Below, in pieces: positions 1 through 64,000 of a stretch of DNA of 64,000 nt (positions are counted from its first letter, which is position 1; each line of letters starts with the position of its first letter). The position numbers and the translations under genes were made by a program. The notes under the pieces are model-generated. The model was not told the origin of the DNA, made no database searches, and saw nothing but the letters and a program-made list of their open reading frames with translations. The stretch comes from Colwellia sp. (GTDB lineage Bacteria > Pseudomonadota > Gammaproteobacteria > Enterobacterales > Alteromonadaceae): NCBI GenBank assembly GCA_013215655.1, contig JABSOX010000021.1:1-64000 (forward strand). The letters run 5' to 3'.

Positions 1-182
1 CCGGTTTCGAAATAACAGCGCTTAGGCAAATCGAAGGGGAAAGTGAAGTCGTCTCGATCGTTGAATGGAAATCCGATAAAATTACAGCTTCTCAGTTGTC
101 GGTTTTGTTCAAGTTTGAGGGTGAAAAAATCTACGAAGAGCGCTGGTTTATAGACACTGAACAATGGAAAAGTGCATTCTGA
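1..182 (+). CDS. NTF2/SnoaL-like protein, C-terminal fragment
   Basis: An open frame enters from the left edge (first full codon at base 3) and ends at TGA 180-182, giving about 59 residues. The fragment alternates short beta-strand-like stretches, ends in an ERWFIDTEQW segment and has the look of the C-terminal sheet of a nuclear-transport-factor-2/SnoaL-like fold, a small cone-shaped domain found in many unrelated enzymes and binding proteins. Nothing catalytic can be seen in this part, so no substrate can be proposed. The start codon and N-terminal half lie outside the window. GC is slightly higher than in the following intergenic DNA, as expected for coding sequence. The family call is tentative. 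Confidence 0.55.
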   Translation, partial: GFEITALRQIEGESEVVSIVEWKSDKITASQLSVLFKFEGEKIYEERWFIDTEQWKSAF

Positions 183-333
183 GTAGTAAAGAAACATACA
201 AGAATTTCAAGCGGAACTGCTAACCGTTTGACAGGTCATAACTCTAGCTATTGTGTTTAGCCCGCTTTGTCATTGTTAGCTTTAGCAGACTCATCATAAA
301 TATAAAAAGTGACCAGGTTTAGTTTTATATTTT

Positions 334-365
334 AGTTACATTGTCGGTGTGTTGACAATGTAACT
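334..365. other. 12-bp perfect inverted repeat
   Basis: AGTTACATTGTC (334-345) and its exact complement GACAATGTAACT (354-365) flank an 8-base loop. It lies between the end of the NTF2-like gene and the 3' end of the convergent secreted-protein gene. No good T-run follows on either strand, so it may be a weak bidirectional terminator or a structured RNA element. Confidence 0.4.
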
Positions 366-453
366 TGGACAATTATCGAAGGTTAAAATATAGAAGATGA
401 CTACCTGTTTGGTTGGGGTAAACAAGTAGTTTGTCGCTAAGAGAAATGTTGCT

Positions 454-1011
454 TTAAATATTAAAAATAGCTTTATGACATTGATAACTATTATCTTGGT
501 CATCAGGTGAAATAATATGAATTTGTTGATGCTCAAAGTCGCCAATTATTACTTGAAGAGACGTAACAAAGGTATCGGCAATTTTTCCTATTTTATCTCC
601 TTGTAATCCTAAGGCATCAAAGTCTTGTTGGTGTGCTGCCATTAATACATTAAGTTTTTCGACAACTTTCTCTTGTTGCTTAAGGTAGTCTTTATCGATG
701 TATAAACTTTGTTCTGTTTCTTGAAAAGCAAGAGCCGTTAACTCTTCAATTTGTGCTGAGTAACTTTCTAATTCGTTTTGTATTGCTGAAATAGGAATTT
801 CTAGTGAACTCATCTTTTTTTCTTCAACTTTAAGTGCAAGATATGCATCTATTTGTTCATTGTTCATTTCATATTCTTTAATAACCTGACAATTTTCTAT
901 AACTTGTATTTTATAGCCGTTTTGTGGTGTCTCGCTTTGATTGGCAAATACTGCGGTTGTTAATAAACATGTAACGATAATTGCAGGTGTAAATTTTTTT
1001 AATAAAGTCAT
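454..1011 (-). CDS. Secreted protein of unknown function
   Basis: 185 residues. A Sec signal peptide is clear: MTLLKK, a hydrophobic stretch, and an AVFA-N cleavage site near residue 23. The mature part is mostly helical and acidic, with a long heptad-like region (about residues 60-135) that could form a coiled coil. Two cysteines are left after cleavage, one near the N-terminus (ENCQV) and one near the C-terminus (YQCHK), which could form a disulfide in the periplasm. I do not recognise a family. The gene is monocistronic, with 118 bp of AT-rich DNA between it and the MATE gene downstream on the same strand's upstream side. Function unknown. Confidence 0.7.
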   Translation of the reverse strand: MTLLKKFTPAIIVTCLLTTAVFANQSETPQNGYKIQVIENCQVIKEYEMNNEQIDAYLALKVEEKKMSSLEIPISAIQNELESYSAQIEELTALAFQETEQSLYIDKDYLKQQEKVVEKLNVLMAAHQQDFDALGLQGDKIGKIADTFVTSLQVIIGDFEHQQIHIISPDDQDNSYQCHKAIFNI

Positions 1012-1130
1012 AGTGAAGCCCCGTTATTAGTCATTTAGTTTTCAGTAATTAACTAGTAAGTAGGACTGTTGTATTAAATAGTTTGAAATTAACTCATTTT
1101 AATTTTAATTATTTATACCAATAATAGATC

Positions 1131-2507
1131 TTAGGCCGTAAGTTCATCATTATCTAAATCAGTAGTTTTTGATGTAGGTAGTCGCTTGGCAAATTCCCTG
1201 CGTAGTAGATAAAAGCTCAAACATGCTTGCAGGCATACGGTAGTTACCGAAATATACCAAAGATGTTTTATTTCAAAACCGCTTTGTTGTGATAACCATA
1301 ATGCAGGAATTACAAATGTGATTAAACGTGTTGCGGTGCTAATAAGCGCTGGCCATGTATTGCCCATCGCTTGAAATAACCCTGAACAGGTAAAAACAAG
1401 ACCTGAAGGAATAAAGTTAAAGCAGATGATTTGCAAGAAAGTGATACTGAAAATTAGTACATTTTTATCTTCAGTGAAACTCTGTAAAAGTAATGGTGTT
1501 TGCCATAAACATAACAAGGTTATAAGCAGCATCAATGAACAAGTCATAATGGTTGCCCAAGTAAAAGTATCTTTAACTCGTTGATATTTTTTTGCGCCAA
1601 AGTTTTGTCCGGCAACAGCCGGCGCTGCAAATGCTAGCGCCATTGCGGGTAAAAATAACGACTGCATTATTCGAGAGCCGAGCCCAAAACCTGCTTGGGC
1701 ATCAGCACCAAATTGTTGAATTAACCAGTAAATAGTGCTCATGTAGGCGAACATTAAAAAGAATTCTCCACCTGAAGGAAAGCCAATAGCAAGAATTTTT
1801 TTTATGCAGCTAACGTCAGGCTGCCATAGTGAGAACTCCACAGAAATATACTTATCGGCATGTTTAAAGTAATACCAAATTAGTACTACAGCAAATACTA
1901 CGGAAATAGAACTTGAAAGTCCTGCTCCCGCTATACCCATTGCATAACCTGTACCCCAACCCGCAATTAACATTGGTGAAAAAATAATATTGATAAATAC
2001 TGAGGCCATTTGAATAATCATGATAGGTTTTACAATACCGGTACCACGTAAGGCTGCACTCATTGCCACCATAGGAAACTGTAATGCCATGCATGGTATA
2101 AACCAATAGAGGTAGGTGAGCCCCTCTTTAACAGTTGCTTGGTCATTTGAAACAAGATTAAGGTAGTTTTCTGCACCTAAATAACCGGCAATACAAACAA
2201 GTATGCCAACAATGCTGGCAATCATCATCGATTGGTTAAAAGCTAAATTTGCATCAGCTTTATCTTTACGACCTACAGCATGAGAGACAATAGCAGCAGT
2301 ACCAACATTTAAAACTTGGGTGAGAGCAAAGATTAAGAACATTGCATTACCCGCTAAACTTAACCCTGCTAGCGATGCTCCACCTAGTTTCCCGACAAAA
2401 TATAGATCAACTAGAAAATAAAGTGTTTGTACAAACATGCCTATCATCATTGGCATGGCCATGGTGATTAAATGTTTAGGAATTGAGCCTTGGGTAAGAT
2501 CTTTCAT
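1131..2507 (-). CDS. MATE family efflux transporter
   Basis: 458 residues with about 12 hydrophobic membrane segments in two homologous halves. The opening segment (IPKHLITMAMPMMIGMFVQ, then a VDLYFVGKLGG loop) is characteristic of the multidrug and toxic compound extrusion family. MATE proteins sit in the inner membrane and export cationic or amphipathic compounds using Na+ or H+ gradients. The length is normal for a complete protein. The C-terminal tail is hydrophilic. The ATG at 2507 is the natural start, although no strong ribosome binding site precedes it. It is transcribed away from the GNAT gene, with about 220 bp of shared upstream DNA. The drug substrate cannot be read from sequence. 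Confidence 0.92.
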   Translation of the reverse strand: MKDLTQGSIPKHLITMAMPMMIGMFVQTLYFLVDLYFVGKLGGASLAGLSLAGNAMFLIFALTQVLNVGTAAIVSHAVGRKDKADANLAFNQSMMIASIVGILVCIAGYLGAENYLNLVSNDQATVKEGLTYLYWFIPCMALQFPMVAMSAALRGTGIVKPIMIIQMASVFINIIFSPMLIAGWGTGYAMGIAGAGLSSSISVVFAVVLIWYYFKHADKYISVEFSLWQPDVSCIKKILAIGFPSGGEFFLMFAYMSTIYWLIQQFGADAQAGFGLGSRIMQSLFLPAMALAFAAPAVAGQNFGAKKYQRVKDTFTWATIMTCSLMLLITLLCLWQTPLLLQSFTEDKNVLIFSITFLQIICFNFIPSGLVFTCSGLFQAMGNTWPALISTATRLITFVIPALWLSQQSGFEIKHLWYISVTTVCLQACLSFYLLRREFAKRLPTSKTTDLDNDELTA

Positions 2508-2730
2508 AGGGGAAACTGTCCGTAGAATAAGAGATAAAGAGTTGCTCTAAATTGAGCAAGGTATTTTATCTTTTGATTTAAAATAGAACAATAGATTTTT
2601 TAAATTTACTTAACCCGAGCTAAGGTTTTTTTACAGAAATAATTATCAATTTAGTACCAGTTCCCGTAAATTCATATTCTTATAAATCAATTTCAATTGA
2701 TAGAAACCCTTCATGGAAAAATAAAATAAA

Positions 2731-3273
2731 ATGAATCTACGTATTGCCATATTAGATGATTTAGACAATATAGCTCATTTACATGCAACAAGTTGGCAAG
2801 AAAATTACAATGAAGTATTGGCTGAATCTTACCTTAAAAAAGAGGTATTTAAAGATAGGTTAGCTGTTTGGACTGAACGATTAAATAATCCAGTAGAAAA
2901 TCAATTGGTTTTAGTCATTGAACAATATGAAGCCGATAAAACAAATATATTTTGTGGCTTCATTTGTGTTTATGGTAATAACCATCAGCAGTATGGCACT
3001 ATTATCGATAACCTTCATATCACTGGTGATTCGAAAGGCAAAGGGCTGGGAACTCAGTTAATTTCCGCAGCTGCTCAATGGGCAGATAAACACTATCAAG
3101 ATTCGGGTATTTATCTTGAGGTGCTTGAGTGTAATCATAAGGCTAGAGGGTTTTATGAAGCACTGGGTGCAAAAAATGAAGCGACAGCTTATTGGTATAC
3201 ACCTTGTGAAAATAAAGTTAAAGAATTTATTTATGCTTGGTCAATGCCTAAAGAATTAATAAAAAATAACTAG
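2731..3273 (+). CDS. GNAT family N-acetyltransferase
   Basis: 180 residues. The GNAT acetyl-CoA signature is visible around residues 100-115: the IDNLHITGDSKGKGLGTQL strand-loop-helix corresponds to motif A (R/Q-x-x-G-x-G/A), followed by motif B with LEVLECNHKARGFYEALGA, the usual N-x-x-A-x-x-F-Y-E helix. It is a cytoplasmic enzyme that moves an acetyl group from acetyl-CoA to an amine of unknown identity. The start ATG at 2731 follows an A-rich leader without a strong Shine-Dalgarno. The VOC gene follows after 27 bp and is probably co-transcribed, which fits a small detoxification or resistance pair. Confidence 0.88.
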   Translation: MNLRIAILDDLDNIAHLHATSWQENYNEVLAESYLKKEVFKDRLAVWTERLNNPVENQLVLVIEQYEADKTNIFCGFICVYGNNHQQYGTIIDNLHITGDSKGKGLGTQLISAAAQWADKHYQDSGIYLEVLECNHKARGFYEALGAKNEATAYWYTPCENKVKEFIYAWSMPKELIKNN

Positions 3274-3300
3274 CCCTGTAAATATAAGGAAGTAAAGAAA

Positions 3301-3693
3301 ATGAAATTTGGTTATACCATTGTATATGTTAAAGATGTGGCGAAATCATTATCGTTTTATGAAAATGCGTTTGCTTTTAAAACGAAGTTTTTACACGAGT
3401 CTAATGATTATGGTGAATTGGATACCGGAGCAACTACTTTAGCTTTTGCATCTTATGAACTCGGAGATGCGAACTTTAATGGCCAATATATAAAAGGTTG
3501 TTTAGATGAAAAACCTTTTGGCATTGAATTAGCTTTTGTTAGTGATAACGTGCCTGAAGCCTATAGAACCGCACTTAAAGCTGGAGCTGTTTCAATCAAA
3601 GAGCCAGAGCGCAAACCTTGGGGGCAAGTTATTGCTTATGTTCGCACACTTGATGGTGAATTAATTGAGCTATGTTCGCCAATACAAGCATAA
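3301..3693 (+). CDS. VOC (glyoxalase/bleomycin resistance) family protein
   Basis: 130 residues, the usual size of a two-module vicinal-oxygen-chelate protein. It opens with FGYTIVYVKDVAKSLSFYENAF (first beta-alpha-beta module) and ends with a second module containing GQVIAYVRTLDGELIELCSP, where the DGELIEL segment carries the typical metal-ligand glutamate. VOC proteins act either as metal-dependent lyases/dioxygenases or as binders that sequester antibiotics; the sequence does not decide between them. A Shine-Dalgarno-like AAGGAAG lies just upstream of ATG 3301. It lies 27 bp after the GNAT gene, probably in one operon. Confidence 0.88.
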   Translation: MKFGYTIVYVKDVAKSLSFYENAFAFKTKFLHESNDYGELDTGATTLAFASYELGDANFNGQYIKGCLDEKPFGIELAFVSDNVPEAYRTALKAGAVSIKEPERKPWGQVIAYVRTLDGELIELCSPIQA

Positions 3694-3726
3694 AGTAAAC
3701 GTTTACCTTTATGGGTGAACTCATAA

Positions 3727-3754
3727 TAAAAAGTAAAAAGTAAAAAGTAAAAAG
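3727..3754. repeat. Heptanucleotide tandem repeat, 4 copies
   Basis: Four exact copies of TAAAAAG in a row, upstream of the sigma-factor gene. A run of this kind can slip during replication and alter spacing in a promoter region. Confidence 0.85.
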
Positions 3755-3831
3755 AATTCGAAGGATTTTTTTATTAACTTACTCTAATGACTTAACAATA
3801 GTAAAATGCTGGTTATAACGGCATTTTTAGT

Positions 3832-3883
3832 GGATATGCTTGGTAGATATGTTTGGTAAATATGTTCAGTAAATATAGTACAG
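3832..3883 (+). repeat. Imperfect 13-bp tandem repeat over the sigma-factor start
   Basis: Four 13-base units (3832-3844, 3845-3857, 3858-3870, 3871-3883) share the pattern rrATATGyTTGGT; the fourth is the most divergent. The first three carry an ATG (3836, 3849, 3862). Because 13 is not a multiple of three, each ATG is in a different frame and only the one at 3862 continues into the sigma factor. The other two open 7-codon reading frames that stop within the array. Confidence 0.75.
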
Positions 3884-4476
3884 ACAAAAGACTCGTTAAA
3901 AAGCTCCTTAAAGGAGATGAGGCGAGTTTTGATATTTTTTATGAAGAATACTTTGATAAACTCTATCGATTTGTCTTATCTCGTGTTGATCATCAACATC
4001 ACATTGCTGAAGATATTGTGCAAGGTAGTTTATGTAAAGCAATCGACAAGCTACATACCTTTAGGGCGGAAGCTAGCTTGTTAACGTGGTTATGTACTTT
4101 TTGTCGTTATGAGCTGAGTGCATATTTTAAAGCGGACAACCGTCAACCTTCATTACTCGATGACTGCCCCGAAATCAGCGCTCAAATTGAATCACTGACC
4201 ATCGCGTTACAGCATCAACCAGAGAATAACCTTTTACAGCAAGAACTTAATAAAATAGTGCATTTAACTCTTGATAGCTTACCTGAACGTTATGCCCGAG
4301 TCGTTGAGCTTAAATATATTCAGGGTTGCTCAGTTAAAGAAATTGCGATCACCATGGATGTTACTGCAAAAGCGGTTGAATCCTTATTATCACGTGCTAG
4401 ACCGGTATTCGAAGATGTTTTTTTTAGTCTCAGCGGCGGTAGTAAGTTATTTAATGAACAACAGGTTAAAAGCTAA
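3862..4476 (+). CDS. ECF-type RNA polymerase sigma factor (FecI-like context)
   Basis: About 204 residues from ATG 3862; a TTG nine bases upstream is an alternative in-frame start. Region 2 lies near residues 20-90 (ASFDIFYEEYFDKLYRFVL then HIAEDIVQGSL and a TWLCTFCRYEL segment for -10 recognition). Region 4 lies near 135-190 (LDSLPERYARVVELKY then the helix-turn-helix CSVKEIAITMDVTAKAVES). There is no region 1 or 3, so it belongs to the extracytoplasmic-function group. Its stop overlaps the FecR start (TAATG), and a TonB receptor with signalling domain follows, the classic arrangement for surface signalling. It probably directs transcription of this uptake locus. Confidence 0.9.
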   Translation: MFSKYSTDKRLVKKLLKGDEASFDIFYEEYFDKLYRFVLSRVDHQHHIAEDIVQGSLCKAIDKLHTFRAEASLLTWLCTFCRYELSAYFKADNRQPSLLDDCPEISAQIESLTIALQHQPENNLLQQELNKIVHLTLDSLPERYARVVELKYIQGCSVKEIAITMDVTAKAVESLLSRARPVFEDVFFSLSGGSKLFNEQQVKS

Positions 4477-5474
4477 TGACTAATCAACAAAGTAAAGTGC
4501 GACCAGCGCAAGAACAAAAATCAAGTCAAGGAGATGCTTTACCTGAACTCTTACGCCATGTACAAGCGAGAGAAAACGCTCCAGAGCAAACGAAACAACG
4601 TATAAAACATCAGTTAAAAGTTCATTGGTGCGAAAAAAACAAACAACGTAATAAAGTTAAACCTTGGTTGATGTTTGGTTCGATGGCGACAGCAATGAGT
4701 TTAGTCATTGGTATTGTTTTTACGCAATTTACGATGACAACAAATGTCATGTTAACCACTGTCTATCTTGAAAATATACAAGGCTTAGTGAAAACCAGCG
4801 GCTTAAATATTAATAACCAAGAACTTGTCGCTGGCGCTATGGTCGAAACTTTTGCTGATGGCTATGCAACATTAACTTTGCAAACAGGCGGGAATTTAAG
4901 GCTTAATCACAATTCTCAATTAATTATCAATGAAAATAATGAGTTTACGCTTTCATACGGTACGGTTTATTTTGACTCAGGATTTGAGCAAAGTAAAAAA
5001 GTGCCAATTACACTGCATACCATTCATGGCAATATACAAGACATTGGAACGCAATTTGAAGTGAGTAGTCATCGCGATGGAATTCAAATAAGTGTACGTG
5101 AAGGACAGATAAATTTAGACAGTGGTGAAAGTATTAAGTCATTGTATGCAGGATATCAATTGGTCAGTGATAAAGCAGGGCTATTTCAGCAATACGAAAT
5201 TTTACCGACAAGCTCAAATTGGCAATGGGTAAATAATGCCGCACCTAAGTTTATGCTTGAAGGCAGAGATCTCTATCAATTTCTAATCTGGATCACCAGA
5301 GAGCATGGTATAACACTTGTTTTTAGAAATGACCATATTGAAAAGCTGAGTAAAGTGGTTACATTGCACGGTGATATTAATAACCTAACGCTAGAGCAAG
5401 CATTGTCTACGGTATTTTCTACGACTGAGTTAAAATATATGCTGACGCAAGATAAATTGGAAGTCTATCGATAA
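4476..5474 (+). CDS. FecR-type anti-sigma regulator with C-terminal STN-like domain
   Basis: 332 residues. Residues 1-60 are hydrophilic and cytoplasmic, with many Lys/Gln, and would bind the sigma factor. One membrane segment follows (about 65-88, WLMFGSMATAMSLVIGIVF). The periplasmic FecR domain (about 105-215) has the usual GNLRLNHNSQL and HGNIQDIGTQFEV strands. The last 75 residues (RDLYQFLIWITREHGITLVF to the end) look like an STN-type secretin/TonB short domain, similar to the C-terminal domain of Bacteroidetes-type FecR proteins. The start overlaps the sigma-factor stop, so translation is coupled. It should relay receptor occupancy across the inner membrane. Confidence 0.87.
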   Translation: MTNQQSKVRPAQEQKSSQGDALPELLRHVQARENAPEQTKQRIKHQLKVHWCEKNKQRNKVKPWLMFGSMATAMSLVIGIVFTQFTMTTNVMLTTVYLENIQGLVKTSGLNINNQELVAGAMVETFADGYATLTLQTGGNLRLNHNSQLIINENNEFTLSYGTVYFDSGFEQSKKVPITLHTIHGNIQDIGTQFEVSSHRDGIQISVREGQINLDSGESIKSLYAGYQLVSDKAGLFQQYEILPTSSNWQWVNNAAPKFMLEGRDLYQFLIWITREHGITLVFRNDHIEKLSKVVTLHGDINNLTLEQALSTVFSTTELKYMLTQDKLEVYR

Positions 5475-5482
5475 TACACTTT

Positions 5483-8137
5483 ATGCTGATACGTTTTTTT
5501 ACACGCTATAGCCTCGCCCTGACTCTGTTAGGGCTTTTGTGTATTATGAGCTTTTCAATTTCGGCAAAAACTAGCGAATCTAACGTCACTGAACTTAACG
5601 TTAGTAAATCTAAACTCACTGAACCTAAATATCATTATTCCGGCAAAACATTACTGGACGTTTTACAGCATTTAAATCAGCGCGATTATAAAATAATTTA
5701 CAGCAGTGAACAAATTCATCGTGGGATGAAAGTTAAAAACGAACCTGTATTGTTAAATGGATCATCCTTAGTTAAAGAGTTGCTCTTGCCATTTAACTTA
5801 ACCCTTAAACAAGGACTAAATAAGCGTTCTATTATTGTAGCTTTACCGGCAATAAAAAATGACTTCTCTCTTGGTATTACTATTTTTGATGAGCTCAGTA
5901 AACCAATGAATAACGAGGTAAGTCTTACCTTAATTAAGCAAAATAACGAAAGTAATAAAACCAATACAGCTAAGCTTTTGCGCAAAGTTATTACTACACA
6001 AACAGGACTTGCTAGCTATCATAATCTGAATAAAGGTAGTTATACTTTATCTATTTCAGCAATTGGATATTTAACAGAAATAATAAAACCTATCTTGTTT
6101 ACCACAACTAGCGATAAGAAAAAGAACATCAAAATTAATCTGGCGAGATTACCCATTGAAAAATTTGTTGTTTCAACTAGCCAATTCAATATTGATTATG
6201 CGCAAACTTCAGATAAAAAGTTTATGAGTCAGGATGATCTTGAGCAAATTTCACACCTTGCCAGTGACGTTAATCGAGCGGTTGCTAATATTCCGGGCGT
6301 TGCCGGTGGAGATGTTTCTGCCCGTATAAATATTCGTGGTGGCACAAGTCATGAAAATGTATTTTTATTGGATGGTATGCCTTTGTATGATCCCTTTCAT
6401 ATGAAAGAAGCAGGAGGACTATTTGGCATTGTCGACTCTTTTACTATTAGTCATGCACAAATCATCACGGGTGGCGCTCCAGTAGAGTTTGGTGATCATT
6501 TAAGCGGAGTGATTAACGTATCTTCGCAAGATTGGCAGCAAGAAACACCTTGGGCTGTAGGGATAAATTTCCTTGATTTGAAAGTTAAAGGCAGTGGTCA
6601 GTTTAAAGATAGTGAAAATAATTGGTTTTTTTCAGCACGAAAAGGTTTTTTAGGGGCTGTTAGTGCAACTTCGGATGTGGAGTTAGATAACTATAAACCT
6701 CTATACGGGGACGCTTTTGGTAAAGTTAATATCAACCTATCAGATAATACTTCATTGTCGTGGCACTCATTAATCACTCAAGATAGCCATTCTTGTATAG
6801 AAAAGTGCATCAACGGCAGTGATGGTACGTCAATAAGTTCATATAATTGGCTTACCTTAAAGAATAAATGGCTAGATAATTTATCGAGCTCATTTTTGTT
6901 AGGTTATGGTGACCTCGAAAACAATCGTAATGGTTATGATGCATACGATAATAATCAAGGGTTCTCCGCTATAGATGATCGACTTAATTGGTCTTTTATT
7001 GTTACCAAACAAAGTGTGCAGTATAAAGTATCTAGCAATCAAATTATAAAAGCGGGTATTGAAGCTAAATGGCAACAGGCTGAATATAAATATGTTGTTG
7101 CTTATCAAAAATATAACCCTTTTATTGCGCTGTCTCAGCAAGAGGGCACTTTTGAGCGAAAGAGTAGACTGAACATTAAGGGTAATACTTATGGAGCTTA
7201 CCTCTCAGATTTGTTTAAAATCAATCAGTCCTTTACTGCCGAAGTTGGATTGCGTTGGGATAAACAAACGTATACAGATGAGCAACAACTTAGCCCAAGA
7301 ATTAACCTTGATTATTTAACTGAAAATGGTAGCAATTATAAAATCTCTTGGGGAATATATCAGCAGGCACAAGGTATTCATCAATTATTTATTGAAGACG
7401 ATGAAAACTCTTTCCATTCGGCCCAACAAGTAAGGCAAATCAACTTTTCATATCAAGCACAATTGATCAAAGGATATGATTATAAAGTGAGTCTCTACCA
7501 TAAAAAATATGATGAGCCGCTACCTCGTTATGAAAATATTTTTGGCGGAGAGACCTTTATTTTCGAAAGTAGTGTTGATCGTACCTTAATTACTCCCCAA
7601 GAAGCCACAACAAAAGGGCTTGAAATTGTTTTACAAAATAGCCACAACAACAAATTTAATTGGTGGTTAGGTTATTCACTCAGTAAGGCTGAAGAACAAA
7701 TTAATGGCCATACTGTACCTAGACGGTGGCAGCAAAAGCATACAGCAAACTTTTCACTAAGTTATCAATTCTCTCCATCGTGTAATATTAACTTGTATGG
7801 TAATTATCATACCGGTTGGAAAAATACATCAATAGCTTTTAATCAACTCACCCCGAGGGAAGATAGTAATAAACCCTTTTTAAAATTTGGCAAACTTTAT
7901 CAAAATACTTTTTCAGATTATTTTAGAGTAGACTTTAGAGTGGGATGTGAAACACATTTAAATCATGGACGATTACGTTATTTTTTTGAAGCTATTAATG
8001 TTTTAAATAGAGACAATACTTCGGGTGTAGCAGATGCTGCAGAATTTCTCACTGCGACAAAGTTTCGTGGCTCAAATGCTGATGATGGCAATTATATTCC
8101 TTTTATCCCATCATTTGGTATTATTTGGCAGTTTTAA
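5483..8137 (+). CDS. TonB-dependent signalling receptor with STN domain
   Basis: 884 residues. After a signal peptide ending near SFSISAK there is an STN domain (about 50-120, TLLDVLQHLNQRDYKIIYS then VKELLLPFNLTLKQG) and a carboxypeptidase-regulatory-like beta-sandwich (about 128-225). The plug domain follows (from FVVSTSQFN; NIRGGTSHENVFLLDGMPL) and then a 22-strand barrel ending in aromatic Phe, as outer-membrane proteins do (GIIWQF). It starts 8 bp after the FecR gene. The STN domain would contact FecR in the periplasm. The plug closely resembles that of the receptor at 9362-11458. The ligand is unknown; no metal-binding hint is obvious. Confidence 0.92.
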   Translation: MLIRFFTRYSLALTLLGLLCIMSFSISAKTSESNVTELNVSKSKLTEPKYHYSGKTLLDVLQHLNQRDYKIIYSSEQIHRGMKVKNEPVLLNGSSLVKELLLPFNLTLKQGLNKRSIIVALPAIKNDFSLGITIFDELSKPMNNEVSLTLIKQNNESNKTNTAKLLRKVITTQTGLASYHNLNKGSYTLSISAIGYLTEIIKPILFTTTSDKKKNIKINLARLPIEKFVVSTSQFNIDYAQTSDKKFMSQDDLEQISHLASDVNRAVANIPGVAGGDVSARINIRGGTSHENVFLLDGMPLYDPFHMKEAGGLFGIVDSFTISHAQIITGGAPVEFGDHLSGVINVSSQDWQQETPWAVGINFLDLKVKGSGQFKDSENNWFFSARKGFLGAVSATSDVELDNYKPLYGDAFGKVNINLSDNTSLSWHSLITQDSHSCIEKCINGSDGTSISSYNWLTLKNKWLDNLSSSFLLGYGDLENNRNGYDAYDNNQGFSAIDDRLNWSFIVTKQSVQYKVSSNQIIKAGIEAKWQQAEYKYVVAYQKYNPFIALSQQEGTFERKSRLNIKGNTYGAYLSDLFKINQSFTAEVGLRWDKQTYTDEQQLSPRINLDYLTENGSNYKISWGIYQQAQGIHQLFIEDDENSFHSAQQVRQINFSYQAQLIKGYDYKVSLYHKKYDEPLPRYENIFGGETFIFESSVDRTLITPQEATTKGLEIVLQNSHNNKFNWWLGYSLSKAEEQINGHTVPRRWQQKHTANFSLSYQFSPSCNINLYGNYHTGWKNTSIAFNQLTPREDSNKPFLKFGKLYQNTFSDYFRVDFRVGCETHLNHGRLRYFFEAINVLNRDNTSGVADAAEFLTATKFRGSNADDGNYIPFIPSFGIIWQF

Positions 8138-8205
8138 GTTAGCTCTAAGTTAGCTCTAATTTATGTTTAAATTTGTTCTTTACCAAAGATTAAAGGAGTT
8201 ACCGC

Positions 8206-9327
8206 ATGACGTTTTTTAATAATGTCTTATCTTTAATATTTGTTGCTGTCTTATTTATCGCTTGCGGAGGCGGTTCGGGATCCTCAGGTACTGTTAATGA
8301 TGTTTCTTCACCCGCAGGAGATGTTAACTGGCAACCCATATCAACAGACTCATTTATTATCGGTGATGCCCAAAATGAAAGTTTTGATGTGCCTCTACTT
8401 ATTATCGCTTACAACAATGCTCGTGATGCTGATGGCTTAAAAAGTTTACTTGTTGTTAGAAATGAATCTTTAGTTGCTGAAGCATATTTTGAAAACACAC
8501 AGGTTAATGATCTATTACATGAACGCTCTGTTACTAAAACAATGATTGCGATGTTAATAGGACAAGCGATTGAAGACGGTTATATCATGGGTATTGAACA
8601 AACTATGGGTTCATTTTTTCAAGCTGATTTCCCTGAACTTTCTCAAAGTAAAAGAAACATTACCATTGCTCATTTATTAACGATGACCAGTGGCTTTCAA
8701 TGGGATGAAGGTCAAGTATCTGGTTATACTAATTGGGCCAATTCATCTGATCCACAAGGCTTTCTTCTTAATCGTGATTTATCGGCGGTAGTAGGAGAAC
8801 AATTCAATTATAACTCTGCTGCGGTGCATTTATTATCGGTAATTTTAACCAAAGCTACAGAAATGACCACGCTAGAATATGCAATGGAGAAATTATTCAC
8901 ACCATTGGGAATATCGCAAGTAGATTGGGAAATACTTAATGATGGCTATTATAACGGTGGTGCAGGTTTGGCTTTGCGTTCAGTCGATTTAGCCAAAATA
9001 GGTAGTTTGTTACTCAATGATGGGGTTTATCAGCAACAAATAATTTTACCAAGTGCTTGGGTTAAAAGTGCGAAAAATCATCAAGTAAGCTTAACTTCAG
9101 GAAGTAGTCCATTTGCTGTCGATGGTTATGGCTATTTGTGGTGGCTTGGGAAGGGTAATACACAAAGAATGCAAATGGCTTGGGGAGGGCAATTTATAGC
9201 GACCATCCCTGATAAAAATATGATTATTATTATCAATAGTGCATGGCAGGTTAGCGGCACTACCTCACGTGAGCAATATGCTGCGGCATTTAATGTCATG
9301 AATGACGTTATTACCGCAGCTAATTAA
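8206..9327 (+). CDS. Serine hydrolase lipoprotein (class C beta-lactamase/PBP-like fold)
   Basis: 373 residues. The N-terminus is a lipoprotein signal (LFIAC, Cys20) followed by a Gly/Ser linker. The catalytic SxxK motif is S108-V-T-K111, and the second motif is Y202-N-S. A WGGQF segment near residue 325 takes the place of the usual KTG/HTG box. This pattern marks the beta-lactamase-related family, which includes esterases, D-aminopeptidases and DD-peptidases; beta-lactamase activity should not be assumed. A Shine-Dalgarno (AAAGGAG) precedes ATG 8206. It lies 68 bp after the TonB receptor and is probably part of the same operon, so it may act on the imported ligand or on its carrier. Confidence 0.88.
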   Translation: MTFFNNVLSLIFVAVLFIACGGGSGSSGTVNDVSSPAGDVNWQPISTDSFIIGDAQNESFDVPLLIIAYNNARDADGLKSLLVVRNESLVAEAYFENTQVNDLLHERSVTKTMIAMLIGQAIEDGYIMGIEQTMGSFFQADFPELSQSKRNITIAHLLTMTSGFQWDEGQVSGYTNWANSSDPQGFLLNRDLSAVVGEQFNYNSAAVHLLSVILTKATEMTTLEYAMEKLFTPLGISQVDWEILNDGYYNGGAGLALRSVDLAKIGSLLLNDGVYQQQIILPSAWVKSAKNHQVSLTSGSSPFAVDGYGYLWWLGKGNTQRMQMAWGGQFIATIPDKNMIIIINSAWQVSGTTSREQYAAAFNVMNDVITAAN

Positions 9328-9361
9328 GTCCAAAACCAACTACGTTTTTAAATATTAGGAT

Positions 9362-11458
9362 CTAAAACTGCCACTTTATACCCAATGATGGAATAAGTGG
9401 TAACCAATGCCCTTTGATTTGTTTGACAGTAACCGTGCCATTATCACTTACATTATAATTACTGCCATCTACACAGCACTCATTTTGTGTATCCAATAAG
9501 TTACTCACTTCAACAAACCACGTTAAGGTGCTGTTATTGAGTTTTTGAATTTTGGATGCTCGAATATCAATACGACTATAATCTCCCAACTGCTCGTTAT
9601 TACGTTTGGCTAAATGCCTTGTTACTTGATAACTGCCATCTGGATTTTGCTCGGCGCTGCCAAATTCTCCAGTGGTTGGCCAACCCGAATGATAGGTATA
9701 AGCAGCGTGTAAATTCCAGCCATTGTGCAGTGCATAGTTTATTGACGAATTAACAGCATGACGTTGATCCCAACTACGAGGAAAGTCTTCACCATTAACC
9801 TTGTCATTGGCTTCTGAGTAGCTATAGCTGCCAGTCCAAGTGAGTTGTTCGTTTATTCTATGTTTGAAACTTAATTCAACCCCTTTGATGTCAGCACTTT
9901 GTGGAATAACGTGTACGCGGTCTGACTCCCCTTCAGGAAAAAAACTAAAGCGGTCAAAAACACTTTCATAACGTGAACGTGCGTTGGTGATTAATTTTTG
10001 ATACAACTCAGCTCTAAAATTTAAAGATGGCGTAAGTTGGCTATCAAAACCAATGATGCGATGTTCTGATTTTTGTGCTTTTCCAAATTCTGTAACACCG
10101 TCAGCAACCTGTAAACTTAGAATATCTTCGGCTTGATGGTAATAACCCCAGCTAAATCTCAACGTTGATAGTGGTGAAATATTGTATGCGATACTTGCTC
10201 TTGGGCTAACTTGATCATCATTAAAACCAAGGTACGTTTGTTTATCCCAGCGTAGTCCTAATTCAGCGACAATATTTTCTGAAAAACGTATTTTATCGTT
10301 AAGATAAACACTGTACTCAGCACCTTTAGTATCAATTTTAATTTCGCTTATTAAAGGTTCATTGGCGTGAAACCCGTCATATAACCAATTTTTAGATTTA
10401 TAATCGTATTCGGCATCTAATGACTTTAGGTCAAGTCCCCATTGCCATATTTGATCGTTTGAAAAACGGTATTTCCAGTCTTGTTTGAGTTCAATAAAAG
10501 TAAATTTTTTATAATCATCAACCAGTATATCAACTTCTTGAGGTTCAAAATTATCGCCGTTTCGGTCTTCATCAATAGCACCCGCAGAAACAATAATGGT
10601 AGAAGTTAATTTGTCATTCCACTGGGAGTGGAGACTTAACCATAAATAACTACTTGAGTACTTGCCGGAGATTTTTTTCTTTTCTTCAATAAAACCATTG
10701 GCATTCACAATTTGATCGTCGTATATCTCATCATCAAAAGCGTATAATAAACTTAGTGTAATTTCGTGTTCGTCGTTTAACTGATAACTCAACTTACCAT
10801 AAGCATCGGCATAAATAGGTTCGAATTTATTGGTCTCATCATCCATAGCTTTTAAGATCATATCGAGGTAACCGCGGCGAGCCGATACTAACCATGTTCC
10901 TTTACCATTAGCAAAACCACCTTGTGCGCCTGCGCGGGCATTGATAAAACTGGCACCAATACTGTATTGCGTTTCATCTAATGGTTCTAAGCTTTTTAAA
11001 TCCAGTACGCCGCTCATTTTATTACCAAATTGAGCTGAATAACCGCCGCTGGAAAAGTCCATTTGGCCAATGTTTTCAGTATCAATAATACTAAAGGCAC
11101 CGGAAAAACTTTTCATGTGAAAGGGGCGATAAAGTTGTTGCCCATCTAACAATACCAATACTTCATCGGCTTCACCGCCACGAATATTAAAGCTTGCCGA
11201 ATAATCACCTGCTGTTACGCCGGGTATTGATGGCATCATGCGAAAAACATCATCGGCCAAATGTGGCATTTGATCAATTTCTTCTTTTGATAAAAAATTG
11301 TTAACACCCGCAGAACTATCCATTAAGGTGTAGCGGCTACCACTTACCGAAATATGTTCTAAGTCGGTTTCTGCTGCAATTGAATAATTTTGAGTTGATA
11401 TGCTCGCCAATATACCAAGTGTTAATGTCGTTTTTTTCCAGTGTTGCCTATTTTTCAA
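9362..11458 (-). CDS. TonB-dependent receptor
   Basis: 698 residues. Signal peptide 1-29 (ends YSIAAE), plug domain about 30-160 (HISVSGSRYTL; NIRGGEADEVLVLLDGQQL; GGYSAQFGNKMSGVLDL) and a barrel ending LGIKWQF. Unlike the receptor at 5483 it has no STN or carboxypeptidase-like domain, so it should transport without signalling. The two plugs match along most of their length (for example HLADDVFR.MPSIPGV against HLASDVNRAVANIPGV, both with PFHMK), so they are paralogues that probably bind related ligands. It follows the di-haem lipoprotein gene by 89 bp on the same strand, probably in one operon, and converges on the serine-hydrolase gene. Confidence 0.92.
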   Translation of the reverse strand: MKNRQHWKKTTLTLGILASISTQNYSIAAETDLEHISVSGSRYTLMDSSAGVNNFLSKEEIDQMPHLADDVFRMMPSIPGVTAGDYSASFNIRGGEADEVLVLLDGQQLYRPFHMKSFSGAFSIIDTENIGQMDFSSGGYSAQFGNKMSGVLDLKSLEPLDETQYSIGASFINARAGAQGGFANGKGTWLVSARRGYLDMILKAMDDETNKFEPIYADAYGKLSYQLNDEHEITLSLLYAFDDEIYDDQIVNANGFIEEKKKISGKYSSSYLWLSLHSQWNDKLTSTIIVSAGAIDEDRNGDNFEPQEVDILVDDYKKFTFIELKQDWKYRFSNDQIWQWGLDLKSLDAEYDYKSKNWLYDGFHANEPLISEIKIDTKGAEYSVYLNDKIRFSENIVAELGLRWDKQTYLGFNDDQVSPRASIAYNISPLSTLRFSWGYYHQAEDILSLQVADGVTEFGKAQKSEHRIIGFDSQLTPSLNFRAELYQKLITNARSRYESVFDRFSFFPEGESDRVHVIPQSADIKGVELSFKHRINEQLTWTGSYSYSEANDKVNGEDFPRSWDQRHAVNSSINYALHNGWNLHAAYTYHSGWPTTGEFGSAEQNPDGSYQVTRHLAKRNNEQLGDYSRIDIRASKIQKLNNSTLTWFVEVSNLLDTQNECCVDGSNYNVSDNGTVTVKQIKGHWLPLIPSLGIKWQF

Positions 11459-11547
11459 AATAAGGTACCTCTAATACTGTTGAGGCGTTCATATAACTCT
11501 TGGCATGAACGCTGTTTCCATGTGTGTGGTTAAATACCACGTTGTTG

Positions 11548-14286
11548 TTATTGATTGGCTACTAGTGGATCGCTACCAGCGTCTCGTTCATCTTGGTTAA
11601 ATAAACCATCTTCATCATTATCAATGGCTATTCGTTGACCTGAACCGGGAGGCACACAACTAAACGTCATGTTTTGCTGATCAGCGGTGCCGAGCTCTAA
11701 CAGTTGCGTTGTAGTTAACTGCTCTTCTAAGCTATCGCTTTGCCATAGATCTGCGGTTTGATAAAATGCAGAACGTGGTGTGTCATCAATAACACCGTGA
11801 ACAATAAGATCACATTCTTGTCTTGGTATCGTGATTAATGATCTGGTTTTTAATAGTTCCAGTTTTGCTAATTGTGCACTTACATTGTCGCTGTTTATGG
11901 TTAGCTGTTGGCCTACAATGGGAGCTAGTTCACTACCAAAAGCAAACAGGAAATTCTCTAAATGTTGGCGTTTTTGTAGTGATTCAAGATCAAACACTTC
12001 AGCGGTAAAAAAGTGCGATAACATATCGACAGAGCCATCATGTAAATAGCCAAAACCTTTAATTTGCTGATCCATATTTTCACTTGGTCCACCTGGGATA
12101 AATCGTCCTGAATGACCAAACATGCCAACCTTTTGATATAAGTTGCGTAGGTGTGGTACTTTGAAATCTTCAATAATGGTAGGCCCTTCAACGCTCATGA
12201 GTCCAGCCGTACCAAATTGTCCATTTTCAGGGGATAATTTGTGACAAGTATTACATTGCTGATCTCCAACAACATCGTCTTCAAGGTAAATTCTTCTCCC
12301 TTCGGTTTGACTTATGGTTAAGCTATTGTCAAGTGCACGTATTGGGTTAGGTGGATAACTGATGCTTAAGGCAAAGTCGGTAAATTTTTGTATGTCATCA
12401 GCACTCAGTTCGTTCTCCAGTCCTAATAAACCAACAAAAGCAGGGTTAAACTCTTTAAAAGCGGCGCTTTCTAGCGATTCATCGGCTGCTTTATTCACTC
12501 CTGTGCGATCACCACGCCAATGCATCGGGCCATTGCCCGTTAAACCACGAAAACTTTGTGTCGTCATTGGTCCTTTTAACGAATGAAAACTAGGCTTTTT
12601 TTCACCAAAGTCTTCTTCTACATAGGTATTAGGACTATCTTTCATTTGACCCTCAGGATCTCCTAAATCCCACGCCAAGCCGTCAGTATCTCCAAATAAA
12701 TGACATGAACCACACGAGGCATCACCATGACCAGAAGTATTTGTTGCATCATATAAAAAAGGTCGGCATTGAGTGATGTGTATAGGCTCAGGGTTAAACA
12801 TTGTGAGGTGCTGAATTTCACTATTACTTGATAGATCTACTGTCGAAATACTGTTATCAAAACGCGTTAAGGCATACAAACGGCCATGCTTTTCATTGAT
12901 TATAACGTTGGTTGGTCCGCCACCTGATAAATGTATTTGTTGGTTTAGTGCCGGCGTAAAAGAATTTTTTTCTAATGCTTGAGTATCAAATATACCTATT
13001 TTAGATGAGCTAAAGGCGGCAACATAAAGTGTCTTTCCATCGTTACTAATATCCATACCTAATGGCATCGCTAAACTTAACTCTCGCTCGGCGTCATTGC
13101 CTTCTGGGAGGTTATAGTCAATGTGTTTGTTAAGGTGAATCGGACTAATTGTTGTTGCATCGTCATGTTCTTTTATGACCGTTATTCTACTTTCAACAAT
13201 ATGTGCACGTACTGTTGATGTATCTTCTGCCAATCCTTCAAAGCGGGTTAAATTAAATGCTTCTTGATTTGATACATACAAGGCGCCACTTTGGGGATTT
13301 ACTATCATATTAAATAGATGTGTACCCACTCCTGCAAAAGAGTTTGTTGCAACGGGGATATCTGCTGTGGCATCAATGGCAAAAACGTCTAAGTCGGGTA
13401 ACTCAAAACGTACTTTATCGTCAAAAATATTACCATGTTCATCAACCCAGTTTTGACCGTTAAATTGCACGATAAGACCAGTATCAGGAGCATCTATACC
13501 GTCACTTCCAGTAAACGGCGCTTGTTTAATTAAATCATCAGCTCCTATGGTGGTGGTTCTATTTCCTGATAAATAAGCGGCTGCATAAACAGTTTTTCCA
13601 TCAGGCGTTACTGCTAATGCTCTAGGTGTATCGGCAAATAAGGTGATAATTGTTGTTGGTAAGTACTCAAAAGTGTCAGCTGTTTTATTAGTATCAAAAA
13701 CCCAAATATCGGCGCGGCCAACTCCCGCCGTAGTTAACTGCGGATCATTGGGGTTATTTTGACCTCGGTGAGCTGTGGTGATAAACGCTTTATTATGATT
13801 TTCTCCAGCAAAAACAATATCTCGAGGTTCATCCCCAACTTGAATAGTGCTAATGACTCTCATTGGTTTGGTACTTATATCAATAATGCTAATACTGTCA
13901 GATAAGTGGTTAACTACCCAAGCGTGATTATTATGAATAGCTAAGGCAACAGGCTCTAAGCCAACATTTATTGAAGAGCTTAAAGATAAACTGCCATCAT
14001 CATTTATGGTAAATACTTCTAGGCTGTTATTAGGGGTATTCAAAGCAAAGAGTTGGCTACTATCATCGTTGATAGCTAACGCTCGTACTTGTCCGGATTC
14101 AAAATTTGTAAAACTAGCAAGGGCCTGTGGTGTGCTTGGTGTGCTTGGTGTATTGTCTACAGGTGTTGTTACTTCCCCTGAGGGTATGATTGACTCAACT
14201 TTTGTGGTGCTTTTTTCTGAATCGCCACACGAGGTGGTCAATATTGAAATTATCGCCGTGAGAATAATTAACTTTTTATTAGCCAT
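11548..14286 (-). CDS. Beta-propeller/di-haem cytochrome c (MauG/CCP-like) lipoprotein
   Basis: 912 residues. The lipobox is LTTSC (Cys20). Residues 60-500 carry repeated blades of a YVTN/YncE-type beta-propeller (SISIIDISTK, PRALAVTPDGKTVYAAAY, MDISNDGKTLYVAAF). The C-terminal half has two haem c motifs, C525-G-S-C-H529 and C678-N-T-C-H682, in the arrangement of bacterial di-haem cytochrome c peroxidases and MauG. It should be a periplasm-facing or surface lipoprotein that carries out peroxide-dependent oxidation or electron transfer, with the propeller binding a partner or substrate. The last residues (DNDEDGLFNQDERDAGSDP) resemble a calcium-binding EF-hand-like/thrombospondin-3 tail. It is the first gene of an operon with the TonB receptor. 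Confidence 0.88.
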   Translation of the reverse strand: MANKKLIILTAIISILTTSCGDSEKSTTKVESIIPSGEVTTPVDNTPSTPSTPQALASFTNFESGQVRALAINDDSSQLFALNTPNNSLEVFTINDDGSLSLSSSINVGLEPVALAIHNNHAWVVNHLSDSISIIDISTKPMRVISTIQVGDEPRDIVFAGENHNKAFITTAHRGQNNPNDPQLTTAGVGRADIWVFDTNKTADTFEYLPTTIITLFADTPRALAVTPDGKTVYAAAYLSGNRTTTIGADDLIKQAPFTGSDGIDAPDTGLIVQFNGQNWVDEHGNIFDDKVRFELPDLDVFAIDATADIPVATNSFAGVGTHLFNMIVNPQSGALYVSNQEAFNLTRFEGLAEDTSTVRAHIVESRITVIKEHDDATTISPIHLNKHIDYNLPEGNDAERELSLAMPLGMDISNDGKTLYVAAFSSSKIGIFDTQALEKNSFTPALNQQIHLSGGGPTNVIINEKHGRLYALTRFDNSISTVDLSSNSEIQHLTMFNPEPIHITQCRPFLYDATNTSGHGDASCGSCHLFGDTDGLAWDLGDPEGQMKDSPNTYVEEDFGEKKPSFHSLKGPMTTQSFRGLTGNGPMHWRGDRTGVNKAADESLESAAFKEFNPAFVGLLGLENELSADDIQKFTDFALSISYPPNPIRALDNSLTISQTEGRRIYLEDDVVGDQQCNTCHKLSPENGQFGTAGLMSVEGPTIIEDFKVPHLRNLYQKVGMFGHSGRFIPGGPSENMDQQIKGFGYLHDGSVDMLSHFFTAEVFDLESLQKRQHLENFLFAFGSELAPIVGQQLTINSDNVSAQLAKLELLKTRSLITIPRQECDLIVHGVIDDTPRSAFYQTADLWQSDSLEEQLTTTQLLELGTADQQNMTFSCVPPGSGQRIAIDNDEDGLFNQDERDAGSDPLVANQ

Positions 14287-14390
14287 ATTTCTTACTCTAG
14301 TCTTTGTTATTTCTTAGATAGAGGAAGTGAACGTTAATAATCCTTCGATAAAATTTAATTTATTATTGGTTATATAAATTTTTTTACTAA

Positions 14391-14430
14391 AACCCGATAC
14401 AAATTGATACGAGTTGACACAAGTTGATGC
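14391..14430. promoter_or_regulatory. 10-bp periodic direct repeats between divergent genes
   Basis: Four consecutive 10-base units of the form AArTTGAtaC (14391-14400 degenerate, then 14401, 14411 and 14421) sit in the 223-bp region between the divergent di-haem lipoprotein and FAD-monooxygenase genes. A 10-base period places each copy on the same helix face, as for a co-operatively binding regulator. The role is inferred from position and periodicity only. Confidence 0.4.
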
Positions 14431-14509
14431 AATTATTCAATAGCTTAACTTCTTGTAGCACTTTATTATTTTGCAATAATGAGAATTAGGTGAAACTAAA
14501 AGGCTGTGC

Positions 14510-15676
14510 ATGAAAGTAGCAATATTGGGAGCAGGAGTTGGTGGTTTAAGTACTGCGATTGCATTAAAACAAGAAGGTTTTGATGTTGATGTTTATGAGC
14601 GCCAACCTATATCAACCGAAATAGGGGCGGGCATTGTTTGTTGGCCTAATGCTTCCTTTGTTTTGGAGCAACTAGGTGTGCTCGCTCAAGCTATTACTGT
14701 TTCAGGCTCTTTGAGTAAAATGAATCGATTTTCATCAACAGGGGAAATACTTGGATCTCTTGATATCAATGAATTGAGTGGACTGATGGGCTACCCGAGT
14801 CTTGCCATTATTCGTAAGGATTTGATGTCTATACTTAACCAGCGCTTTATTGCTTTAGATGGAGAAGTAAATTATAACCATAATGTTTTAACTTTATTAG
14901 ATCATAATGATCAACAGGCAGAGGTTATTTTTGATAATGGTAAACGGATAACGGCTGATGTGATTATTGGTGCTGACGGTCGTATGAACTCTATAGCAAG
15001 GCAGTATGTAAATTTAGATAATAAACCTGTTTATCAGGGTTTTATTAATTGGGTAGGAGTATTTGAGAGCTTAGATGATGTTTTTACTGAGCTTGTTGTC
15101 GCTGACTATTGGGGAGTTGGTGAACGGTTTGGCATTGTTCCTGTTTCTAGTAAAAAAGCTTATTGGTCTGGTGGTGTTATTGCTAAAGAGGTGGGCGAAC
15201 GAAAATCTGAATTTTATAAGCAAGATCTACAAATGCTTTTTAATAAATGGCCACAGCCAATAAAACAAATCATCGAACAAACGCCACTTTCGGCAATTAA
15301 TAAAATATATGTGCATGATCATAACCCGATATCTTCTTGGCATCGACATAACGTTTTATTATTGGGTGATGCCGCACACTCTCCTTTGCCAACATCTGGG
15401 CAAGGAGCTTGCCAAGCATTAGAGGATGCTTGGCATATTAGTCAGTGTTTAAAGAAAAAGGGTAGTATAATTGATGCTTTTCAGTATTTTACCGAATGTA
15501 GAATGGCTAAAACTACAGGTATCACTATGGGCGGTAGACAATTAGCACAATCGATATTTAATGACGATGAAAATTATTGTCTACAAAGAAATATAGCCAG
15601 TAAAAATACAGATTATAAAGCATTAGCATCGGGTATGGCTAAAGGGTGGTGTAGTGGTTTACCGATTGGATATTAA
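14510..15676 (+). CDS. FAD-dependent monooxygenase (PHBH/UbiH-like family)
   Basis: 388 residues. The N-terminal Rossmann motif GAGVGGLSTAIALKQEGF (residues 6-23) binds the ADP of FAD. The DG motif is GADGRMNSIARQ (about 161) and the second FAD motif is GDAAHSPLPTSGQGACQALEDA (about 288-309). These three define the class A flavoprotein hydroxylases, single-component enzymes that use NAD(P)H and O2 to hydroxylate aromatic or related substrates, or to epoxidise them. The length is normal. It is transcribed divergently from the di-haem lipoprotein and followed after 57 bp by the Nudix gene. The substrate is not deducible; salicylate or kynurenine hydroxylase naming would be over-reading. Confidence 0.88.
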   Translation: MKVAILGAGVGGLSTAIALKQEGFDVDVYERQPISTEIGAGIVCWPNASFVLEQLGVLAQAITVSGSLSKMNRFSSTGEILGSLDINELSGLMGYPSLAIIRKDLMSILNQRFIALDGEVNYNHNVLTLLDHNDQQAEVIFDNGKRITADVIIGADGRMNSIARQYVNLDNKPVYQGFINWVGVFESLDDVFTELVVADYWGVGERFGIVPVSSKKAYWSGGVIAKEVGERKSEFYKQDLQMLFNKWPQPIKQIIEQTPLSAINKIYVHDHNPISSWHRHNVLLLGDAAHSPLPTSGQGACQALEDAWHISQCLKKKGSIIDAFQYFTECRMAKTTGITMGGRQLAQSIFNDDENYCLQRNIASKNTDYKALASGMAKGWCSGLPIGY

Positions 15677-15733
15677 TCGGTAAAAACTAATGTTCTTATA
15701 TTTATTATTGGGTTATACCAATTAGGAATTGTT

Positions 15734-16135
15734 TTGACTAAAATTATTGATAAATTAGCATGGCTTCATATAGAAGATAAAAAATTATTAGCCGCACGTT
15801 CTCATGGTAAAAATCTTTTCTATATTCCGGGCGGAAAGCGTGAAATAGGAGAGTCTGATCAACAGGCATTAACTCGAGAAATTAAAGAGGAAGTATCTGT
15901 CGACATTGTTGCTGATTCGATTAAATACGCTGAAAGATTTTCGGAGCAAGCGTTCGGTAATGGTGCTGGGGTTATGGTTAAACTCACCTGTTATTATGCT
16001 GACTATATTGGCGAATTAACTCCGGATAGTGAAATTGAAGAGCTGCGCTTATTAAGTAGTGCGGATAAAAAACTTTGTTCAAAAGCAACCGTAGCGGCTA
16101 TTGATTGGTTAAAAGAACAAGGTGTTATTGAATGA
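15734..16135 (+). CDS. Nudix hydrolase
   Basis: 133 residues from a TTG start at 15734; no in-frame ATG lies nearby. The Nudix box is GGKREIGESDQQALTREI followed by KEEVSV (about residues 34-57), matching G-x5-E-x7-R-E-U-x-E-E-x-G-U apart from a Ser-Val in place of the final Gly position. Nudix enzymes hydrolyse nucleoside diphosphates linked to another group, needing Mg2+. The segment LAWLHIEDKKLLAARSHGK is typical of the MutT-like subgroup. The stop overlaps the next start by 4 bases (ATGA), so this gene and the GNAT downstream are translationally coupled. Confidence 0.88.
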   Translation: MTKIIDKLAWLHIEDKKLLAARSHGKNLFYIPGGKREIGESDQQALTREIKEEVSVDIVADSIKYAERFSEQAFGNGAGVMVKLTCYYADYIGELTPDSEIEELRLLSSADKKLCSKATVAAIDWLKEQGVIE

Positions 16136-16593
16136 AGCTTATTGAATTAGACTTAGGCACTGCGTTTGATGAAGTCAGTCAATATATTGATTTATTGTAT
16201 CTTGAGCTTTTTGGCGAGGAAGCGTTATTGTCGTCGCAAATCAAAGCTGATATTAAACAGCAGTGGCAAACTGATAATCCTGCACATTGGGCTTATAAGA
16301 TCGTTGATAATAATCAAGTGATTGCTTTCTTTACTTTATCTGAGTCGTTTTCATTCTTTGCTCATGGGCGTTATGGCATTATCAATGAACTTTGGGTTGC
16401 TCCTGATTTTCGTGCTCAAGGTGTCGGTGGAAAAGTTTTAAATTTGATCAAAGAACTTGCCCATGAAAAAAATTGGCAGCGCATTGATGTTTCAGCACCT
16501 CCTTTTGATGAGTGGATTAAAACGTTTGAGTTTTACCAAAAACATGGTTTTATTCATACCGGTAAAAAATTAAAGTATCTCGTTAACAATTAA
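16132..16593 (+). CDS. GNAT family N-acetyltransferase
   Basis: 153 residues. The conserved motif A is visible as INELWVAPDFRAQGVGGKVLN (around residues 83-103), with the R-A-Q-G-V-G pyrophosphate-binding loop, followed by the C-terminal F-Y-x-K-x-G-F element (FYQKHGFIHTGKKLKY). It is a soluble acetyl-CoA-dependent acyltransferase of unknown substrate. Its ATG overlaps the Nudix stop codon, so the two are made together; paired Nudix/GNAT genes are common in small-molecule repair or resistance roles, but no specific one can be assigned. About 200 bp without genes follows it. Confidence 0.87.
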   Translation: MKLIELDLGTAFDEVSQYIDLLYLELFGEEALLSSQIKADIKQQWQTDNPAHWAYKIVDNNQVIAFFTLSESFSFFAHGRYGIINELWVAPDFRAQGVGGKVLNLIKELAHEKNWQRIDVSAPPFDEWIKTFEFYQKHGFIHTGKKLKYLVNN

Positions 16594-16764
16594 CTAACTT
16601 TTCTTGTTTGATCATCTTTGTATTGTAAATAGCAGCATTCTATTTTCTCCTAGTTAACATCAATGATTAGATAAGATAACTAAAGGAAATAATGAAAACC
16701 TTGCATGTCTAAGTTAAAGCTAAATTGATAAGTTTAAAGCCAGAGTTGTACCATTACTGCAAGT

Positions 16765-16797
16765 TGAGCTATAACTTAATCAATAATATGTATTTTG
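16765..16797 (+). repeat. Leader segment duplicated with the solute-binding gene (copy 1)
   Basis: TGAGCTATAACTTAAT (16765-16780) occurs again exactly at 17704-17719, and in both places a similar AT-rich stretch ending TATTTTG carries the TTG start (30 or 31 bases further on). The tandem duplication therefore included the promoter/leader and not only the coding region. Confidence 0.75.
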
Positions 16798-17559
16798 GAA
16801 TGTTCTTTGGCTATTTATCTCCGACTTGCTTTTATCTTACTCAACATTTGTTGTTCTCTTTGGGTCAAAGCTGAAATAATTAAAGTAGCAGGAATAGATT
16901 GGTGCCCGCAAATATGTATCAATGACGAAAAACCGGGCTACGTAGTTGAGCTTGTAAATGAGGTTTTTAAGGGAACTAAGTATTCTTTGGAAATAGATCA
17001 TTTTCCTTGGTCAAGAGCTATAAAAAATGTATTGCAAGGGAAGTACGACGCTCTACTTGCCCCTGCAAAAGCGGAAGCTCCAAATCTTATTTATCCTAAG
17101 CATGAAGTTGGTAAACAACGGATGTGCTTTTTTACTAAAAAGAGCTCTCAATGGTCATATTCTGGTCCCGAATCATTAGCTAATTTACAAATAGGTATTG
17201 CCGTCGATACGTCTATTGAAGAACTCAATGAATACGTAAAAAATAACTTAGCTCAATTCCAGTTCCAGCCTTATCATGAACGCTATGTTTTACAAAATGC
17301 TCGAAAGTTAGACAAAAAAAGAACAGATACCTTTTTGATGACCAAAAACACTACGTTGTATTCATTATCCTTGGCCGGTTTGGCTGATAGATACCGAGAG
17401 GCGGGTTGTGTTTCAAATACTTCAATATTCATGGCATTTACCCCTGAGCTTTCAAAAAAAAATAATGTTGAAGAAATGACTTTAGTTTTTGATAGAAGAA
17501 TGGCAGAAATATATAACACTTCATTTATTGATAAATTAATGCGACGGTATGGCCTGTAA
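16795..17559 (+). CDS. Periplasmic solute-binding protein, family 3-like (copy 1)
   Basis: 254 residues from TTG 16795; the frame has no earlier ATG. A signal peptide covers about residues 1-27 (LAFILLNICCSLWVKAE). The mature protein looks like an SBP_bac_3/amino-acid-binding fold: GYVVELVNEVFKGTKYSL, PWSRAIKNVLQGKYDAL, then a hinge and a second lobe with NLQIGIAVDTSIEEL. Proteins of this type without a linked permease are common in Colwellia/Shewanella-type genomes and may sense rather than transport. No ABC permease or ATPase is adjacent. Copy 2 lies 175 bp downstream. Conserved Cys residues (DWCPQIC, RMCFF, AGCVS) occur in both copies. Confidence 0.85.
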   Translation: MECSLAIYLRLAFILLNICCSLWVKAEIIKVAGIDWCPQICINDEKPGYVVELVNEVFKGTKYSLEIDHFPWSRAIKNVLQGKYDALLAPAKAEAPNLIYPKHEVGKQRMCFFTKKSSQWSYSGPESLANLQIGIAVDTSIEELNEYVKNNLAQFQFQPYHERYVLQNARKLDKKRTDTFLMTKNTTLYSLSLAGLADRYREAGCVSNTSIFMAFTPELSKKNNVEEMTLVFDRRMAEIYNTSFIDKLMRRYGL

Positions 17560-17703
17560 CCTGTTGATTGAAATTGTTATTTTGTAGCTGTTCACTTTGA
17601 ATTATTTACTTTGATATTTTACTTCAGGTCGATTGTATTAGCTTAACTTGAATAGGGTATGTAGGTTTAATTTAACAGCAATAGTTGGTTCAATGTAAAG
17701 ATC

Positions 17704-17737
17704 TGAGCTATAACTTAATTAAGTCATTTATATTTTG
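17704..17737 (+). repeat. Leader segment duplicated with the solute-binding gene (copy 2)
   Basis: Second copy of the leader described at 16765. The first 16 bases are identical; the following stretch up to TATTTTG has diverged slightly. Retention of the leader suggests that both genes are driven by the same kind of promoter. Confidence 0.75.
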
Positions 17738-18502
17738 AGTTCTACATTGGTAAAATATATTTATATCCCTTTTTTATTATTCAGTTTGTACCTTTCTCGC
17801 CCTGTTTGGGCCGAAACCATTAATATATCTGCAATAGATTGGTGTCCTCAAATTTGTGTTGGTGGCGATAAACCGGGTTATGTCGTTGAGCTGGTAAGAG
17901 AAGTCTTTAAGGGCACTAAATATTCGTTAAATATTGAGCATTATCCTTGGTCACGAGCAATTAAAAACGTTCTTCAAGGAAAGTATGACGCACTGTTATC
18001 TCCGGCAAAAGCGGAAGCACCTAACCTTATTTATCCGATGCATGAAGTAGGCAAACAACGGATGTGTTTTTTTACTAAAAAAACCTTTGATTGGAGATAT
18101 TCTGGTCCCGAATCATTAGCGAATCTACAAATAGGCATTGCCGTTGATACCTCGATTGAAGAGCTCAATGAATACGTAAAAAACAACCTAGCTCAATTCC
18201 AGTTTCAGCCTTATCATGAACGTTATGTCATTCAAAATGCCCACAAACTAGACAAGAAAAGAACAGATACCTTTCTATTTACTAAGAATACCACGTTGTA
18301 TGCTCTAGCAATGGCAGGTGAATCTGATAAATACCGTGAAGCGGGTTGTGTATCTGAAGCGTCAATTTATATGGCTTTTACACCTGCAAAATCAAAAGAA
18401 AAGGAGATAACAGAAATGATATCAATTTTTGACCAACGAATGCTTGAGGTAAACAAAACACCTTTTTTTGAAAAAATAATGCAAAAATATGGTCTAGAAT
18501 AG
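17735..18502 (+). CDS. Periplasmic solute-binding protein, family 3-like (copy 2)
   Basis: 255 residues from TTG 17735, with a signal peptide ending near RPVWAE. It is a tandem paralogue of the gene at 16795 and similar over its whole length. The stretch from SGPESLANLQIGIA through the NNLAQF and PYHERYV segments is identical in both proteins over about 43 residues, while the underlying DNA differs mainly at third positions. The N- and C-terminal parts differ more. It has the same fold and the same conserved cysteines, and no permease partner nearby. The two may bind related ligands or act as dose-increasing duplicates. Confidence 0.85.
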   Translation: MSSTLVKYIYIPFLLFSLYLSRPVWAETINISAIDWCPQICVGGDKPGYVVELVREVFKGTKYSLNIEHYPWSRAIKNVLQGKYDALLSPAKAEAPNLIYPMHEVGKQRMCFFTKKTFDWRYSGPESLANLQIGIAVDTSIEELNEYVKNNLAQFQFQPYHERYVIQNAHKLDKKRTDTFLFTKNTTLYALAMAGESDKYREAGCVSEASIYMAFTPAKSKEKEITEMISIFDQRMLEVNKTPFFEKIMQKYGLE

Positions 18503-18601
18503 CATGAAAATAGCGTGTAATTAAAATGTCATATCAGCGTCAAAAAGTAGTCATATCTTCATATTAAAGTTATATCAATACTTAACTGATGAGTACTGAT
18601 T

Positions 18602-18775
18602 ATGAATAACTATGAAAATATTGAATTTGATGATTTGATTAATAACGAACAACCAATTTTTGAAGGTAAAAAAAATACGCAAGTATACAAAAGAAAGTGG
18701 CGAGAGATAGAATTTTTAAAAGAAAAACGTCGATTACGTAGAGAGTTAGCGGATTACAACTTATGCTCTATATAG
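18602..18775 (+). CDS. DUF3545 family small protein
   Basis: 57 residues. The C-terminal half KRKWREIEFLKEKRRLRREL (residues 31-50) is the conserved, highly basic helix that defines DUF3545, a short family found in gammaproteobacteria such as Vibrio and Shewanella. The N-terminal half is acidic (NIEFDDLINNEQ). The function is unknown; the shape suggests a nucleic-acid- or ribosome-associated helix, which is inference. The gene is easily missed because of its size. It sits between the solute-binding pair and hpf on the same strand, and ATG 18602 is the only sensible start. Confidence 0.8.
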   Translation: MNNYENIEFDDLINNEQPIFEGKKNTQVYKRKWREIEFLKEKRRLRRELADYNLCSI

Positions 18776-18959
18776 CGTTTTAACTGTTATTAAGTGACTT
18801 GAAATATTTATAAACATTTAATTAAAATTTTCTATCATTTTGCCATTGTTTTTTGTGTCTATTGCCCAGAGTATATTATTAAGCCCGATAATTAATGAAG
18901 ATTCTATTTTCAATTATTTGTGGCTTGGCACTTTTGAAAACAACAAAAAAGGTAGCATT

Positions 18960-19292
18960 ATGAAAATAAACATTTCCGGTCACCATGTTGAAATTACTGA
19001 AGGTATTAAACAGTCAATTGAAAACAAATTCTCCAAAATAGCTAAACATTTCCCAACGATCATGACCATGAATTCAACCATAACGGTTGAACCTCATTTG
19101 CAAAAATTAGAAGTAACCACACATTATGAAGGCAGTGATGTTTCTGTTACTGCTTCTGGAAAAGAGTTATATGCAGCCATTGCAAGTGCGGCTAAAAAAT
19201 TAGAAGCAGCGTTAAAACATCGCAAAGGTGTACTTGCTGCTAAATTACATGAAAAATATCATGTACAAGAGTCGGATGCTTTCCAGAGTTAA
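18960..19292 (+). CDS. hpf: Ribosome hibernation promoting factor, short form
   Basis: 110 residues from ATG 18960. The frame is open for 40 codons further upstream, but the AGGTAG just before 18960 and the family's usual start (MKINISGHHVEITEGI) decide for this ATG. It is the S30AE/YfiA fold: beta-alpha-beta-beta-beta-alpha, with the basic C-terminal helix KKLEAALKHRKGVLAAKLHEKY that contacts the 30S decoding region. The length matches short HPF/RaiA-type proteins, not long HPF, so it would either promote 100S dimers (Hpf) or block them (RaiA); the short tail after the last helix fits Hpf or a close variant. A strong terminator follows directly. Confidence 0.85.
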   Translation: MKINISGHHVEITEGIKQSIENKFSKIAKHFPTIMTMNSTITVEPHLQKLEVTTHYEGSDVSVTASGKELYAAIASAAKKLEAALKHRKGVLAAKLHEKYHVQESDAFQS

Positions 19293-19321
19293 TAAACCTG
19301 AATAATTCAAATAAACTAAAT

Positions 19322-19349
19322 AAAAAGGCTATCAATCGATAGCCTTTTT
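19322..19349 (+). terminator. Rho-independent terminator after hpf
   Basis: Perfect 12-bp stem AAAAAGGCTATC (19322-19333) / GATAGCCTTTTT (19338-19349) with a 4-base AATC loop and a T-run in the 3' arm. It can work in both directions and also closes the convergent CDGSH gene. Confidence 0.92.
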
Positions 19350-19382
19350 ATTTACAGGAAGTACGGTGTAGGTCGAAGTTCA

Positions 19383-19426
19383 CTTCGACAATACTTCGAC
19401 AATACTTCGACAATACTTCGACAATA
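19383..19426. repeat. 11-bp tandem repeat, 4 exact copies
   Basis: CTTCGACAATA is repeated four times, with a degenerate fifth unit at 19427. The array is preceded by a small inverted repeat (GTCGAAG 19372-19378 / CTTCGAC 19383-19389) that shares its first unit. It lies between the hpf terminator and the end of the convergent gene. Confidence 0.88.
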
Positions 19427-19444
19427 CCTCGATAAATAAAACTC

Positions 19445-20983
19445 TTATTTTGAAAACCCCGAGTAGTTTATCCCCGATAAACTCGCCATTTGTTGATGCC
19501 AAGTTGCCAAGTCATTTTTATTAAATTCGCTCAATTGGTGGTGACCACAGGCTCTGGCCATTACTTGCATAAGCTCAACCGATGCAGCAAAAAAATTATT
19601 TAATTTAATTGCTGAATTCTCAATATTTAATAGTTTACGTAGCTCAGGATTTTGAGTAGCAATACCTACTGGGCAATTATTAGTATTGCACATGCGAGCT
19701 GCAACACAACCTATCGCTTGCATTGCACTATTTGCTACGGCAATGCCATCAGCACCTAATGCCATGGCTTTAACATAGTCGATAGGCGTTCGTAAGCCAC
19801 CTGTTATGATCAATGTTACTTTTCCTGATAAGCCTTGTTGATCTAAGTATCGACGAGCTCTAGCTAAGGCTGGAATAGTGGGCACACTAATATGATCTCT
19901 AAAAATTTCTGGTGCAGCGCCAGTACCACCTCCTCGACCATCTAAAATAATGTAATCGGCACTGGCGTCTATCGCAAATTTCATATCTTCTTCTATGTGA
20001 TTTGCACTGAGTTTAAAACCGATGGGTATGCCTCCGGTAATTTCACGTACCCTGTTGGCAAAGTTTTTAAAATCTTCAACACTATGTAAATCTATAAACG
20101 TTGGTGGAGAGACCGCTGCTATCCCTTCTTCAATGCCACGTACTTGCGATATTCTCCCTATATTTTTATTACCCGGTAGATGACCACCAGTGCCTGTCTT
20201 TGCTCCTTGACCACCTTTGAAATGAAATGCTTGTACATTTTTTAACTGCTCTTCATTAAAACCAAATTTTGCACTGGCTAATTCATAAAAATAACGAGAA
20301 TTACTTTGTTGTTCTTCGGGTAACATTCCGCCTTCTCCCGAACAAATACCCGTGCCAGCAAGCTCCGCTCCTTTAGCCAGTGAAATTTTTGCTTCTTCTG
20401 ATAAGGCGCCAAAACTCATGTCTGATACAAACAAAGGAATATCTAATTGCAGTGGTTTTTTTGCCTTAGGCCCAATGATAAGTGTGGTACCTACTGATTG
20501 ATTTTCTAGCAAAGGTTTATTCGCCATTTGCGCCACCATTATTTGAATATCGTCCCAGTGAGGGAGTAAATGACGTGGCACTCCCATTGAAGTCATTGGG
20601 CCGTGATGACCTACTTTAGATAAACCATTTTTGGCAAGTTCGTGAATAAAAGCAACGGTGGGTTCTTCGGGTGTAGGCTCTGCGGTAGGTATTTGTTGTG
20701 CTTGGACTTTTACATCAGGGCCGACATTACCTACTTGTTCATTGCTAAAGTTTTTATGTGTGCCATCACAAAAAGGAGTATTGTTACTGTACTTACAAGC
20801 ACATAGATAAGCGGTATCGTCGCTTTCTGCTTGAAAAGCTTTGGGTTTGAATGTAGAGCCAGCATGTGAACCATCACAAAAAGGCTGTTTGGCTGACTTG
20901 CCGCAAGTACAAAAATAATAGTCTTCACCTTTATTGAGTTCTACACCAACAGGTTTGTTATTAGCTATTACTGGGTTGTTCAT
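19445..20983 (-). CDS. Two CDGSH iron-sulfur domains fused to an FMN-binding glutamate-synthase domain
   Basis: 512 residues. The N-terminus has two CDGSH [2Fe-2S] motifs: CTCGKSAKQPFCDGSH (about 24-39) and CACKYSNNTPFCDGTH (about 61-76). From about residue 130 the protein is a glutamate-synthase-type alpha/beta barrel that binds FMN (LFVSDMSFGALSEEA; GGQGAKTGTGGHLPG), with the 3Fe-4S cysteines in CVAARMCNTNNCPVG near residue 430. The amidotransferase domain of true GOGAT is absent, so it is not a normal glutamate synthase. It is probably a cytoplasmic flavo-iron-sulfur oxidoreductase with its own electron-carrier domains. It stands alone, converging on hpf. Confidence 0.9.
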   Translation of the reverse strand: MNNPVIANNKPVGVELNKGEDYYFCTCGKSAKQPFCDGSHAGSTFKPKAFQAESDDTAYLCACKYSNNTPFCDGTHKNFSNEQVGNVGPDVKVQAQQIPTAEPTPEEPTVAFIHELAKNGLSKVGHHGPMTSMGVPRHLLPHWDDIQIMVAQMANKPLLENQSVGTTLIIGPKAKKPLQLDIPLFVSDMSFGALSEEAKISLAKGAELAGTGICSGEGGMLPEEQQSNSRYFYELASAKFGFNEEQLKNVQAFHFKGGQGAKTGTGGHLPGNKNIGRISQVRGIEEGIAAVSPPTFIDLHSVEDFKNFANRVREITGGIPIGFKLSANHIEEDMKFAIDASADYIILDGRGGGTGAAPEIFRDHISVPTIPALARARRYLDQQGLSGKVTLIITGGLRTPIDYVKAMALGADGIAVANSAMQAIGCVAARMCNTNNCPVGIATQNPELRKLLNIENSAIKLNNFFAASVELMQVMARACGHHQLSEFNKNDLATWHQQMASLSGINYSGFSK

Positions 20984-21153
20984 ATATCCACCTTTTTATG
21001 AATTAATCTATTTAACCTAATCATTTTATTATGCTGCTTCAACTTGATTTTGCACGATAAAACCGCCTAAGTATCTGAGTATAGCTCAAGGTAATGTTGC
21101 AAGTTCAATGTGGCCTAGGTAAAATCCCTTTCTTTTTTATCATGTAAAATCTT

Positions 21154-21726
21154 ATGTTTGAACTTAAATACCAAACCCCTTTTAATTGGACCGAGAAGGT
21201 CTTGGCTGATATGGACTCTTTTTTACAAGATCATGCTGCGGCAGAGAAAAAAGCTTCGGGAATGGCAATGTCGATGTTGTCTCATTATCCCGATAGAAAA
21301 CGCTTGGTAAAAGAGATGACAGACTTAGCTTTAGAAGAGCTTATTCATTTCAAAGAAGTGGTGAAAATTTTACAAGCACGTGACGTGAATTTATGTGACG
21401 ATAAAAAAGATAGTTATATAAAACAAATTCGTGCCATTTTTCGTAATGGTCAAGACGTGTTTCTTCTTGATCGATTGTTAGTCGGTGCAGTGATTGAAGC
21501 GCGTGGTTATGAGCGTTTTTCATTGGTAGGTGAAGCATTAGAGGCGGGTGACTTAAAAGATTTTTATGTAACTATTGCTGCATCAGAAAAAACGCATATG
21601 AATTTATTTGTAGAACTCGCTTACGAGTATTTTGATAAAGCAGAAGTTGATATACGTTTAGACGAAATATTGATTGCTGAAGCTAAAATTTGTCAGGATT
21701 TACCTTTTAGGGCTGCGTTGCATTAA
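21154..21726 (+). CDS. miaE: tRNA-(ms2io6A)-hydroxylase
   Basis: 190 residues, the normal length for MiaE. It is a four-helix-bundle, ferritin-like diiron enzyme: the ligand motifs are EELIHFKEV (E-E-x-x-H, about residue 67), IEARGYERF (about 115) and ASEKTHMNL (E-x-x-H, about 146). It hydroxylates the isopentenyl group of ms2i6A at position 37 of tRNAs that read U-starting codons, using O2. Conservation of all ligand motifs suggests activity. The gene is monocistronic and converges on the HDAC-like gene, with a hairpin between them. Confidence 0.93.
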   Translation: MFELKYQTPFNWTEKVLADMDSFLQDHAAAEKKASGMAMSMLSHYPDRKRLVKEMTDLALEELIHFKEVVKILQARDVNLCDDKKDSYIKQIRAIFRNGQDVFLLDRLLVGAVIEARGYERFSLVGEALEAGDLKDFYVTIAASEKTHMNLFVELAYEYFDKAEVDIRLDEILIAEAKICQDLPFRAALH

Positions 21727-21748
21727 TCAAATTGAATTCAGCTTACTA

Positions 21749-21783
21749 TATGAATGATCAAAACGTAGCTTTGGTCATTCATA
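21749..21783. terminator. Hairpin between convergent miaE and deacylase genes
   Basis: TATGAATGATCAAA (21749-21762) pairs with TTTGGTCATTCATA (21770-21783) with one G-T wobble and a 7-base loop. T-runs are short, but the position between two convergent stops fits a bidirectional terminator. Confidence 0.55.
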
Positions 21784-21790
21784 ATATGAG

Positions 21791-22711
21791 TTAACCAATT
21801 AACCCCTTAATATGCGCGACAACACTTCTTCCTAACGCGCCTAATGAATAGCCGCCTTCTAATAATGAGATAATACGACCTTCACTATACTGTTCTGCAA
21901 TTACCTTTAATTGATCGGTAACCCAGCGATAATCAGCTTCAGTTAAACTGATTTGCGACATATCATCTTCAATGTGTGCATCAAACCCAGCAGAAATAAA
22001 AATCATTTGCGGCTTAAAGTTATGTAATGCAGGCAACCATTTATCGGTAATAGCTTGACGAAATTCAGGGCCTTTTGTGGTTGCGGGTAATGGTGTATTT
22101 ATAATTGGTGGGGTATCGCTCTCTTGCATTTCAAAGGGGTAAAAAGGGTACTGATAGGTTGAACAAAATAAAAAGCCATTTTTGTCTTTAATAATATTCT
22201 CAGTGCCGTTGCCGTGGTGAACATCAAAATCAACAATAGCGATTCGCTCAAGTTTATATTTCTCTTTTGCATAAGCGGCGGCAATACAAATATTATTGAA
22301 AAAACAAAAGCCCATGCCTTTATTACGTTCAGCATGATGACCCGGTGGCCGAGTTGCACAAAATGCTGACTTTAATGTACCTGACATCACTAAATCAACG
22401 GCATCAACTGCAGCTCCCGCAGACAGTAATACTGCGGGTAAAGTTTCTGGTGTCATTGAGGTATCGTCATCAACTTTAAAGGTGCCTTCTTGCGGAGCAT
22501 TATCAAAAATATAATCAATGTAACTTTTGTCATGTGCTAATTCGATAAGCTTTTTGTCAATAGGTTTAGCATCATATTGACGAATAACATATTCAAGGCC
22601 GCTGCGAATAAGTTGGTCGTGAATTGCGCCTAAACGAGCGGGCGACTCAGGATGATGATCTCCCATATTATGATTGCTACAGCGGTGATGACTGATAACC
22701 CCAACAGACAT
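21791..22711 (-). CDS. Histone deacetylase family protein (acetylpolyamine/acyl-lysine deacylase-like)
   Basis: 306 residues, the usual size of class II-like bacterial HDAC homologues. Zinc-site and charge-relay motifs are all present: RPPGHHAERNKGMGFCFFNN (tandem His pair), VDFDVHHGNGT (zinc Asp and His), SAGFDAH (zinc Asp) and LEGGYSLGAL. It should hydrolyse an N-acyl bond in the cytoplasm; bacterial members deacetylate polyamines, lysines or other amines, and the substrate is not readable here. It lies 49 bp downstream of, and on the same strand as, the acyl-CoA transferase/GNAT fusion, so one operon may both add and remove acyl groups. Confidence 0.9.
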   Translation of the reverse strand: MSVGVISHHRCSNHNMGDHHPESPARLGAIHDQLIRSGLEYVIRQYDAKPIDKKLIELAHDKSYIDYIFDNAPQEGTFKVDDDTSMTPETLPAVLLSAGAAVDAVDLVMSGTLKSAFCATRPPGHHAERNKGMGFCFFNNICIAAAYAKEKYKLERIAIVDFDVHHGNGTENIIKDKNGFLFCSTYQYPFYPFEMQESDTPPIINTPLPATTKGPEFRQAITDKWLPALHNFKPQMIFISAGFDAHIEDDMSQISLTEADYRWVTDQLKVIAEQYSEGRIISLLEGGYSLGALGRSVVAHIKGLIG

Positions 22712-22760
22712 ATTAATTCCTTGTTTTTCTAATTTTTCTTGTTTTTATGTCGAATGTTAT

Positions 22761-24602
22761 TTAGCTATCAAATGTTAAAGCTAAATCAATTTCGTCCATT
22801 TCTTCTGAATAGCCACGTACGAAGCCTACATTTTCAAATACTTTGAGCATCGGCGCGTTATCTCGGCGCACACAGGCAACTAATTTACTTAATTTTCGTT
22901 TTTTTGCAATTTTAATTATTTCAGCAAGTAATGTTCTTGCTAAACCTTTACCTCGTTTATTTTCACTGATCACAAAAGCGACTTCAGCGCTGTTATTACT
23001 TTCAATAAAATAATAGCGTCCTACGGCATGAATAACTTCACCTAAATGGTTTTTCTGAACAAAACATAAGGCCAGATCTTTATGTTGATTAACACTGACT
23101 AAGTTACATGATTTCTCACGCGTCATTTGTGTGGCGTGATGGTTGTAACGCATGATCAATGTTTCTTTATTATGCGAATAAAAAAACTCTTGTAGCTTAC
23201 GTTCATCGGCAGGCGCTAGTGGTCGTAGCATATATTCAACATCTGAGAAGATGAATTTTTTAAGTTCTACCGCGCCAAGTTCAGGTACAGATGTTGGTGT
23301 ACTTTCCTGATATTCAGGCACCCAATAATGTTTACGAACATCAGCGAGTAATTTATCTCTAAATTTAGGGTGGGCGATACGAATAAGTTCTAATGCCCGT
23401 TCACGAATGCTTTTTCCTAATAATGAAGCGATACCATATTCTGTGACTACATAAGCGACATGACCTCGTGAAGTTACGACACCACCGCCTTCGGTGATAT
23501 GTGCAACGATACGTGATATTTTTTCGTCTTTAGTGGTTGAGGGTAGGGCAATGATTGGTTTGCCGCCTTTACTCAAGGATGCTCCACGGGTGAAATCAAC
23601 TTGTCCACCAATACCACTATAGAATTGATAACCAATCGAGTCTGAAACCACTTGTCCTGTTAAATCAACTTCAATAGCGCTGTTGATGGCAACCATATTG
23701 TCATTCTTTGCTATATTCACTGGAGAATTTATATGTTCTGAAGGGTAAAATTCAACATGGGGATTACCATCAACAAAATCGTATAAACGTTGTGTACCTA
23801 GACAAAAGGTAACGACAGCCTTACCTTTATGAAAGGTCTTTTTACGGTTGTTAATCACTCCTTTAAGCATCAAATCAATCACACCATCAGAGATCATTTC
23901 ACTATGGATACCTAAGTCTTTATGATTAGCTAAATAACGTAATACCGCTTCAGGTATTTTACCTATACCAATTTGTAAGGTTGCGCCATTTTCTACTAAC
24001 ATCGCAACATATTGACCAATTTGCTCATTCACTTGATCGATACCAACCGGCGGTAATTCAGGGATAGTTTGCTCTGCCTCAAGCCAAGCATGAATTTGGT
24101 TCATATGCACAAAACTATGACCGTTGGTACGTGGCATTTTTGGATTGATTTGTGCGACAACATATTTGGCTGATTTTACGGCTGAACTGACAATATCAAC
24201 ACTTACTCCCATAGAACAATACCCATACTCATCTGTAGGACTAACCATAATAATATCAACATCAAGGGGTAATACATTTTCACGAAAGAGTTTAGGAATA
24301 TCTGAAATAAAAGTTGGGGTGTAATCTGCTCGCCCTTCAGCTATGGCTTCACGAATGTTTTTCCCACCAATAAAAAACGCATTGACCTTAAATAAGTCTT
24401 TATATTGCGGCTCAGCCCATTTATTTTCTGAGAGTGTTAAAATATGAACCGTTTCAATATCATGCAAGTTAGCACTGTTAGCGATTAAATTATCAATCAG
24501 TTCATTGGGTACTGCAGCGTTGGAGCCAATAAAAATGCGATTACCTGATTTAAGAAAATCAGGCCAGTGAAGTCTGTTCGTTTTAGAATATTGAATTAAC
24601 AT
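22761..24602 (-). CDS. Acetyl-CoA hydrolase/transferase fused to a GNAT domain
   Basis: About 613 residues from ATG 24602; a TTG six codons upstream is also in frame. The first 440 residues form an acetyl-CoA hydrolase/CoA-transferase (Ach1/Cat1 family): GSNAAVPNELI, the GIGKIPEAVLRYL motif and YSGIGGQVDFTRGASLSKGG, followed by VVTEYGIASLLGKS. The C-terminal 145 residues are a GNAT acyltransferase (EVAFVISENKRGKGLARTLLAEI). Family I CoA-transferases move CoA between acyl groups via a Glu-CoA thioester. Fusion with GNAT suggests that acyl-CoA made or sensed by the first domain is used or controlled by the second. An HDAC-like gene follows after 49 bp. Confidence 0.88.
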   Translation of the reverse strand: MLIQYSKTNRLHWPDFLKSGNRIFIGSNAAVPNELIDNLIANSANLHDIETVHILTLSENKWAEPQYKDLFKVNAFFIGGKNIREAIAEGRADYTPTFISDIPKLFRENVLPLDVDIIMVSPTDEYGYCSMGVSVDIVSSAVKSAKYVVAQINPKMPRTNGHSFVHMNQIHAWLEAEQTIPELPPVGIDQVNEQIGQYVAMLVENGATLQIGIGKIPEAVLRYLANHKDLGIHSEMISDGVIDLMLKGVINNRKKTFHKGKAVVTFCLGTQRLYDFVDGNPHVEFYPSEHINSPVNIAKNDNMVAINSAIEVDLTGQVVSDSIGYQFYSGIGGQVDFTRGASLSKGGKPIIALPSTTKDEKISRIVAHITEGGGVVTSRGHVAYVVTEYGIASLLGKSIRERALELIRIAHPKFRDKLLADVRKHYWVPEYQESTPTSVPELGAVELKKFIFSDVEYMLRPLAPADERKLQEFFYSHNKETLIMRYNHHATQMTREKSCNLVSVNQHKDLALCFVQKNHLGEVIHAVGRYYFIESNNSAEVAFVISENKRGKGLARTLLAEIIKIAKKRKLSKLVACVRRDNAPMLKVFENVGFVRGYSEEMDEIDLALTFDS

Positions 24603-24671
24603 GAATAAACTAGATTCCAAATATCATTGTATAAGGGTAATTATGATTCGTTTGGTAATATTTTTGTTGAT

Positions 24672-24700
24672 CGTTGTCAAAGGGTTCAGCTTTGACAACG
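24672..24700. terminator. 11-bp perfect hairpin after the RND operon
   Basis: CGTTGTCAAAG (24672-24682) and CTTTGACAACG (24690-24700) with a 7-base loop, 22 bp past the last codon of the RND pump. No clear T-run follows on the minus strand, so termination efficiency is uncertain. Confidence 0.5.
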
Positions 24701-24722
24701 TAATGTTCATCTCATTTGAATC

Positions 24723-27700
24723 TTAGGCAAGTTCTGCATCTACAGCCAATTTCTTTTTGTGACCTAATTGCAATAAACTGGGCAAAAATATTAAGGTAAA
24801 TACAGTACTGACACTCATACCACCAACAATAACTGCCGCGATACCACGGTATAATTCAGCGCCTGCTCCAGGTATTAATAACAACGGTAACATGCCACAA
24901 ATACTGGTTAAGGTACTCATTAAAATCGGACGTAAACGTAATCGAACCGCTTGTTCAACCGCGTCATGTCGAGAAAGGCCTTCAGCTTCGCCAGTACGTG
25001 TTTGATAAACCAGTAAAATTGCATTGTTAACCACTAAACCTAAGAGAATAATAAAACCAATCATGGTTAATAAATCAAGTGGTTGAAATATCACTAAATT
25101 TGTCAGTTGTAAAAAAGCAATACCACCCACAGTCGCAAGAGGTATGGTTAATACCACGAGCAAGCTATCTTTAAATGATTTAAAGAGTGCGGACATTAAT
25201 AAATAGAGAATCGCTAAAGCAAGTAAAAAACTTTGACTCATATTGGTTAATGCTTCTGTTAATGCTTCAGCTGAACCGCGATAATTTACGGCGCCAGTAT
25301 CTGATAGCTCGGCTAAAATAGCAGGCTCTGCTTTTTCTTTAATGAGATCAATTGCTTCTTCTAAACTCAAATTTTCTGGAGGTGTCACTTGTAAGGTAAT
25401 AGTACGCTTTCGATCCACTCGTCTTATTGAACTTGGTCCTGCCGTACGGATAATATCTACAAGTTCACCTATAGGTTGTATGCCAGCTTTTGGGGTATAA
25501 AAAGGAATGGATTTTAATTCCTCAGGTGTCTCCCAGTCGGTCGAACGTAAAAATACGTCGAGTCTTTTTTGACCATTAAAATAATCGCCTACATATAACC
25601 CTGTACCTAAGGTGCGCGAAAGCGCTGATACATGTTGCCTTGTCCAGCCAGCTTCTGCCATACGTCTTTCATTAGGGATCATTCTAAATTCTGGCTCTGC
25701 TAAGGTTAAACCTGGACTTGGTCTTACTTGTGCTCCCGGTAAAGCCGCACTTACTGCGCCAAAACCAACTTGTGCCGCCGCTAATAATTCATCCACTTCA
25801 TTGCCCTGAATATCGATATCGATACGGCGACCACCACCTAAATTACCAAAAAGCTGTGCTTGTGAAGCAAAAGCAATAGTGTCAGGAAAACCTCTTAAGA
25901 CTTCACCATTGATAATATTAATAATTTTTTGAATGTCATCTGAATCTTCGGCTCTACCACCCATAAAACCAAAGTTACCAAAAAAACCCATCCAAGAGTG
26001 ATCTATTTTTGGTGACTTTTCTCCAGTTAAATAGGGCATTAAACGACGGTTGATTTCATCACTCATCTCTACACGAGCGGCGGGATAGCTTAGTCCTGGT
26101 GGAGGTAGTATAAAAGCGTTAAAGGAATTTTGATTACCTTTAGGTAAATAATCGATTTTAGGAAACATTAAGTAACTACCAAGAAACGAAAATAACATCA
26201 ATCCTACTATCCATCCAATACGCTTTTGTTGTGTAGAGGTGATTTTCATAATGAATGTTGTGGTGTTTTTCCACCAATGGGCATGGGGATCTACAGCGGA
26301 AACGTCGGCTAACAATCGTCTCGCAGCTGTCGGTAATACCGTTACTGCAATTAATAATGAAGCAACAATTGCCACGGCGATAGTAATCGCCAGGTCTGCA
26401 AAAAGTTGCCCTGAAACTTCTTCTAAAAAGGCGATAGGTAGAAAAATTGCTACAGTGGTTGCCGTTGAAGAAATAAGTGCGCCCCATACTTGGGATGTTC
26501 CTTTTAAAGAGGCTTGTTCAGGTTGTTCTCCTTGTTCACGTAAACGTACAATATTTTCTAAAACAACAATCGCAGCATCTAATACCATACCAACAGCAAA
26601 AGCTAGGCCCGCCATTGAAATAATATTGAGTGTCCGTCCAACACTGTACATCACAACGAGAGTCACCACTAAAGAGATCGGAATGGATAAGGCAACAATG
26701 AGTGTTGCTCTAAATTTTCGTAAAAACCACCACAAAACAATAATGGCAAGAAAAATACCTATGATCAGATTATTTCTAACTAAATTCATTGAACGACCAA
26801 TGTAGATGGTTTCATCATACATTTGGATCATTTCTAAGCCTGCACGTTTTAAAGGTCCCTCATTAAGCTCAGCCATAGCAAGTTGTAAACCTTCCATGAC
26901 CTTAATAACATTTACGCCTTGCTCTGTTTGAGCGTTCATGGCGATAGCAGGTTCACCATCTAACGTTAATATTCCCGTTCTATCGGCAAAGGTAAGTTCA
27001 ACATGGGCAACATCTTTAAGTAATATCGGTTGGCCTTCACGCCAATCAAGGACCATATTTTGTAATTGCTCGACGCCATATTTACCTGAAAATCGTAGTG
27101 TATATTTACGTCGACCAATTTCGTTAAAACCACCTGATGTATCATTGTTATTTGCCAAGGAACTGGCAATGTCAGGGATATTTAAGCCTAGGTTCGCAGC
27201 TTTATAGGGATCAAAAGTAATACGTAATTCAGAGTTTAATCCGCCAAAAGCATTGGTTTGTGATACGCCCTCAACACGCTCTAAACGAGTTTGTACAACT
27301 TCTTCAACATAGTCTTGGTAATTAACAATATCGGTATCATTGTCCTCAGTGGGCTTTAAAGCAAACCATGCAATAGCATTAAAGGTACTGGCGCCGCCAA
27401 CAGCGATAACAGGTTCAGTGGCATCGGCTGGGTAACTAGGCACCTGATTAAGCGCGTTCATAACATCAATTAATGCACGTTCAAGATTAATACCTGTTTT
27501 ATAACGTAAGGTAATACTACCGCTACCTTGACTCGAAGTAGACTCCAATAATTCTAAATTCTGTAATCCTTTGAGTACATCTTCTTGGCGTTCGATGATT
27601 TCGGCTTCTATTTCTTGTGGAGCTGCAGATCGCCAATTGGTTGAAATAACAATTTGTGGCTGACTAATATCAGGGGTTAGTTGAATAGGTAATTTATATA

Positions 27701-27785
27701 AGCTGATTGCACCAAATAGGGCAATCAATAAAACCCCAACTATGACAGCCGTTGGATTTTTTAACGAAGCGGCAGTTAATGTCAT
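24723..27785 (-). CDS. RND efflux pump, inner-membrane subunit (AcrB/HAE1-like)
   Basis: 1020 residues, the full length of an RND permease. It has the N-terminal membrane segment (AVIVGVLLIALFGAISLY), the first periplasmic porter domain, a bundle of six segments including the GLAFAVGMVLDAAIVVLENI segment with the D-x-x-x-V-V-x-E-N proton-relay motif, a second porter domain and a second bundle (GFIILLGLVVNNAILLV). RND pumps exchange H+ for drugs, detergents or metals; the absence of a heavy-metal signature favours hydrophobic compounds. The start overlaps the adaptor stop by 4 bases. No TolC-like outer-membrane gene lies in the window, so one is presumably shared from elsewhere. Confidence 0.94.
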   Translation of the reverse strand: MTLTAASLKNPTAVIVGVLLIALFGAISLYKLPIQLTPDISQPQIVISTNWRSAAPQEIEAEIIERQEDVLKGLQNLELLESTSSQGSGSITLRYKTGINLERALIDVMNALNQVPSYPADATEPVIAVGGASTFNAIAWFALKPTEDNDTDIVNYQDYVEEVVQTRLERVEGVSQTNAFGGLNSELRITFDPYKAANLGLNIPDIASSLANNNDTSGGFNEIGRRKYTLRFSGKYGVEQLQNMVLDWREGQPILLKDVAHVELTFADRTGILTLDGEPAIAMNAQTEQGVNVIKVMEGLQLAMAELNEGPLKRAGLEMIQMYDETIYIGRSMNLVRNNLIIGIFLAIIVLWWFLRKFRATLIVALSIPISLVVTLVVMYSVGRTLNIISMAGLAFAVGMVLDAAIVVLENIVRLREQGEQPEQASLKGTSQVWGALISSTATTVAIFLPIAFLEEVSGQLFADLAITIAVAIVASLLIAVTVLPTAARRLLADVSAVDPHAHWWKNTTTFIMKITSTQQKRIGWIVGLMLFSFLGSYLMFPKIDYLPKGNQNSFNAFILPPPGLSYPAARVEMSDEINRRLMPYLTGEKSPKIDHSWMGFFGNFGFMGGRAEDSDDIQKIINIINGEVLRGFPDTIAFASQAQLFGNLGGGRRIDIDIQGNEVDELLAAAQVGFGAVSAALPGAQVRPSPGLTLAEPEFRMIPNERRMAEAGWTRQHVSALSRTLGTGLYVGDYFNGQKRLDVFLRSTDWETPEELKSIPFYTPKAGIQPIGELVDIIRTAGPSSIRRVDRKRTITLQVTPPENLSLEEAIDLIKEKAEPAILAELSDTGAVNYRGSAEALTEALTNMSQSFLLALAILYLLMSALFKSFKDSLLVVLTIPLATVGGIAFLQLTNLVIFQPLDLLTMIGFIILLGLVVNNAILLVYQTRTGEAEGLSRHDAVEQAVRLRLRPILMSTLTSICGMLPLLLIPGAGAELYRGIAAVIVGGMSVSTVFTLIFLPSLLQLGHKKKLAVDAELA

Positions 27786-28909
27786 TGTTTGTTACTCTCA
27801 TTATTATTAGAGCTATTATCTGAGCCATTGCCTGAACCATTACCTGAAATGAGCGCTTGGTTGTTAGTTTTTATATTAACGGTTTGACCAATACGAAGAC
27901 GTTCAGCGCCGCGGATAACAATACGGTCTCCTTCGTTAATATTCCCGGTAATTTCAACTAATTCTCCTTCACCCATACCAACCAATACGTCAATTTGTTG
28001 AGCGGTGTTTTTGTCATCAATACGAAAAACTGTTGTACCATTTCGTCTCAATACTAATGCATCTCTTGGTATGGCGAGTACTTCTTTACTTTCACCAACA
28101 GCCACCGCAGCAGTAATATTTAAACCGATAGGCCAATCAAAGTTAGTCATATCTAATCTTACTTCCATTAAATGGGAACGAGAGTCTGCAACGGGAATAA
28201 GTGCCTTTATTTTGGCTAATCCTGTGCCAAATGGTGAGCGTACCGCAAGAGAAGTACTTTGTTTCAGATATTGATAAGCGGTCAGAGGCGTAAAAATTGA
28301 AGCTTCTAAGTTTGCTGTTTCAACAATACGTACAATAGCGTTGCCACTGTCGACATATTCACCTTCATTACTGAGACGCTGGGAAATAATACCGTCAAAG
28401 GGTGCTTTTAATTTTGTATATTCAAGGTCTTGATCTGTTTGTGCTAAACGCGCTTTAACTGCAGATAATAGACCTTGAGCAATATTCTTTTTAGAAAGTG
28501 TTTCATCAAGCTCAGTTTGTGAAACCAACTTTTTACTGATCAATGATTTCTTTCGACGAACCTCTGATAATTCAAAGGTTAATTTTGCTTGCGCATTTTC
28601 AACATTGGCTTGTTGTTCAAGGCGTTGTAACTTTAATCGCCGATCATCAATTTGGGCAATGATTTGATTTTTTTTAACCTGAGCGCCTAATTCAACCAAA
28701 CTGATCAACCGCCCTGACACTTCAGCGGCAATGTTAGAGTTGTTATGAGCGACAACCGTACCTGAAACCCAAGATACCGGTGATAAGATAGTTTTCTTAA
28801 TTTGTGCGATATTGACATTTGCAGGAGGTCCTTGTTGCGCATGAATAGCACTTGAACTCAATAAAATGGTGCAAAATAAAGATAATGGCTTTATAAAAAC
28901 TCTTTTCAT
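27782..28909 (-). CDS. RND efflux pump, periplasmic adaptor subunit
   Basis: 375 residues. Signal peptide 1-24 (LLSSSAIHAQ), then the lipoyl half (NIAAEVSGRLISLVELGAQV and GIISQRLSNEGEYVDSGNA), a coiled-coil hairpin between them (about 85-150) and the beta-barrel and membrane-proximal domains. The last 20 residues are a low-complexity Gly/Ser/Asn tail, unusual for the family. It links the inner-membrane pump at 24723 with an outer-membrane channel; the two genes overlap by 4 bases and are one operon. There is no lipobox, so it should be anchored by its contacts only. Confidence 0.92.
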   Translation of the reverse strand: MKRVFIKPLSLFCTILLSSSAIHAQQGPPANVNIAQIKKTILSPVSWVSGTVVAHNNSNIAAEVSGRLISLVELGAQVKKNQIIAQIDDRRLKLQRLEQQANVENAQAKLTFELSEVRRKKSLISKKLVSQTELDETLSKKNIAQGLLSAVKARLAQTDQDLEYTKLKAPFDGIISQRLSNEGEYVDSGNAIVRIVETANLEASIFTPLTAYQYLKQSTSLAVRSPFGTGLAKIKALIPVADSRSHLMEVRLDMTNFDWPIGLNITAAVAVGESKEVLAIPRDALVLRRNGTTVFRIDDKNTAQQIDVLVGMGEGELVEITGNINEGDRIVIRGAERLRIGQTVNIKTNNQALISGNGSGNGSDNSSNNNESNKQ

Positions 28910-28979
28910 ATCATTCCTGTAAGGTCGTTTTACTGGTTATTAGTTTAAGATAAAAATAAGATAATTGCGTTATAAGTTG

Positions 28980-29564
28980 CTATTTTTCTTCATTTTGAAA
29001 TTTATGATGATTTAGAGAGCTTTGACTTAACTGAGTCCCTAAAAGTGATAATAAACAATAGCCACAAAAATAATAAAATCCCGGGCCTATATTCGAAAGG
29101 GTTTCGCTACTCATTAATAAATCTATTTTAAAGCCAAACATGGAAAGTTGTTGGTGATCAGATGTTTGTGCATGGTCTGTTGACAGCACGGCTAAAAAAA
29201 TGGCGACTACAAAAACATCAGCCATTGACCATTTACCAATAAATGCGACAAAGTTAAGCAATTTACGTTCAACATCGCTATGTTTTTTAATATATGACCA
29301 AGTCACTAAAAGTGATTTTATGATTGGGATGGCAATAGAAAATGCAAATATTAGCGCAGCGACTAATAACCGTTCATCTTGCCACAATTCTTGTATGGTG
29401 GTGAGCAGTGAAAGCTCTTTATTCACTAAATCAGAAGTCATACTGGCACCACTGACTTTTGCGGTCATTTCCATGGTTAATGAGAACATAGGTAATAAAA
29501 TCCCCGGCACAAAGAGCATGATGGCGATTAAATTAAATGAAAATCCTAAATGTTTTTTAAACAT
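28980..29564 (-). CDS. PqiA-like membrane protein, single domain
   Basis: 194 residues with four hydrophobic segments (FNLIAIMLFVPGILLPMF; LLVAALIFAFSIAIPIIKSLL; MADVFVVAIFLAVLS; YYFCGYCLLSLLG). The LPMFSLTM start, the SIAIPIIKS segment and the IGKWSMADVFVVAIFL motif are characteristic of paraquat-inducible protein A. Standard PqiA has two such units (about 400 residues); this protein has one. PqiA proteins work with MCE proteins in lipid traffic between membranes, but no MCE gene is adjacent. It lies 70 bp upstream of the RND adaptor on the same strand and may be co-transcribed with the pump. Confidence 0.82.
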   Translation of the reverse strand: MFKKHLGFSFNLIAIMLFVPGILLPMFSLTMEMTAKVSGASMTSDLVNKELSLLTTIQELWQDERLLVAALIFAFSIAIPIIKSLLVTWSYIKKHSDVERKLLNFVAFIGKWSMADVFVVAIFLAVLSTDHAQTSDHQQLSMFGFKIDLLMSSETLSNIGPGFYYFCGYCLLSLLGTQLSQSSLNHHKFQNEEK

Positions 29565-29864
29565 GATAATGTAAACCCTAGTATAAAGTTATTGTAAGTA
29601 TATCGGTAATCATTGCTTTAAAAAAGTCTTAAGTAACAACTAGATACAAACTATAAAGTAAACTCTTATGTTGTATAGTAAGTGTATAAAAAAACAAAGA
29701 AAGTAGTCAGTTTTGCTAATAAATCATTTATTTCACAGTGATTTATATTGATTATTTCTTAAGTTTTTGATTTGTATTGTTATTTATTTTGGTTTGTGAA
29801 TTGCATAATAGCTTGGAAATTAAGTTATACGCATCGGTATTCGATATTAATCAAGGAAATAAAT

Positions 29865-30506
29865 ATGTCAGTTGTTATTGAAGATAGACCTATTGAAAGT
29901 GTACGTGAAGAAGTTATTGACCAACTGATCATGAATTATAGCCATGGCAAACTCTCTCATGAGGCTTTTGAGCGACGCTTAGATAAAGCAATAGAGAGTC
30001 AGTGTAATAAAGAAATTTCTGCTCTTGTTGAAGACCTTGAATTAACCGTCGATAAAAATTATGTTGAAGAAAAGAAAAAAGATTTTTCAGTGAATTATTC
30101 ACATGATAAATCGGAAAAATTAGATTATATCATTAATATATTTGGCGGTAGCAGCCGTAGTGGACGCTGGCATGTCGCCAAAGAAATTCGCGTTTTTAGC
30201 TTATTTAGTGGTACAGATATTGATTTTTCCGAGGCAATATTTACTCATCCAGAAGTGACTATCCGCTATTTTAGTTTATTCAGTGGTACCAATATTTATG
30301 TGCCAGAAGATGTTAATGTGGTATCTAAATCATTTTGCATATTTGGTGGAGTTGATAATAATGCGCCGTGTAATGCCTCACCTGATGCACCAACTATCGT
30401 TATTGAAGGGCTTACTATTTTTAGCGGTGTTGATATTTCAATTAAACGCACCATGAAAGAGAAGTTTGTTGAATTCGCTGATAGTTTAAAAAAGATGTTC
30501 TCTTAA
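29865..30506 (+). CDS. DUF1707 (SHOCT-like) and LiaF-like domain protein
   Basis: 213 residues from ATG 29865, chosen over an upstream in-frame codon because of the AAGGAA just before it. The N-terminus (about 5-55: REEVIDQLIMNYSHGKLSHEAFERRLDKAIES) is a DUF1707-type short helical domain. The C-terminal part (about 85-200) is a beta-helix-like repeat (VFSLFSGTDIDFSEAIF; RYFSLFSGTNIYVPEDV; IFGGVDNNAP) typical of LiaF-like cell-envelope stress proteins. There is no membrane segment, so it is cytoplasmic, or peripheral at most. In Gram-negatives the role of this domain pair is unknown. It stands alone. Confidence 0.8.
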   Translation: MSVVIEDRPIESVREEVIDQLIMNYSHGKLSHEAFERRLDKAIESQCNKEISALVEDLELTVDKNYVEEKKKDFSVNYSHDKSEKLDYIINIFGGSSRSGRWHVAKEIRVFSLFSGTDIDFSEAIFTHPEVTIRYFSLFSGTNIYVPEDVNVVSKSFCIFGGVDNNAPCNASPDAPTIVIEGLTIFSGVDISIKRTMKEKFVEFADSLKKMFS

Positions 30507-30535
30507 TTCGTTAATTTTACAAATTGTGCCTCTTG

Positions 30536-30557
30536 CGGCTGATATTTCTATCAGCCG
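30536..30557 (+). terminator. Hairpin after the LiaF-like gene
   Basis: Perfect 9-bp stem CGGCTGATA (30536-30544) / TATCAGCCG (30549-30557) with a TTTC loop, followed by a TGAATTATTTT stretch. This fits an intrinsic terminator with a weak T-run. Confidence 0.7.
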
Positions 30558-30654
30558 TGAATTATTTTCCTTCTGAAAGTCCTCTCTATTCGCTACTCAC
30601 TTAAAATTAACGTAAAATGCTGGCCATTATCTGCTAACTCCTTGTAGGACAATA

Positions 30655-30996
30655 ATGAAAAAAACATTTGAATTAACTCACCCTAAAATTAAAGCGGCGA
30701 GAATGATTGATGCTGTAAAGCATGACGTTAAGAAATATATTAAAAGAGAAAGAAAAAAGACATTACCAGCGGGTGTTGATTTTTGGGATTTTGATTGCCA
30801 ATTTGGCAATACTAAAGATGCAGCTGAGGTTGTTCACCTGACTGAAATTAATAGTAAAATTGATGCAGCAGTAAAATTAGAGTTAACATCATTTTATATT
30901 GAAATATTGGCTAAAGAAGGTTTTCGCTCTGTTAAGCCTATGCCGGAAGATGAAGATGAAAGTGAAGAAGAGCTTGATTACGAAGAAGAGGAGTAA
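30655..30996 (+). CDS. DUF6172 family protein
   Basis: 113 residues. The sequence opens with MKKTFELTHPKIKAARMID and continues with KKYIKRERKKTLP and VDFWDFDCQFG, a set of blocks I recognise as DUF6172, found in gammaproteobacteria. The C-terminus is a run of Asp/Glu (about residues 98-113). There is no signal peptide or membrane segment, so it is cytoplasmic. The basic N-terminal half and acidic tail suggest binding to nucleic acid or to a basic partner, which is inference. No function is known. A decayed DUF808 gene follows immediately. Confidence 0.78.
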   Translation: MKKTFELTHPKIKAARMIDAVKHDVKKYIKRERKKTLPAGVDFWDFDCQFGNTKDAAEVVHLTEINSKIDAAVKLELTSFYIEILAKEGFRSVKPMPEDEDESEEELDYEEEE

Positions 30997-31030
30997 TGTT
31001 AGGATAGAATAAAAATTAGAGAGTAATAAG

Positions 31031-31330
31031 TTGGCAGGCTCAGGTTTATTAACGTTAATTGATACATTGCAACAGTATTGGATGATGTCGCTATTTTATC
31101 GAAAGTCGCGGCGAAGAAAACCGCTGGTGTTCTCGGAGATGATCTAGCGCTTAACGCTGAGTAGGTTTCAGGCGTTAAGGCTGCTCGATAGTTAGCTGTG
31201 TTCGTATTATTGTATGGGCGGTAACTAAAGGTTCATTCCTTAATAAACTAATTTTGGTGTCTGCCGCACTGCTTATTAGCGCTTTTACTCCGCCATTGAT
31301 TGATGAAAATGGTTGCTCCCTTGTCAAAAT
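31031..31330 (+). pseudogene. Decayed DUF808 (YedI-like) membrane protein gene, 5' part only
   Basis: From TTG 31031 one reads [11 protein letters not shown], the normal DUF808 opening. After a frameshift near 31062 the text goes on as [31 protein letters not shown], stop, VSGVKAAR, stop. After another shift near 31198 it continues as VWAVTKGSFLNKLILVSAALLISAF. These are consecutive blocks of DUF808, so the gene has at least two frameshifts and two in-frame stops. The rest of the family (full length about 300 residues) is missing. It is clearly dead and still close enough to the functional sequence to be a recent loss. Confidence 0.78.
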
Positions 31331-31480
31331 AAATAACCTTTATTCAACTGATATAAATTGCGTACTTTAATCAGCTACTTTTAACTGCCTATTTTTAATC
31401 GTTTGGATCTCATTTATTTCATTTTTTATAAAATCTATTAATTAAACCCTATCAATAAAGCTTATCTCAAGGATGTATAA

Positions 31481-32095
31481 ATGCTCAAAAAATACCATAA
31501 ATTTCTTGGTTTGTTGATGATATTACCTTTTATTGCTTGGGCGATAACAGGGGTATTCTTTTTTATTAAACCGGGTTATTCATCTGCTTATGAAAGCTTG
31601 CCGGTAAAAACTTACCCACTTGTTGATGCTGAATGTACTCAGCAAACAATACCTAAACATCAGACGTGGCTTGAAGTTCGTTATGTACGTTCAATATTAG
31701 GTCAGCACTTGCTTGTTAAAAATGAAAAAGGTTGGCATCAAGTTGATCCTTTAACAAAAGAGGTCATTAAAAAACCCACTAAAGAGCAAATAGATACCTT
31801 ACTTAATGATGCTATCCGTATCAATCCAAAACGTTATGGTCAAATCAAAACAATTGATGGTTTACAAGTCACGACAACCACTGACGTTAATATCTCGGTA
31901 AATTGGTCTGAAATGCGTTTGTATCAAAAAGGAGAGGATACTGCCTTTATAAATACCATGTATAAGATACATTACTTACAATGGACAGGTATAAAATCTG
32001 TGGATAAGGTTTTAGGGATAATCGGTTTGGTTCTAGTGGTTATTTTAGCCATGTTAGGTACTGTGATGACGTTTCGACGAAAGGCTACTGAATAA
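31481..32095 (+). CDS. PepSY-domain membrane protein
   Basis: 204 residues. An N-terminal membrane segment (FLGLLMILPFIAWAITGVFFF, about 8-28) is followed by a periplasmic portion of about 140 residues and a second segment (VLGIIGLVLVVILAMLGTVMTF) with a short positive tail. The HKFLGLLMILPFIAWAITG opening, followed later by a YKIHYLQWTGIKSVDKVLG segment, is the pattern of PepSY-associated membrane proteins, often seen with iron or flavin reductases. It is about half the length of full PepSY-TM proteins. No partner gene is adjacent: a GNAT and an SDR follow. The role is uncertain. Confidence 0.72.
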   Translation: MLKKYHKFLGLLMILPFIAWAITGVFFFIKPGYSSAYESLPVKTYPLVDAECTQQTIPKHQTWLEVRYVRSILGQHLLVKNEKGWHQVDPLTKEVIKKPTKEQIDTLLNDAIRINPKRYGQIKTIDGLQVTTTTDVNISVNWSEMRLYQKGEDTAFINTMYKIHYLQWTGIKSVDKVLGIIGLVLVVILAMLGTVMTFRRKATE

Positions 32096-32136
32096 ATAAT
32101 TAATGAACAGATGAATCAAAGGGCTGGATTAGAAAA

Positions 32137-32556
32137 ATGAGTTCAAAAGAATATGAAATTAGTTTTAATTCTCCTCAAGTTGAGGATTTTGCAAACTTAA
32201 GGCTCAAAATAGGTTGGGGAGCAATTGATCTTTGTTTAGCTAAGCAAAGCCTCGATAATTCATTATTCCAAGTGGCTATTTATCATCATGAAAAACTCAT
32301 TGCGATGGGACGAGTAGTTGGCGATGGTTTTATGTATTTTTACATACAAGATGTGATTGTTGACCCGCAATATCAGGGTAAGGGCTTAGGTAATGTGATC
32401 ATGGAACAAATAGAAAACTACTTATCCAAAGCAGCGGTAAAAGGGTCTACGATTGGTTTACTTGCCGCTAAAGGGAAAGAGGAGTTTTATAGAAAATTCA
32501 AATACATTGAAAGAAGTGGTGAGCCTTTAGGTAAAGGTATGTGTAAGTTTATTTAA
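32137..32556 (+). CDS. GNAT family N-acetyltransferase
   Basis: 139 residues. The core motif VIVDPQYQGKGLGNVIMEQI (about 72-91) contains the Q-G-K-G-L-G acetyl-CoA loop, and the C-terminal GLLAAKGKEEFYRKFKYIER carries the F-Y-x-K-F element. It is a compact single-domain enzyme of the yhhY/ElaA-like size class. The substrate is not known. It lies 42 bp after the PepSY gene and 33 bp before the SDR gene on the same strand, so the three may be transcribed together, though their functions look unrelated. Confidence 0.85.
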   Translation: MSSKEYEISFNSPQVEDFANLRLKIGWGAIDLCLAKQSLDNSLFQVAIYHHEKLIAMGRVVGDGFMYFYIQDVIVDPQYQGKGLGNVIMEQIENYLSKAAVKGSTIGLLAAKGKEEFYRKFKYIERSGEPLGKGMCKFI

Positions 32557-32589
32557 TTCAATTGGCATAACTCATTACAATAAGAGGAA

Positions 32590-33390
32590 ATGATGTTGAG
32601 ATTAGCAGAGAAGAATGTATTAATTACGGGTGCCGCACAAGGCATTGGTCGTGCTATTGCTGAGTTGTATATTAGTGAGGGAGCTAACGTCATACTTTCA
32701 GATATAAATGATGATGCAGGAAAAAGCCTAGCTAATTCATTGGGCGAGAACGCTTTATATATCCATTTAGATGTTGCTGTTGAATCTGATTGGAAAAATG
32801 CTGCAGAATTTGTACAAAAGCAATATGGGCACTTAGATATTTTAGTAAATAATGCTGGCATTACCGGTTTTCTTGAAACAACGGGGCCTCATAATCCTGA
32901 AAATTTAGACTTAGCCAGTTGGCATAAAGTACATAATATTAATTTAGACGGTGTTGCCTTAGGTTGTAAATACGCAATTATGTTGATGAAAGCATCAAAA
33001 TCAGCAAGTATTGTCAATATATCATCACGCTCTGGCATCGTTGGTATTCCTGCTGCAGCGGCTTATGCATCAAGTAAAGCAGCCGTTCGTAATCATACCA
33101 AGTCTGTTGCTTTGTACTGCGCTGAACAAAAATATCCTATTCGTTGTAATTCCATTCACCCTGGAGCAATACTCACTCCTATGTGGGATATGATGTTGGG
33201 TGAGGGGGAGCAAAGAGAAAATGGGATTAAGGCTATTGCCGCTGATGTTCCGTTGGGAACAATGGGAGAGCCATTAGATGTTGCTTATGCTGCTTTATAT
33301 TTAGCATCTAATGAGTCTAAATATGTAACAGGCATTGAGCTTAACATTGATGGTGGAATTTTAGCTGGCAGTGCAGCAAGACCTTCCTAG
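32590..33390 (+). CDS. Short-chain dehydrogenase/reductase (SDR)
   Basis: 266 residues from ATG 32590 (a second ATG follows at once), with an AAGAGG ribosome site. The cofactor motif TGAAQGIGRAIAELY (about 13-27) is the T-G-x3-G-x-G of classical SDRs, the DI after VILS favours NAD(H), and NNAG is at about 91. The catalytic set is present: Ser in NISSRSG and Y-A-S-S-K (about 156-160). It should oxidise or reduce a hydroxyl/keto group in the cytoplasm. The stop codon lies inside the first unit of a 16-bp tandem repeat. Confidence 0.9.
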   Translation: MMLRLAEKNVLITGAAQGIGRAIAELYISEGANVILSDINDDAGKSLANSLGENALYIHLDVAVESDWKNAAEFVQKQYGHLDILVNNAGITGFLETTGPHNPENLDLASWHKVHNINLDGVALGCKYAIMLMKASKSASIVNISSRSGIVGIPAAAAYASSKAAVRNHTKSVALYCAEQKYPIRCNSIHPGAILTPMWDMMLGEGEQRENGIKAIAADVPLGTMGEPLDVAYAALYLASNESKYVTGIELNIDGGILAGSAARPS

Positions 33391-33438
33391 CAAGTTACCT
33401 TCCTAGCAAGTTACCTTCCTAGCAAGTTTCCTTGCTAG
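33381..33438 (+). repeat. 16-bp tandem repeat (3 copies) ending in a hairpin
   Basis: Units ACCTTCCTAGCAAGTT at 33381, 33397 and 33413; the first contains the SDR stop codon. The last unit runs into CTAGCAAG (33419-33426) / CTTGCTAG (33431-33438), a perfect 8-bp hairpin with a TTTC loop followed by AATATGTTTTATTTT, probably the terminator of the SDR gene. Confidence 0.8.
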
Positions 33439-33516
33439 AATATGTTTTATTTTGTTAATATACTTTAGTGGTCAGACCTTTGTCTGTGTGAATATTTATA
33501 GGATATATACAGAGTA

Positions 33517-34434
33517 ATGAAGCAAGAAAGCATACTGCAAAAAAAAATACAGCAAGACTCATTATTTATTCAAGATGATGAACATCAATTACATCTTCGC
33601 CATATTTCAAAAAACTCAACGGGTACGCCTATTCTAATGCTCCATGGAGCAATAGAGAATGGTCTGATCTTTTACACCGAAAAAGGTAAAGGTTTGGCTT
33701 GTTATTTAGCTGCGCAAGGTTTTGATGTTTATGTTGCTGATCTTCGTGGTCGTGGTCAAAGTACCCCGATAATAAATGCTGATTCTGATTTTGGGCAATA
33801 TGAAGCGATCACTCAAGATATTCCCCTTTTTTTAGATTACATAACTAAAAAAACAAGCAAAGCTATGCATATTGTTGCTCATTCATGGGGCGGTGTATTA
33901 ATGGCGAGTTGCTTAGCGCGCTATCCCGAAAAGTTATCGCAGGTTTTAAGCAATACATGTTTTGGTACTAAAAGAAGGGTAACCGTAAAAAGTGTCGAAA
34001 AATTCTTAAAAGTTAATATGTTTTGGAATAATATTGCACCTAAACTTGCCAAGAAAAAGGGCTTTTTAGATGCTAAAAAATATGGTTTTGGCTCTGATAA
34101 CGAAACAAGAAAATCTCTTGAACATAGTGTCGCTTGGGTTAAGAAAGGTGACTGGGTTGATCCTCATGATGATTTTGATTATCAACAAGCCGCTAAAAAT
34201 TTGCTATGGCCGCCGTCTTGGCATTTTACTGGCGTAAAAGATCGCGTTTTGGGGCATGTCAAAGATGTAAAGAGGTTTATTGGTGAATCAAATAATCATC
34301 AGTCTAAATTTACTTTATTATCTAAAAAAAATGGTAATGCACTGGATTACGACCATATTAATATTCTAACGCATCCGCTGGCTGTTACCGATCATTTCCC
34401 GTTGTTGGTTGAATGGTTAAAAACTCATAGCTAA
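33517..34434 (+). CDS. Alpha/beta hydrolase
   Basis: 305 residues. The oxyanion loop (LMLHGAIENG, about 39-48) and the nucleophile elbow H-S-W-G-G (G-x-S-x-G variant, in MHIVAHSWGGVLMASCLARY, about 117-136) are clear. The acid is probably the Asp in GVKDRVLGH and the base a His near the C-terminus (DYDHINILTHP). There is no signal peptide, so it is cytoplasmic. The monoglyceride-lipase/haloperoxidase-like layout suggests an esterase or lipase, but the fold is used for many reactions. It is monocistronic and preceded by about 80 bp carrying the SDR hairpin. Confidence 0.88.
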   Translation: MKQESILQKKIQQDSLFIQDDEHQLHLRHISKNSTGTPILMLHGAIENGLIFYTEKGKGLACYLAAQGFDVYVADLRGRGQSTPIINADSDFGQYEAITQDIPLFLDYITKKTSKAMHIVAHSWGGVLMASCLARYPEKLSQVLSNTCFGTKRRVTVKSVEKFLKVNMFWNNIAPKLAKKKGFLDAKKYGFGSDNETRKSLEHSVAWVKKGDWVDPHDDFDYQQAAKNLLWPPSWHFTGVKDRVLGHVKDVKRFIGESNNHQSKFTLLSKKNGNALDYDHINILTHPLAVTDHFPLLVEWLKTHS

Positions 34435-34503
34435 ATGTTGCATGTTGTTATTGTGCTAGGTAGAGTAGCGCCAAATTTTTAGGTCAATAACAACATATTC
34501 ACT

Positions 34504-35256
34504 ATGCATGCTGTTCAACGTTTATATTTACATCGAAAATCTTTAAGTACCACAACGTTTAAAGCGCGTGGTCAACGAGTTATACGTTGTGACAAATGTC
34601 GTATTGCTGTTGATTATTGTATATGTACTTTATCTCCAAACATTAAAAGCAATGCTGGTTTTTTGTTATTAATGTACGACACCGAAGTATTAAAACCGAG
34701 CAATACCGGTCGGTTAATTGCTGATGTTATTCCTGATACTTTCGCATTTTTGTGGTCTCGTACGGAAGAAAACAGCGAATTGCTTAGTGTTTTAAATGAT
34801 CCACAATGGCAACCTTTTGTGGTATTCCCTGCACAGTATACTGAGCCAGAACGAGAAGTTTTTAAAGATAATTTACCGTTACAAGAAGGCAAACGTCCTT
34901 TGTTTATTATGCTTGATGGTAGCTGGCGTGAAGCTAAGAAAATGTTTCGAAAAAGCCCATACTTAAATAAGTTTCCTGTGGTTGCTTTTGACCCTGAAAA
35001 AGTGGATGACGAGCAATTAGCGTCAAGATATCAAATACGAAACGCTAATGTAGAAAATCAATTTGCTACTGCTGAAGTCGCGGCAAGAATGCTGGCGATG
35101 ATTAATGAGCCTATTAATGCTAATGTACTTGATTTATGGTTTGACGTGTTTAGTTTTCAATATCAAAAAAGTAAAAGTCGTGGTAACAAAGGTAATCCGT
35201 TAGCTATTGAAAATTATATACAATATATAGATCAACAACACATATCTAAAAAGTAG
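34504..35256 (+). CDS. DTW-domain protein, probable tRNA-uridine aminocarboxypropyltransferase (TapT-like)
   Basis: 250 residues. A zinc-ribbon-like CDKCRIAVDYCICTL sits near residue 30. The conserved block GKRPLFIMLDGSWREAKKMFRKSP (about 128-151) carries the D-G-S-W signature, and QFATAEVAARML and DLWFDVF complete the DTW/SPOUT-related family. E. coli YfiP (TapT) of this family transfers the 3-amino-3-carboxypropyl group of S-adenosylmethionine to U47 of tRNAs to make acp3U. Length and motifs fit the same role here. No other RNA-modification gene is adjacent. Confidence 0.85.
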   Translation: MHAVQRLYLHRKSLSTTTFKARGQRVIRCDKCRIAVDYCICTLSPNIKSNAGFLLLMYDTEVLKPSNTGRLIADVIPDTFAFLWSRTEENSELLSVLNDPQWQPFVVFPAQYTEPEREVFKDNLPLQEGKRPLFIMLDGSWREAKKMFRKSPYLNKFPVVAFDPEKVDDEQLASRYQIRNANVENQFATAEVAARMLAMINEPINANVLDLWFDVFSFQYQKSKSRGNKGNPLAIENYIQYIDQQHISKK

Positions 35257-35416
35257 TGTTAACTACTAATAAAGCACTCTAATAAAAGCTCTCACTTTCA
35301 CCTATTCATTATCTCCATTCCTTTGGGTTATGGACTGGTCATTAATTTGAATGAACCTTTAAATACTATTTCTATATACTGAGGGAATTGATATAAATTT
35401 CCCTGCAATATTTAGG

Positions 35417-37537
35417 ATGAACATGCGACTACTCACTTTTATTACCCTAATACTTATTTCGGGGAGCTACAGTACTTTTTGCTTTGCTGATGGGACGTTT
35501 ACCATTGAAGGTATGATAACGGCTGAGAATGGTCAGCCAATAGCCGATGCTAGTATTTCGATTAATGGTGATATAATACGTAACAACAGCAAAGGACATT
35601 TTTCTATTGATGTTCCGGTTGTGGATATTTATCAGCTAACATTCGAGAAAAAAGGTTTTTACAAAAGTGTGCATACCTATAGTCACTTTGAATTGAATTC
35701 AAATATTAACAATACAAAATTGACTGACGTTACTCTCGTTGCCAAAAAAGAGCATAGAGTGATGTTGGCATTTGGTGGTGACGTGATGATGGGACGTCGT
35801 TTTTACAAACCTTATTTTGATGATCCTATACTTATTCATCAAGATAATAAGCTTGCAAACAGTAAAGCTGTTGTACAATTTATCAAACCTTACATGAGCT
35901 TAGCAGACCATGCTGCGGTCAATTTAGAAACTCAAATATCTGAGGAACTTCCGGGCGAACGTGCTCCCAAATCCGTAACTTTTTATTCGCGTCCTGAACT
36001 ACTTGCAGCGTTAACTTGGGCGGGTATTGATTATGTAACGCTAGGAAATAATCATACTTTTGATTATATGACCGCAGGATTAACCTCAACCATGGCTTTG
36101 TTAAATAAAAGCGCTTTAGGCTTTTCAGGGGCCGGATTCAATGAACGTGAAGCGTTGTCTGCATATCATCAAAAAATTGGTAATACTGAATTTTCCATGC
36201 TCGGTTATGTGGGCTGGCAAGGGGGCTCAAATCCTACACAAACAGCTAATGACGAACATGGCGGCGCGGCTTACGGTTCAATGGATAATATGTTGAGTTC
36301 CATTCATCAAGAAGTGGCGCAAGATAAAGTAGTGATCGCGCAATATCATGGCAGTAAAGAGTACGCTAACAACCCTACAGGTGTTACAGAGCAACGGCTT
36401 AAATCATCACTTGATGCGGGGGCGACCTTAGCAATTGCTCATCATCCCCACGTTACCCAAGGTTTAGAACTATATAACGGTAAACTCATTGCTTACTCAA
36501 TGGGTAACTTTATTTTTGATCAAAACTTTACGGCAACTCAACACAGTTTTATTTTATATGTATGGCTTGATGGAGATAAATTTCATCGCGCTGAGATTGT
36601 TCCTCTTTATAATAAAGCCTATAAACCTACTCCAGCGACAGGCATGCATCGTTACACTGTAATGAAACGTTTAACGGAGCTCTCTAAACTACGCGGAACG
36701 TATATCCATCACTCTGCTGGGCATGGTGTTATTACAGCCGCTAATGTAGTAGCAAATAACGAGGAACAAGAGACTTTAATTTCATTTTCACAAAATGAGC
36801 AAGTAGAAAGTTTATATCAACTACCTTGGCAGTCCCCAATTACAAAAGTGTTATTAGATGACGTATCCTTAAAATATCGTTTGGGAACCAATTTGGTTAA
36901 CGGTAGCGACTTTGAAAGCTTCAATAACTTCAATGCGGCGGAACGTGGTTGGCACTTCGAAAAAGGGGCTATGGAGCTTAATTCATATGGGTTCAGTGGT
37001 CAGCACAGTCTTTCTTTAATACTAAACAATAAGCAAAAACAAATGTTTGGTATGCAAAGCTTTAGGCGAGTTTATAAAGCCAGTAACCCGATGACCATTA
37101 AAACAAAGCTAAAATCTAAAGACTTAGTGAAAGTATCTTTTTATTGGCAGGGTAGAAAAAAGCGCCAAAAACTCTTTGATGCCTTTAAAAATAGTGAAAA
37201 GCACTTAATAAAAACCATAGAGATTAATAATAAAGGCAACTGGCAAAACATTGAAGTAGATTTTAATTCACCTCGCATAGGCTATAAAAGTTATCGTGTT
37301 TTGGTTGAGTTTGAACTACTGAGCAACAATGAAAAGATGAAAAACAAAGGAATGAACAATAACGAAGACAAGAGTATGACAACAGGTAAGATTGATATTG
37401 ATGATTTTTCTGTCATTGAATGGCAAACGGCATTTAGTAACTCAATTACCCCACAACAATTTAATTTTGATGTCAGTCAAGCGTCTTTTATTGGTATTAA
37501 TCACCAAGGTAAACATTCGGCAGTACTAACGTACTAA
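35417..37537 (+). CDS. CapA-family metallophosphatase-like secreted protein
   Basis: 706 residues. The start ATG 35417 or 35423 is followed by a signal peptide (LLTFITLILISGSYSTFCFA). Residues 30-110 form a carboxypeptidase-regulatory-like sandwich (GQPIADASISING). Residues 115-420 are the CapA/PGA-synthesis metallophosphatase domain: FGGDVMMGRRF, NLETQIS, GNNHTFDYMTAG, HHPHVTQGLELY and SMGNFIFDQ. About 180 C-terminal residues look like a carbohydrate-binding sandwich. Members take part in poly-gamma-glutamate capsule export or in polysaccharide processing. No capsule synthesis genes (capB, capC) are near. An ArgR-like gene follows after 44 bp. Confidence 0.82.
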   Translation: MNMRLLTFITLILISGSYSTFCFADGTFTIEGMITAENGQPIADASISINGDIIRNNSKGHFSIDVPVVDIYQLTFEKKGFYKSVHTYSHFELNSNINNTKLTDVTLVAKKEHRVMLAFGGDVMMGRRFYKPYFDDPILIHQDNKLANSKAVVQFIKPYMSLADHAAVNLETQISEELPGERAPKSVTFYSRPELLAALTWAGIDYVTLGNNHTFDYMTAGLTSTMALLNKSALGFSGAGFNEREALSAYHQKIGNTEFSMLGYVGWQGGSNPTQTANDEHGGAAYGSMDNMLSSIHQEVAQDKVVIAQYHGSKEYANNPTGVTEQRLKSSLDAGATLAIAHHPHVTQGLELYNGKLIAYSMGNFIFDQNFTATQHSFILYVWLDGDKFHRAEIVPLYNKAYKPTPATGMHRYTVMKRLTELSKLRGTYIHHSAGHGVITAANVVANNEEQETLISFSQNEQVESLYQLPWQSPITKVLLDDVSLKYRLGTNLVNGSDFESFNNFNAAERGWHFEKGAMELNSYGFSGQHSLSLILNNKQKQMFGMQSFRRVYKASNPMTIKTKLKSKDLVKVSFYWQGRKKRQKLFDAFKNSEKHLIKTIEINNKGNWQNIEVDFNSPRIGYKSYRVLVEFELLSNNEKMKNKGMNNNEDKSMTTGKIDIDDFSVIEWQTAFSNSITPQQFNFDVSQASFIGINHQGKHSAVLTY

Positions 37538-37581
37538 TTAATTAACCAAAACAATGTTCACTAGGTTTATTATTAATAATT

Positions 37582-38073
37582 ATGACACTTAACGGTAATT
37601 CGGCAACCAATCCAGCCTTAATAACAACATTCAAATTATTGCTGAATGAACGGCGCTTTGGTTCTCAACTAGAGTTAGTTACTGCGTTATCGTCACACGG
37701 ATTCAATATTACACAAACCCGAGTTTCACGATTATTGATTAAATTGGGTGCGATTAAAATACGTAATCATCGTAATGATTTTATCTATAAATTACCGGGT
37801 GAACAGGATATTCCTCGAGTCAAACAAGCGATTGACTCTGTAGTACTTGATATCAAACATAACAATGCACAAATTATTATTAAGACAATTGTTGGTGGTG
37901 GACGATTAATTACCAAAATTATCGAGACAATGGATGAAACGTCAGGTGTTCTAGCCTGTATCGGCAGTGATAATACTATTCTCGTGATCCCTACAGATAT
38001 TGCAAACGTTAAACAGGTTTATCGGAATGTCATCAAATACTTAAACATTAGATATACAATGGCTTCAGCATAA
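37582..38073 (+). CDS. ArgR-family transcriptional regulator, divergent paralogue
   Basis: 163 residues, normal ArgR length. The N-terminal winged helix (LVTALSSHGFNITQTRVSRLLIKLGAIKIRN, about 33-63) keeps the TQ-x-R-V-S-R-x-L recognition pattern, and the C-terminal oligomerisation/arginine domain ends GVLACIGSDNTILVIPTDIANVKQVY. In typical ArgR the arginine-binding segment reads GDDT; here it is SDNT, so one of the two conserved Asp is replaced by Asn. It is not next to any arginine gene, but 44 bp after a CapA-like gene. It is either a repressor with another ligand or a degenerate copy. Confidence 0.82.
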   Translation: MTLNGNSATNPALITTFKLLLNERRFGSQLELVTALSSHGFNITQTRVSRLLIKLGAIKIRNHRNDFIYKLPGEQDIPRVKQAIDSVVLDIKHNNAQIIIKTIVGGGRLITKIIETMDETSGVLACIGSDNTILVIPTDIANVKQVYRNVIKYLNIRYTMASA

Positions 38074-38358
38074 AGTAATCATTGTGATTAGGTAAAAATG
38101 TTTAACTGTATTATTCATAAATGTAATTGAATTCAAAAATACTCAATAACGACAAAAACCATCACATTGCGGTCATTAGGTGTTAACGTCGAAATAACGT
38201 TTCGGATTATATTTCGTGCCAATAACGCCTACTTAATGGACAAAAACGCTTGTTAGATGCTTGGAGCAAAGACAATAATAAAATCTATCCAATATCCTAA
38301 ATCCATTTAATTGCTCCAATCTATGAGCTGCTTAAAATATGTACCTGAGATTTTCTAC
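38074..38358. other. Intergenic stretch, nothing recognised
   Basis: 285 bp between the ArgR-like gene and the convergent membrane-anchored protein. It is AT-rich, with no reading frame, hairpin or repeat that I can support. Confidence 0.6.
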
Positions 38359-38841
38359 CTATTTTACAGAATTTTCATAAGTATCGACATATGCCTGAAG
38401 ATTTTCGCCCTGAGAAACTTCGAATGCTACCCAAGAGTCGTGAAATATTTTAATGGTAACAATAATGCTTGAGTCGTGATATTTTTGTTCCATATAACCG
38501 AGTTCGTATTGTCTAATAAGGTTTTGCAGACGGTATGCGTGGGCAGTTAGAAAGTTGCGGTATTGATTAAACTCAATTGATGTTAGAGCAGTCATGGCAT
38601 CTTGAATGACCTTCGTGCCTTGTCCATTATTTTCAATTACCTGCGATTGAATTCGAGATAATGTTTCCGATTCTGCCACACGCATTCTCAAATCTTGCAG
38701 CGCATTAGATCTTTCCTGAAATGCCTGTGCCTTCATGGCGTTATTACTATGCTTTATTTGTATGGCTAAATACATTAAAGATGCAAAAACCGCAAAGGTA
38801 CCAGCTATTTCGACCAAGGCACTAATAGCATCCAAGTTCAT
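38359..38841 (-). CDS. Membrane-anchored protein of unknown function
   Basis: 160 residues. One N-terminal membrane segment (ALVEIAGTFAVFASLMYLAIQI, about 7-28), without cleavage site, is followed by a helical cytoplasmic or periplasmic part rich in Gln, Asn and Arg (NAMKAQAFQERSNALQDLRMRV) and a segment with conserved aromatic positions (FNQYRNFLTAHAYRLQNLIRQYELGY). This layout is common among small unnamed marine bacterial proteins. I do not recognise a Pfam family with certainty. It stands alone, with no Shine-Dalgarno of note. Confidence 0.68.
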   Translation of the reverse strand: MNLDAISALVEIAGTFAVFASLMYLAIQIKHSNNAMKAQAFQERSNALQDLRMRVAESETLSRIQSQVIENNGQGTKVIQDAMTALTSIEFNQYRNFLTAHAYRLQNLIRQYELGYMEQKYHDSSIIVTIKIFHDSWVAFEVSQGENLQAYVDTYENSVK

Positions 38842-39411
38842 AGATTTTCCACGTTAATTTCCACACGAATAATAAGAAATAATAGCTTTTTAGCTGATAA
38901 TTAAGCAACTGTTTATTCAGTTAATATTTAGTTTGCTATTAATAAATATCCTTCGCATGATCAATACAAAGGTAAACAAAATACTTACTTGAAAACTTAG
39001 CCATAATTATATCCAACTATAATCGTCAACATGAATGCTAAAGCAATATAGATGGCGTTTATTAGCAAGCACAGATTATTTGAACTAAGGTTCACTTTCA
39101 CCACTTTGCTGACTAAAACTACTAGCTGAAATCATTCAATATTAGGCTCACTCTCGAATCATAAGCAGACATAAATATATGAGATAAAATGAGGACTCTC
39201 TTTCCATAAATAACATCTGGCCTTAATTTTAAGAGCCTACCCTCCCAAAACAGCTTTAGACTTAATCAGATATATGAATACACAATGTTTGGTAATTATG
39301 CGCGGCATGAAGATTTTTATATTTAAAAAATCCTCACCGCAATAATCCGATAGTAACAAAAACCAACAAAACTTAACCTTGGTAAAACTCATTACATTAC
39401 CAGGAAACTTG
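38842..39411. other. 570-bp intergenic stretch with a repeat remnant
   Basis: AT-rich DNA upstream of the DUF5916 gene. The segment GAACTAAGGTTCACTTTCACCAC near 39080 is shared exactly with the tandem repeat near 43575, so a fragment of that dispersed family sits here. Nothing else recognised. Confidence 0.55.
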
Positions 39412-41634
39412 TTGAATACTTTAAAATACCTCAGCGCTTTATTTTTAATAATTATTTTTAGCAATACAACTAAAGCTGAACAGCAAAAAAATATTACATA
39501 TAAAGTGAATATCCCAGAAGTTAACCAAGAGCCTAAATTATCAGCTTATTTATCGGCAATGGAAAACGGAAATCACCAAAGCTTAATCGGTCACAAAATG
39601 GACAGTTTACTTACTCGCTCTCCCATTAATGGTGCACAAAGCTCACAAAAAACGGCAGTTTATCTATCGTATGATAAAGCGCATCTATACGGTGTTTATA
39701 TGTGCTTTGATGATGCCCCTGATTTGATTCGATCTACAGTTTCACCAAGAGATGGATTCTCACAAGACGAAGATACAGTTGCTTTACATTTAATCCCATT
39801 TGCTAATTCCCAACAAATGTATGGATTTCAAGCAAACGCGGTTGGCTCACAAATTGATGGCATGTTTAGCGAAGGTGTCGGATGGGATTTATCTTTTAAT
39901 CCTATATGGTTTACCGAATCTTTAAGAGCAAACAACGGTTATCTGGTCAAAATTAAAATTCCACTTTCAAGTTTAAGGTTTCCACCAGGGGATGTACAAA
40001 ACTGGGGTTTTTTTGTTTATCGAGGAATACCTAGAAATAATGAAAATGCTTTTTTCCCTCAATACTCAACTAATATTTCTTCAAGAATTTCACAAGCAGG
40101 TACTTTAGGTAATATTAATGTCGAAAGAAAATCATTGAAAATTGAAATGACTCCTTTTGTTACTACAAAAAAATCTCAATCGCAGTCGTCATTAAGTCGC
40201 GAAGGTTGGCAAAACAAGAGTGAAAGCGATTTAGGTTTGGATGCTAAATTTGTATGGGATGACCGAATTGTTTTAGACTTAACTTTAAATCCTGATTTTT
40301 CCCAAATAGAGTCTGACGAACCACAAATTGTTACTAATGAAAGATTTGAGGTTTTCTTTCCTGAAAAAAGGCTCTTTTTTATAGAGAATGCCGACTATTT
40401 TAGTACACCGCTGAATTTACTTTTCACTAGAAAAATAATTGATCCTAGTGCTGGTTTAAGAACAACAGTGCAACTTGGAGATTGGTCAATTGGTGGCATG
40501 ATTATCGATGATGAAAGTGCTACTTCAAATAGTACAATAAGTAAGGACGCAAAAATATCAGTCTCTAATATAAGAAAAACTATAGGCTACGATTCCTATT
40601 TAGGTCTATTTATATCAAATTATTCTAAAGGTGAAGTAGATTCGACAAACATTGCGCTGCAAACGCGCTATAGATTCAACGAAAATTGGAATATGGACTC
40701 GCAGTTCGCCTATTCAGACAATTCTTCTAAGACAAGTTCAAATGAAGCTGGTGCACTATATTTAACCATTGGCGGGGGAGGTGAATATTGGAGCTATAGC
40801 GCAAAGGTACAGAGTGTTGCTGAAGACTTCGATAGTCCAATTGGTTATATTCCACGTAAGGGAATAACTGAAATCACACAACAATTTGCTTATCGATTTC
40901 TAGCAGACAACCCTCTATTTATATCTTATACATCTGAATTTGAGCTTAGAAATGTCTGGGATACAAAAGGCACTTACCTGGATCAAATTCAATCGGCTGT
41001 AATCAGTACAGAATTACCGGGACAAACACACATAAGATTTAAAGCAATAAATAAAAGTGAACGTTTGGGGGAAGACGATTATGCAACACTGTCCCAATTA
41101 ACTACATTCAATCAAAACACATTTTTCATTGGTGTTGAGAGTTTATGGTTTTCTTTCATGGGGTTTGATATTAACTATAAACAAGGTGATGCGGTAAATT
41201 ATCAGCTTGCAAACGGGTTAGCACCGGAGCTGGCAAAATTACAACAAACCGTTTTATCAATGTCATTTAAAGTTACACAAAAATTAAAATTCAAAATCCA
41301 GTTCTTAGATAATATGCTTAATACCGCTGCCGATGAAAAGATATTTTCGAGTAGGCAACTTAGATTTAAAACAACTTATCAATTCAATCAAGATTGGTCA
41401 CTTAGGTTAATTCTTGATAAACAAAAAGTTAATAGCAATGCCTTGTTCAGTAGTATGAAAGACCAAAATATAATTGTTGGCGATGTACTATTAAAATGGG
41501 AATCCACACCTGGAAATTCATTGTTTTTAGGCTATGGTACATTCCAAGATGAATATGAAAACCCTTCATATGTAACCGTTATAAAGGACGAAGAGAAAAG
41601 CCTGTTTTTAAAATTTACCCATAGATTCAATTAG
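39412..41634 (+). CDS. DUF5916 outer-membrane protein with CBM9-like domain
   Basis: About 740 residues from TTG 39412 (AGGAAA just upstream; the frame is open to another TTG at 39379). The signal peptide is LKYLSALFLIIIFSNTTKAE. Residues 25-210 look like a CBM9-like carbohydrate-binding domain (AVYLSYDKAHLYGVYMCFD). The segment VFFPEKRLFFIENADYF leads into a beta-barrel that ends in FTHRFN, the pattern of DUF5916. These proteins lie in the outer membrane of Alteromonadales and Bacteroidetes; their cargo is not known. There is no neighbouring polysaccharide enzyme. A DUF1203 gene follows after 21 bp. Confidence 0.82.
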   Translation: MNTLKYLSALFLIIIFSNTTKAEQQKNITYKVNIPEVNQEPKLSAYLSAMENGNHQSLIGHKMDSLLTRSPINGAQSSQKTAVYLSYDKAHLYGVYMCFDDAPDLIRSTVSPRDGFSQDEDTVALHLIPFANSQQMYGFQANAVGSQIDGMFSEGVGWDLSFNPIWFTESLRANNGYLVKIKIPLSSLRFPPGDVQNWGFFVYRGIPRNNENAFFPQYSTNISSRISQAGTLGNINVERKSLKIEMTPFVTTKKSQSQSSLSREGWQNKSESDLGLDAKFVWDDRIVLDLTLNPDFSQIESDEPQIVTNERFEVFFPEKRLFFIENADYFSTPLNLLFTRKIIDPSAGLRTTVQLGDWSIGGMIIDDESATSNSTISKDAKISVSNIRKTIGYDSYLGLFISNYSKGEVDSTNIALQTRYRFNENWNMDSQFAYSDNSSKTSSNEAGALYLTIGGGGEYWSYSAKVQSVAEDFDSPIGYIPRKGITEITQQFAYRFLADNPLFISYTSEFELRNVWDTKGTYLDQIQSAVISTELPGQTHIRFKAINKSERLGEDDYATLSQLTTFNQNTFFIGVESLWFSFMGFDINYKQGDAVNYQLANGLAPELAKLQQTVLSMSFKVTQKLKFKIQFLDNMLNTAADEKIFSSRQLRFKTTYQFNQDWSLRLILDKQKVNSNALFSSMKDQNIIVGDVLLKWESTPGNSLFLGYGTFQDEYENPSYVTVIKDEEKSLFLKFTHRFN

Positions 41635-41655
41635 TAACCTTATTTAGGAGACATT

Positions 41656-42132
41656 ATGAAATACCAAATAACCCCAATACGTAACGATTTTCTAATAAAA
41701 GTAAGAGAGTCTGGCATTGATGATCAAAATCAACCCATAGTACATTTAATTGCCGAGGGTGGAGAGCCTTGCCGGGATGTATTGAGGAGAGCTGTTGCAG
41801 GTGAAGAGCTAATTCTTGCAAGTTACTGCCCTTTTTCTAAGCCTGGTCCTTTCAAAGAATACGGAGCAGTTTATGTACTTGCAAATCAATCTGATGAAGC
41901 AATTAGTTATGATAAAATCCTTTTAGCCAGTAATTCTGAAAATAATTACTTTGGGGATAACTTAGTTTTGAGGGCATACGGTAATGAAGAAAGTATCTAT
42001 GACGCGCGTGTAGTCTCTCCTATAAACACTGAGCTAACTATTAGTGAGTTTTTAGCACATAACGAGGTTAAATTTATCATGGCCAGGTTTACTGCGTACG
42101 GATGTTATGCTTTAAGGCTTGATCGAATATAA
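41656..42132 (+). CDS. DUF1203 family protein
   Basis: 158 residues. The blocks GGEPCRDVLRRAVAGEELILASYCPF and FKEYGAVYVLANQ are typical of DUF1203, a family of small soluble proteins with a C-x-x-x-x-R motif and several Cys residues (C40, C57, C151 region). There is no signal peptide, so it is cytoplasmic. The Shine-Dalgarno TTAGGAG is 6 bases before ATG 41656. It follows the DUF5916 gene by 21 bp, probably by co-transcription rather than functional coupling. Function unknown. Confidence 0.78.
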   Translation: MKYQITPIRNDFLIKVRESGIDDQNQPIVHLIAEGGEPCRDVLRRAVAGEELILASYCPFSKPGPFKEYGAVYVLANQSDEAISYDKILLASNSENNYFGDNLVLRAYGNEESIYDARVVSPINTELTISEFLAHNEVKFIMARFTAYGCYALRLDRI

Positions 42133-42249
42133 CTATTAATCGCTTTGAATAATTGCGTACTAATATTAGTTAGGCGCAACTATCAGATAGAAATAGAATG
42201 ATTTTCAAACATACAATGTCAGTCTTAAACAAAATTAACGGTAATCAAT

Positions 42250-43320
42250 ATGTCTAATGACGTTTACTGGAAAGCGATAGTTGAACAAGATTCCGCTTTC
42301 GATTTTCAATTTTATTACGGTATTAAAACAACAAAAATATTTTGTAATCCGTCATGTAGCACTAAAGCACCGCTAAGAGAAGATGTTATTTATTTTGAGG
42401 ACACTTCATCGGCTTACAATGATGGATATCAAGCCTGCAAATGCTGCAAACCTGAACGTAATGCAAGTCAGAACACCGGATTAATAAAGCTTTTACATGT
42501 TTGCCGTAATATCGAGGAGCATACCGAAGGGCCATTAACCGCGCTGAAATTAGCAAGTTCTGTTGGGCTGACTCAATTTCAATTACATAGGTTATTTAAA
42601 AAATATCTTGATGTCACACCAAAGAGTTATATTGATCAAGTTCAGTTGAATACATTAAAGGTAAATTTGAGAACTTCTGGTAGTGTTACAGATGCTATCT
42701 TTGAATCGGGTATTGAGTCTACTTCCGTCATTTATGGTCGAATGAATAGTCATTTAGGCATGACGCCAAAAAAATACCGAGAAGGTGGTGATGGTGTTCA
42801 GATTTCATATGCTGTTGGTATCACTAACTTAGGTCTTGTTTTAATTGCCGCTACAAATAAAGGGCTATCATTTTTGCAATTTGGAGAATTCGAGCATCAG
42901 TTATTAGCTCAACTAGTGTCAGAATATCCATGTGCGGAAATAGTGCCGATGTCCTCAAAAAATGAAGAGCAGTTGAGTCATTGGTTAAAGTTACTTAACT
43001 TATATATAGATGGAACATCAATAGATTTAGATATACCGCTAGATGTAAGAGGAACTGCATTTCAAAAAAAAGTATGGGATTTTCTCCGTAGTATACCTTA
43101 TGGAAAAGTCATGTCTTACGGTGAAATCGCTCAAGCTATTGGAGCACCTAAAGCTTCCAGAGCAGTTGCAAATGCCTGTGCTGGCAACAACGTAGCACTT
43201 GTCATCCCTTGTCATCGTGTAATACGTGGAGATGGTGCTATCGGAGGATACCGCTGGGGAGAAAGTCGAAAACGTGTGATTATTGACTTTGAGAGAAAAA
43301 ATACATCTATCGAATCTTAA
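42250..43320 (+). CDS. ada: Ada-type bifunctional DNA-methylation repair/transcription factor
   Basis: 356 residues with the full Ada layout. The N-terminal zinc domain (about 5-75) has FCNPSC (the methylphosphotriester-accepting Cys and second zinc ligand) and ACKCCKPE (the last two ligands). An AraC-type helix-turn-helix follows (about 80-175; EHTEGPLTALKLASSVGL). The C-terminal O6-methylguanine methyltransferase domain has VIPCHRVIRGDG (active Cys) and YGKVMSYGEIAQ. It repairs alkylated DNA and, once methylated at the N-terminal Cys, activates alkylation-response genes. No alkB or aidB gene is adjacent. Confidence 0.93.
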   Translation: MSNDVYWKAIVEQDSAFDFQFYYGIKTTKIFCNPSCSTKAPLREDVIYFEDTSSAYNDGYQACKCCKPERNASQNTGLIKLLHVCRNIEEHTEGPLTALKLASSVGLTQFQLHRLFKKYLDVTPKSYIDQVQLNTLKVNLRTSGSVTDAIFESGIESTSVIYGRMNSHLGMTPKKYREGGDGVQISYAVGITNLGLVLIAATNKGLSFLQFGEFEHQLLAQLVSEYPCAEIVPMSSKNEEQLSHWLKLLNLYIDGTSIDLDIPLDVRGTAFQKKVWDFLRSIPYGKVMSYGEIAQAIGAPKASRAVANACAGNNVALVIPCHRVIRGDGAIGGYRWGESRKRVIIDFERKNTSIES

Positions 43321-43526
43321 AAATAAAAAAATCTTTTATGACATTGGAGCGAAAGGGTCATACCTCCAAGTCATCAACATTATTCATTACATCACTATTT
43401 GATTTTCCACAATGGCACAAAATGATCTGCCGATTGAAAATCAGCTTTCTAAATCCAAACTGTAATGACTCTATCAAGTAAAGTGCAGAAGTTTAGGCTT
43501 ATAGGTTGCTCAATTCCGCTTCGCGC
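43321..43526. other. Intergenic part of a dispersed repeat
   Basis: No gene. On the minus strand a coding-like text (ESLQFGFRKLIFNRQIILCH, bounded by stops) precedes the 69-bp repeat described next; it is probably an outer part of the same dispersed element rather than a gene. Confidence 0.45.
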
Positions 43527-43664
43527 ACCAAGAAGCCATTAGTGGCGACCTGTTTTTCATTGTTCATTGATTACGAACTAAGGTTCACTTTCACCACCAA
43601 GAAGTCATTAGCGGCCACCTGTTTTTCATTGAAATTTGATTACGAACTAAAGCTCACTTCCACC
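43527..43664. repeat. 69-bp tandem repeat, two units, dispersed family
   Basis: Two units (from 43527 and 43596) share ACCAAGAAG, CATTAG, CACCTGTTTTTCATTG and GATTACGAACTAA, with a decayed third unit after 43665. Fragments of the same unit occur near 39080 and 47120. On the minus strand the unit start reads GFLVREAELSNL. Confidence 0.7.
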
Positions 43665-43709
43665 ACAAAGTTGTCAGTTTAAGAATTTGCTTACATCAAT
43701 TAGTCTTGT

Positions 43710-45125
43710 TTAATAAATCGCTATTTGAGCTTCATAGACAACATTTTTACCTTCTAGCTCTTCAAACATCAGCGATAAAGCATAATTATCAGTATGTACT
43801 TCAGCTTTATCAAATAAAAATATCGCTTCTTTGTCTAAGTATTTTTGGCTCTTTTCAACACTAATACCTTGTTTTATTTCACCTAATGACCAACCATGAG
43901 ACTGTTCATTAATCAATGCATTCTCTATCAAATAAAGCTTATTAAATTGCTCTTTTTTCATCAAAACAAGTAGGTTGTTATTATAAATGTTCAAATCGGA
44001 ATATCGTGAAAGTGATATAAAACCAATAGGTGCTCCTAGTTGTTCTAGTAATTTATCTTTCTGTATCTCTTGACTATTTCGCAGTTGTGAATATAAATGA
44101 TCTATCACTTTAAATTGAGCTTTCGAACGCACAGCAATACGCTGTTTATTTTGTTTGTAGTTATTTGCTTTAAGCGTAAAGCCAATTAATTCATAGCTTT
44201 TTTCTAAAGAACGTTGGTCTCTATTAAATATGAAATTCAATGTTAGAGTATTTTCATGGTCTTTCAATACTAACTGATCTTGGTTATTCAATTTAGCGGT
44301 TATATTCAGCGCAGATTTAACATCCGATAACAGCATTTTATAAACTACTTGTTGGTTGATCTGCCAGAGAAAATCATCAAAAAAATCAAGAGGTGGTACT
44401 TTATTGACCATGTCTTGCGATAAATAAGCTGAATTATTTTGAATTTTCATTAACTTATCAGACTGAAAGTAGAACCAATGTCTTCTTCCATAGCCAAGCA
44501 CAACTTCATCTACCATCACTTTAAGTTTTACACTGGGTTCACCAAGCACATTAATAACATGCTGATAGCTTGAGCCAATATTAACCCCATAAACGCCATG
44601 TTTAAGCGAGACTTCATCATTGCTCATAGTCGGTCTCTTAACAATCACTTTACTGGCAATGGCAATGGCAATGGTAACGGTTTCGTTGTAGGTAAAAATG
44701 GTGTTAGATTTTATATCAGTTACTTTGTTGCCTTGATGATTTAATGGGGTTCTTTTTCGTTTTTTATTGCTATTTTCTTCACAAAGGTTGATTAATTCCG
44801 CATGATACCTAACAAGGAAACTCGTATTTACGATACCTTTCGGGTCCCTATATTTTTTAACTTTTTTAGCGGTTAAAATTACCGCGTCAGCATTAGCATT
44901 TTTTGCCCTAACTTTAATTTTGTCCAATAGGCTTTTTACTATTTTAATAGAGAGAGGCGTATCTGTGATGATTTTTATTTTAGTTTTATCGACCACTTCA
45001 TAAGAGCAGTTCGGGTAATAATCTAAAATAGGAGGCAGTTCACTTTTAGTCTGAGCTAGGCTAAAAAAAGAAAACAAGACCAATAAAAAAGTCAAAGTTA
45101 CCTTGTTGAGTGATGAGTAATACAA
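43710..45125 (-). CDS. Large secreted protein of unknown function
   Basis: 471 residues from a TTG start at 45125, with AAGGAT 5 bases before it. The signal peptide is LTFLLVLFSFFSLAQ. The mature protein has an N-terminal alpha/beta part (PNCSYEVVDKTKIKIITDTP; a small domain with ADAVILTAKKVKKY), a Lys/Arg-rich linker, and from about residue 165 two related parts (HGVYGVNIGSSYQHVINVLGEPSVKL and LGAPIGFISLSRYSDLN). Each opens with a G-x-x-x-x-V-x-x-x-L-G-x-P pattern similar to lipoprotein-type SmpA/BamE-like repeats. I cannot name it. It stands alone in a gene-poor region. Confidence 0.68.
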   Translation of the reverse strand: MYYSSLNKVTLTFLLVLFSFFSLAQTKSELPPILDYYPNCSYEVVDKTKIKIITDTPLSIKIVKSLLDKIKVRAKNANADAVILTAKKVKKYRDPKGIVNTSFLVRYHAELINLCEENSNKKRKRTPLNHQGNKVTDIKSNTIFTYNETVTIAIAIASKVIVKRPTMSNDEVSLKHGVYGVNIGSSYQHVINVLGEPSVKLKVMVDEVVLGYGRRHWFYFQSDKLMKIQNNSAYLSQDMVNKVPPLDFFDDFLWQINQQVVYKMLLSDVKSALNITAKLNNQDQLVLKDHENTLTLNFIFNRDQRSLEKSYELIGFTLKANNYKQNKQRIAVRSKAQFKVIDHLYSQLRNSQEIQKDKLLEQLGAPIGFISLSRYSDLNIYNNNLLVLMKKEQFNKLYLIENALINEQSHGWSLGEIKQGISVEKSQKYLDKEAIFLFDKAEVHTDNYALSLMFEELEGKNVVYEAQIAIY

Positions 45126-45314
45126 ATTATATCCTTATGCATTAGGCGTTTTATTTAGTTTATAAATAGTGATAGTACAATAACTAAACGTTCGTACTTA
45201 TATTATTTTTATATTGTTTTTATATTAACAAACACCATATTTTGGCACTTAAACAATGCGTTAGTTCAGAGCCCCATTCTTCAAAAACTTAATACGGCCA
45301 TTTTAAATTTACGT

Positions 45315-45569
45315 TTAAGAGTCACTTTCCTCAGTATACTTTGTTATAACTCTTGATCTTATTTGATCTGCAATATCTTTCCGATCAGGAGCCCAATCTC
45401 CATAGACATAATCATCTAATGTAATAGGGATAAGAACTTCTGAACCACCTTCTTTCGCTTCTCGTTCAAGTACACGCTCAATTTCATTCAATACACCAAC
45501 CCTTGTCAATGACTCTTCTGAGCATACCAGTAAAACTCGATCATGATTATTAACCCCATCATGCATCAT
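45315..45569 (-). pseudogene. TIR-domain protein, internal fragment
   Basis: 84 residues: MMHDGVNNHDRVLLVCSEES, then VLNEIERVLEREAKEGGS, LIPITLDDYVYGDWAP and DIADQIRSRVI. This is the middle and end of the TIR (Toll/interleukin-1 receptor) domain found in bacterial NADase-type defence proteins. The N-terminal strand with the usual F-I-S-Y/H motif and the effector or sensor half are missing. Nine further in-frame codons lie upstream of the ATG, before a TAA stop. The glutamate expected in the SEES(L) helix region is kept. Too short to be a whole domain, it is best read as a broken defence gene. Confidence 0.65.
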
Positions 45570-46042
45570 TCGAGGTAAGTCGGTTTCATTATTGAGTTAA
45601 TAACTCAGGATCTTCATGTATGTTTCCCATATCAATAATTCATTTTTTAATTAATTCCGTCATCAATTTAACGAAACCATTTACAGTAATTTTAATTGAG
45701 TAATTAATGCTAACTATTACCACAACGCCGACCTAATTTAGACGCGAATCTCTCACATTAAATAGTCTGCTTAGCCACCATTACCGTCACTCAAATAATC
45801 GTTTTGTTATGACTTCAAAATACCAAAAACGGGTTTTAAGCACCACAACTGTCATTCATGATAGAGCTGGTAAAATCAACTTTTTTAATTTAAGAACAAA
45901 TCGATTAGTAGGATATTAAGTTTTATCAAAGTGTCCTGTGCCATTAAACCAAAACGGTTGATAGCTAAACTCTGTCATTAGACAAATTGAATTTAACGGT
46001 TATATTTATAACTTAGAATGGATAAATATATAGGACATTCAC
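45570..46042. other. 473-bp intergenic stretch
   Basis: AT-rich, no supported gene. A 36-codon frame at 45809-45919 has no ribosome site and no family and is not called. No further parts of the TIR gene could be read on the minus strand. Confidence 0.5.
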
Positions 46043-46354
46043 ATGATAGTTGCACGTTGGTCAATAGACGCAAAATTTGGACATAAGTCTGATCTTATTG
46101 ATTCTTTGTCAAAATGGCAAAATAGTTTTGGAACCCAAATAGGATGGGATGGAAAGTGTCGAATCCTAACAGGCTCTGTTGGTGCTTTAGAGTCAACGGT
46201 TATCTCTGAAATCACTCTTAATAGTATAGCTGAATTAAGTGAATCATGGGACAAGCTAGCAGAGTTAGATGGACATAAAGAATGGAGTATTGAACTTGAG
46301 CCTCACGTAGTATCTGGCTCTATGAAGTGGGAAGTATACCGTATTGTTGAATAA
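46043..46354 (+). CDS. Small cytoplasmic protein of unknown function (ABM/dimeric alpha-beta barrel-like)
   Basis: 103 residues from ATG 46043 with TAGGAC upstream. Its pattern of short strands and helices (VARWSIDAKFGHKSDLIDSLSKW; RILTGSVGALESTVISEITL; LEPHVVSGSMKWEVYRI) resembles the dimeric alpha-beta barrel group (antibiotic-biosynthesis monooxygenase/DUF6176-like), in which a monomer of about 100 residues pairs with another. There are no obvious catalytic residues. There is no signal peptide. It sits alone between repeat-rich intergenic stretches. The fold guess is weak. Confidence 0.6.
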   Translation: MIVARWSIDAKFGHKSDLIDSLSKWQNSFGTQIGWDGKCRILTGSVGALESTVISEITLNSIAELSESWDKLAELDGHKEWSIELEPHVVSGSMKWEVYRIVE

Positions 46355-46455
46355 TTTAAATTATAAAAAGTAGCAACTAGTGGCCTCTTCTCTAGTTATA
46401 ATGTCCCCTTACGGCTGATATTTCACTGTTGGTTGTAATCTCATTTAACCAATTT

Positions 46456-46581
46456 TCAACGTTTCTGACTGACTAATTCGCCACCATAGCTGTCATAGAG
46501 ATTTTTAATCAAAGCAGGAGTCTCATACGACAAGTTGACGCAGCGAACATATGAACTACCTGGTGAAAGCTGAGCAACCAT
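46456..46581 (-). CDS. Possible 41-residue remnant or small protein
   Basis: A 41-codon frame with coding-like composition (MVAQLSPGSSYVRCVNL; LIKNLYDSYGGELVSQKR). No ribosome site precedes it and the frame extends about ten codons upstream before a stop, so it may be the end of a lost gene. No family recognised. Confidence 0.2.
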   Translation of the reverse strand: MVAQLSPGSSYVRCVNLSYETPALIKNLYDSYGGELVSQKR

Positions 46582-46642
46582 ATCTGTGCTGATTGATAAA
46601 ATTATGGAGTTTTAATGCGAAGGGGCGGATTAATTCTGCTTT

Positions 46643-46873
46643 TTAACCTGCGGCATAGAGTTTCTTAAAATTTTTTAGATTCCAGCCAATCATTACTTCA
46701 TTACCAATTTTAAGGGCTGGTACAGAGCGAGCCCCTATAGCGTCAAGCTCTTTTCTACCGCGCTGCATTTTCGCATTTGTTAATCTGTATTTAATGCCAT
46801 TATCATCCAAGTATTTTTGAGCTTCACGGCAATGGGGGCATTTATCTGAAATATATAAAACAACGCGTTTCAT
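46643..46873 (-). CDS. Glutaredoxin-like protein
   Basis: 76 residues from ATG 46873 (GTAAAGG just upstream; a GTG one codon earlier is also in frame). The thioredoxin fold is compact: VVLYISDKCPHCREAQKYLDDNGI with the active site C-P-H-C (about residues 12-15), then GARSVPALKIGNEVMIG with the cis-Pro and the glutathione-side loop. C-P-H-C with a lone-domain size fits the NrdH/Grx-like group that reduces ribonucleotide reductase or mixed disulfides. The substrate is not proven. It stands alone. Confidence 0.85.
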   Translation of the reverse strand: MKRVVLYISDKCPHCREAQKYLDDNGIKYRLTNAKMQRGRKELDAIGARSVPALKIGNEVMIGWNLKNFKKLYAAG

Positions 46874-46876
46874 CAC

Positions 46877-47369
46877 TAACCTTTACAGAACTGTTAAAGA
46901 CTAACTATTTTACTGAATTCTCAAAAATAAACAAAAATTAATTAACTGAACAATCGATTCTATACAAAGAAAATTAAGCTACTCTAGTAAACCAACGGGG
47001 TCAAAGCATTTGAAGTAGTCGTTTTGGCTTTGATTTAATAGTTTCAGGTTAGAGCTGCCAACGGCAGCAATGTAACTTGAAGCAGACCTTAGGTAGTGAG
47101 ATGTTGAGACTTCAGCAACGCGCACCAAGAAGTCCTTAGCGGTATATTATTTTTCAATGTTAATTTATAACTGGCTAAGGCTAACTAACACCACGAAGCG
47201 GACTCAATATATGACTTAAAAACCTGCCAAATCAGGTCCGCTATGGATACGTAAACGGACATAATTAATTGAGAAGCTTCGAATACTTTGTTCTTATAGA
47301 AAGCCTCGAAAAAATGCCAGCCATGAGTAAATACGACTGTTATAGCTGACATTGGATGTAAAAGACATA
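46877..47369. repeat. 493-bp intergenic stretch containing a dispersed repeat copy
   Basis: From 46984 to 47146 the minus strand has a coding-like text without a start codon: KDFLVRVAEVSTSHYLRSAS, then YIAAVGSSNLKLLNQSQ and DYFKCFDPVGLLE before a stop. Its first part overlaps the unit start seen at 43527 (CGCGCACCAAGAAG). Downstream, a segment with TCCGCTATGGATACGTAAAC resembles 52320-52370. This looks like a genome-wide intergenic repeat family, not a gene. Confidence 0.5.
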
Positions 47370-47750
47370 TTAGTGTTTTGTTGATGAATACAAGCTATTA
47401 CTTGAGCATTTTGCTAGTAATTTAAATTCTTTCTGTAAAGCTTTACCTTCATTAGTTTTCTCCATTATATTCTCACCTGCCGCCCAAGATTGCATATTGG
47501 GGTATACATCAACAAAAAGAAAGCCATCTTGCTTGCCAACTCTAGGATCCAAATCATAGGAGTTTATACCTCCTCCCTTAACATTTGCATTCATGAATTT
47601 CACCCATTTATCGTTTAAAACACCTACATCTTTCATCGTTTTATTTTCTTTTAACTTGCACTGCCAGACATCGACAATAGTTGACTCCGCGTAAATACTT
47701 GCACTAAATATAAAGGCTACGACGCTTATAAATTTAATTAAATTGTTCAT
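47370..47750 (-). CDS. Small secreted protein of unknown function
   Basis: 126 residues with a signal peptide (LIKFISVVAFIFSASIYAES, cleavage near 22). The mature part has two Cys that may form a disulfide (VWQCKLKENK and LLAKCSSN) and a central region with Trp and Asp (VDVYPNMQSWAAGENIME). It has the general size and layout of ABM-like or periplasmic stress proteins, but I do not recognise a family. It lies alone between two long intergenic stretches. Confidence 0.6.
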   Translation of the reverse strand: MNNLIKFISVVAFIFSASIYAESTIVDVWQCKLKENKTMKDVGVLNDKWVKFMNANVKGGGINSYDLDPRVGKQDGFLFVDVYPNMQSWAAGENIMEKTNEGKALQKEFKLLAKCSSNSLYSSTKH

Positions 47751-48146
47751 TGTTTTTCCTTGATTAAATTTTTCAAAGAAAACGAAGGTGGATATTATTA
47801 CCTAAGACATCATTCTTAAAATTACTTTCGGCTCAATTATTGTTCACTAACTTTATTAACGCAATTTATTAGCATTCTATTAAATGTCTTTTAGCTAGTT
47901 ATAGCTTTCAGCTGGAGTTTTGATGTGTGGCTTTTACTTCCATTGGCACCTGAAAAATAATTAATTAACGACAATGTTTACTAAATGGCGGAAATGAGTA
48001 TTAAATATTTATAGGTGGTTTTTGGACTGGTATTTATCAATAGTCAACAATCTCGAATGTCACCTAAATAATCAAAATGTCTATACTGTAGATTATCAAA
48101 AAGATTAAGTTCCAATTGAAACTTACAACTTTAAGAGCGTTGAACA
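47751..48146. other. 396-bp intergenic stretch
   Basis: AT-rich upstream DNA for the divergent secreted protein and reductase genes. No gene, repeat or hairpin I can support. Confidence 0.5.
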
Positions 48147-49166
48147 ATGCAAATAAAACCTACGGTAATCGTTACTGGTGCGTCTGGATATATAGCGCCT
48201 CACGTAATAAAGCAGCTTCTTGATGAAGGCTATGCTGTTCGGGGAACATTACGAACTTTATCTGGTGGTGAATTATTGAAGGCTAATCTTTCTAAGAATA
48301 CAGATGTTAGTGACCTTTCATTTGCTCAAGCTGATTTATTGAACAACGATAATTGGGCAGCAGTGATGCAAGGTGGCGATTTTCTTATTCATATGGCCTC
48401 TCCTGTTCCTATGAAAGAACCTGCTGACGAAAACATCCTTATAAAACCAGCTAGAGACGGTACAATTAGAGTGTTAAAAGCCGCAAAACATGCTGGAATT
48501 AAAAGAATTGTCCTTACATCATCAATCGCTGCAATTTGTAGTGGATTGAATGTTCACAGAAAATATGATGAGGAAGATTGGAGTAATTTAGACAAACTTA
48601 ATGGTTCTATGTTGGCTTATACAAAAAGTAAAACCTTAGCAGAAAAAGCCGCTTGGGAGTTTGTTAAAGGAACCGATATAGCTTTAAGTACCATAAACCC
48701 ATCATTTGTTATTGGTCCACTTATAGGAACTCGACATAGTTCTTCCACTGAAATTATTCGTCGAATTATCCAAGGTAAAGATCCTGGTTGGCCGAGACTA
48801 GGTTTTTCAATGGTTGATGTTCGTGATGTAGCGAATGCTCATGTAAAAGCGATGCAGTTTAGTGAAGCCATAGGGAATCGCTTCATATGTTCTAACCAGT
48901 ATTTATGGATGTCTGAAATAGCACTAATTTTAAAGGAGTATTTTGAACCAACAGATAGGAAGATTAAAACATGGGAGCTACCTGATTTTATGGTGAAGTT
49001 CGCAGCATTATTTGATCCCACTGTCAAAATGTTATTGCCTGGACTAGGAAAAAAGAGTGAATTTGATACTTCAAAAATACGTAGTCAGTTATCATGGTCT
49101 CCGCGCTCTATAGAAGAATCGATAGTCGATACAGCAGAAAGTTTGATTAAAAATAAAAGACTCTAG
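48147..49166 (+). CDS. NAD(P)-dependent extended SDR, dihydroflavonol-4-reductase-like
   Basis: 339 residues. The nucleotide-binding motif is TGASGYIAPHVIKQLLDEGY (about 10-29), followed by GTLRTLSGGE, where Arg suggests NADPH. The catalytic pattern includes TSSIAAIC and Y-T-K-S-K (AYTKSKTLAEKAAWEF, about 164-168). The VKGTDIALSTINPSFVIGPLIG block is typical of the plant DFR/cinnamoyl-CoA-reductase-like branch, whose bacterial members reduce aldehydes or ketones. The length is normal. It is monocistronic. Confidence 0.88.
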   Translation: MQIKPTVIVTGASGYIAPHVIKQLLDEGYAVRGTLRTLSGGELLKANLSKNTDVSDLSFAQADLLNNDNWAAVMQGGDFLIHMASPVPMKEPADENILIKPARDGTIRVLKAAKHAGIKRIVLTSSIAAICSGLNVHRKYDEEDWSNLDKLNGSMLAYTKSKTLAEKAAWEFVKGTDIALSTINPSFVIGPLIGTRHSSSTEIIRRIIQGKDPGWPRLGFSMVDVRDVANAHVKAMQFSEAIGNRFICSNQYLWMSEIALILKEYFEPTDRKIKTWELPDFMVKFAALFDPTVKMLLPGLGKKSEFDTSKIRSQLSWSPRSIEESIVDTAESLIKNKRL

Positions 49167-49491
49167 CTTTCAAAAACTATAACCATAATTGGCTCAATGC
49201 TGGAGTATTTCATAGGACAATAGGGTGCCCTATAACTTAAATTTACATGATAATATTAAGTTTTGTTAAAAGTAATGTCAGTAACAACAATATTGTTGTT
49301 ACTTAAAACTCACTAATACGACATTGAAGAAGTTAGCATTTATACTGAAAGCTTTGTATGTTTTGACCTTAAGAATATATATCTTTGATGCTGAGATCTA
49401 TGCGATGGTTTAATATCGAAAGCAAAGCTATGACTGGCAATAGCACGAATGTGGTCTACGATTAGTTTGGATCCAACCAAGGAGAATTCTA
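49167..49491. other. 325-bp intergenic stretch
   Basis: Leads into the high-GC gene. Contains the palindrome described at 49281; the last 120 bp are noticeably less AT-rich and carry the strong ribosome site AAGGAGAATTCT before 49492. Confidence 0.5.
49281..49302. promoter_or_regulatory. 22-bp perfect palindrome
   Basis: GTAACAACAAT (49281-49291) followed at once by its reverse complement, with no loop. A perfect palindrome without a loop fits a dimeric-regulator operator better than a terminator. It lies 115 bp after the reductase gene and 190 bp before the high-GC gene. Confidence 0.5.
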
Positions 49492-50022
49492 ATGCTAAAT
49501 CCAGATAAAAAGAAAATATTGCTAGCCTTTGCTGTAATACTGCTCGCAGGCACTGTCCAAGCGGCCGACAAAAAGGCCCTGATCGCTCAAGCAAAATCCG
49601 CTGCACCTTCGATGATTAGTGCTGATGCCACGATAATTTATCGTGGAGAAGTGCTCCTTGAAGGCAGCAACGGCTGGGTTTGCTTGCCGGAAACCCTTCC
49701 CGACGACAAAGCGCCAATGTGCAACGATGCGGTGTGGATGGAAATGATGAGCGCAGTAGGCACTAAAGCCCCGTTCTCCTCAACCAAAATGGGTTTTTCC
49801 TATATGTTGCAAGGCGATGGCGGCGTGTCCAACTCTGATCCCTACCATGCCGATCATATGAACGCACCCGACTTTATCAAAGAAGGACCACACCTAATGA
49901 TCATTGTGCCCAAAGCTGCGCTACAGGGCATCACCAACGACCCTCAAGCAGGAGGCCCTTATGTGATGTGGGGCGAAACCGACTATGCACATATTATGAT
50001 ACCGGTGGCGAATAGGAAATAA
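49492..50022 (+). CDS. Secreted protein of unknown function with high GC (probable acquisition)
   Basis: 176 residues with a Sec signal peptide (KILLAFAVILLAGTVQAA). The mature protein has a WVCLPETLPDDKAPMCNDAVW segment with two Cys, then FSYMLQGDGGVSNSDPYHAD and, after a loop, GPHLMIIVPKAAL and GGPYVMWGETDYAHIMIPV. I do not recognise a family. Its codons favour G and C (estimate about 50% GC), well above the surrounding 35-38%, and it has a strong ribosome site and its own terminator, as expected for a gene brought in with its signals. No integrase or repeat flanks it. Confidence 0.72.
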   Translation: MLNPDKKKILLAFAVILLAGTVQAADKKALIAQAKSAAPSMISADATIIYRGEVLLEGSNGWVCLPETLPDDKAPMCNDAVWMEMMSAVGTKAPFSSTKMGFSYMLQGDGGVSNSDPYHADHMNAPDFIKEGPHLMIIVPKAALQGITNDPQAGGPYVMWGETDYAHIMIPVANRK

Positions 50023-50338
50023 AGTAAACAGAGAACAAATAAAACAGCCCAGCACTAGGCCGGGCTATTTTGATTTTACGAAGAGGGTTTGGTTATTACA
50101 GCGTCCGCTGTACCAACTTTTTCTGGTTTGGTCAGTGATTGAGCATAATATTTAAGAGTATTAATCACCAAATGAGATCGCTATCCAAAGATCACTTTTA
50201 CCGCAAAGTTTTTAGTATTGAGCTATTTTTCATCTTTTATTAACTCGGATGTAAGGTACTCTTTTGTTACTACTAATATCGTTAAAACCAACAATAAATG
50301 TATAATTTTTATCTATCAATTCTTAGACCTCTCTATAG
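50023..50338. other. Intergenic stretch after the high-GC gene
   Basis: Contains the terminator at 50046 and, near 50190-50250, a weakly matching piece of the dispersed repeat family. No gene. Confidence 0.45.
50046..50070 (+). terminator. Terminator after the high-GC gene
   Basis: AGCCC (50046-50050) pairs with GGGCT (50062-50066), extended inward by two more pairs around one mismatch, and followed by ATTTTGATTTT. It has a GC-rich stem with a T-rich 3' side. Confidence 0.65.
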
Positions 50339-50530
50339 ATGAATAAATTAATCACAGTAATTATTCTCCTATCATTATCTTCTTTCATCCGAACTGAGCC
50401 ATTAAAAGTAGTATCATGGAATATCGCTTGGTTAGGCTCGCATGACAATAACAAGCGTGTAGGTAATGATTATAAGTAATTAGCCAAATATGCATCAAAA
50501 TTGAAAGAGGAGAAAAAAATATTACATTAA
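50339..50530 (+). pseudogene. Endonuclease/exonuclease/phosphatase family protein, N-terminal remnant
   Basis: From ATG 50339: a signal-peptide-like MNKLITVIILLSLSSFIRTE, then LKVVSWNIAWLGSHDNNKRV and GNDYK, a TAA stop at 50477, and then LAKYASKL in the same frame. The V-S-W-N-I-A-W-L-G start and LAKYAxKL are the first blocks of secreted EEP-fold nucleases/phosphatases. Everything beyond is missing, and the sequence runs into the XRE fragment at 50482. A dead 5' stub. Confidence 0.65.
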
Positions 50531-50628
50531 CCAAAATCTATCAAATCTGTGGTGTATTTAATATAAAACCCGTTGATTTGTTATTAGTTGAATGTAAGCT
50601 TAATAAAGAAAGGATACAGGTAATATAA
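50482..50628 (+). pseudogene. XRE-type regulator, C-terminal remnant
   Basis: In the frame starting at 50482: SQICIKIERGEKNITLTKIY then QICGVFNIKPVDLL, followed by a short tail and a stop at 50628. I-E-R-G-E-K-N-I-T-L-T-K-I is the recognition helix and following turn of XRE/Cro-type DNA-binding domains. The N-terminal helices are absent: the sequence joins the EEP remnant at about 50480-50505. Confidence 0.6.
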
Positions 50629-50688
50629 TATGAAAAAAATAAATAAAAATAGATTTTACGAGCGTAATATTAAAGAAAAACTAATAAG

Positions 50689-51031
50689 GTGGATTATAGG
50701 AGACACTTTCAAGAACAGAACGCTAATATATATAAACAATCAGTAGTTAATTCTAAACTAGTACTCACTAGTACTCACTAGTACTCACTAGTACTCACTA
50801 GTACTCACTAGTATCATCATTTCTTTTCTTGCTCTTTTGATAACTGTAGTAGACTGGAACGTAGCGATTTATCAAATACAATATCAATCAAAAGTTAATG
50901 ATCTAAAAGGTATGTTAACTGCAGTTTCAGAATATGAAAAGTCCATCAATACTTTTTTTCCAACTCATGCAATCTACTCAATTCAGGCCTATCTATTAGT
51001 TATCATATTGACAATAAAGGTGATGGGGTGA
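50689..51031 (+). pseudogene. Small membrane-protein gene, apparently disrupted by a 10-bp repeat array
   Basis: If the 50757-50813 repeat is taken as a single copy, one frame runs from GTG 50689 (DYRRHFQEQNANIYKQS) through the repeat into IIISFLALLITVVDWNVAIY and QYQSKVNDLKGMLTAVSEYEKS, a one-segment membrane protein. In the actual sequence five copies shift the frame and the array itself carries TAG stops. The 3' end is uncertain; beyond 51020 another frame reads GDGVTDIKEFFAN and then a stop. It lies directly behind the XRE remnant, as the second gene of a former two-gene unit would. Confidence 0.4.
50757..50813. repeat. 10-bp tandem repeat, about 5.5 copies
   Basis: GTACTCACTA is repeated exactly five times from 50761, plus partial copies at both ends (ACTA at 50757 and GTA at 50811). 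Each copy junction makes ACTAGT. Because 10 is not a multiple of three, any copy-number change shifts the reading frame of the gene at 50689. Confidence 0.92.
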
Positions 51032-51512
51032 CAGACATCAAAGAATTCTTTGCTAATTGATGATGATAAATTAATAGAGAAAATAACGAATTATCAATTA
51101 ACCTTATCGACAACTAAGTTCTACAATATAAATCAAGAGGTTATGACGACAAATTTTCGACCTTATTAGGTCTGTCATCTTTGCATATATTGAACGCTTC
51201 TAATGCGCACTTCTACCATTTGAAGACTTCAGCAAACACCATACTGCGAAAATAAGGATTTGTGATTGTTTGGTATGTTTTTAGAACGTTGATACGCCTA
51301 AAGGAAACATTATTATTTGGAATAATACATTCCCACTGCATTGCCAAACGCATCGGCTAGCGATCAACGCTAACCGAATTTAAAGTGTCTCAGATCTCAT
51401 TTATTTCAGATAAAATCGAAATTTAGAGCCTTTAAAAACGTGTTCTGTCCCCTATTTACTGCGACAAATCATTTAAATTTACTCTGCCCCCGTTTATTAC
51501 TTGATTAAGTGA
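51032..51512. other. Intergenic stretch with decayed coding text
   Basis: 480 bp of AT-rich DNA. Near the start, a short acidic frame reading NKGDGVTDIKEFFAN resembles the end of a calcium-binding repeat protein, but no gene body is left. Otherwise nothing recognised. Confidence 0.4.
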
Positions 51513-51995
51513 CTAGTCCTGACAATGAGCATCAACAAGTGTGATTTGCGAGATAAGCACGCTATTGGGCGCAACTGATCCTGGTAAACCTTTGCTGCCG
51601 TATGCTAAATCGGCCGGTATATAAAGCTCCCAGGTTTCACCAACCTTCATCATAGGCACACCTTCACGCCAACCTTTAATCATTTTAGATAGCTGTAACT
51701 TACTGGGATTACCACGTTGGTAACTACTGTCGATGATTTGTTTCGATTTAGCTGACAACATTTTATAGTGCACAGTAACGTTATAATCAGGATCAGGTTT
51801 ACAACCAGCACTTTGCTCTAAAACTTTGTACTGCAACCCAGAGCCAGTGGCTACCACCCCCTCTCGTTTAAGATTCTTGGTAAACCAGTGTGCATTGATT
51901 CTTTCGAGGCTATACACTCTATTGGAGTTATTTGAACTAGCGCAACCAAACATCAAGGAACAAGTAAAACTGACGAACAAAGTGCGTATTAACAT
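51513..51995 (-). CDS. FKBP-type peptidyl-prolyl isomerase, lipoprotein
   Basis: 160 residues. Lipobox SLMFGC near residue 18 followed by ASSNNSN. The FKBP domain has GSGLQYKVLEQSAGCKP, VTVHYKMLSAKSKQIIDSSY, and further on GWREGVPMMKVGETWELYIPADLAYG with SVAPNSVLISQITL at the end, the standard Mip/FkpA-type core (about 110 residues). The dimerisation domain of FkpA/Mip is absent; an N-terminal linker of about 30 residues takes its place. It should speed Xaa-Pro isomerisation at the periplasmic face. It stands alone, followed by a repeat-rich stretch. Confidence 0.85.
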   Translation of the reverse strand: MLIRTLFVSFTCSLMFGCASSNNSNRVYSLERINAHWFTKNLKREGVVATGSGLQYKVLEQSAGCKPDPDYNVTVHYKMLSAKSKQIIDSSYQRGNPSKLQLSKMIKGWREGVPMMKVGETWELYIPADLAYGSKGLPGSVAPNSVLISQITLVDAHCQD

Positions 51996-52443
51996 CTTTT
52001 ACTCTCAACTAATAAATAGGGTGTTTTATGATTTATGGAATTAATTATAGCTTTTGTAATAATTATTTTTTCACTATGTTATGACTAAGAGGAAAACTGA
52101 TTTTATAGCTAAGTTATATTAAAGTCATGGTTTCATTATATTTAGTATTACAATAAATCTTTTACTATCCCTCTATCTGCAGGTTCATTTTTCACTTCAA
52201 AGGACTCAATTTGAACGGCAGTTTGTAGCGGATATTTGAAATTAACTAATTATTTGAAGTGAGATGTTAAGGGCAGAAAGTACCACAAAGCCGATGAAAA
52301 TTATTATCTGAAATGAATCAATGAGGTGCGCTATAGATATGTAAGCGGGCATAAATATTTGAAAGGCTATGCTTACTTTATTGCGTTAATTGACATTAAA
52401 AATAAACACATCTGTCTCTTAATGACATGATGATGCGTTGTAA
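51996..52443. repeat. Intergenic stretch with a dispersed repeat copy
   Basis: Near 52261 there is GTGAGATGTT, also at 47095, and 52320-52370 (GGTGCGCTATAGATATGTAA on) matches the segment near 47240 at most positions. No gene. Part of the same family as 43527. Confidence 0.45.
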
Positions 52444-52475
52444 AAAAGAGCGATTCAATATCGAATCGCTCTTTT
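52444..52475 (-). terminator. Strong terminator after the DUF885 gene
   Basis: AAAAGAGCGATTC (52444-52456) pairs perfectly with GAATCGCTCTTTT (52463-52475), with a 6-base loop. The A-run in the left arm gives a T-run on the minus strand, 14 bp past the DUF885 stop. Confidence 0.92.
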
Positions 52476-52488
52476 AATATTTACCCCG

Positions 52489-54372
52489 TTAAGTCGACTT
52501 TACCTTGGTAATCCAAGTATTAACTCTGCGCTCAAGTAAACCTAATGGCATAGCACCACCACTTAAAATAGTGTCATGAAAGCCCTTAATATCAAACTTC
52601 TCGGCCAACTCTTTTTCCGCAAGAGCACGCAGTGAAATTATCTTTAACATACCTATTTTATACGCAGTCGCTTGACCGGGTATAACCAGATAACGACGTA
52701 TTTCTGACTGTATTGCTTCACTTGATACCGGTGCCTTCTCTTTAAAATAGGCAATTGCTTCTTGCTCTGTCCAACCCTTGGCATGTAAACCAGAATCAAC
52801 GACTAAACGCACTGCTCGCCAAATTTCGTTAACTAAACGACCAAAGTCTGAAAAATCATTTTGATAGCCACCCATTTCCTTGGCAAGCAATTCAGCATAA
52901 AGTCCCCAACCTTCGGCATAAGCAGTGAAATTTGCTTGGGTTCTAAACTGAGGCACAGATGTTAATTCTTGTGCAATTGAAATTTGCATATGATGACCAG
53001 GGCTACCTTCATGGTAGGCAACACCTTCCATTTCATTTTTGGGCATAGTGCTCATATCAGATAAATGGGCATAATAAACACCAGGACGTGAACCATCTGG
53101 CGTACCTGCAAAGTAATGCTGAGCTGCACCATCTTGTTCTCTATAGGATTCGACTCGTTTAACGACCAAAGCTGATTTAGGTAAAATACCAAAGAAATTA
53201 GGTAGTTGTTCAGTGATTTGTGCCAAGTATTCTTCTGTCTCGGTAATATATCCTTGACGGCCACTATCATCATTCGCAAAGAAAAACTGCTTGTCGGTTT
53301 TTATAAAAGTAAAAAACTCTTTTAGTGACCCTTCAAATCCGACCCTATCTTTTATCGCTTCCATTTCTTGCGTAATACGGGCAACTTCATTTAAACCCGT
53401 TTGATGAATTTCTTCCGCAGACAAATCTGTGGTGGTTGAAGCTTTTAATCTAGCATTATAATAAGCTTTACCGTTCGGTAGCCCACCAACACCGGAGGCA
53501 TTATCTTGAGTATTGACAATATCAGCTTCAAACCAAGCGACCAGAGCCTGATAAGAAGGTAAAAAGTGCTCTAATAATGCTTTTTTCGATGTCGCTAGTA
53601 ATTCATCTGCTTTTTTCTGATCTATTTTTTTATCTTTTAGCAAACTAGCCACTTTTTTATTGGCGTCGGCCCAAAGTGCCGAGTCAGTTTCTTCATCTGA
53701 TGTCGTAAAAGGTACGCCATTAATTAAGGCACTTGCCTGTTCTATAACGCCCTGATAGGCGAACTTTGGTGGTCTAATGCCATTTTCTGCTCTTTTCTTT
53801 GCTCGTTCCAATAAAACACTGATTGCTTTAGCAACTCCGATAATACGAGTGTTATAGGCAACCATATCGCTTTCTTCATCAACTTTATGAAAGCTCATTA
53901 AAAATTGAGCTGCAAAGGATTGAATACCTTGCATTTGAGTAAAAACATAACCATATTCAGTAAATTTGTCATTGTCGACAGCTTCTTGATATTGGTATAA
54001 CCATAAATCGTAAGAAGTTTTACTTTCGTCATTCAGCTTCTGGTAATCAAAGGATGCTTTTAACTCTTTTGCAGCTGCTGCTTGCCAAGCAAGTTGACGT
54101 TGCTCTTCGGCTTCTGACATATCGTCGATTTTGTCATATTGATCTTTTCTACCAAGAAAAGTCAGCATCATAGGACTCATTTGAAGCTGTTCTTCATACT
54201 TGTCAGCAAACCAATGATTTAAGCGTTCACTTTCACTTTGTATGGCTGAGCTTGTTTGCACTTGCTCTACTGCTTTTTCTGAAACAGAAGTGGTTGAGTT
54301 TTGCTCTGTCGGTTGGCAGGCCGTTAATATTCCAATTGCGGTGAGTGTTAGTACAGTCGCAAATTTGCGCAT
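52489..54372 (-). CDS. DUF885 family lipoprotein (metallopeptidase-like)
   Basis: 627 residues. The lipobox is LTAC (Cys19). DUF885 spans most of the rest, including the signature VAYHEGSPGHHMQISIAQ (H-E-G-x-P-G-H-H), two further conserved parts (GSRPGVYYAHLSDMSTMP; AEGWGLYAELLAKEMG) and a C-terminal RRYLVIPGQATAYKIG. The H-E-x-x-x-H-H and E-G-W-x-x-Y clusters suggest a zinc peptidase active site, but the family has no settled substrate. It lies next to the D-glutamate genes on the same strand, 460 bp downstream of dgcA. That spacing and its own terminator make co-transcription unlikely. Confidence 0.88.
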   Translation of the reverse strand: MRKFATVLTLTAIGILTACQPTEQNSTTSVSEKAVEQVQTSSAIQSESERLNHWFADKYEEQLQMSPMMLTFLGRKDQYDKIDDMSEAEEQRQLAWQAAAAKELKASFDYQKLNDESKTSYDLWLYQYQEAVDNDKFTEYGYVFTQMQGIQSFAAQFLMSFHKVDEESDMVAYNTRIIGVAKAISVLLERAKKRAENGIRPPKFAYQGVIEQASALINGVPFTTSDEETDSALWADANKKVASLLKDKKIDQKKADELLATSKKALLEHFLPSYQALVAWFEADIVNTQDNASGVGGLPNGKAYYNARLKASTTTDLSAEEIHQTGLNEVARITQEMEAIKDRVGFEGSLKEFFTFIKTDKQFFFANDDSGRQGYITETEEYLAQITEQLPNFFGILPKSALVVKRVESYREQDGAAQHYFAGTPDGSRPGVYYAHLSDMSTMPKNEMEGVAYHEGSPGHHMQISIAQELTSVPQFRTQANFTAYAEGWGLYAELLAKEMGGYQNDFSDFGRLVNEIWRAVRLVVDSGLHAKGWTEQEAIAYFKEKAPVSSEAIQSEIRRYLVIPGQATAYKIGMLKIISLRALAEKELAEKFDIKGFHDTILSGGAMPLGLLERRVNTWITKVKST

Positions 54373-54832
54373 GGTAGTTTCCCTTAATCATTTTATTATT
54401 GGCAACAAAATAACTGTTTGTTAATTAAGGGTCAATATAGATTGATCAGTTCCAGGCTGAGTGGCAAGCGGTAAACTCTAAATAAAGTCATTAAGCTTGT
54501 CGTTAACAACATTAGTTGCCGACTGGTATTGAATGTTGAGTTCATTCAAAATAATTTTATTGGGAATAATTCTAGTATCAAATTAATTCAACAGATTATT
54601 TTAATTAGCGGTGAAGGTTCTTTGATGAGAAAAAACTAAGATCACTTTGATCAAAAATTGAATTGGTTTTAAGTATTATAGCTAAAAAACAGTTCGCTAA
54701 TACTAGTTGATATGGTTTTTAGAGCTAAGTATTAAGGGGAGGGATGTTAATAAGTAAGGTATTATTGTTTCAATACAATAATACCTATAAAAATAAAGAC
54801 TAGCTACTCTTTAATCATGACTGATACTGCGT
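54373..54832. other. 460-bp intergenic stretch
   Basis: Between the DUF885 gene and dgcA. CCCTTAAT near 54382 and ATTAAGGG near 54424 form a loose inverted repeat in the DUF885 upstream region. No gene, and no copy of the palindrome seen at 56971 and 59740. Confidence 0.5.
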
Positions 54833-55879
54833 TTACTGTTTCGCACCACCCCATAACGCTAAGTTTAGTACTTGCATTTCACCCTGATAAAATTCAAAAC
54901 CTAACTTTCTATCTTTGCTAATAAGTAGAGGTCCATCTAAATCAACAAACTTTGCATAATGGGTTAAAAGTGATGCCGGCGCCATCGAGAGTGAGCTAGC
55001 AACCATACAGCCAAGCATGATATCAAAACCTTGTTCTTTAGCTTCTTGTGCTAATTTAAACGCCTCTGTTAGCCCGCCTGTTTTATCAAGCTTAATATTT
55101 ATGACTTCATAGCGATTTTTTAGGTAGCTCAGATCTGCACGGGTATGACAAGACTCATCTGCACATAACGGAATAGGGGAGTTAAACTCTATTAGTGCTT
55201 GGTCTTTACCTGCAGGCAACGGTTGCTCAATTAATACCACATTGAGTTTTTTTAGCTCCGATGTATAAGTGAATAAATCGTGCATCGACCAACCTTCATT
55301 AGCATCGACAATAAACAGGCTGTTAGGGGCCGCAGTCTTGATCGCGGTCATTTTTTTAAGGATATCGTGACTATCAAGTTTCACTTTCACCAAAGGTGGA
55401 TTATTTAAATCAATAACCGCTTTCGCCATCGCCTCTGGTGTATCAATACTAAGTGTTTGCGCGGTAATACAAGGCATCGGTGAGGGCAGTGATAAGAGTT
55501 TTATTACTGAGGTGTTTTGTTGTTTAGCCTTTAAATCCCAAAGAGCACAATCAAGCGCATTACGAGCTGCACCTGCCGACATCATATTAATAAAGCTACT
55601 TATGTTTTGTTTGTTTATTTTACATTCTGCGAATTGATTTATTTGAGCGATAACACTATCTACAGATTCTTCATATCGCGCATAAGGAACTGCTTCAGCC
55701 CAGCCTGAATATTGACCATCTGTTATGGTGACAACAACAACATCAGCTTGCGTTTTGGCGCCACGAGCAATGCGAAAAACAGATTTTAATGGCAGTTGTT
55801 GATGATCTACCATTATTTGATAGTTGGCAGTAGTGGTAGCTGTTTTTTGAGCGCTATTATCTAACATGCTTTTCATCAT
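54833..55879 (-). CDS. dgcA: N-acetyl-D-glutamate racemase (enolase superfamily, dipeptide-epimerase-like)
   Basis: 348 residues. The enolase-superfamily active site is complete: K165-V-K167, D192 in VDANEGW, E218 in IEQP, D241-E242 in CADES and K263-L-D-K266, i.e. Asp/Glu/Asp metal ligands and two lysine bases. On its own it would be called an L-Ala-D/L-Glu epimerase. Its overlap of 4 bases with a DUF1611 gene matches the dgcN-dgcA pair described from marine Pseudoalteromonas, where DgcA racemises N-acetyl-D-glutamate to N-acetyl-L-glutamate, which is then hydrolysed to L-Glu. The name rests on this context. No deacetylase for the last step is in the window. Confidence 0.85.
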   Translation of the reverse strand: MMKSMLDNSAQKTATTTANYQIMVDHQQLPLKSVFRIARGAKTQADVVVVTITDGQYSGWAEAVPYARYEESVDSVIAQINQFAECKINKQNISSFINMMSAGAARNALDCALWDLKAKQQNTSVIKLLSLPSPMPCITAQTLSIDTPEAMAKAVIDLNNPPLVKVKLDSHDILKKMTAIKTAAPNSLFIVDANEGWSMHDLFTYTSELKKLNVVLIEQPLPAGKDQALIEFNSPIPLCADESCHTRADLSYLKNRYEVINIKLDKTGGLTEAFKLAQEAKEQGFDIMLGCMVASSLSMAPASLLTHYAKFVDLDGPLLISKDRKLGFEFYQGEMQVLNLALWGGAKQ

Positions 55880-56871
55880 AACTCCGCGATAATGGCGTCG
55901 CTGCCATCACGTAAAGGATCAATACAGGGCATTGAAAACTGCTCACTTAACTGCGCACAAATTGTTCGACCATCTTCAATACTAACACTGGAAGTATTTA
56001 TGGAGATGCCTATGACTTTAACATTAGGGTTAGTAAGCCTTGCTGCCTGTAAATTCAATTCGATTGTTTTGGCAATACTAGGAAACTGGCTATCAGGTAA
56101 ACCACGCATAGTAGAGCGATTTAAAGCATGGCAAATAACAAGGGTGTCTGGTTGTGAGCCATGTAGTAATCCTAAACTAACCCCTGCAAATGCTGGATGA
56201 GAAAGTGAGCCTTGCCCTTCAATGATATCCCAATGATTTTCATTATTATCAGGTGATAATGACTCACTTGCGCCGGAAAGAAAATCAGCAATAACACAAT
56301 CAATAGCGACACCTTTTCCTGCGATTAATATTCCACATTGTCCTGTGGCGCAAAAACTGACATCAAAGCCTTTTTTAAGCATCGACTTTTCTAAACTTAA
56401 TGAGGTATACATTTTACCGACGGAGCAATCGGTTCCTACAGTAAGTAAACGTTTACCAGAACGCTTTACTCCCGTACCAGTAACAAATTCTGCAATAGGG
56501 TGGCGGATGTCAAATAATGTTCTGTTAAGTTGTTTTGCTTTTTCGACAATTTCTGGAAAGTCGATTAATCTGTCATGTAAACCACTAACAATATTCATGC
56601 CTTTATCTAGGGCGTCTAAAATAGTAGGTAGCCACTTTTTATCTAATATGCCACCACTATTGGCAAAACCTAAAACAAAGGTTTTTGCTCCTTGTTTTGC
56701 TGCTTCATCTATTGTGGTATGAGTTAATCCCGTTGAAACGGTACAACCTGAAACACTGTATTCACCAATGCATAGTTCGGGACACCAGTCAGCAGCACTT
56801 TGTGCCATTTTAATTGAAAGTTGATCTGTTGCATCACCAATAAATAATAAATATGGGGGATGAATTTTCAT
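55876..56871 (-). CDS. dgcN: D-glutamate N-acetyltransferase (DUF1611)
   Basis: 331 residues, the whole DUF1611 family: an N-terminal part (about 1-135; GLHDRLIDFP; IRHPIAEFVTGTG) and a C-terminal part opening with GTDCSVGKMYTSLSL (about 146-160), which resembles a P-loop. The family was a DUF until DgcN of Pseudoalteromonas sp. CF6-2 was shown to acetylate D-glutamate with acetyl-CoA. The gene order (LysR regulator, dgcN, dgcA) and the 4-base overlap with dgcA are the same here. It is cytoplasmic and is the first step in using D-Glu, probably from peptidoglycan, as carbon and nitrogen source. Confidence 0.87.
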   Translation of the reverse strand: MKIHPPYLLFIGDATDQLSIKMAQSAADWCPELCIGEYSVSGCTVSTGLTHTTIDEAAKQGAKTFVLGFANSGGILDKKWLPTILDALDKGMNIVSGLHDRLIDFPEIVEKAKQLNRTLFDIRHPIAEFVTGTGVKRSGKRLLTVGTDCSVGKMYTSLSLEKSMLKKGFDVSFCATGQCGILIAGKGVAIDCVIADFLSGASESLSPDNNENHWDIIEGQGSLSHPAFAGVSLGLLHGSQPDTLVICHALNRSTMRGLPDSQFPSIAKTIELNLQAARLTNPNVKVIGISINTSSVSIEDGRTICAQLSEQFSMPCIDPLRDGSDAIIAEL

Positions 56872-56970
56872 AGTATATTTCCTGAACGTTTAAGCTAAGT
56901 TGAATCAAATATTCATCCTTTGAGCTTATACCCGTAGGAAATCAATGGAAGTATGAAGGTTTTTTTACCT

Positions 56971-56987
56971 CATAACCTAAGGTTATG
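56971..56987. promoter_or_regulatory. Probable DgcR operator in front of dgcN
   Basis: CATAACCTAAGGTTATG is a perfect 8-1-8 palindrome containing TAACCTAAGGTTA, i.e. the T-N11-A layout of LysR-type binding sites. It lies 100 bp upstream of the dgcN start. A near copy occurs at 59740-59760. Confidence 0.72.
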
Positions 56988-56994
56988 TGTTGAA

Positions 56995-57879
56995 CTAACT
57001 GTTTGAAAATTCGGCTTTTAAAGTTGGAATGAATTCTTCCAATACTTTAGGCATACTTTTACTTTCCAAGTGTAAACCGTTAACGCTAAAGTGTAATGGT
57101 GGGTCAAATGGTGCGATTGCCATATTATTAGATAAGTTACCCTGCGCAGTATATCTATCAACGATACAAATCCCCATGCCTTGTGCAACCAACCTTGCCG
57201 CAATAAAGTAGGTTTGTACCTTTATTTTTGAGTCTAAAGATACATTCTCCTCCATCATTCTTTGCCATAGTAGGTCTCCCAAGGGGCCACTATCGCCAAT
57301 GTCGATGAACTCAAAGTCGGTTAACTGGCTTAATGTTAACTTTTCAGGCGTTGAGGGGAAATATTCCTTTGGATAAACAATGACTAGCTCTGATTGGGTA
57401 AATTTTACTGAGGTGATTCCCGGCATAATGTTTGGGGAAAACAATATGGCGAGGTCGCATTTATGTTCGAGTAATGTCTGCATTACCGCATCATTATGTA
57501 CCGTTTGTAAGTTGAAATTAACCTTTGGGTATTTTTGATGATATTGAGCAATAGCTTTTGGTATAACATCAAAACCTAAGGCGGGTGTAACAGCTATACT
57601 AATATTACCGTATTCAGATTTTTTAATATTTTCAGCGGTGTTTTCTATTGAACGCATTTGTTGATAAATTTTATCCACTTCATCAAAAAGCATTTCTGCT
57701 TCATCTGTGGCAATTAATCGTCCTTTAACCCGTTCGAATAAATTAAAACCGAGCTGCATTTCTGCATGAGATAGCACTTTACTTACCGAGGGTTGCGAGA
57801 CATGCAAAATTTTAGCTGCGTTAGTAATTGAACCTGTTGTATAGATAGCATGAAAAATTTCAATATGTCTTAAGCGCAT
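56995..57879 (-). CDS. dgcR: LysR-type transcriptional regulator, probable DgcR
   Basis: 294 residues, standard for LysR-type regulators. Winged helix-turn-helix at the N-terminus (HAIYTTGSITNAAKILHVSQPSVSKVLSHAE, about 10-40), then a linker helix and the two-lobed effector domain (about 90-290; KYGNISIAVTPALGFDVIP-like opening, YFIAARLVAQGMGICIVDRY hinge). It lies upstream of dgcN on the same strand and 40 bp after the antiporter gene. In the marine D-Glu system DgcR activates dgcN and dgcA, so the same role is likely. The palindrome at 56971 lies just past its stop codon. Confidence 0.82.
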   Translation of the reverse strand: MRLRHIEIFHAIYTTGSITNAAKILHVSQPSVSKVLSHAEMQLGFNLFERVKGRLIATDEAEMLFDEVDKIYQQMRSIENTAENIKKSEYGNISIAVTPALGFDVIPKAIAQYHQKYPKVNFNLQTVHNDAVMQTLLEHKCDLAILFSPNIMPGITSVKFTQSELVIVYPKEYFPSTPEKLTLSQLTDFEFIDIGDSGPLGDLLWQRMMEENVSLDSKIKVQTYFIAARLVAQGMGICIVDRYTAQGNLSNNMAIAPFDPPLHFSVNGLHLESKSMPKVLEEFIPTLKAEFSNS

Positions 57880-57919
57880 GTTAGCCCCTCGGTGTTGGTG
57901 TGAATCTATTTAATAAGTT

Positions 57920-59641
57920 TTAAGCAAAAAAGTAAGCAGCTAATGTCCATAATATTGCGGCTAAACCAGCAGCAAAGGTTGCAGGCACCAGTTGAGATTT
58001 AACATGGTCCATAAGGTCACAGCCAGTGGTCATCGCACTGAGTATGGTAGTATCTGATATTGGTGAACATTGATCGCCATAGACACTGCCATTTAATACG
58101 GTTGCAAAACAAATCATCATAAATATTTCTGGATTTGCCAAACCTTGTGATTGACATACTGCCCAAGCTAAGGGCATTGCTAGTGGAAACGCGATGGCGT
58201 AAGTACCCCAACTTGTACCAGTAGAAAAAGCGATGATCATAGTGATCATTTGTAAAATTACCGGTAATAACCAAAAAGGGAGTTGCTCGCCCAATAGAGA
58301 AACTAAAAAGAGACCGCCGCCAATTTCTTTGCTGATACTACCAATAATGACTGCCAACATTAATATTACCGAAGCAACAACAACACCTTTTAAGCCATTA
58401 GCAAAACCATCAATTAAATTTCCTAAGGACATGCCTTTAGCTAAAGCAACAAAAGCTGATAATAATAACGCCGCTCCAAACGCCCAGTTTACTTTGGGGG
58501 AGCCTAAGGTGATAAAAGTAAAAATGGCAATACCAATTAATATCGCCAATGGCAAAATAAACTCTAAAACATGAGGCTTGTAGCCTGTGGGAACATCGCA
58601 AGTTTGCAATTCTTTAGCACTTAATGGCTTGGCATTATCAGCATCTAGCTTACCTGAGGTTGCAGCTCGATGATGAGCTTCTTAAATTCTTCGTCAGGAA
58701 AAGGTCATGATATTTAAACTTAATAATAAAGTGCCTATTACCGCTAAAATGCCATAGAAGCTAAAAGGAATACTGCTGAAAAAAAACTTCAAACGGTCGG
58801 ACTCTGTTGCTAAAAATGATACGCCGGGTACAAAAATAAGTGCTTGAATGTAGGCTGGCCATGCGTTAAATGCTAATACTGAGGCGATAGGAGAAGCGGT
58901 TGAGTCAACAATATAACTCATTTCTTCATGGCTAACTTTTGCACGGTCAGCAAGAGGACGAACTGTGGTACCAACAAGTACGGTACTCATGGTGCCGCCT
59001 TGGAAAAACAATACACCAAGCAACCAAGACACTAGTTTTGCAGAGCGTTGACCTTTAACAAAATGTAAAGTCATGTAATTAGCGAAAGCTTGTGCAGCGC
59101 CTGTTTTTGACCAAATCCCTAGTAAGCCCCCTAATAACCATAGATACAAAAGTAATAACGAAGCAGTGCCTTCTTTTGCCAAATTAGGAATGATAACTTT
59201 GTCGGTTAAATCAAACTGACCCAACATAAATGCACCAACAACAATGCCGCTAAATAATGCGGATAAGGGTTCTCGGGTAATTAAACATAAAGCAATGGTT
59301 ATAAACGCAGGTAGTAGCGACCATACACCGTAATGAAAAGCTGGCTTTAACAGCTTTAATTGGTTTTCTTCATCAAATACCCATTGTTGTGCATCTTTAG
59401 GTTGGTCTTTATTTTGACTCAATGATTGTTGATTAAGAGCAGACTCCGCGTAAGGTACAGCATCATTAATGATGATTTCTTTACCTTTATATTTATAAGC
59501 GGATTGCCCGGACTCTGTTTGATAAACATCATATAAATATGATTGTTCTAACCACGTTTGTTTTACATCGCTATTAACATAGAGTGCAGAGCCTAATCCA
59601 AGTATTAAAATTAACAGTGCAAAGATATTATTATTTTTCAT
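57920..59641 (-). pseudogene. NhaC-family Na+/H+ antiporter interrupted by two in-frame stops
   Basis: The frame from ATG 59641 codes 315 residues with the NhaC layout ([63 protein letters not shown]) and stops at TGA 58694-58696; a TAA follows at 58682-58684. The same frame then goes on as [15 protein letters not shown] and the C-terminal half ([40 protein letters not shown]) to 57920. Between the stops the neighbouring frame reads PFPDEEFK, so two opposite one-base shifts about 20 bases apart would explain everything. Whole length 574 codons, normal for the family. Either inactive or a sequencing error. Confidence 0.78.
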
Positions 59642-59739
59642 TTTAAGCTTTCCTTTCAGCTTCTGTTTTTTATTTTATTCGATATTAGAAATAAAATAAC
59701 AATTTATTTTACCTCTGTAATTTGATTTTATGCAATCAC

Positions 59740-59760
59740 CCTATAACTTTAGGTTATAGG
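59740..59760. promoter_or_regulatory. Second probable DgcR operator, divergent antiporter/TonB region
   Basis: CCTATAAC-N5-GTTATAGG inverted repeat; its core ATAACTTTAGGTTAT (59743-59757) matches 13 of 15 bases of the core at 56972-56986 and keeps T-N11-A. It lies 99 bp upstream of the antiporter start and 127 bp upstream of the TonB receptor start, so it could control both. Confidence 0.68.
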
Positions 59761-59886
59761 ATGGCAATGAAGAGTCAATTGTTCAAAGGAAACTTTATGT
59801 TCATGGTAGTACGCAGAGATGAATGAACAGGTAATTAATAACCTGACTAACTATAAAATATGTGGAAATAACACGGGTGAACAATT

Positions 59887-62787
59887 ATGAAACATGATTC
59901 AAATTACAAACATAAATTAACATACCTTAGTTTATGTGTATTTACAGCATTATCTTCTCAACTTGCTTTTGCGCAAGAAGAAACCTCGGTAAAAGAAGCA
60001 GAAGTTGAACGTATCTCCATTATAGGTAGTAACATTAAACGTGCCACGGATATTAGTACCCTGCCTATTACGTCAATGACTGCTGCTGATATTGAAAATA
60101 CTGCGGCAATGACCGGTGATGAACTACTGCGATCTATTCCGCAAATGGGCTCAGTTAATTTTGGTGAAACTACGGGTTCTTCTAATGTTAATGACGCACG
60201 AGGTGATGTTGGCTCTTTTAACCTTCGTGGCTTAGGCGCTGGTAATACCTTAGTATTATTAAATGGTCGCCGTATGGTTAATCACCCAGGTACACAATCT
60301 AAATCAGGCGCTAATAAAGTTCCAGTTAACACAGTCAACTCAAATACCTTGCCTGTTTCAGGTTTGCGTTCATTAGAAGTATTGCGTGATGGTGCTGCTG
60401 CTATTTATGGTTCAGATGCGATTGCTGGCGTAGTTAACTATGCATTAGACAGTGAATATGTTGGTTCTAAAGTTAGCCTTAGATACGGTCAATCTGAAGG
60501 TACACCATTAAATGAAAAAACCTTTAGTTACTTAGGCGGCATAGAGCTTAATGATGGCCTTTCTCATCTTGTAGGTTCAGTAACCGTATATAAACGCAAC
60601 GGTATGATGGCAACAGAACGTCCTTATTCGGCAAGCCACGACAGACGCAATTACCCTGGTTTACCTGAAGAGTTTATTGGTGATAGCCAACTAGATAATC
60701 GCAGCAGTGATACACCTTGGGGTGAATTTAGTAGTTCTTCTTACGGTACCTTTCATCTTCAACCAGAAAGTATGGGTGATTGTGATGCGGGAGGTGCAGA
60801 TGGAGCATCTGCTGCACTTGGTTTAGAGGGCGTTTGTGTTGTAGGGGAGTCTGTTTCTGGTTCAGCTGGTTCAAAGCCAGGAGGGGATGTTAAATTTGAC
60901 CGTGGTACTACACGACCTCTGTCTTCAGATGCAGAAAGATTTAATTTTTACACCCACTTTACCCATGAAGTTAATGAAGATGTAGAATTTTTTGCTGAAG
61001 GAATTTATTACCGAGCTGAACTTACCAATCAATCTGAGCAAAACCACAATGGTAGTAAACATCGCTTTAATATAGCCGCCGATGCCTTTTACAATCCTTT
61101 TGGTGAAACAGTACGTCTTAGCAGATATCGTCCTACTGACATTGGACCAAGAACGGTAACGGTGGAAGATACAAGTTTTCGAGTGTTAGCAGGCTTTAAA
61201 GGATATATGGGCGATTGGGATTGGGAAAGTGCCGCATTTTATAGTGAAGCTGAAACTAACGACCGCAGCACACGTATTGATATAAATGCCTTTGAAAAAG
61301 CGGTTAACAGTACCGACGAAAGTACCGCTTACAATGTCTTTGGTGGTGGTGATATTAACAATCCAAATACTATCGGTACTAGATCATTAGTTTCGACTTC
61401 AATCAGCGATCAGTTTTTAGTTCAAGCACATACAGATTCAAAAACTAGCTTAGCGTCCATAGATTTCAAAGCAAGTAATAGTGAAATTTTCTCTATGCCA
61501 GCGGGTGATGCCGGTATTGCATTAGGTGTTGAGTTCCGCCGTGAAACTTACAATAGTGACCGTTCTAAGTATGTCGATGGTAGTTTGCCTTTTACTGATT
61601 ATAAAGGTGTTGTTAATGAAAGCTCATTATACGGTAGTAGTGCTACAACTGACGCCAGTGCGAGTCGTAATATTGGTTCAGCGTTTGCTGAACTTATTTT
61701 ACCGTTAATTGATAATGGTGACCAATATGCCGAAATTCAACTGGCAGCACGCTACGAAAACTTTTCTGATGCGGGTGATGCATTTAAACCCAAAGTCGCT
61801 TTATTTTACAAGCCTACTGATTGGTTAAGTTTAAGAGCATCGTATGCGGGTGGTTTTAAAGTACCTGGTCTACAACAAAGTTCTGAAGAGGTTAATATGC
61901 CTCGTCGTAGTAGTAAGTATGACCCTGTGCTTGATTCAAGCTATGCCGTTATTGATAATCGTCAAGGTAACTCAGATCTTGAGCCAGAAGACAGTGTTAA
62001 TACCTCTTTTGGATTGGTTATTGAACCGTTTGATAATTTAACGGTGACGATAGATTATTGGAATATTGATCAAGAGAATCTTGTTTTCCTTGCTCCTTAT
62101 GAAACCGTTCTCGCGCACGACTATGTATTACGTCAAGATGGTGGTACAGGTAACGCTAATGTTATTCGTGATGCTGAATTATTTGCTAGCCAAGTAAATA
62201 ACCGATATATAAATGCGGCAAGCCAAGAATTGACCGGTCTTGATTTTGGCATAGTGTATGATTTTGAAACAGCCATTGGTGATTTTCAGTTTAACGCGAA
62301 TGCAGCATATTTAGCTAAATATGAAACATCCGTCGATAGTCTCTCTGCTGTAGTACTCGATGCACAAAAAGATTTAGACAAATATCCAAATCTTGCCGAT
62401 GTAAAAGTTGCTGGTGTAGGTGATCTAATCGAACAAGATGGCAGTCCTGAGTGGCGAGCCAAGTCATCACTTAACTGGAAACTTAAAAATTGGGGTGGTG
62501 GTGTAAGTATTGACTATATAAGTGAGTTTGTTGATACCAGTACAAATTACACTGTTGACGGTGAAAAAATATTTTTACCTATTGCCAGCATGACAACCGT
62601 GAATGCCTATGCTTCATATAAATTTGGAGAAGGTAGTGCATTAGATGGAACATATGTGCGCTTAGGTGTTCGAAATCTTACGGATGAAAAACCGCCATTA
62701 GCAGATAATTACTGGCATGGTTATTCTGGTGATTATCATTCAAATCGTGGCCGTTACGTATACATGAATATCAGTAAAACTTTTTAA
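59887..62787 (+). CDS. TonB-dependent receptor (probable peptide or amino-sugar-peptide uptake)
   Basis: 966 residues. Signal peptide ends near SQLAFAQE. A TonB box-like ERISIIGSNIK precedes the plug (about 45-190; NLRGLGAGNTLVLLNGRRM and RDGAAAIYGSDAIAGVVNYAL). The barrel has the long loops of the large Xanthomonas/Alteromonas-type receptors and ends VYMNISKTF with terminal Phe. There is no STN domain. It is divergent from the antiporter with a LysR-type palindrome between them, and the M14 carboxypeptidase follows, closed off by a terminator. The likely cargo is a peptide containing D-Glu; this is inference from neighbours. Confidence 0.92.
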   Translation: MKHDSNYKHKLTYLSLCVFTALSSQLAFAQEETSVKEAEVERISIIGSNIKRATDISTLPITSMTAADIENTAAMTGDELLRSIPQMGSVNFGETTGSSNVNDARGDVGSFNLRGLGAGNTLVLLNGRRMVNHPGTQSKSGANKVPVNTVNSNTLPVSGLRSLEVLRDGAAAIYGSDAIAGVVNYALDSEYVGSKVSLRYGQSEGTPLNEKTFSYLGGIELNDGLSHLVGSVTVYKRNGMMATERPYSASHDRRNYPGLPEEFIGDSQLDNRSSDTPWGEFSSSSYGTFHLQPESMGDCDAGGADGASAALGLEGVCVVGESVSGSAGSKPGGDVKFDRGTTRPLSSDAERFNFYTHFTHEVNEDVEFFAEGIYYRAELTNQSEQNHNGSKHRFNIAADAFYNPFGETVRLSRYRPTDIGPRTVTVEDTSFRVLAGFKGYMGDWDWESAAFYSEAETNDRSTRIDINAFEKAVNSTDESTAYNVFGGGDINNPNTIGTRSLVSTSISDQFLVQAHTDSKTSLASIDFKASNSEIFSMPAGDAGIALGVEFRRETYNSDRSKYVDGSLPFTDYKGVVNESSLYGSSATTDASASRNIGSAFAELILPLIDNGDQYAEIQLAARYENFSDAGDAFKPKVALFYKPTDWLSLRASYAGGFKVPGLQQSSEEVNMPRRSSKYDPVLDSSYAVIDNRQGNSDLEPEDSVNTSFGLVIEPFDNLTVTIDYWNIDQENLVFLAPYETVLAHDYVLRQDGGTGNANVIRDAELFASQVNNRYINAASQELTGLDFGIVYDFETAIGDFQFNANAAYLAKYETSVDSLSAVVLDAQKDLDKYPNLADVKVAGVGDLIEQDGSPEWRAKSSLNWKLKNWGGGVSIDYISEFVDTSTNYTVDGEKIFLPIASMTTVNAYASYKFGEGSALDGTYVRLGVRNLTDEKPPLADNYWHGYSGDYHSNRGRYVYMNISKTF

Positions 62788-62862
62788 CAAATAAGTCTTT
62801 GCTCTTAAAGATAGTTCTTTCAAATAATTCTTTAAAGAAGTTCATTAAGAGTAGTTTTTAAT

Positions 62863-62910
62863 AATATGGCTCGGTTAGTTTAATTAATTTGATAATTCGA
62901 GCCATATTTT
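62863..62910 (+). terminator. Terminator after the TonB receptor
   Basis: AATATGGCTCG (62863-62873) pairs perfectly with CGAGCCATATT (62898-62908), with a 24-base AT-rich loop that can pair further, followed by TT. Confidence 0.75.
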
Positions 62911-62941
62911 CTCCTAAACAAAACACTGACAAGATACCAAC

Positions 62942-64000
62942 ATGAAAAAAATTCTACATACGTTCGCATTATTATTTATTACCTTGTTACTCCTGTCTTG
63001 TAGCTCCTCCTTTTACGGAATAGATAATGGAACAGATAACGGAACAGGTAACGGACTAGGTAATGAAACAAGTCCCAGTGTAGTAGATAATACAAAAGCC
63101 TGTAATAAAGGTGCGGTTCGATTAAGCGCTGATTTTTCAACTGGCAGAATGGATAAGTGTCAGTTAGTTGCTGAAAATGAATACTTAATTACCTTAATCC
63201 CAGAGAGCACACCGATAAATTCAAGTCCTTGGTATGCGTTTAAAGTTGAAGCTGACCAGCCAACGAAAATCAAAATCACCATGAAAGTGCAAGGGGATAA
63301 ACATCGTTATCCACCAAAAATAAAACGTGCTAGTAAATCATGGCAGTTACAAAAACACCAAATTAACAATGGGCGTTTGACGATGACATTAATAGCAACA
63401 CCCAAAGCAAGTTTTATCGCAGCACAAGAAATTATCGATAACAATTATTATATAGATTGGGCGAATAAGCTTTTGAGTGATGGCATTATTACTCATGAAT
63501 TATTAGGAGAATCAACGCAAGGACGGCCAATTTATAAACTAGAAAGTAAAGCCAAAACTAATGAATGGCTAGTGATTTTAGGCCGCATGCATCCCCCCGA
63601 AGTAACAGGGGCATTGGCATTATTCCCATTTGTCGAAAACTTATTCTCAACATCAAATTTAGCTATAGATTTTAGAAATAAATATAATATTTTGATTATT
63701 CCTAACATAAATCCTGATGGCGTTGCAGTAGGGAATTGGCGATACAATGCCAATGGTTTGGACTTAAATCGTGATTGGATCGATTTTAGCCAAGTAGAAA
63801 CTCAGCAAATTAATAAATACCTACAAGCGCTTGTGAGCAAGGGAGATAAAATAAAGTTCGCTGTTGATTTTCACTCTACACAAGAAGATGTTTTCTATTC
63901 CATGCCGGTTGACTATGGGGTTGAACAACCTTATTTTGTTAAGCATTGGCTGGCAACTCTAGATAAGATAATGCCAAACTTTACTGTGGTAACAAAGCCA
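62942..64000 (+). CDS. M14 family zinc carboxypeptidase, lipoprotein (3' end outside window)
   Basis: About 353 residues are visible before the window ends; the frame is open. A lipobox (LLLLSC) is followed by a low-complexity stretch (NGTDNGTGNGLGNE). After about 100 residues of a beta-sandwich pro-domain, the catalytic domain shows GRMHPPEVTG (zinc ligands H-x-x-E), LIIPNINPDGV, NANGLDLNRDW (substrate binding) and FAVDFHSTQ (third zinc His). This is the M14 metallocarboxypeptidase fold, which removes C-terminal residues, including from cell-wall peptides in some members. Next to a TonB receptor and D-Glu genes it would trim imported or surface-bound peptides. Confidence 0.88.
   Translation, partial: MKKILHTFALLFITLLLLSCSSSFYGIDNGTDNGTGNGLGNETSPSVVDNTKACNKGAVRLSADFSTGRMDKCQLVAENEYLITLIPESTPINSSPWYAFKVEADQPTKIKITMKVQGDKHRYPPKIKRASKSWQLQKHQINNGRLTMTLIATPKASFIAAQEIIDNNYYIDWANKLLSDGIITHELLGESTQGRPIYKLESKAKTNEWLVILGRMHPPEVTGALALFPFVENLFSTSNLAIDFRNKYNILIIPNINPDGVAVGNWRYNANGLDLNRDWIDFSQVETQQINKYLQALVSKGDKIKFAVDFHSTQEDVFYSMPVDYGVEQPYFVKHWLATLDKIMPNFTVVTKP

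Follow-up and report, generated by a model that had tools for sequence, protein, structure and literature searches.

A predicted two-promoter sigma factor regulon with two related TonB-dependent receptors and a propeller/di-haem lipoprotein in a Colwellia genome

In the part of PMC9249621 that deals with Escherichia coli, FecI serves the fecA promoter and fecIR is transcribed by sigma-70; where the same source treats TonB-dependent transducers, signalling is described as hard to separate from transport. The sections of PMC3621798 on methanobactin operons describe MbnI, MbnR and the receptor MbnT, which has an N-terminal extension, together with the MauG-like MbnH, and place isolated MbnP/MbnH pairs in the vicinity of MbnT-like receptors that are accompanied by homologues of MbnI and MbnR. 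Distant hydrazine synthase beta/gamma-like fusions are reported as highly prevalent in environmental bacteria in the portion of PMC12758564 concerned with them, and the function of HolH was reported as not known in 2011 in the passage of PMC3069032 that mentions it. The locus compared with these systems here lies in the window, that is, the whole 64,000-nucleotide stretch of the Colwellia sp. contig that was analysed, and has the following features (coordinates of the window):

3759..3787, + strand: predicted sigma-dependent promoter P1 (CGAAGGATT, 13 bases, ACTCTAA), top-scoring site in the window under a model trained without the window
3862..4476, + strand: ECF sigma factor, ATG at 3862 (reading frame open from TTG 3853), Sigma70_r2 and r4_2 above cut-off
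4476..5474, + strand: FecR-type anti-sigma factor, PF04773 above cut-off (47.4 bits)
5483..8137, + strand: TonB-dependent receptor R1, 884 aa, with N-terminal signalling domain, plausible sensor; plug and barrel above cut-off
5630..5848, + strand: STN-type signalling domain of R1 (residues 50-122), by predicted fold, with matches to the PupB, FoxA, FpvA and FecA domains
8206..9327, + strand: PF00144 serine hydrolase lipoprotein after R1 (Pfam; presumed lipobox and SxxK motif, SVTK)
9362..11458, - strand: TonB-dependent receptor R2, 698 aa, without signalling domain, putative importer; plug and barrel above cut-off
11548..14286, - strand: propeller/di-haem lipoprotein, 912 aa, resembling hydrazine synthase beta-gamma fusions; homologue of HolH, the latter assigned by position
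12241..12255, - strand: second haem c motif CNTCH, residues 678-682 of the di-haem protein; C678, C681 and H682 invariant in 10/10 aligned rows
12700..12714, - strand: first haem c motif CGSCH, residues 525-529 of the di-haem protein; C525, C528 and H529 invariant in 10/10 aligned rows
14318..14347, - strand: predicted sigma-dependent promoter P2 of the di-haem/R2 operon (CGAAGGATT, 14 bases, CCTCTAT), second-highest site in the window

The five genes named in a preceding sequence-only reading (sigma factor, FecR, two receptors, di-haem lipoprotein) were all confirmed by ORFs and Pfam with every coordinate, and a sixth gene that it had overlooked, the PF00144 hydrolase at 8206-9327, lies between the two receptors. 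The surface signalling unit proposed there is borne out by the Pfam matches to Sigma70_r2/r4_2, PF04773, plug and barrel and, for the STN domain, by the predicted fold. As in FecIRA-type systems, an ECF sigma factor with a FecR-domain anti-sigma factor beside it was found with Pfam; the fecR gene adjoins the sigma gene, and the membrane helix of FecR was read from the sequence only. The third FecIRA-type element, a TonB receptor with an N-terminal signalling domain, was recognised in R1 by fold, Pfam STN giving no match to R1. At E 0.01, this Pfam model matched 0 of 13 receptors, and on isolated domains it gave weak matches to 3 of 37, R1's domain not being among them; the signalling-domain profile yielded nothing useful against PDB sequences. 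The model of the R1 N-terminal domain has a pLDDT of 93 and compares with chains of the PupB complex, FoxA and FpvA at Z 8.1-9.1, although its best Foldseek E-value is no better than 0.012 (FpvA). As modelled, residues 50-122 of R1 fold like the signalling domains of PupB, FoxA and FpvA.

R1 and R2 match at 32% over 675 aa (E 2e-120). The description of R2 as a second receptor with a similar plug and no STN domain was correct as to the missing domain, but the likeness spans the barrel too and not the plug alone. The two are the sole members of their receptor subfamily in the genome (next match E 2.2e-6). A class-wide search sets this subfamily off by a gap from E 3e-205 to 9e-69, and a tree of 35 of the 57 receptors and 9 of the 10 outgroup loci resolves it as one clade apart from the next TonB receptors (SH-aLRT 100, 35 rows versus 9 outgroup rows). 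R2 falls inside a Colwellia/Pseudoalteromonas clade (support 100), and R1 forms a long separate branch of unsure placement; a recent local duplication producing the pair was rejected on these positions. R1 has lost 13 of the 72 near-invariant positions and is the most divergent of the 57 receptors, two others having lost 12 and 11 and R2 having lost 3. Since R1 is so divergent and, of the two, it alone carries the signalling domain, it is plausible that R1 senses and R2 imports; we infer that one shared, processed ligand serves both.

The hydrolase gene starts 68 bases past the R1 gene. Its product scores 77 bits with PF00144 (cut-off 27); the best solved relative is Lsa45, followed by NylB-like hydrolases, and the sequence contains what we take to be a lipobox and an SxxK motif (SVTK). 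A PF00144 hydrolase stands directly downstream of a receptor in the window, in L052 (contig shared with L117) and in L081, and forms part of a fused protein in L047 (and, by clustering, in L079).

The di-haem protein had been called a MauG-like di-haem/propeller lipoprotein. It has two CXXCH motifs, a propeller at the N-terminus (Lactonase, 41.7 bits, cut-off 21.7) and, as judged by eye, a lipobox-like signal; the MauG label is weak, as CCP_MauG (PF03150) reaches 17.8 bits, below its gathering cut-off of 25.6, which does not place the protein among the CCP/MauG peroxidases. Sequence comparison with solved structures leads to an S-layer propeller protein and to the beta and gamma subunits of hydrazine synthase. 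For the propeller, the top fold match is hydrazine synthase beta, whose own propeller has seven blades (best PDB match 5c2v_B, E 2.7e-14); since the haem region is poorly modelled (mean pLDDT of 56 for the entire model), only the propeller was used. Two haem c motifs lie in the C-terminal part, as in hydrazine synthase fusions, and the fusion model NF052342, whose curated cut-off is 1250 bits, gives 44.2. The MbnP/MbnH models (TIGR04039, TIGR04052) are absent from all nine NCBIfam matches of the di-haem protein at E 0.01, and at the same threshold they are not among the matches listed for the six proteins (for the sigma factor, 25 of 84). Methanobactin-type membership was rejected on these model matches, which contain no MbnP or MbnH. 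The "YncE family protein" of the thiomarinol plasmid pTML1 shows 38% identity over 92% of the query; it is taken to be HolH by position, as the last gene of the hol row.

Upstream of the sigma genes of related sigma-FecR-receptor loci, the bipartite motif CGA[CC/AG]GATT-N13/14-C[G/C]TCTAA was found at at least 12 of 16 positions in 40 of 43 regions, and in most of the 43 (window excluded) it stands at a near-constant distance from the sigma gene. When k-mers were enumerated in 23 upstream regions, among them that of the window, it emerged in 12 loci (maximum of 3 in five shuffles); the other 21 of 44 regions could not be anchored and were left out. L117 (contig of L052), L078 (as L046), L080 (as L049) and L057 (cut off) were dropped from the k-mer, motif-distance, convergent-promoter and conserved-position counts. 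The promoter model was made from the 40 regions, the three below 12/16 being left out of it and of the residue-176 comparison; built without the window, it ranks P1 first and P2 second among the sites of the window. The exact pattern in the window's form occurs twice, at P1 and P2, versus 0 in 100 shuffles, and no site as good as these was seen in 60 simulated windows. In the whole 5.56-Mb genome, each of two patterns has exactly two matches, again P1 and P2, and the reversed-pattern controls have none. By itself, the 9-base -35 string is no rarity (two in the window, a count reached by 6 of 100 shuffles), and the P1 model score of 19.3 can be surpassed in a Markov-simulated window (maximum 23.6, 40 simulations). 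P2 departs from the consensus at the final base of its -10 element, which is separated by 31 bases from the ATG of the di-haem gene. Region 4 of the sigma factor has Glu176, the residue that accompanies an AG-type -35 element; promoter type agrees with residue 176 in 9 of 9 and 31 of 31 cases, an agreement for which a single change on the tree suffices.

A promoter of this type faces the receptor from the convergent side in 21 of 39 other sigma units (22 of 40 with the window; reversed control 0 of 40) and is absent there from 18 of the 40, within a limit of 3 kb, widened to 7 kb in the window to allow for its longer convergent operon. No such site was detected near di-haem homologues that lack the switch (11 loci, 209 kb), nor near R2-type loci with AraC-type regulators (five loci, 108 kb). 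A scan for sigma-70 promoters and terminators gave fewer matches than shuffled sequence and was discarded. Since the promoter sequence stands at only two places in the genome, ahead of the sigma gene and of the di-haem/R2 operon, these sets of genes very probably function together as a unit, and the convergent operon is predicted to depend on the sigma factor, as had been proposed.

Co-occurrence of the five genes in other genomes, also expected earlier, was not found at di-haem loci or in receptor neighbourhoods. None of the 11 other di-haem loci has a subfamily receptor, sigma factor or FecR beside it (at L038, a 1002-aa protein about 5 kb off gives a weak 117-aa match to R2), and none of the 59 other receptor neighbourhoods listed (three duplicates) has a di-haem protein within three genes; one search scored the two best candidates per genome, and neighbourhoods covered three genes on each side. 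Elsewhere, R2-clade receptors come after AraC-type regulators, and di-haem homologues lie in other gene settings. The sequence-only reading was to be abandoned if the convergent operon proved independent of the sigma factor and the set did not recur; the set does not recur at these loci, and the promoter sites argue for sigma dependence. Because the whole set is in no other genome examined, the comparison of genomes lends no support to the idea that receptor, hydrolase and di-haem protein act together.

A signalling family with the same promoter type is present in 67 of the 107 genomes of one gammaproteobacterial family (f162, that of genome G560), probably the Woeseiaceae, which are common in marine sediment. 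The convergent targets in related sigma units are a GT4-type N-terminal protein, secreted proteins of unknown family and other envelope genes (L117, L057, L080 and L222 dropped from this survey). Among the open-licence papers listed on Woeseia or Woeseiaceae with TonB receptors, sigma factors and FecR, no description of this sigma-FecR-receptor unit was found. Because the switch is rare in its own family, it was probably acquired horizontally and then wired to the local R2/di-haem operon. A plasmid origin was rejected, the plasmid collection containing neither a nucleotide match of the locus nor a match of R2.

Taken as a whole, the locus is likely to be a cell-surface signalling (CSS) switch with a two-promoter regulon. 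By analogy with the known CSS mechanism, R1 would bind a ligand outside the cell and, with its signalling domain in the periplasm, act through FecR on the ECF sigma factor. The sigma factor is predicted to transcribe the operon to which it belongs (together with FecR, R1 and, probably, the serine hydrolase lipoprotein) and also the convergent operon of the di-haem/propeller lipoprotein and R2. R2, related and free of a signalling domain, would most likely take up this ligand, either unchanged or after processing, and the two lipoproteins would likely alter the ligand or its carriers, hydrolytically and oxidatively. Tentatively, one may go further and suppose that sensing and import of one molecule are split between R1, as a fast-evolving sensor, and R2, as a transporter, under a private two-promoter sigma regulon, and that the co-regulated surface hydrolase and hydrazine-synthase-like di-haem lipoprotein process this molecule once captured; it might be a peptide natural product of foreign origin, of the sort that clusters with HolH-like proteins make.

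Possibly, the two operons are under common control by the sigma factor and differ in their tasks: R2 and the di-haem protein serve another substrate or detoxify the compound sensed by R1, and R1 imports for itself. Known CSS transducers import as well, according to the part of PMC9249621 on them, the convergent targets of related units are other envelope genes (the GT4-type N-terminal protein, secreted proteins), and a di-haem homologue within an antibiotic cluster is compatible with protection; we nevertheless hold this division to be rather doubtful, as R1 and R2 are the genome's only members of one receptor subfamily and many conserved positions are lost in R1. A copper or methanobactin-type system, with the sigma factor, FecR and receptor as MbnI, MbnR and MbnT and the di-haem protein as MbnH, is very improbable: MbnI/MbnR/MbnT do occur with MbnH, and MbnP/MbnH pairs near MbnT-like receptors, in the relevant sections of PMC3621798, but no MbnP or MbnH is among the NCBIfam matches listed for the six proteins at E 0.01, and the di-haem protein, with its fused propeller, stands closer to hydrazine synthase beta/gamma. 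It is hardly credible, too, that two independent operons are chance neighbours and the promoter at 14347 is a coincidence. The complete gene set was not found elsewhere and R2-clade receptors there come after AraC-type regulators, but the only two pattern matches in 5.56 Mb stand before precisely these operons, and the 11 other di-haem and five R2-type loci are without the site.

The two-promoter switch offers a sharp and cheap test, with two predicted promoters and one sigma factor in a single genome. Should sensing and import fall to different receptors, R1 and R2 would be a natural pair for separating signalling from transport. The targets of the promoter-defined signalling family (67 of 107 genomes, probably Woeseiaceae) can now be listed, and the locus gives a handle on HolH-like proteins of unknown function.

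The statement that no described system has exactly this set needs qualification: the MbnI/MbnR/MbnT and MbnP/MbnH group, as those sections of PMC3621798 present it, has much of the set, and the statement holds in that the di-haem protein does not match the models of that group. With the methanobactin operons (mbnIRT, mbnPH) the locus shares a sigma factor, FecR, an extended receptor and a two-haem protein close together; it differs in that its di-haem protein bears a propeller and lacks an MbnP/MbnH model match, and in having both R1 and R2, the sections of PMC3621798 concerned mentioning no second receptor. An N-terminal propeller, whose closest fold among solved structures is that of hydrazine synthase beta, and two C-terminal CXXCH motifs are shared with hydrazine synthase beta/gamma fusions, whereas by sequence the S-layer propeller outscores hydrazine synthase for the propeller part. 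HolH of pTML1, unlike the present protein, belongs to a biosynthetic cluster, and the 18 kb inspected there contain neither of the receptors. FecI/FecR/FecA, like PupI/R/B and FpvI/R/A, has in common with the locus an ECF sigma factor, a FecR-domain anti-sigma factor and a TonB receptor whose signalling domain folds as in PupB, FoxA and FpvA; in contrast to these Fec-type systems, iron is implicated by none of the present tests. Unlike in E. coli Fec, a predicted sigma-type promoter stands before the sigma gene itself, and a second one before a convergent operon with a second, signalling-free receptor. The sigma-FecR-receptor units of G560's family have the same three genes in the same order with the same promoter type and often a convergent promoter; unlike the window, they have one receptor each, and their targets are other envelope or secreted proteins.

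The window locus holds two convergent groups, six genes together, with a predicted sigma-type promoter before each group:

3759-3787, + strand: promoter P1
3862-4476, + strand: ECF sigma factor
4476-5474, + strand: FecR
5483-8137, + strand: TonB-dependent receptor R1, with a signalling domain
8206-9327, + strand: PF00144 serine-hydrolase lipoprotein
9362-11458, - strand: TonB-dependent receptor R2, after the di-haem/propeller gene in the reverse group
11548-14286, - strand: di-haem/propeller protein
14347-14318, - strand: promoter P2

All the genes listed in the sequence-only reading are present; the hydrolase gene had been omitted from its list. The di-haem/propeller and R2 genes are spaced by 89 bases, and the ends of the hydrolase and R2 genes are 34 bases apart. 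A tandem pair of very similar PF00497 solute-binding proteins is located at 16795-18502.

Motif discovery without a prior motif was performed on the upstream regions of sigma genes in related units, for the 23 of 44, the window's included, that could be anchored. Twelve of these 23 regions contained pairs such as ACCGA-N16-CGTC, whereas five shuffles gave at most 3. Most of the 43 upstream regions other than the window's contain CGACCGATT or CGAAGGATT, followed by 13-14 bases and CGTCTAA or [AC]CTCTAA, and in most the promoter position is near-constant. A model was built from the 40 of these 43 regions that match at least 12 of 16 positions, the window being outside the training set. Its best sites in the window are at 3759 (+), before the sigma gene (score 19.3), and at 14347 (-), before the di-haem/R2 operon (score 18.8); a third, weaker site is at 36883 (-) (CAAACGATA, 14 bases, CATCTAA; score 14.9). 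The top single score in 40 simulated windows is 23.6 (mean 14.1), and therefore a lone site scoring 19 is no proof. Nor is the 9-base -35 string by itself, since it occurs two or more times in 6 of 100 shuffles. The exact pattern shared by P1 and P2 is matched twice in the window, with 100 shuffles giving no match; in the whole genome it matches exactly twice and its reversed form never, and a wider pattern recovers the same two sites. Sixty simulated windows, 209,278 bases flanking 11 di-haem homologues and 108,046 bases flanking five R2-type loci all lacked sites of this quality. The earlier suggestion that the sigma factor governs both operons is strengthened into a precise prediction by two predicted promoters, the sole such pair in the genome.

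Residue 176 in region 4 of the sigma factor is Glu at all nine loci with AG in the -35 element and Gln at all 31 with CC; the window has Glu176 and the AG form. This agreement fits recognition and is not independent proof, because twelve further sigma columns split the two groups equally well and one change on the tree can explain the pairing.

The same layout is found in other sigma-FecR-receptor units. The promoter precedes sigma in 36 of the 44, window included. Forty units extend 3 kb or more past the receptor. In 22 of these, again including the window (for which the limit was 7 kb), another promoter on the opposite strand faces the receptor, and in 18 no such promoter is seen; with the reversed pattern, the count is zero for either promoter in these 40. 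Over all loci examined (914,040 bases), there are 88 promoter sites versus 3 with the reversed pattern, and a stricter pattern applied to 61 genomes gives 50 matches versus 5, with 31 of the genomes having one or more. Among the genes behind such promoters are those for GT4-type N-terminal proteins, GT25, EptA-like phosphoethanolamine transferases and several secreted proteins with no Pfam match. At locus L052, the PF00144 hydrolase gene that follows the receptor is preceded by a separate promoter site, with the lowest accepted score. At L203, L205 and L207, an EptA-like transferase (assigned by Pfam at L205 only) lies back to back with a multi-Cys secreted protein, each behind such a promoter. 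A secreted family with the motif ELNNTDGDLG and no Pfam match is first in a convergent operon under such a promoter at L121, L144-L146, L148 and L150.

A recurring five-gene system, which the sequence-only reading had proposed to look for, is not supported. With R2 as query, the receptor subfamily holding R1 and R2 was found in 1 of 147 own-family genomes and in 4 of 395 of a larger sample, where scoring covered only the top two candidates of each genome; FecR is in 1 and the di-haem protein in 12 of the 147. Scanning named genomes yielded 14 loci, and in a class-wide search 4 of 369 genomes stood above a marked E-value gap. The subfamily is in 1 of 23 genomes of the family of G657 and, at E 1e-120, in 67 of 107 genomes of family f162 (at most three copies each). 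The latter family is probably Woeseiaceae, since locus L051, labelled as such, shares one clade (support 100) with its loci in the receptor tree. None of the 11 other di-haem loci has a sigma, FecR or subfamily receptor gene within the stretch fetched. L038 has, roughly 5 kb from the di-haem gene, a protein of 1002 aa that matches R2 weakly (32% over 117 aa, 35 bits); at L043, a PF00144-type relative of the hydrolase is about 4 kb away. At L043:8715-11771 the di-haem homologue is interrupted by a stop codon, giving two reading frames, and may be a broken gene. An AraC-type regulator precedes the R2-type receptor in all five distinct Colwellia and Pseudoalteromonas genomes, as does an amidohydrolase lipoprotein in three of them; Pfam assignments cover three regulators and two amidohydrolases. 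L046, L047, L048, L049 and L079 are loci with this regulator before a signalling-free receptor. From these neighbourhoods of di-haem and R2-type relatives, the full gene set is therefore not found in any other locus or genome examined.

R1 and R2 align over both plug and barrel (32% over 675 aa) and are the only subfamily members in their 5.56-Mb genome, the next match having E 2.2e-6. In a tree taking in 35 of the 57 subfamily receptors, the subfamily forms one clade (support 100) versus nine other receptors. R2 groups with Colwellia within a clade of six signalling-free receptors (support 100), and the position of R1, on a long branch, is uncertain. At 72 positions common to at least 95% of the other receptors, R1 departs at 13, the largest loss among the 57; the next two receptors lose 12 and 11, and R2 loses 3. 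By these sequence losses, R1 shows the greatest change. The tree placement and this divergence therefore rule out a recent duplication as the origin of the pair.

The Pfam STN model has no match in R1. Residues 50-122, predicted with 36 relatives, have pLDDT 93; the top Foldseek match is FpvA (weak, E 0.012), and nothing reaches E 0.001. Realignment gave Z 8.1-9.1 with FoxA, FpvA and chain B (presumably PupB) of the PupR-PupB complex, Z 7.1-7.6 with FecA and PupA, and Z 6.0 with one PupB NMR model. Values of 7-9 were also obtained with a methylesterase domain, a Parabacteroides anti-sigma factor and secretin N0 domains; secretins belong to the STN superfamily. R2 has no counterpart of this region.

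The di-haem protein carries two CXXCH motifs that do not vary across ten aligned rows. In sequence comparisons, its propeller is closest to an archaeal S-layer propeller, with hydrazine synthase beta second; in fold comparisons, hydrazine synthase beta ranks top. The segment containing the first haem motif has a weak sequence match to hydrazine synthase gamma. Distant beta-gamma fusions are described as highly prevalent among environmental bacteria in a 2025 paper (PMC12758564). The hol row of the thiomarinol plasmid pTML1 ends with a 38% homologue (L157:14938-17979), identified by position as the probable HolH, a protein described in 2011 as having no known function (PMC3069032). In genomes G061 and G095, di-haem homologues lie directly behind very large reading frames that read like putative NRPS genes. 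These settings suggest, but do not prove, contact with peptide natural products. Such homologues behind putative NRPS-like frames are seen at L033:1-11197, L034 and L158-L160, in two genomes of one genus; that at L033 precedes a MacB-type ABC transporter (Pfam).

Established at the sequence level are the parts, the signalling-domain fold and two predicted promoters of the same kind, the only two in the genome. By analogy with known FecI/FecR/FecA-type signalling, R1 would relay a signal through FecR to sigma. R2 may import the ligand that R1 senses, and the hydrolase and di-haem protein may process it. MbnI/R/T with MbnP/H is a described signalling set that includes a two-haem protein (PMC3621798); membership of the window locus in it fails, MbnH models having no match to the di-haem protein. 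In E. coli, FecI serves fecA, and fecIR is transcribed by sigma-70 (PMC9249621); the window locus, in contrast, has a sigma-type promoter before sigma itself.
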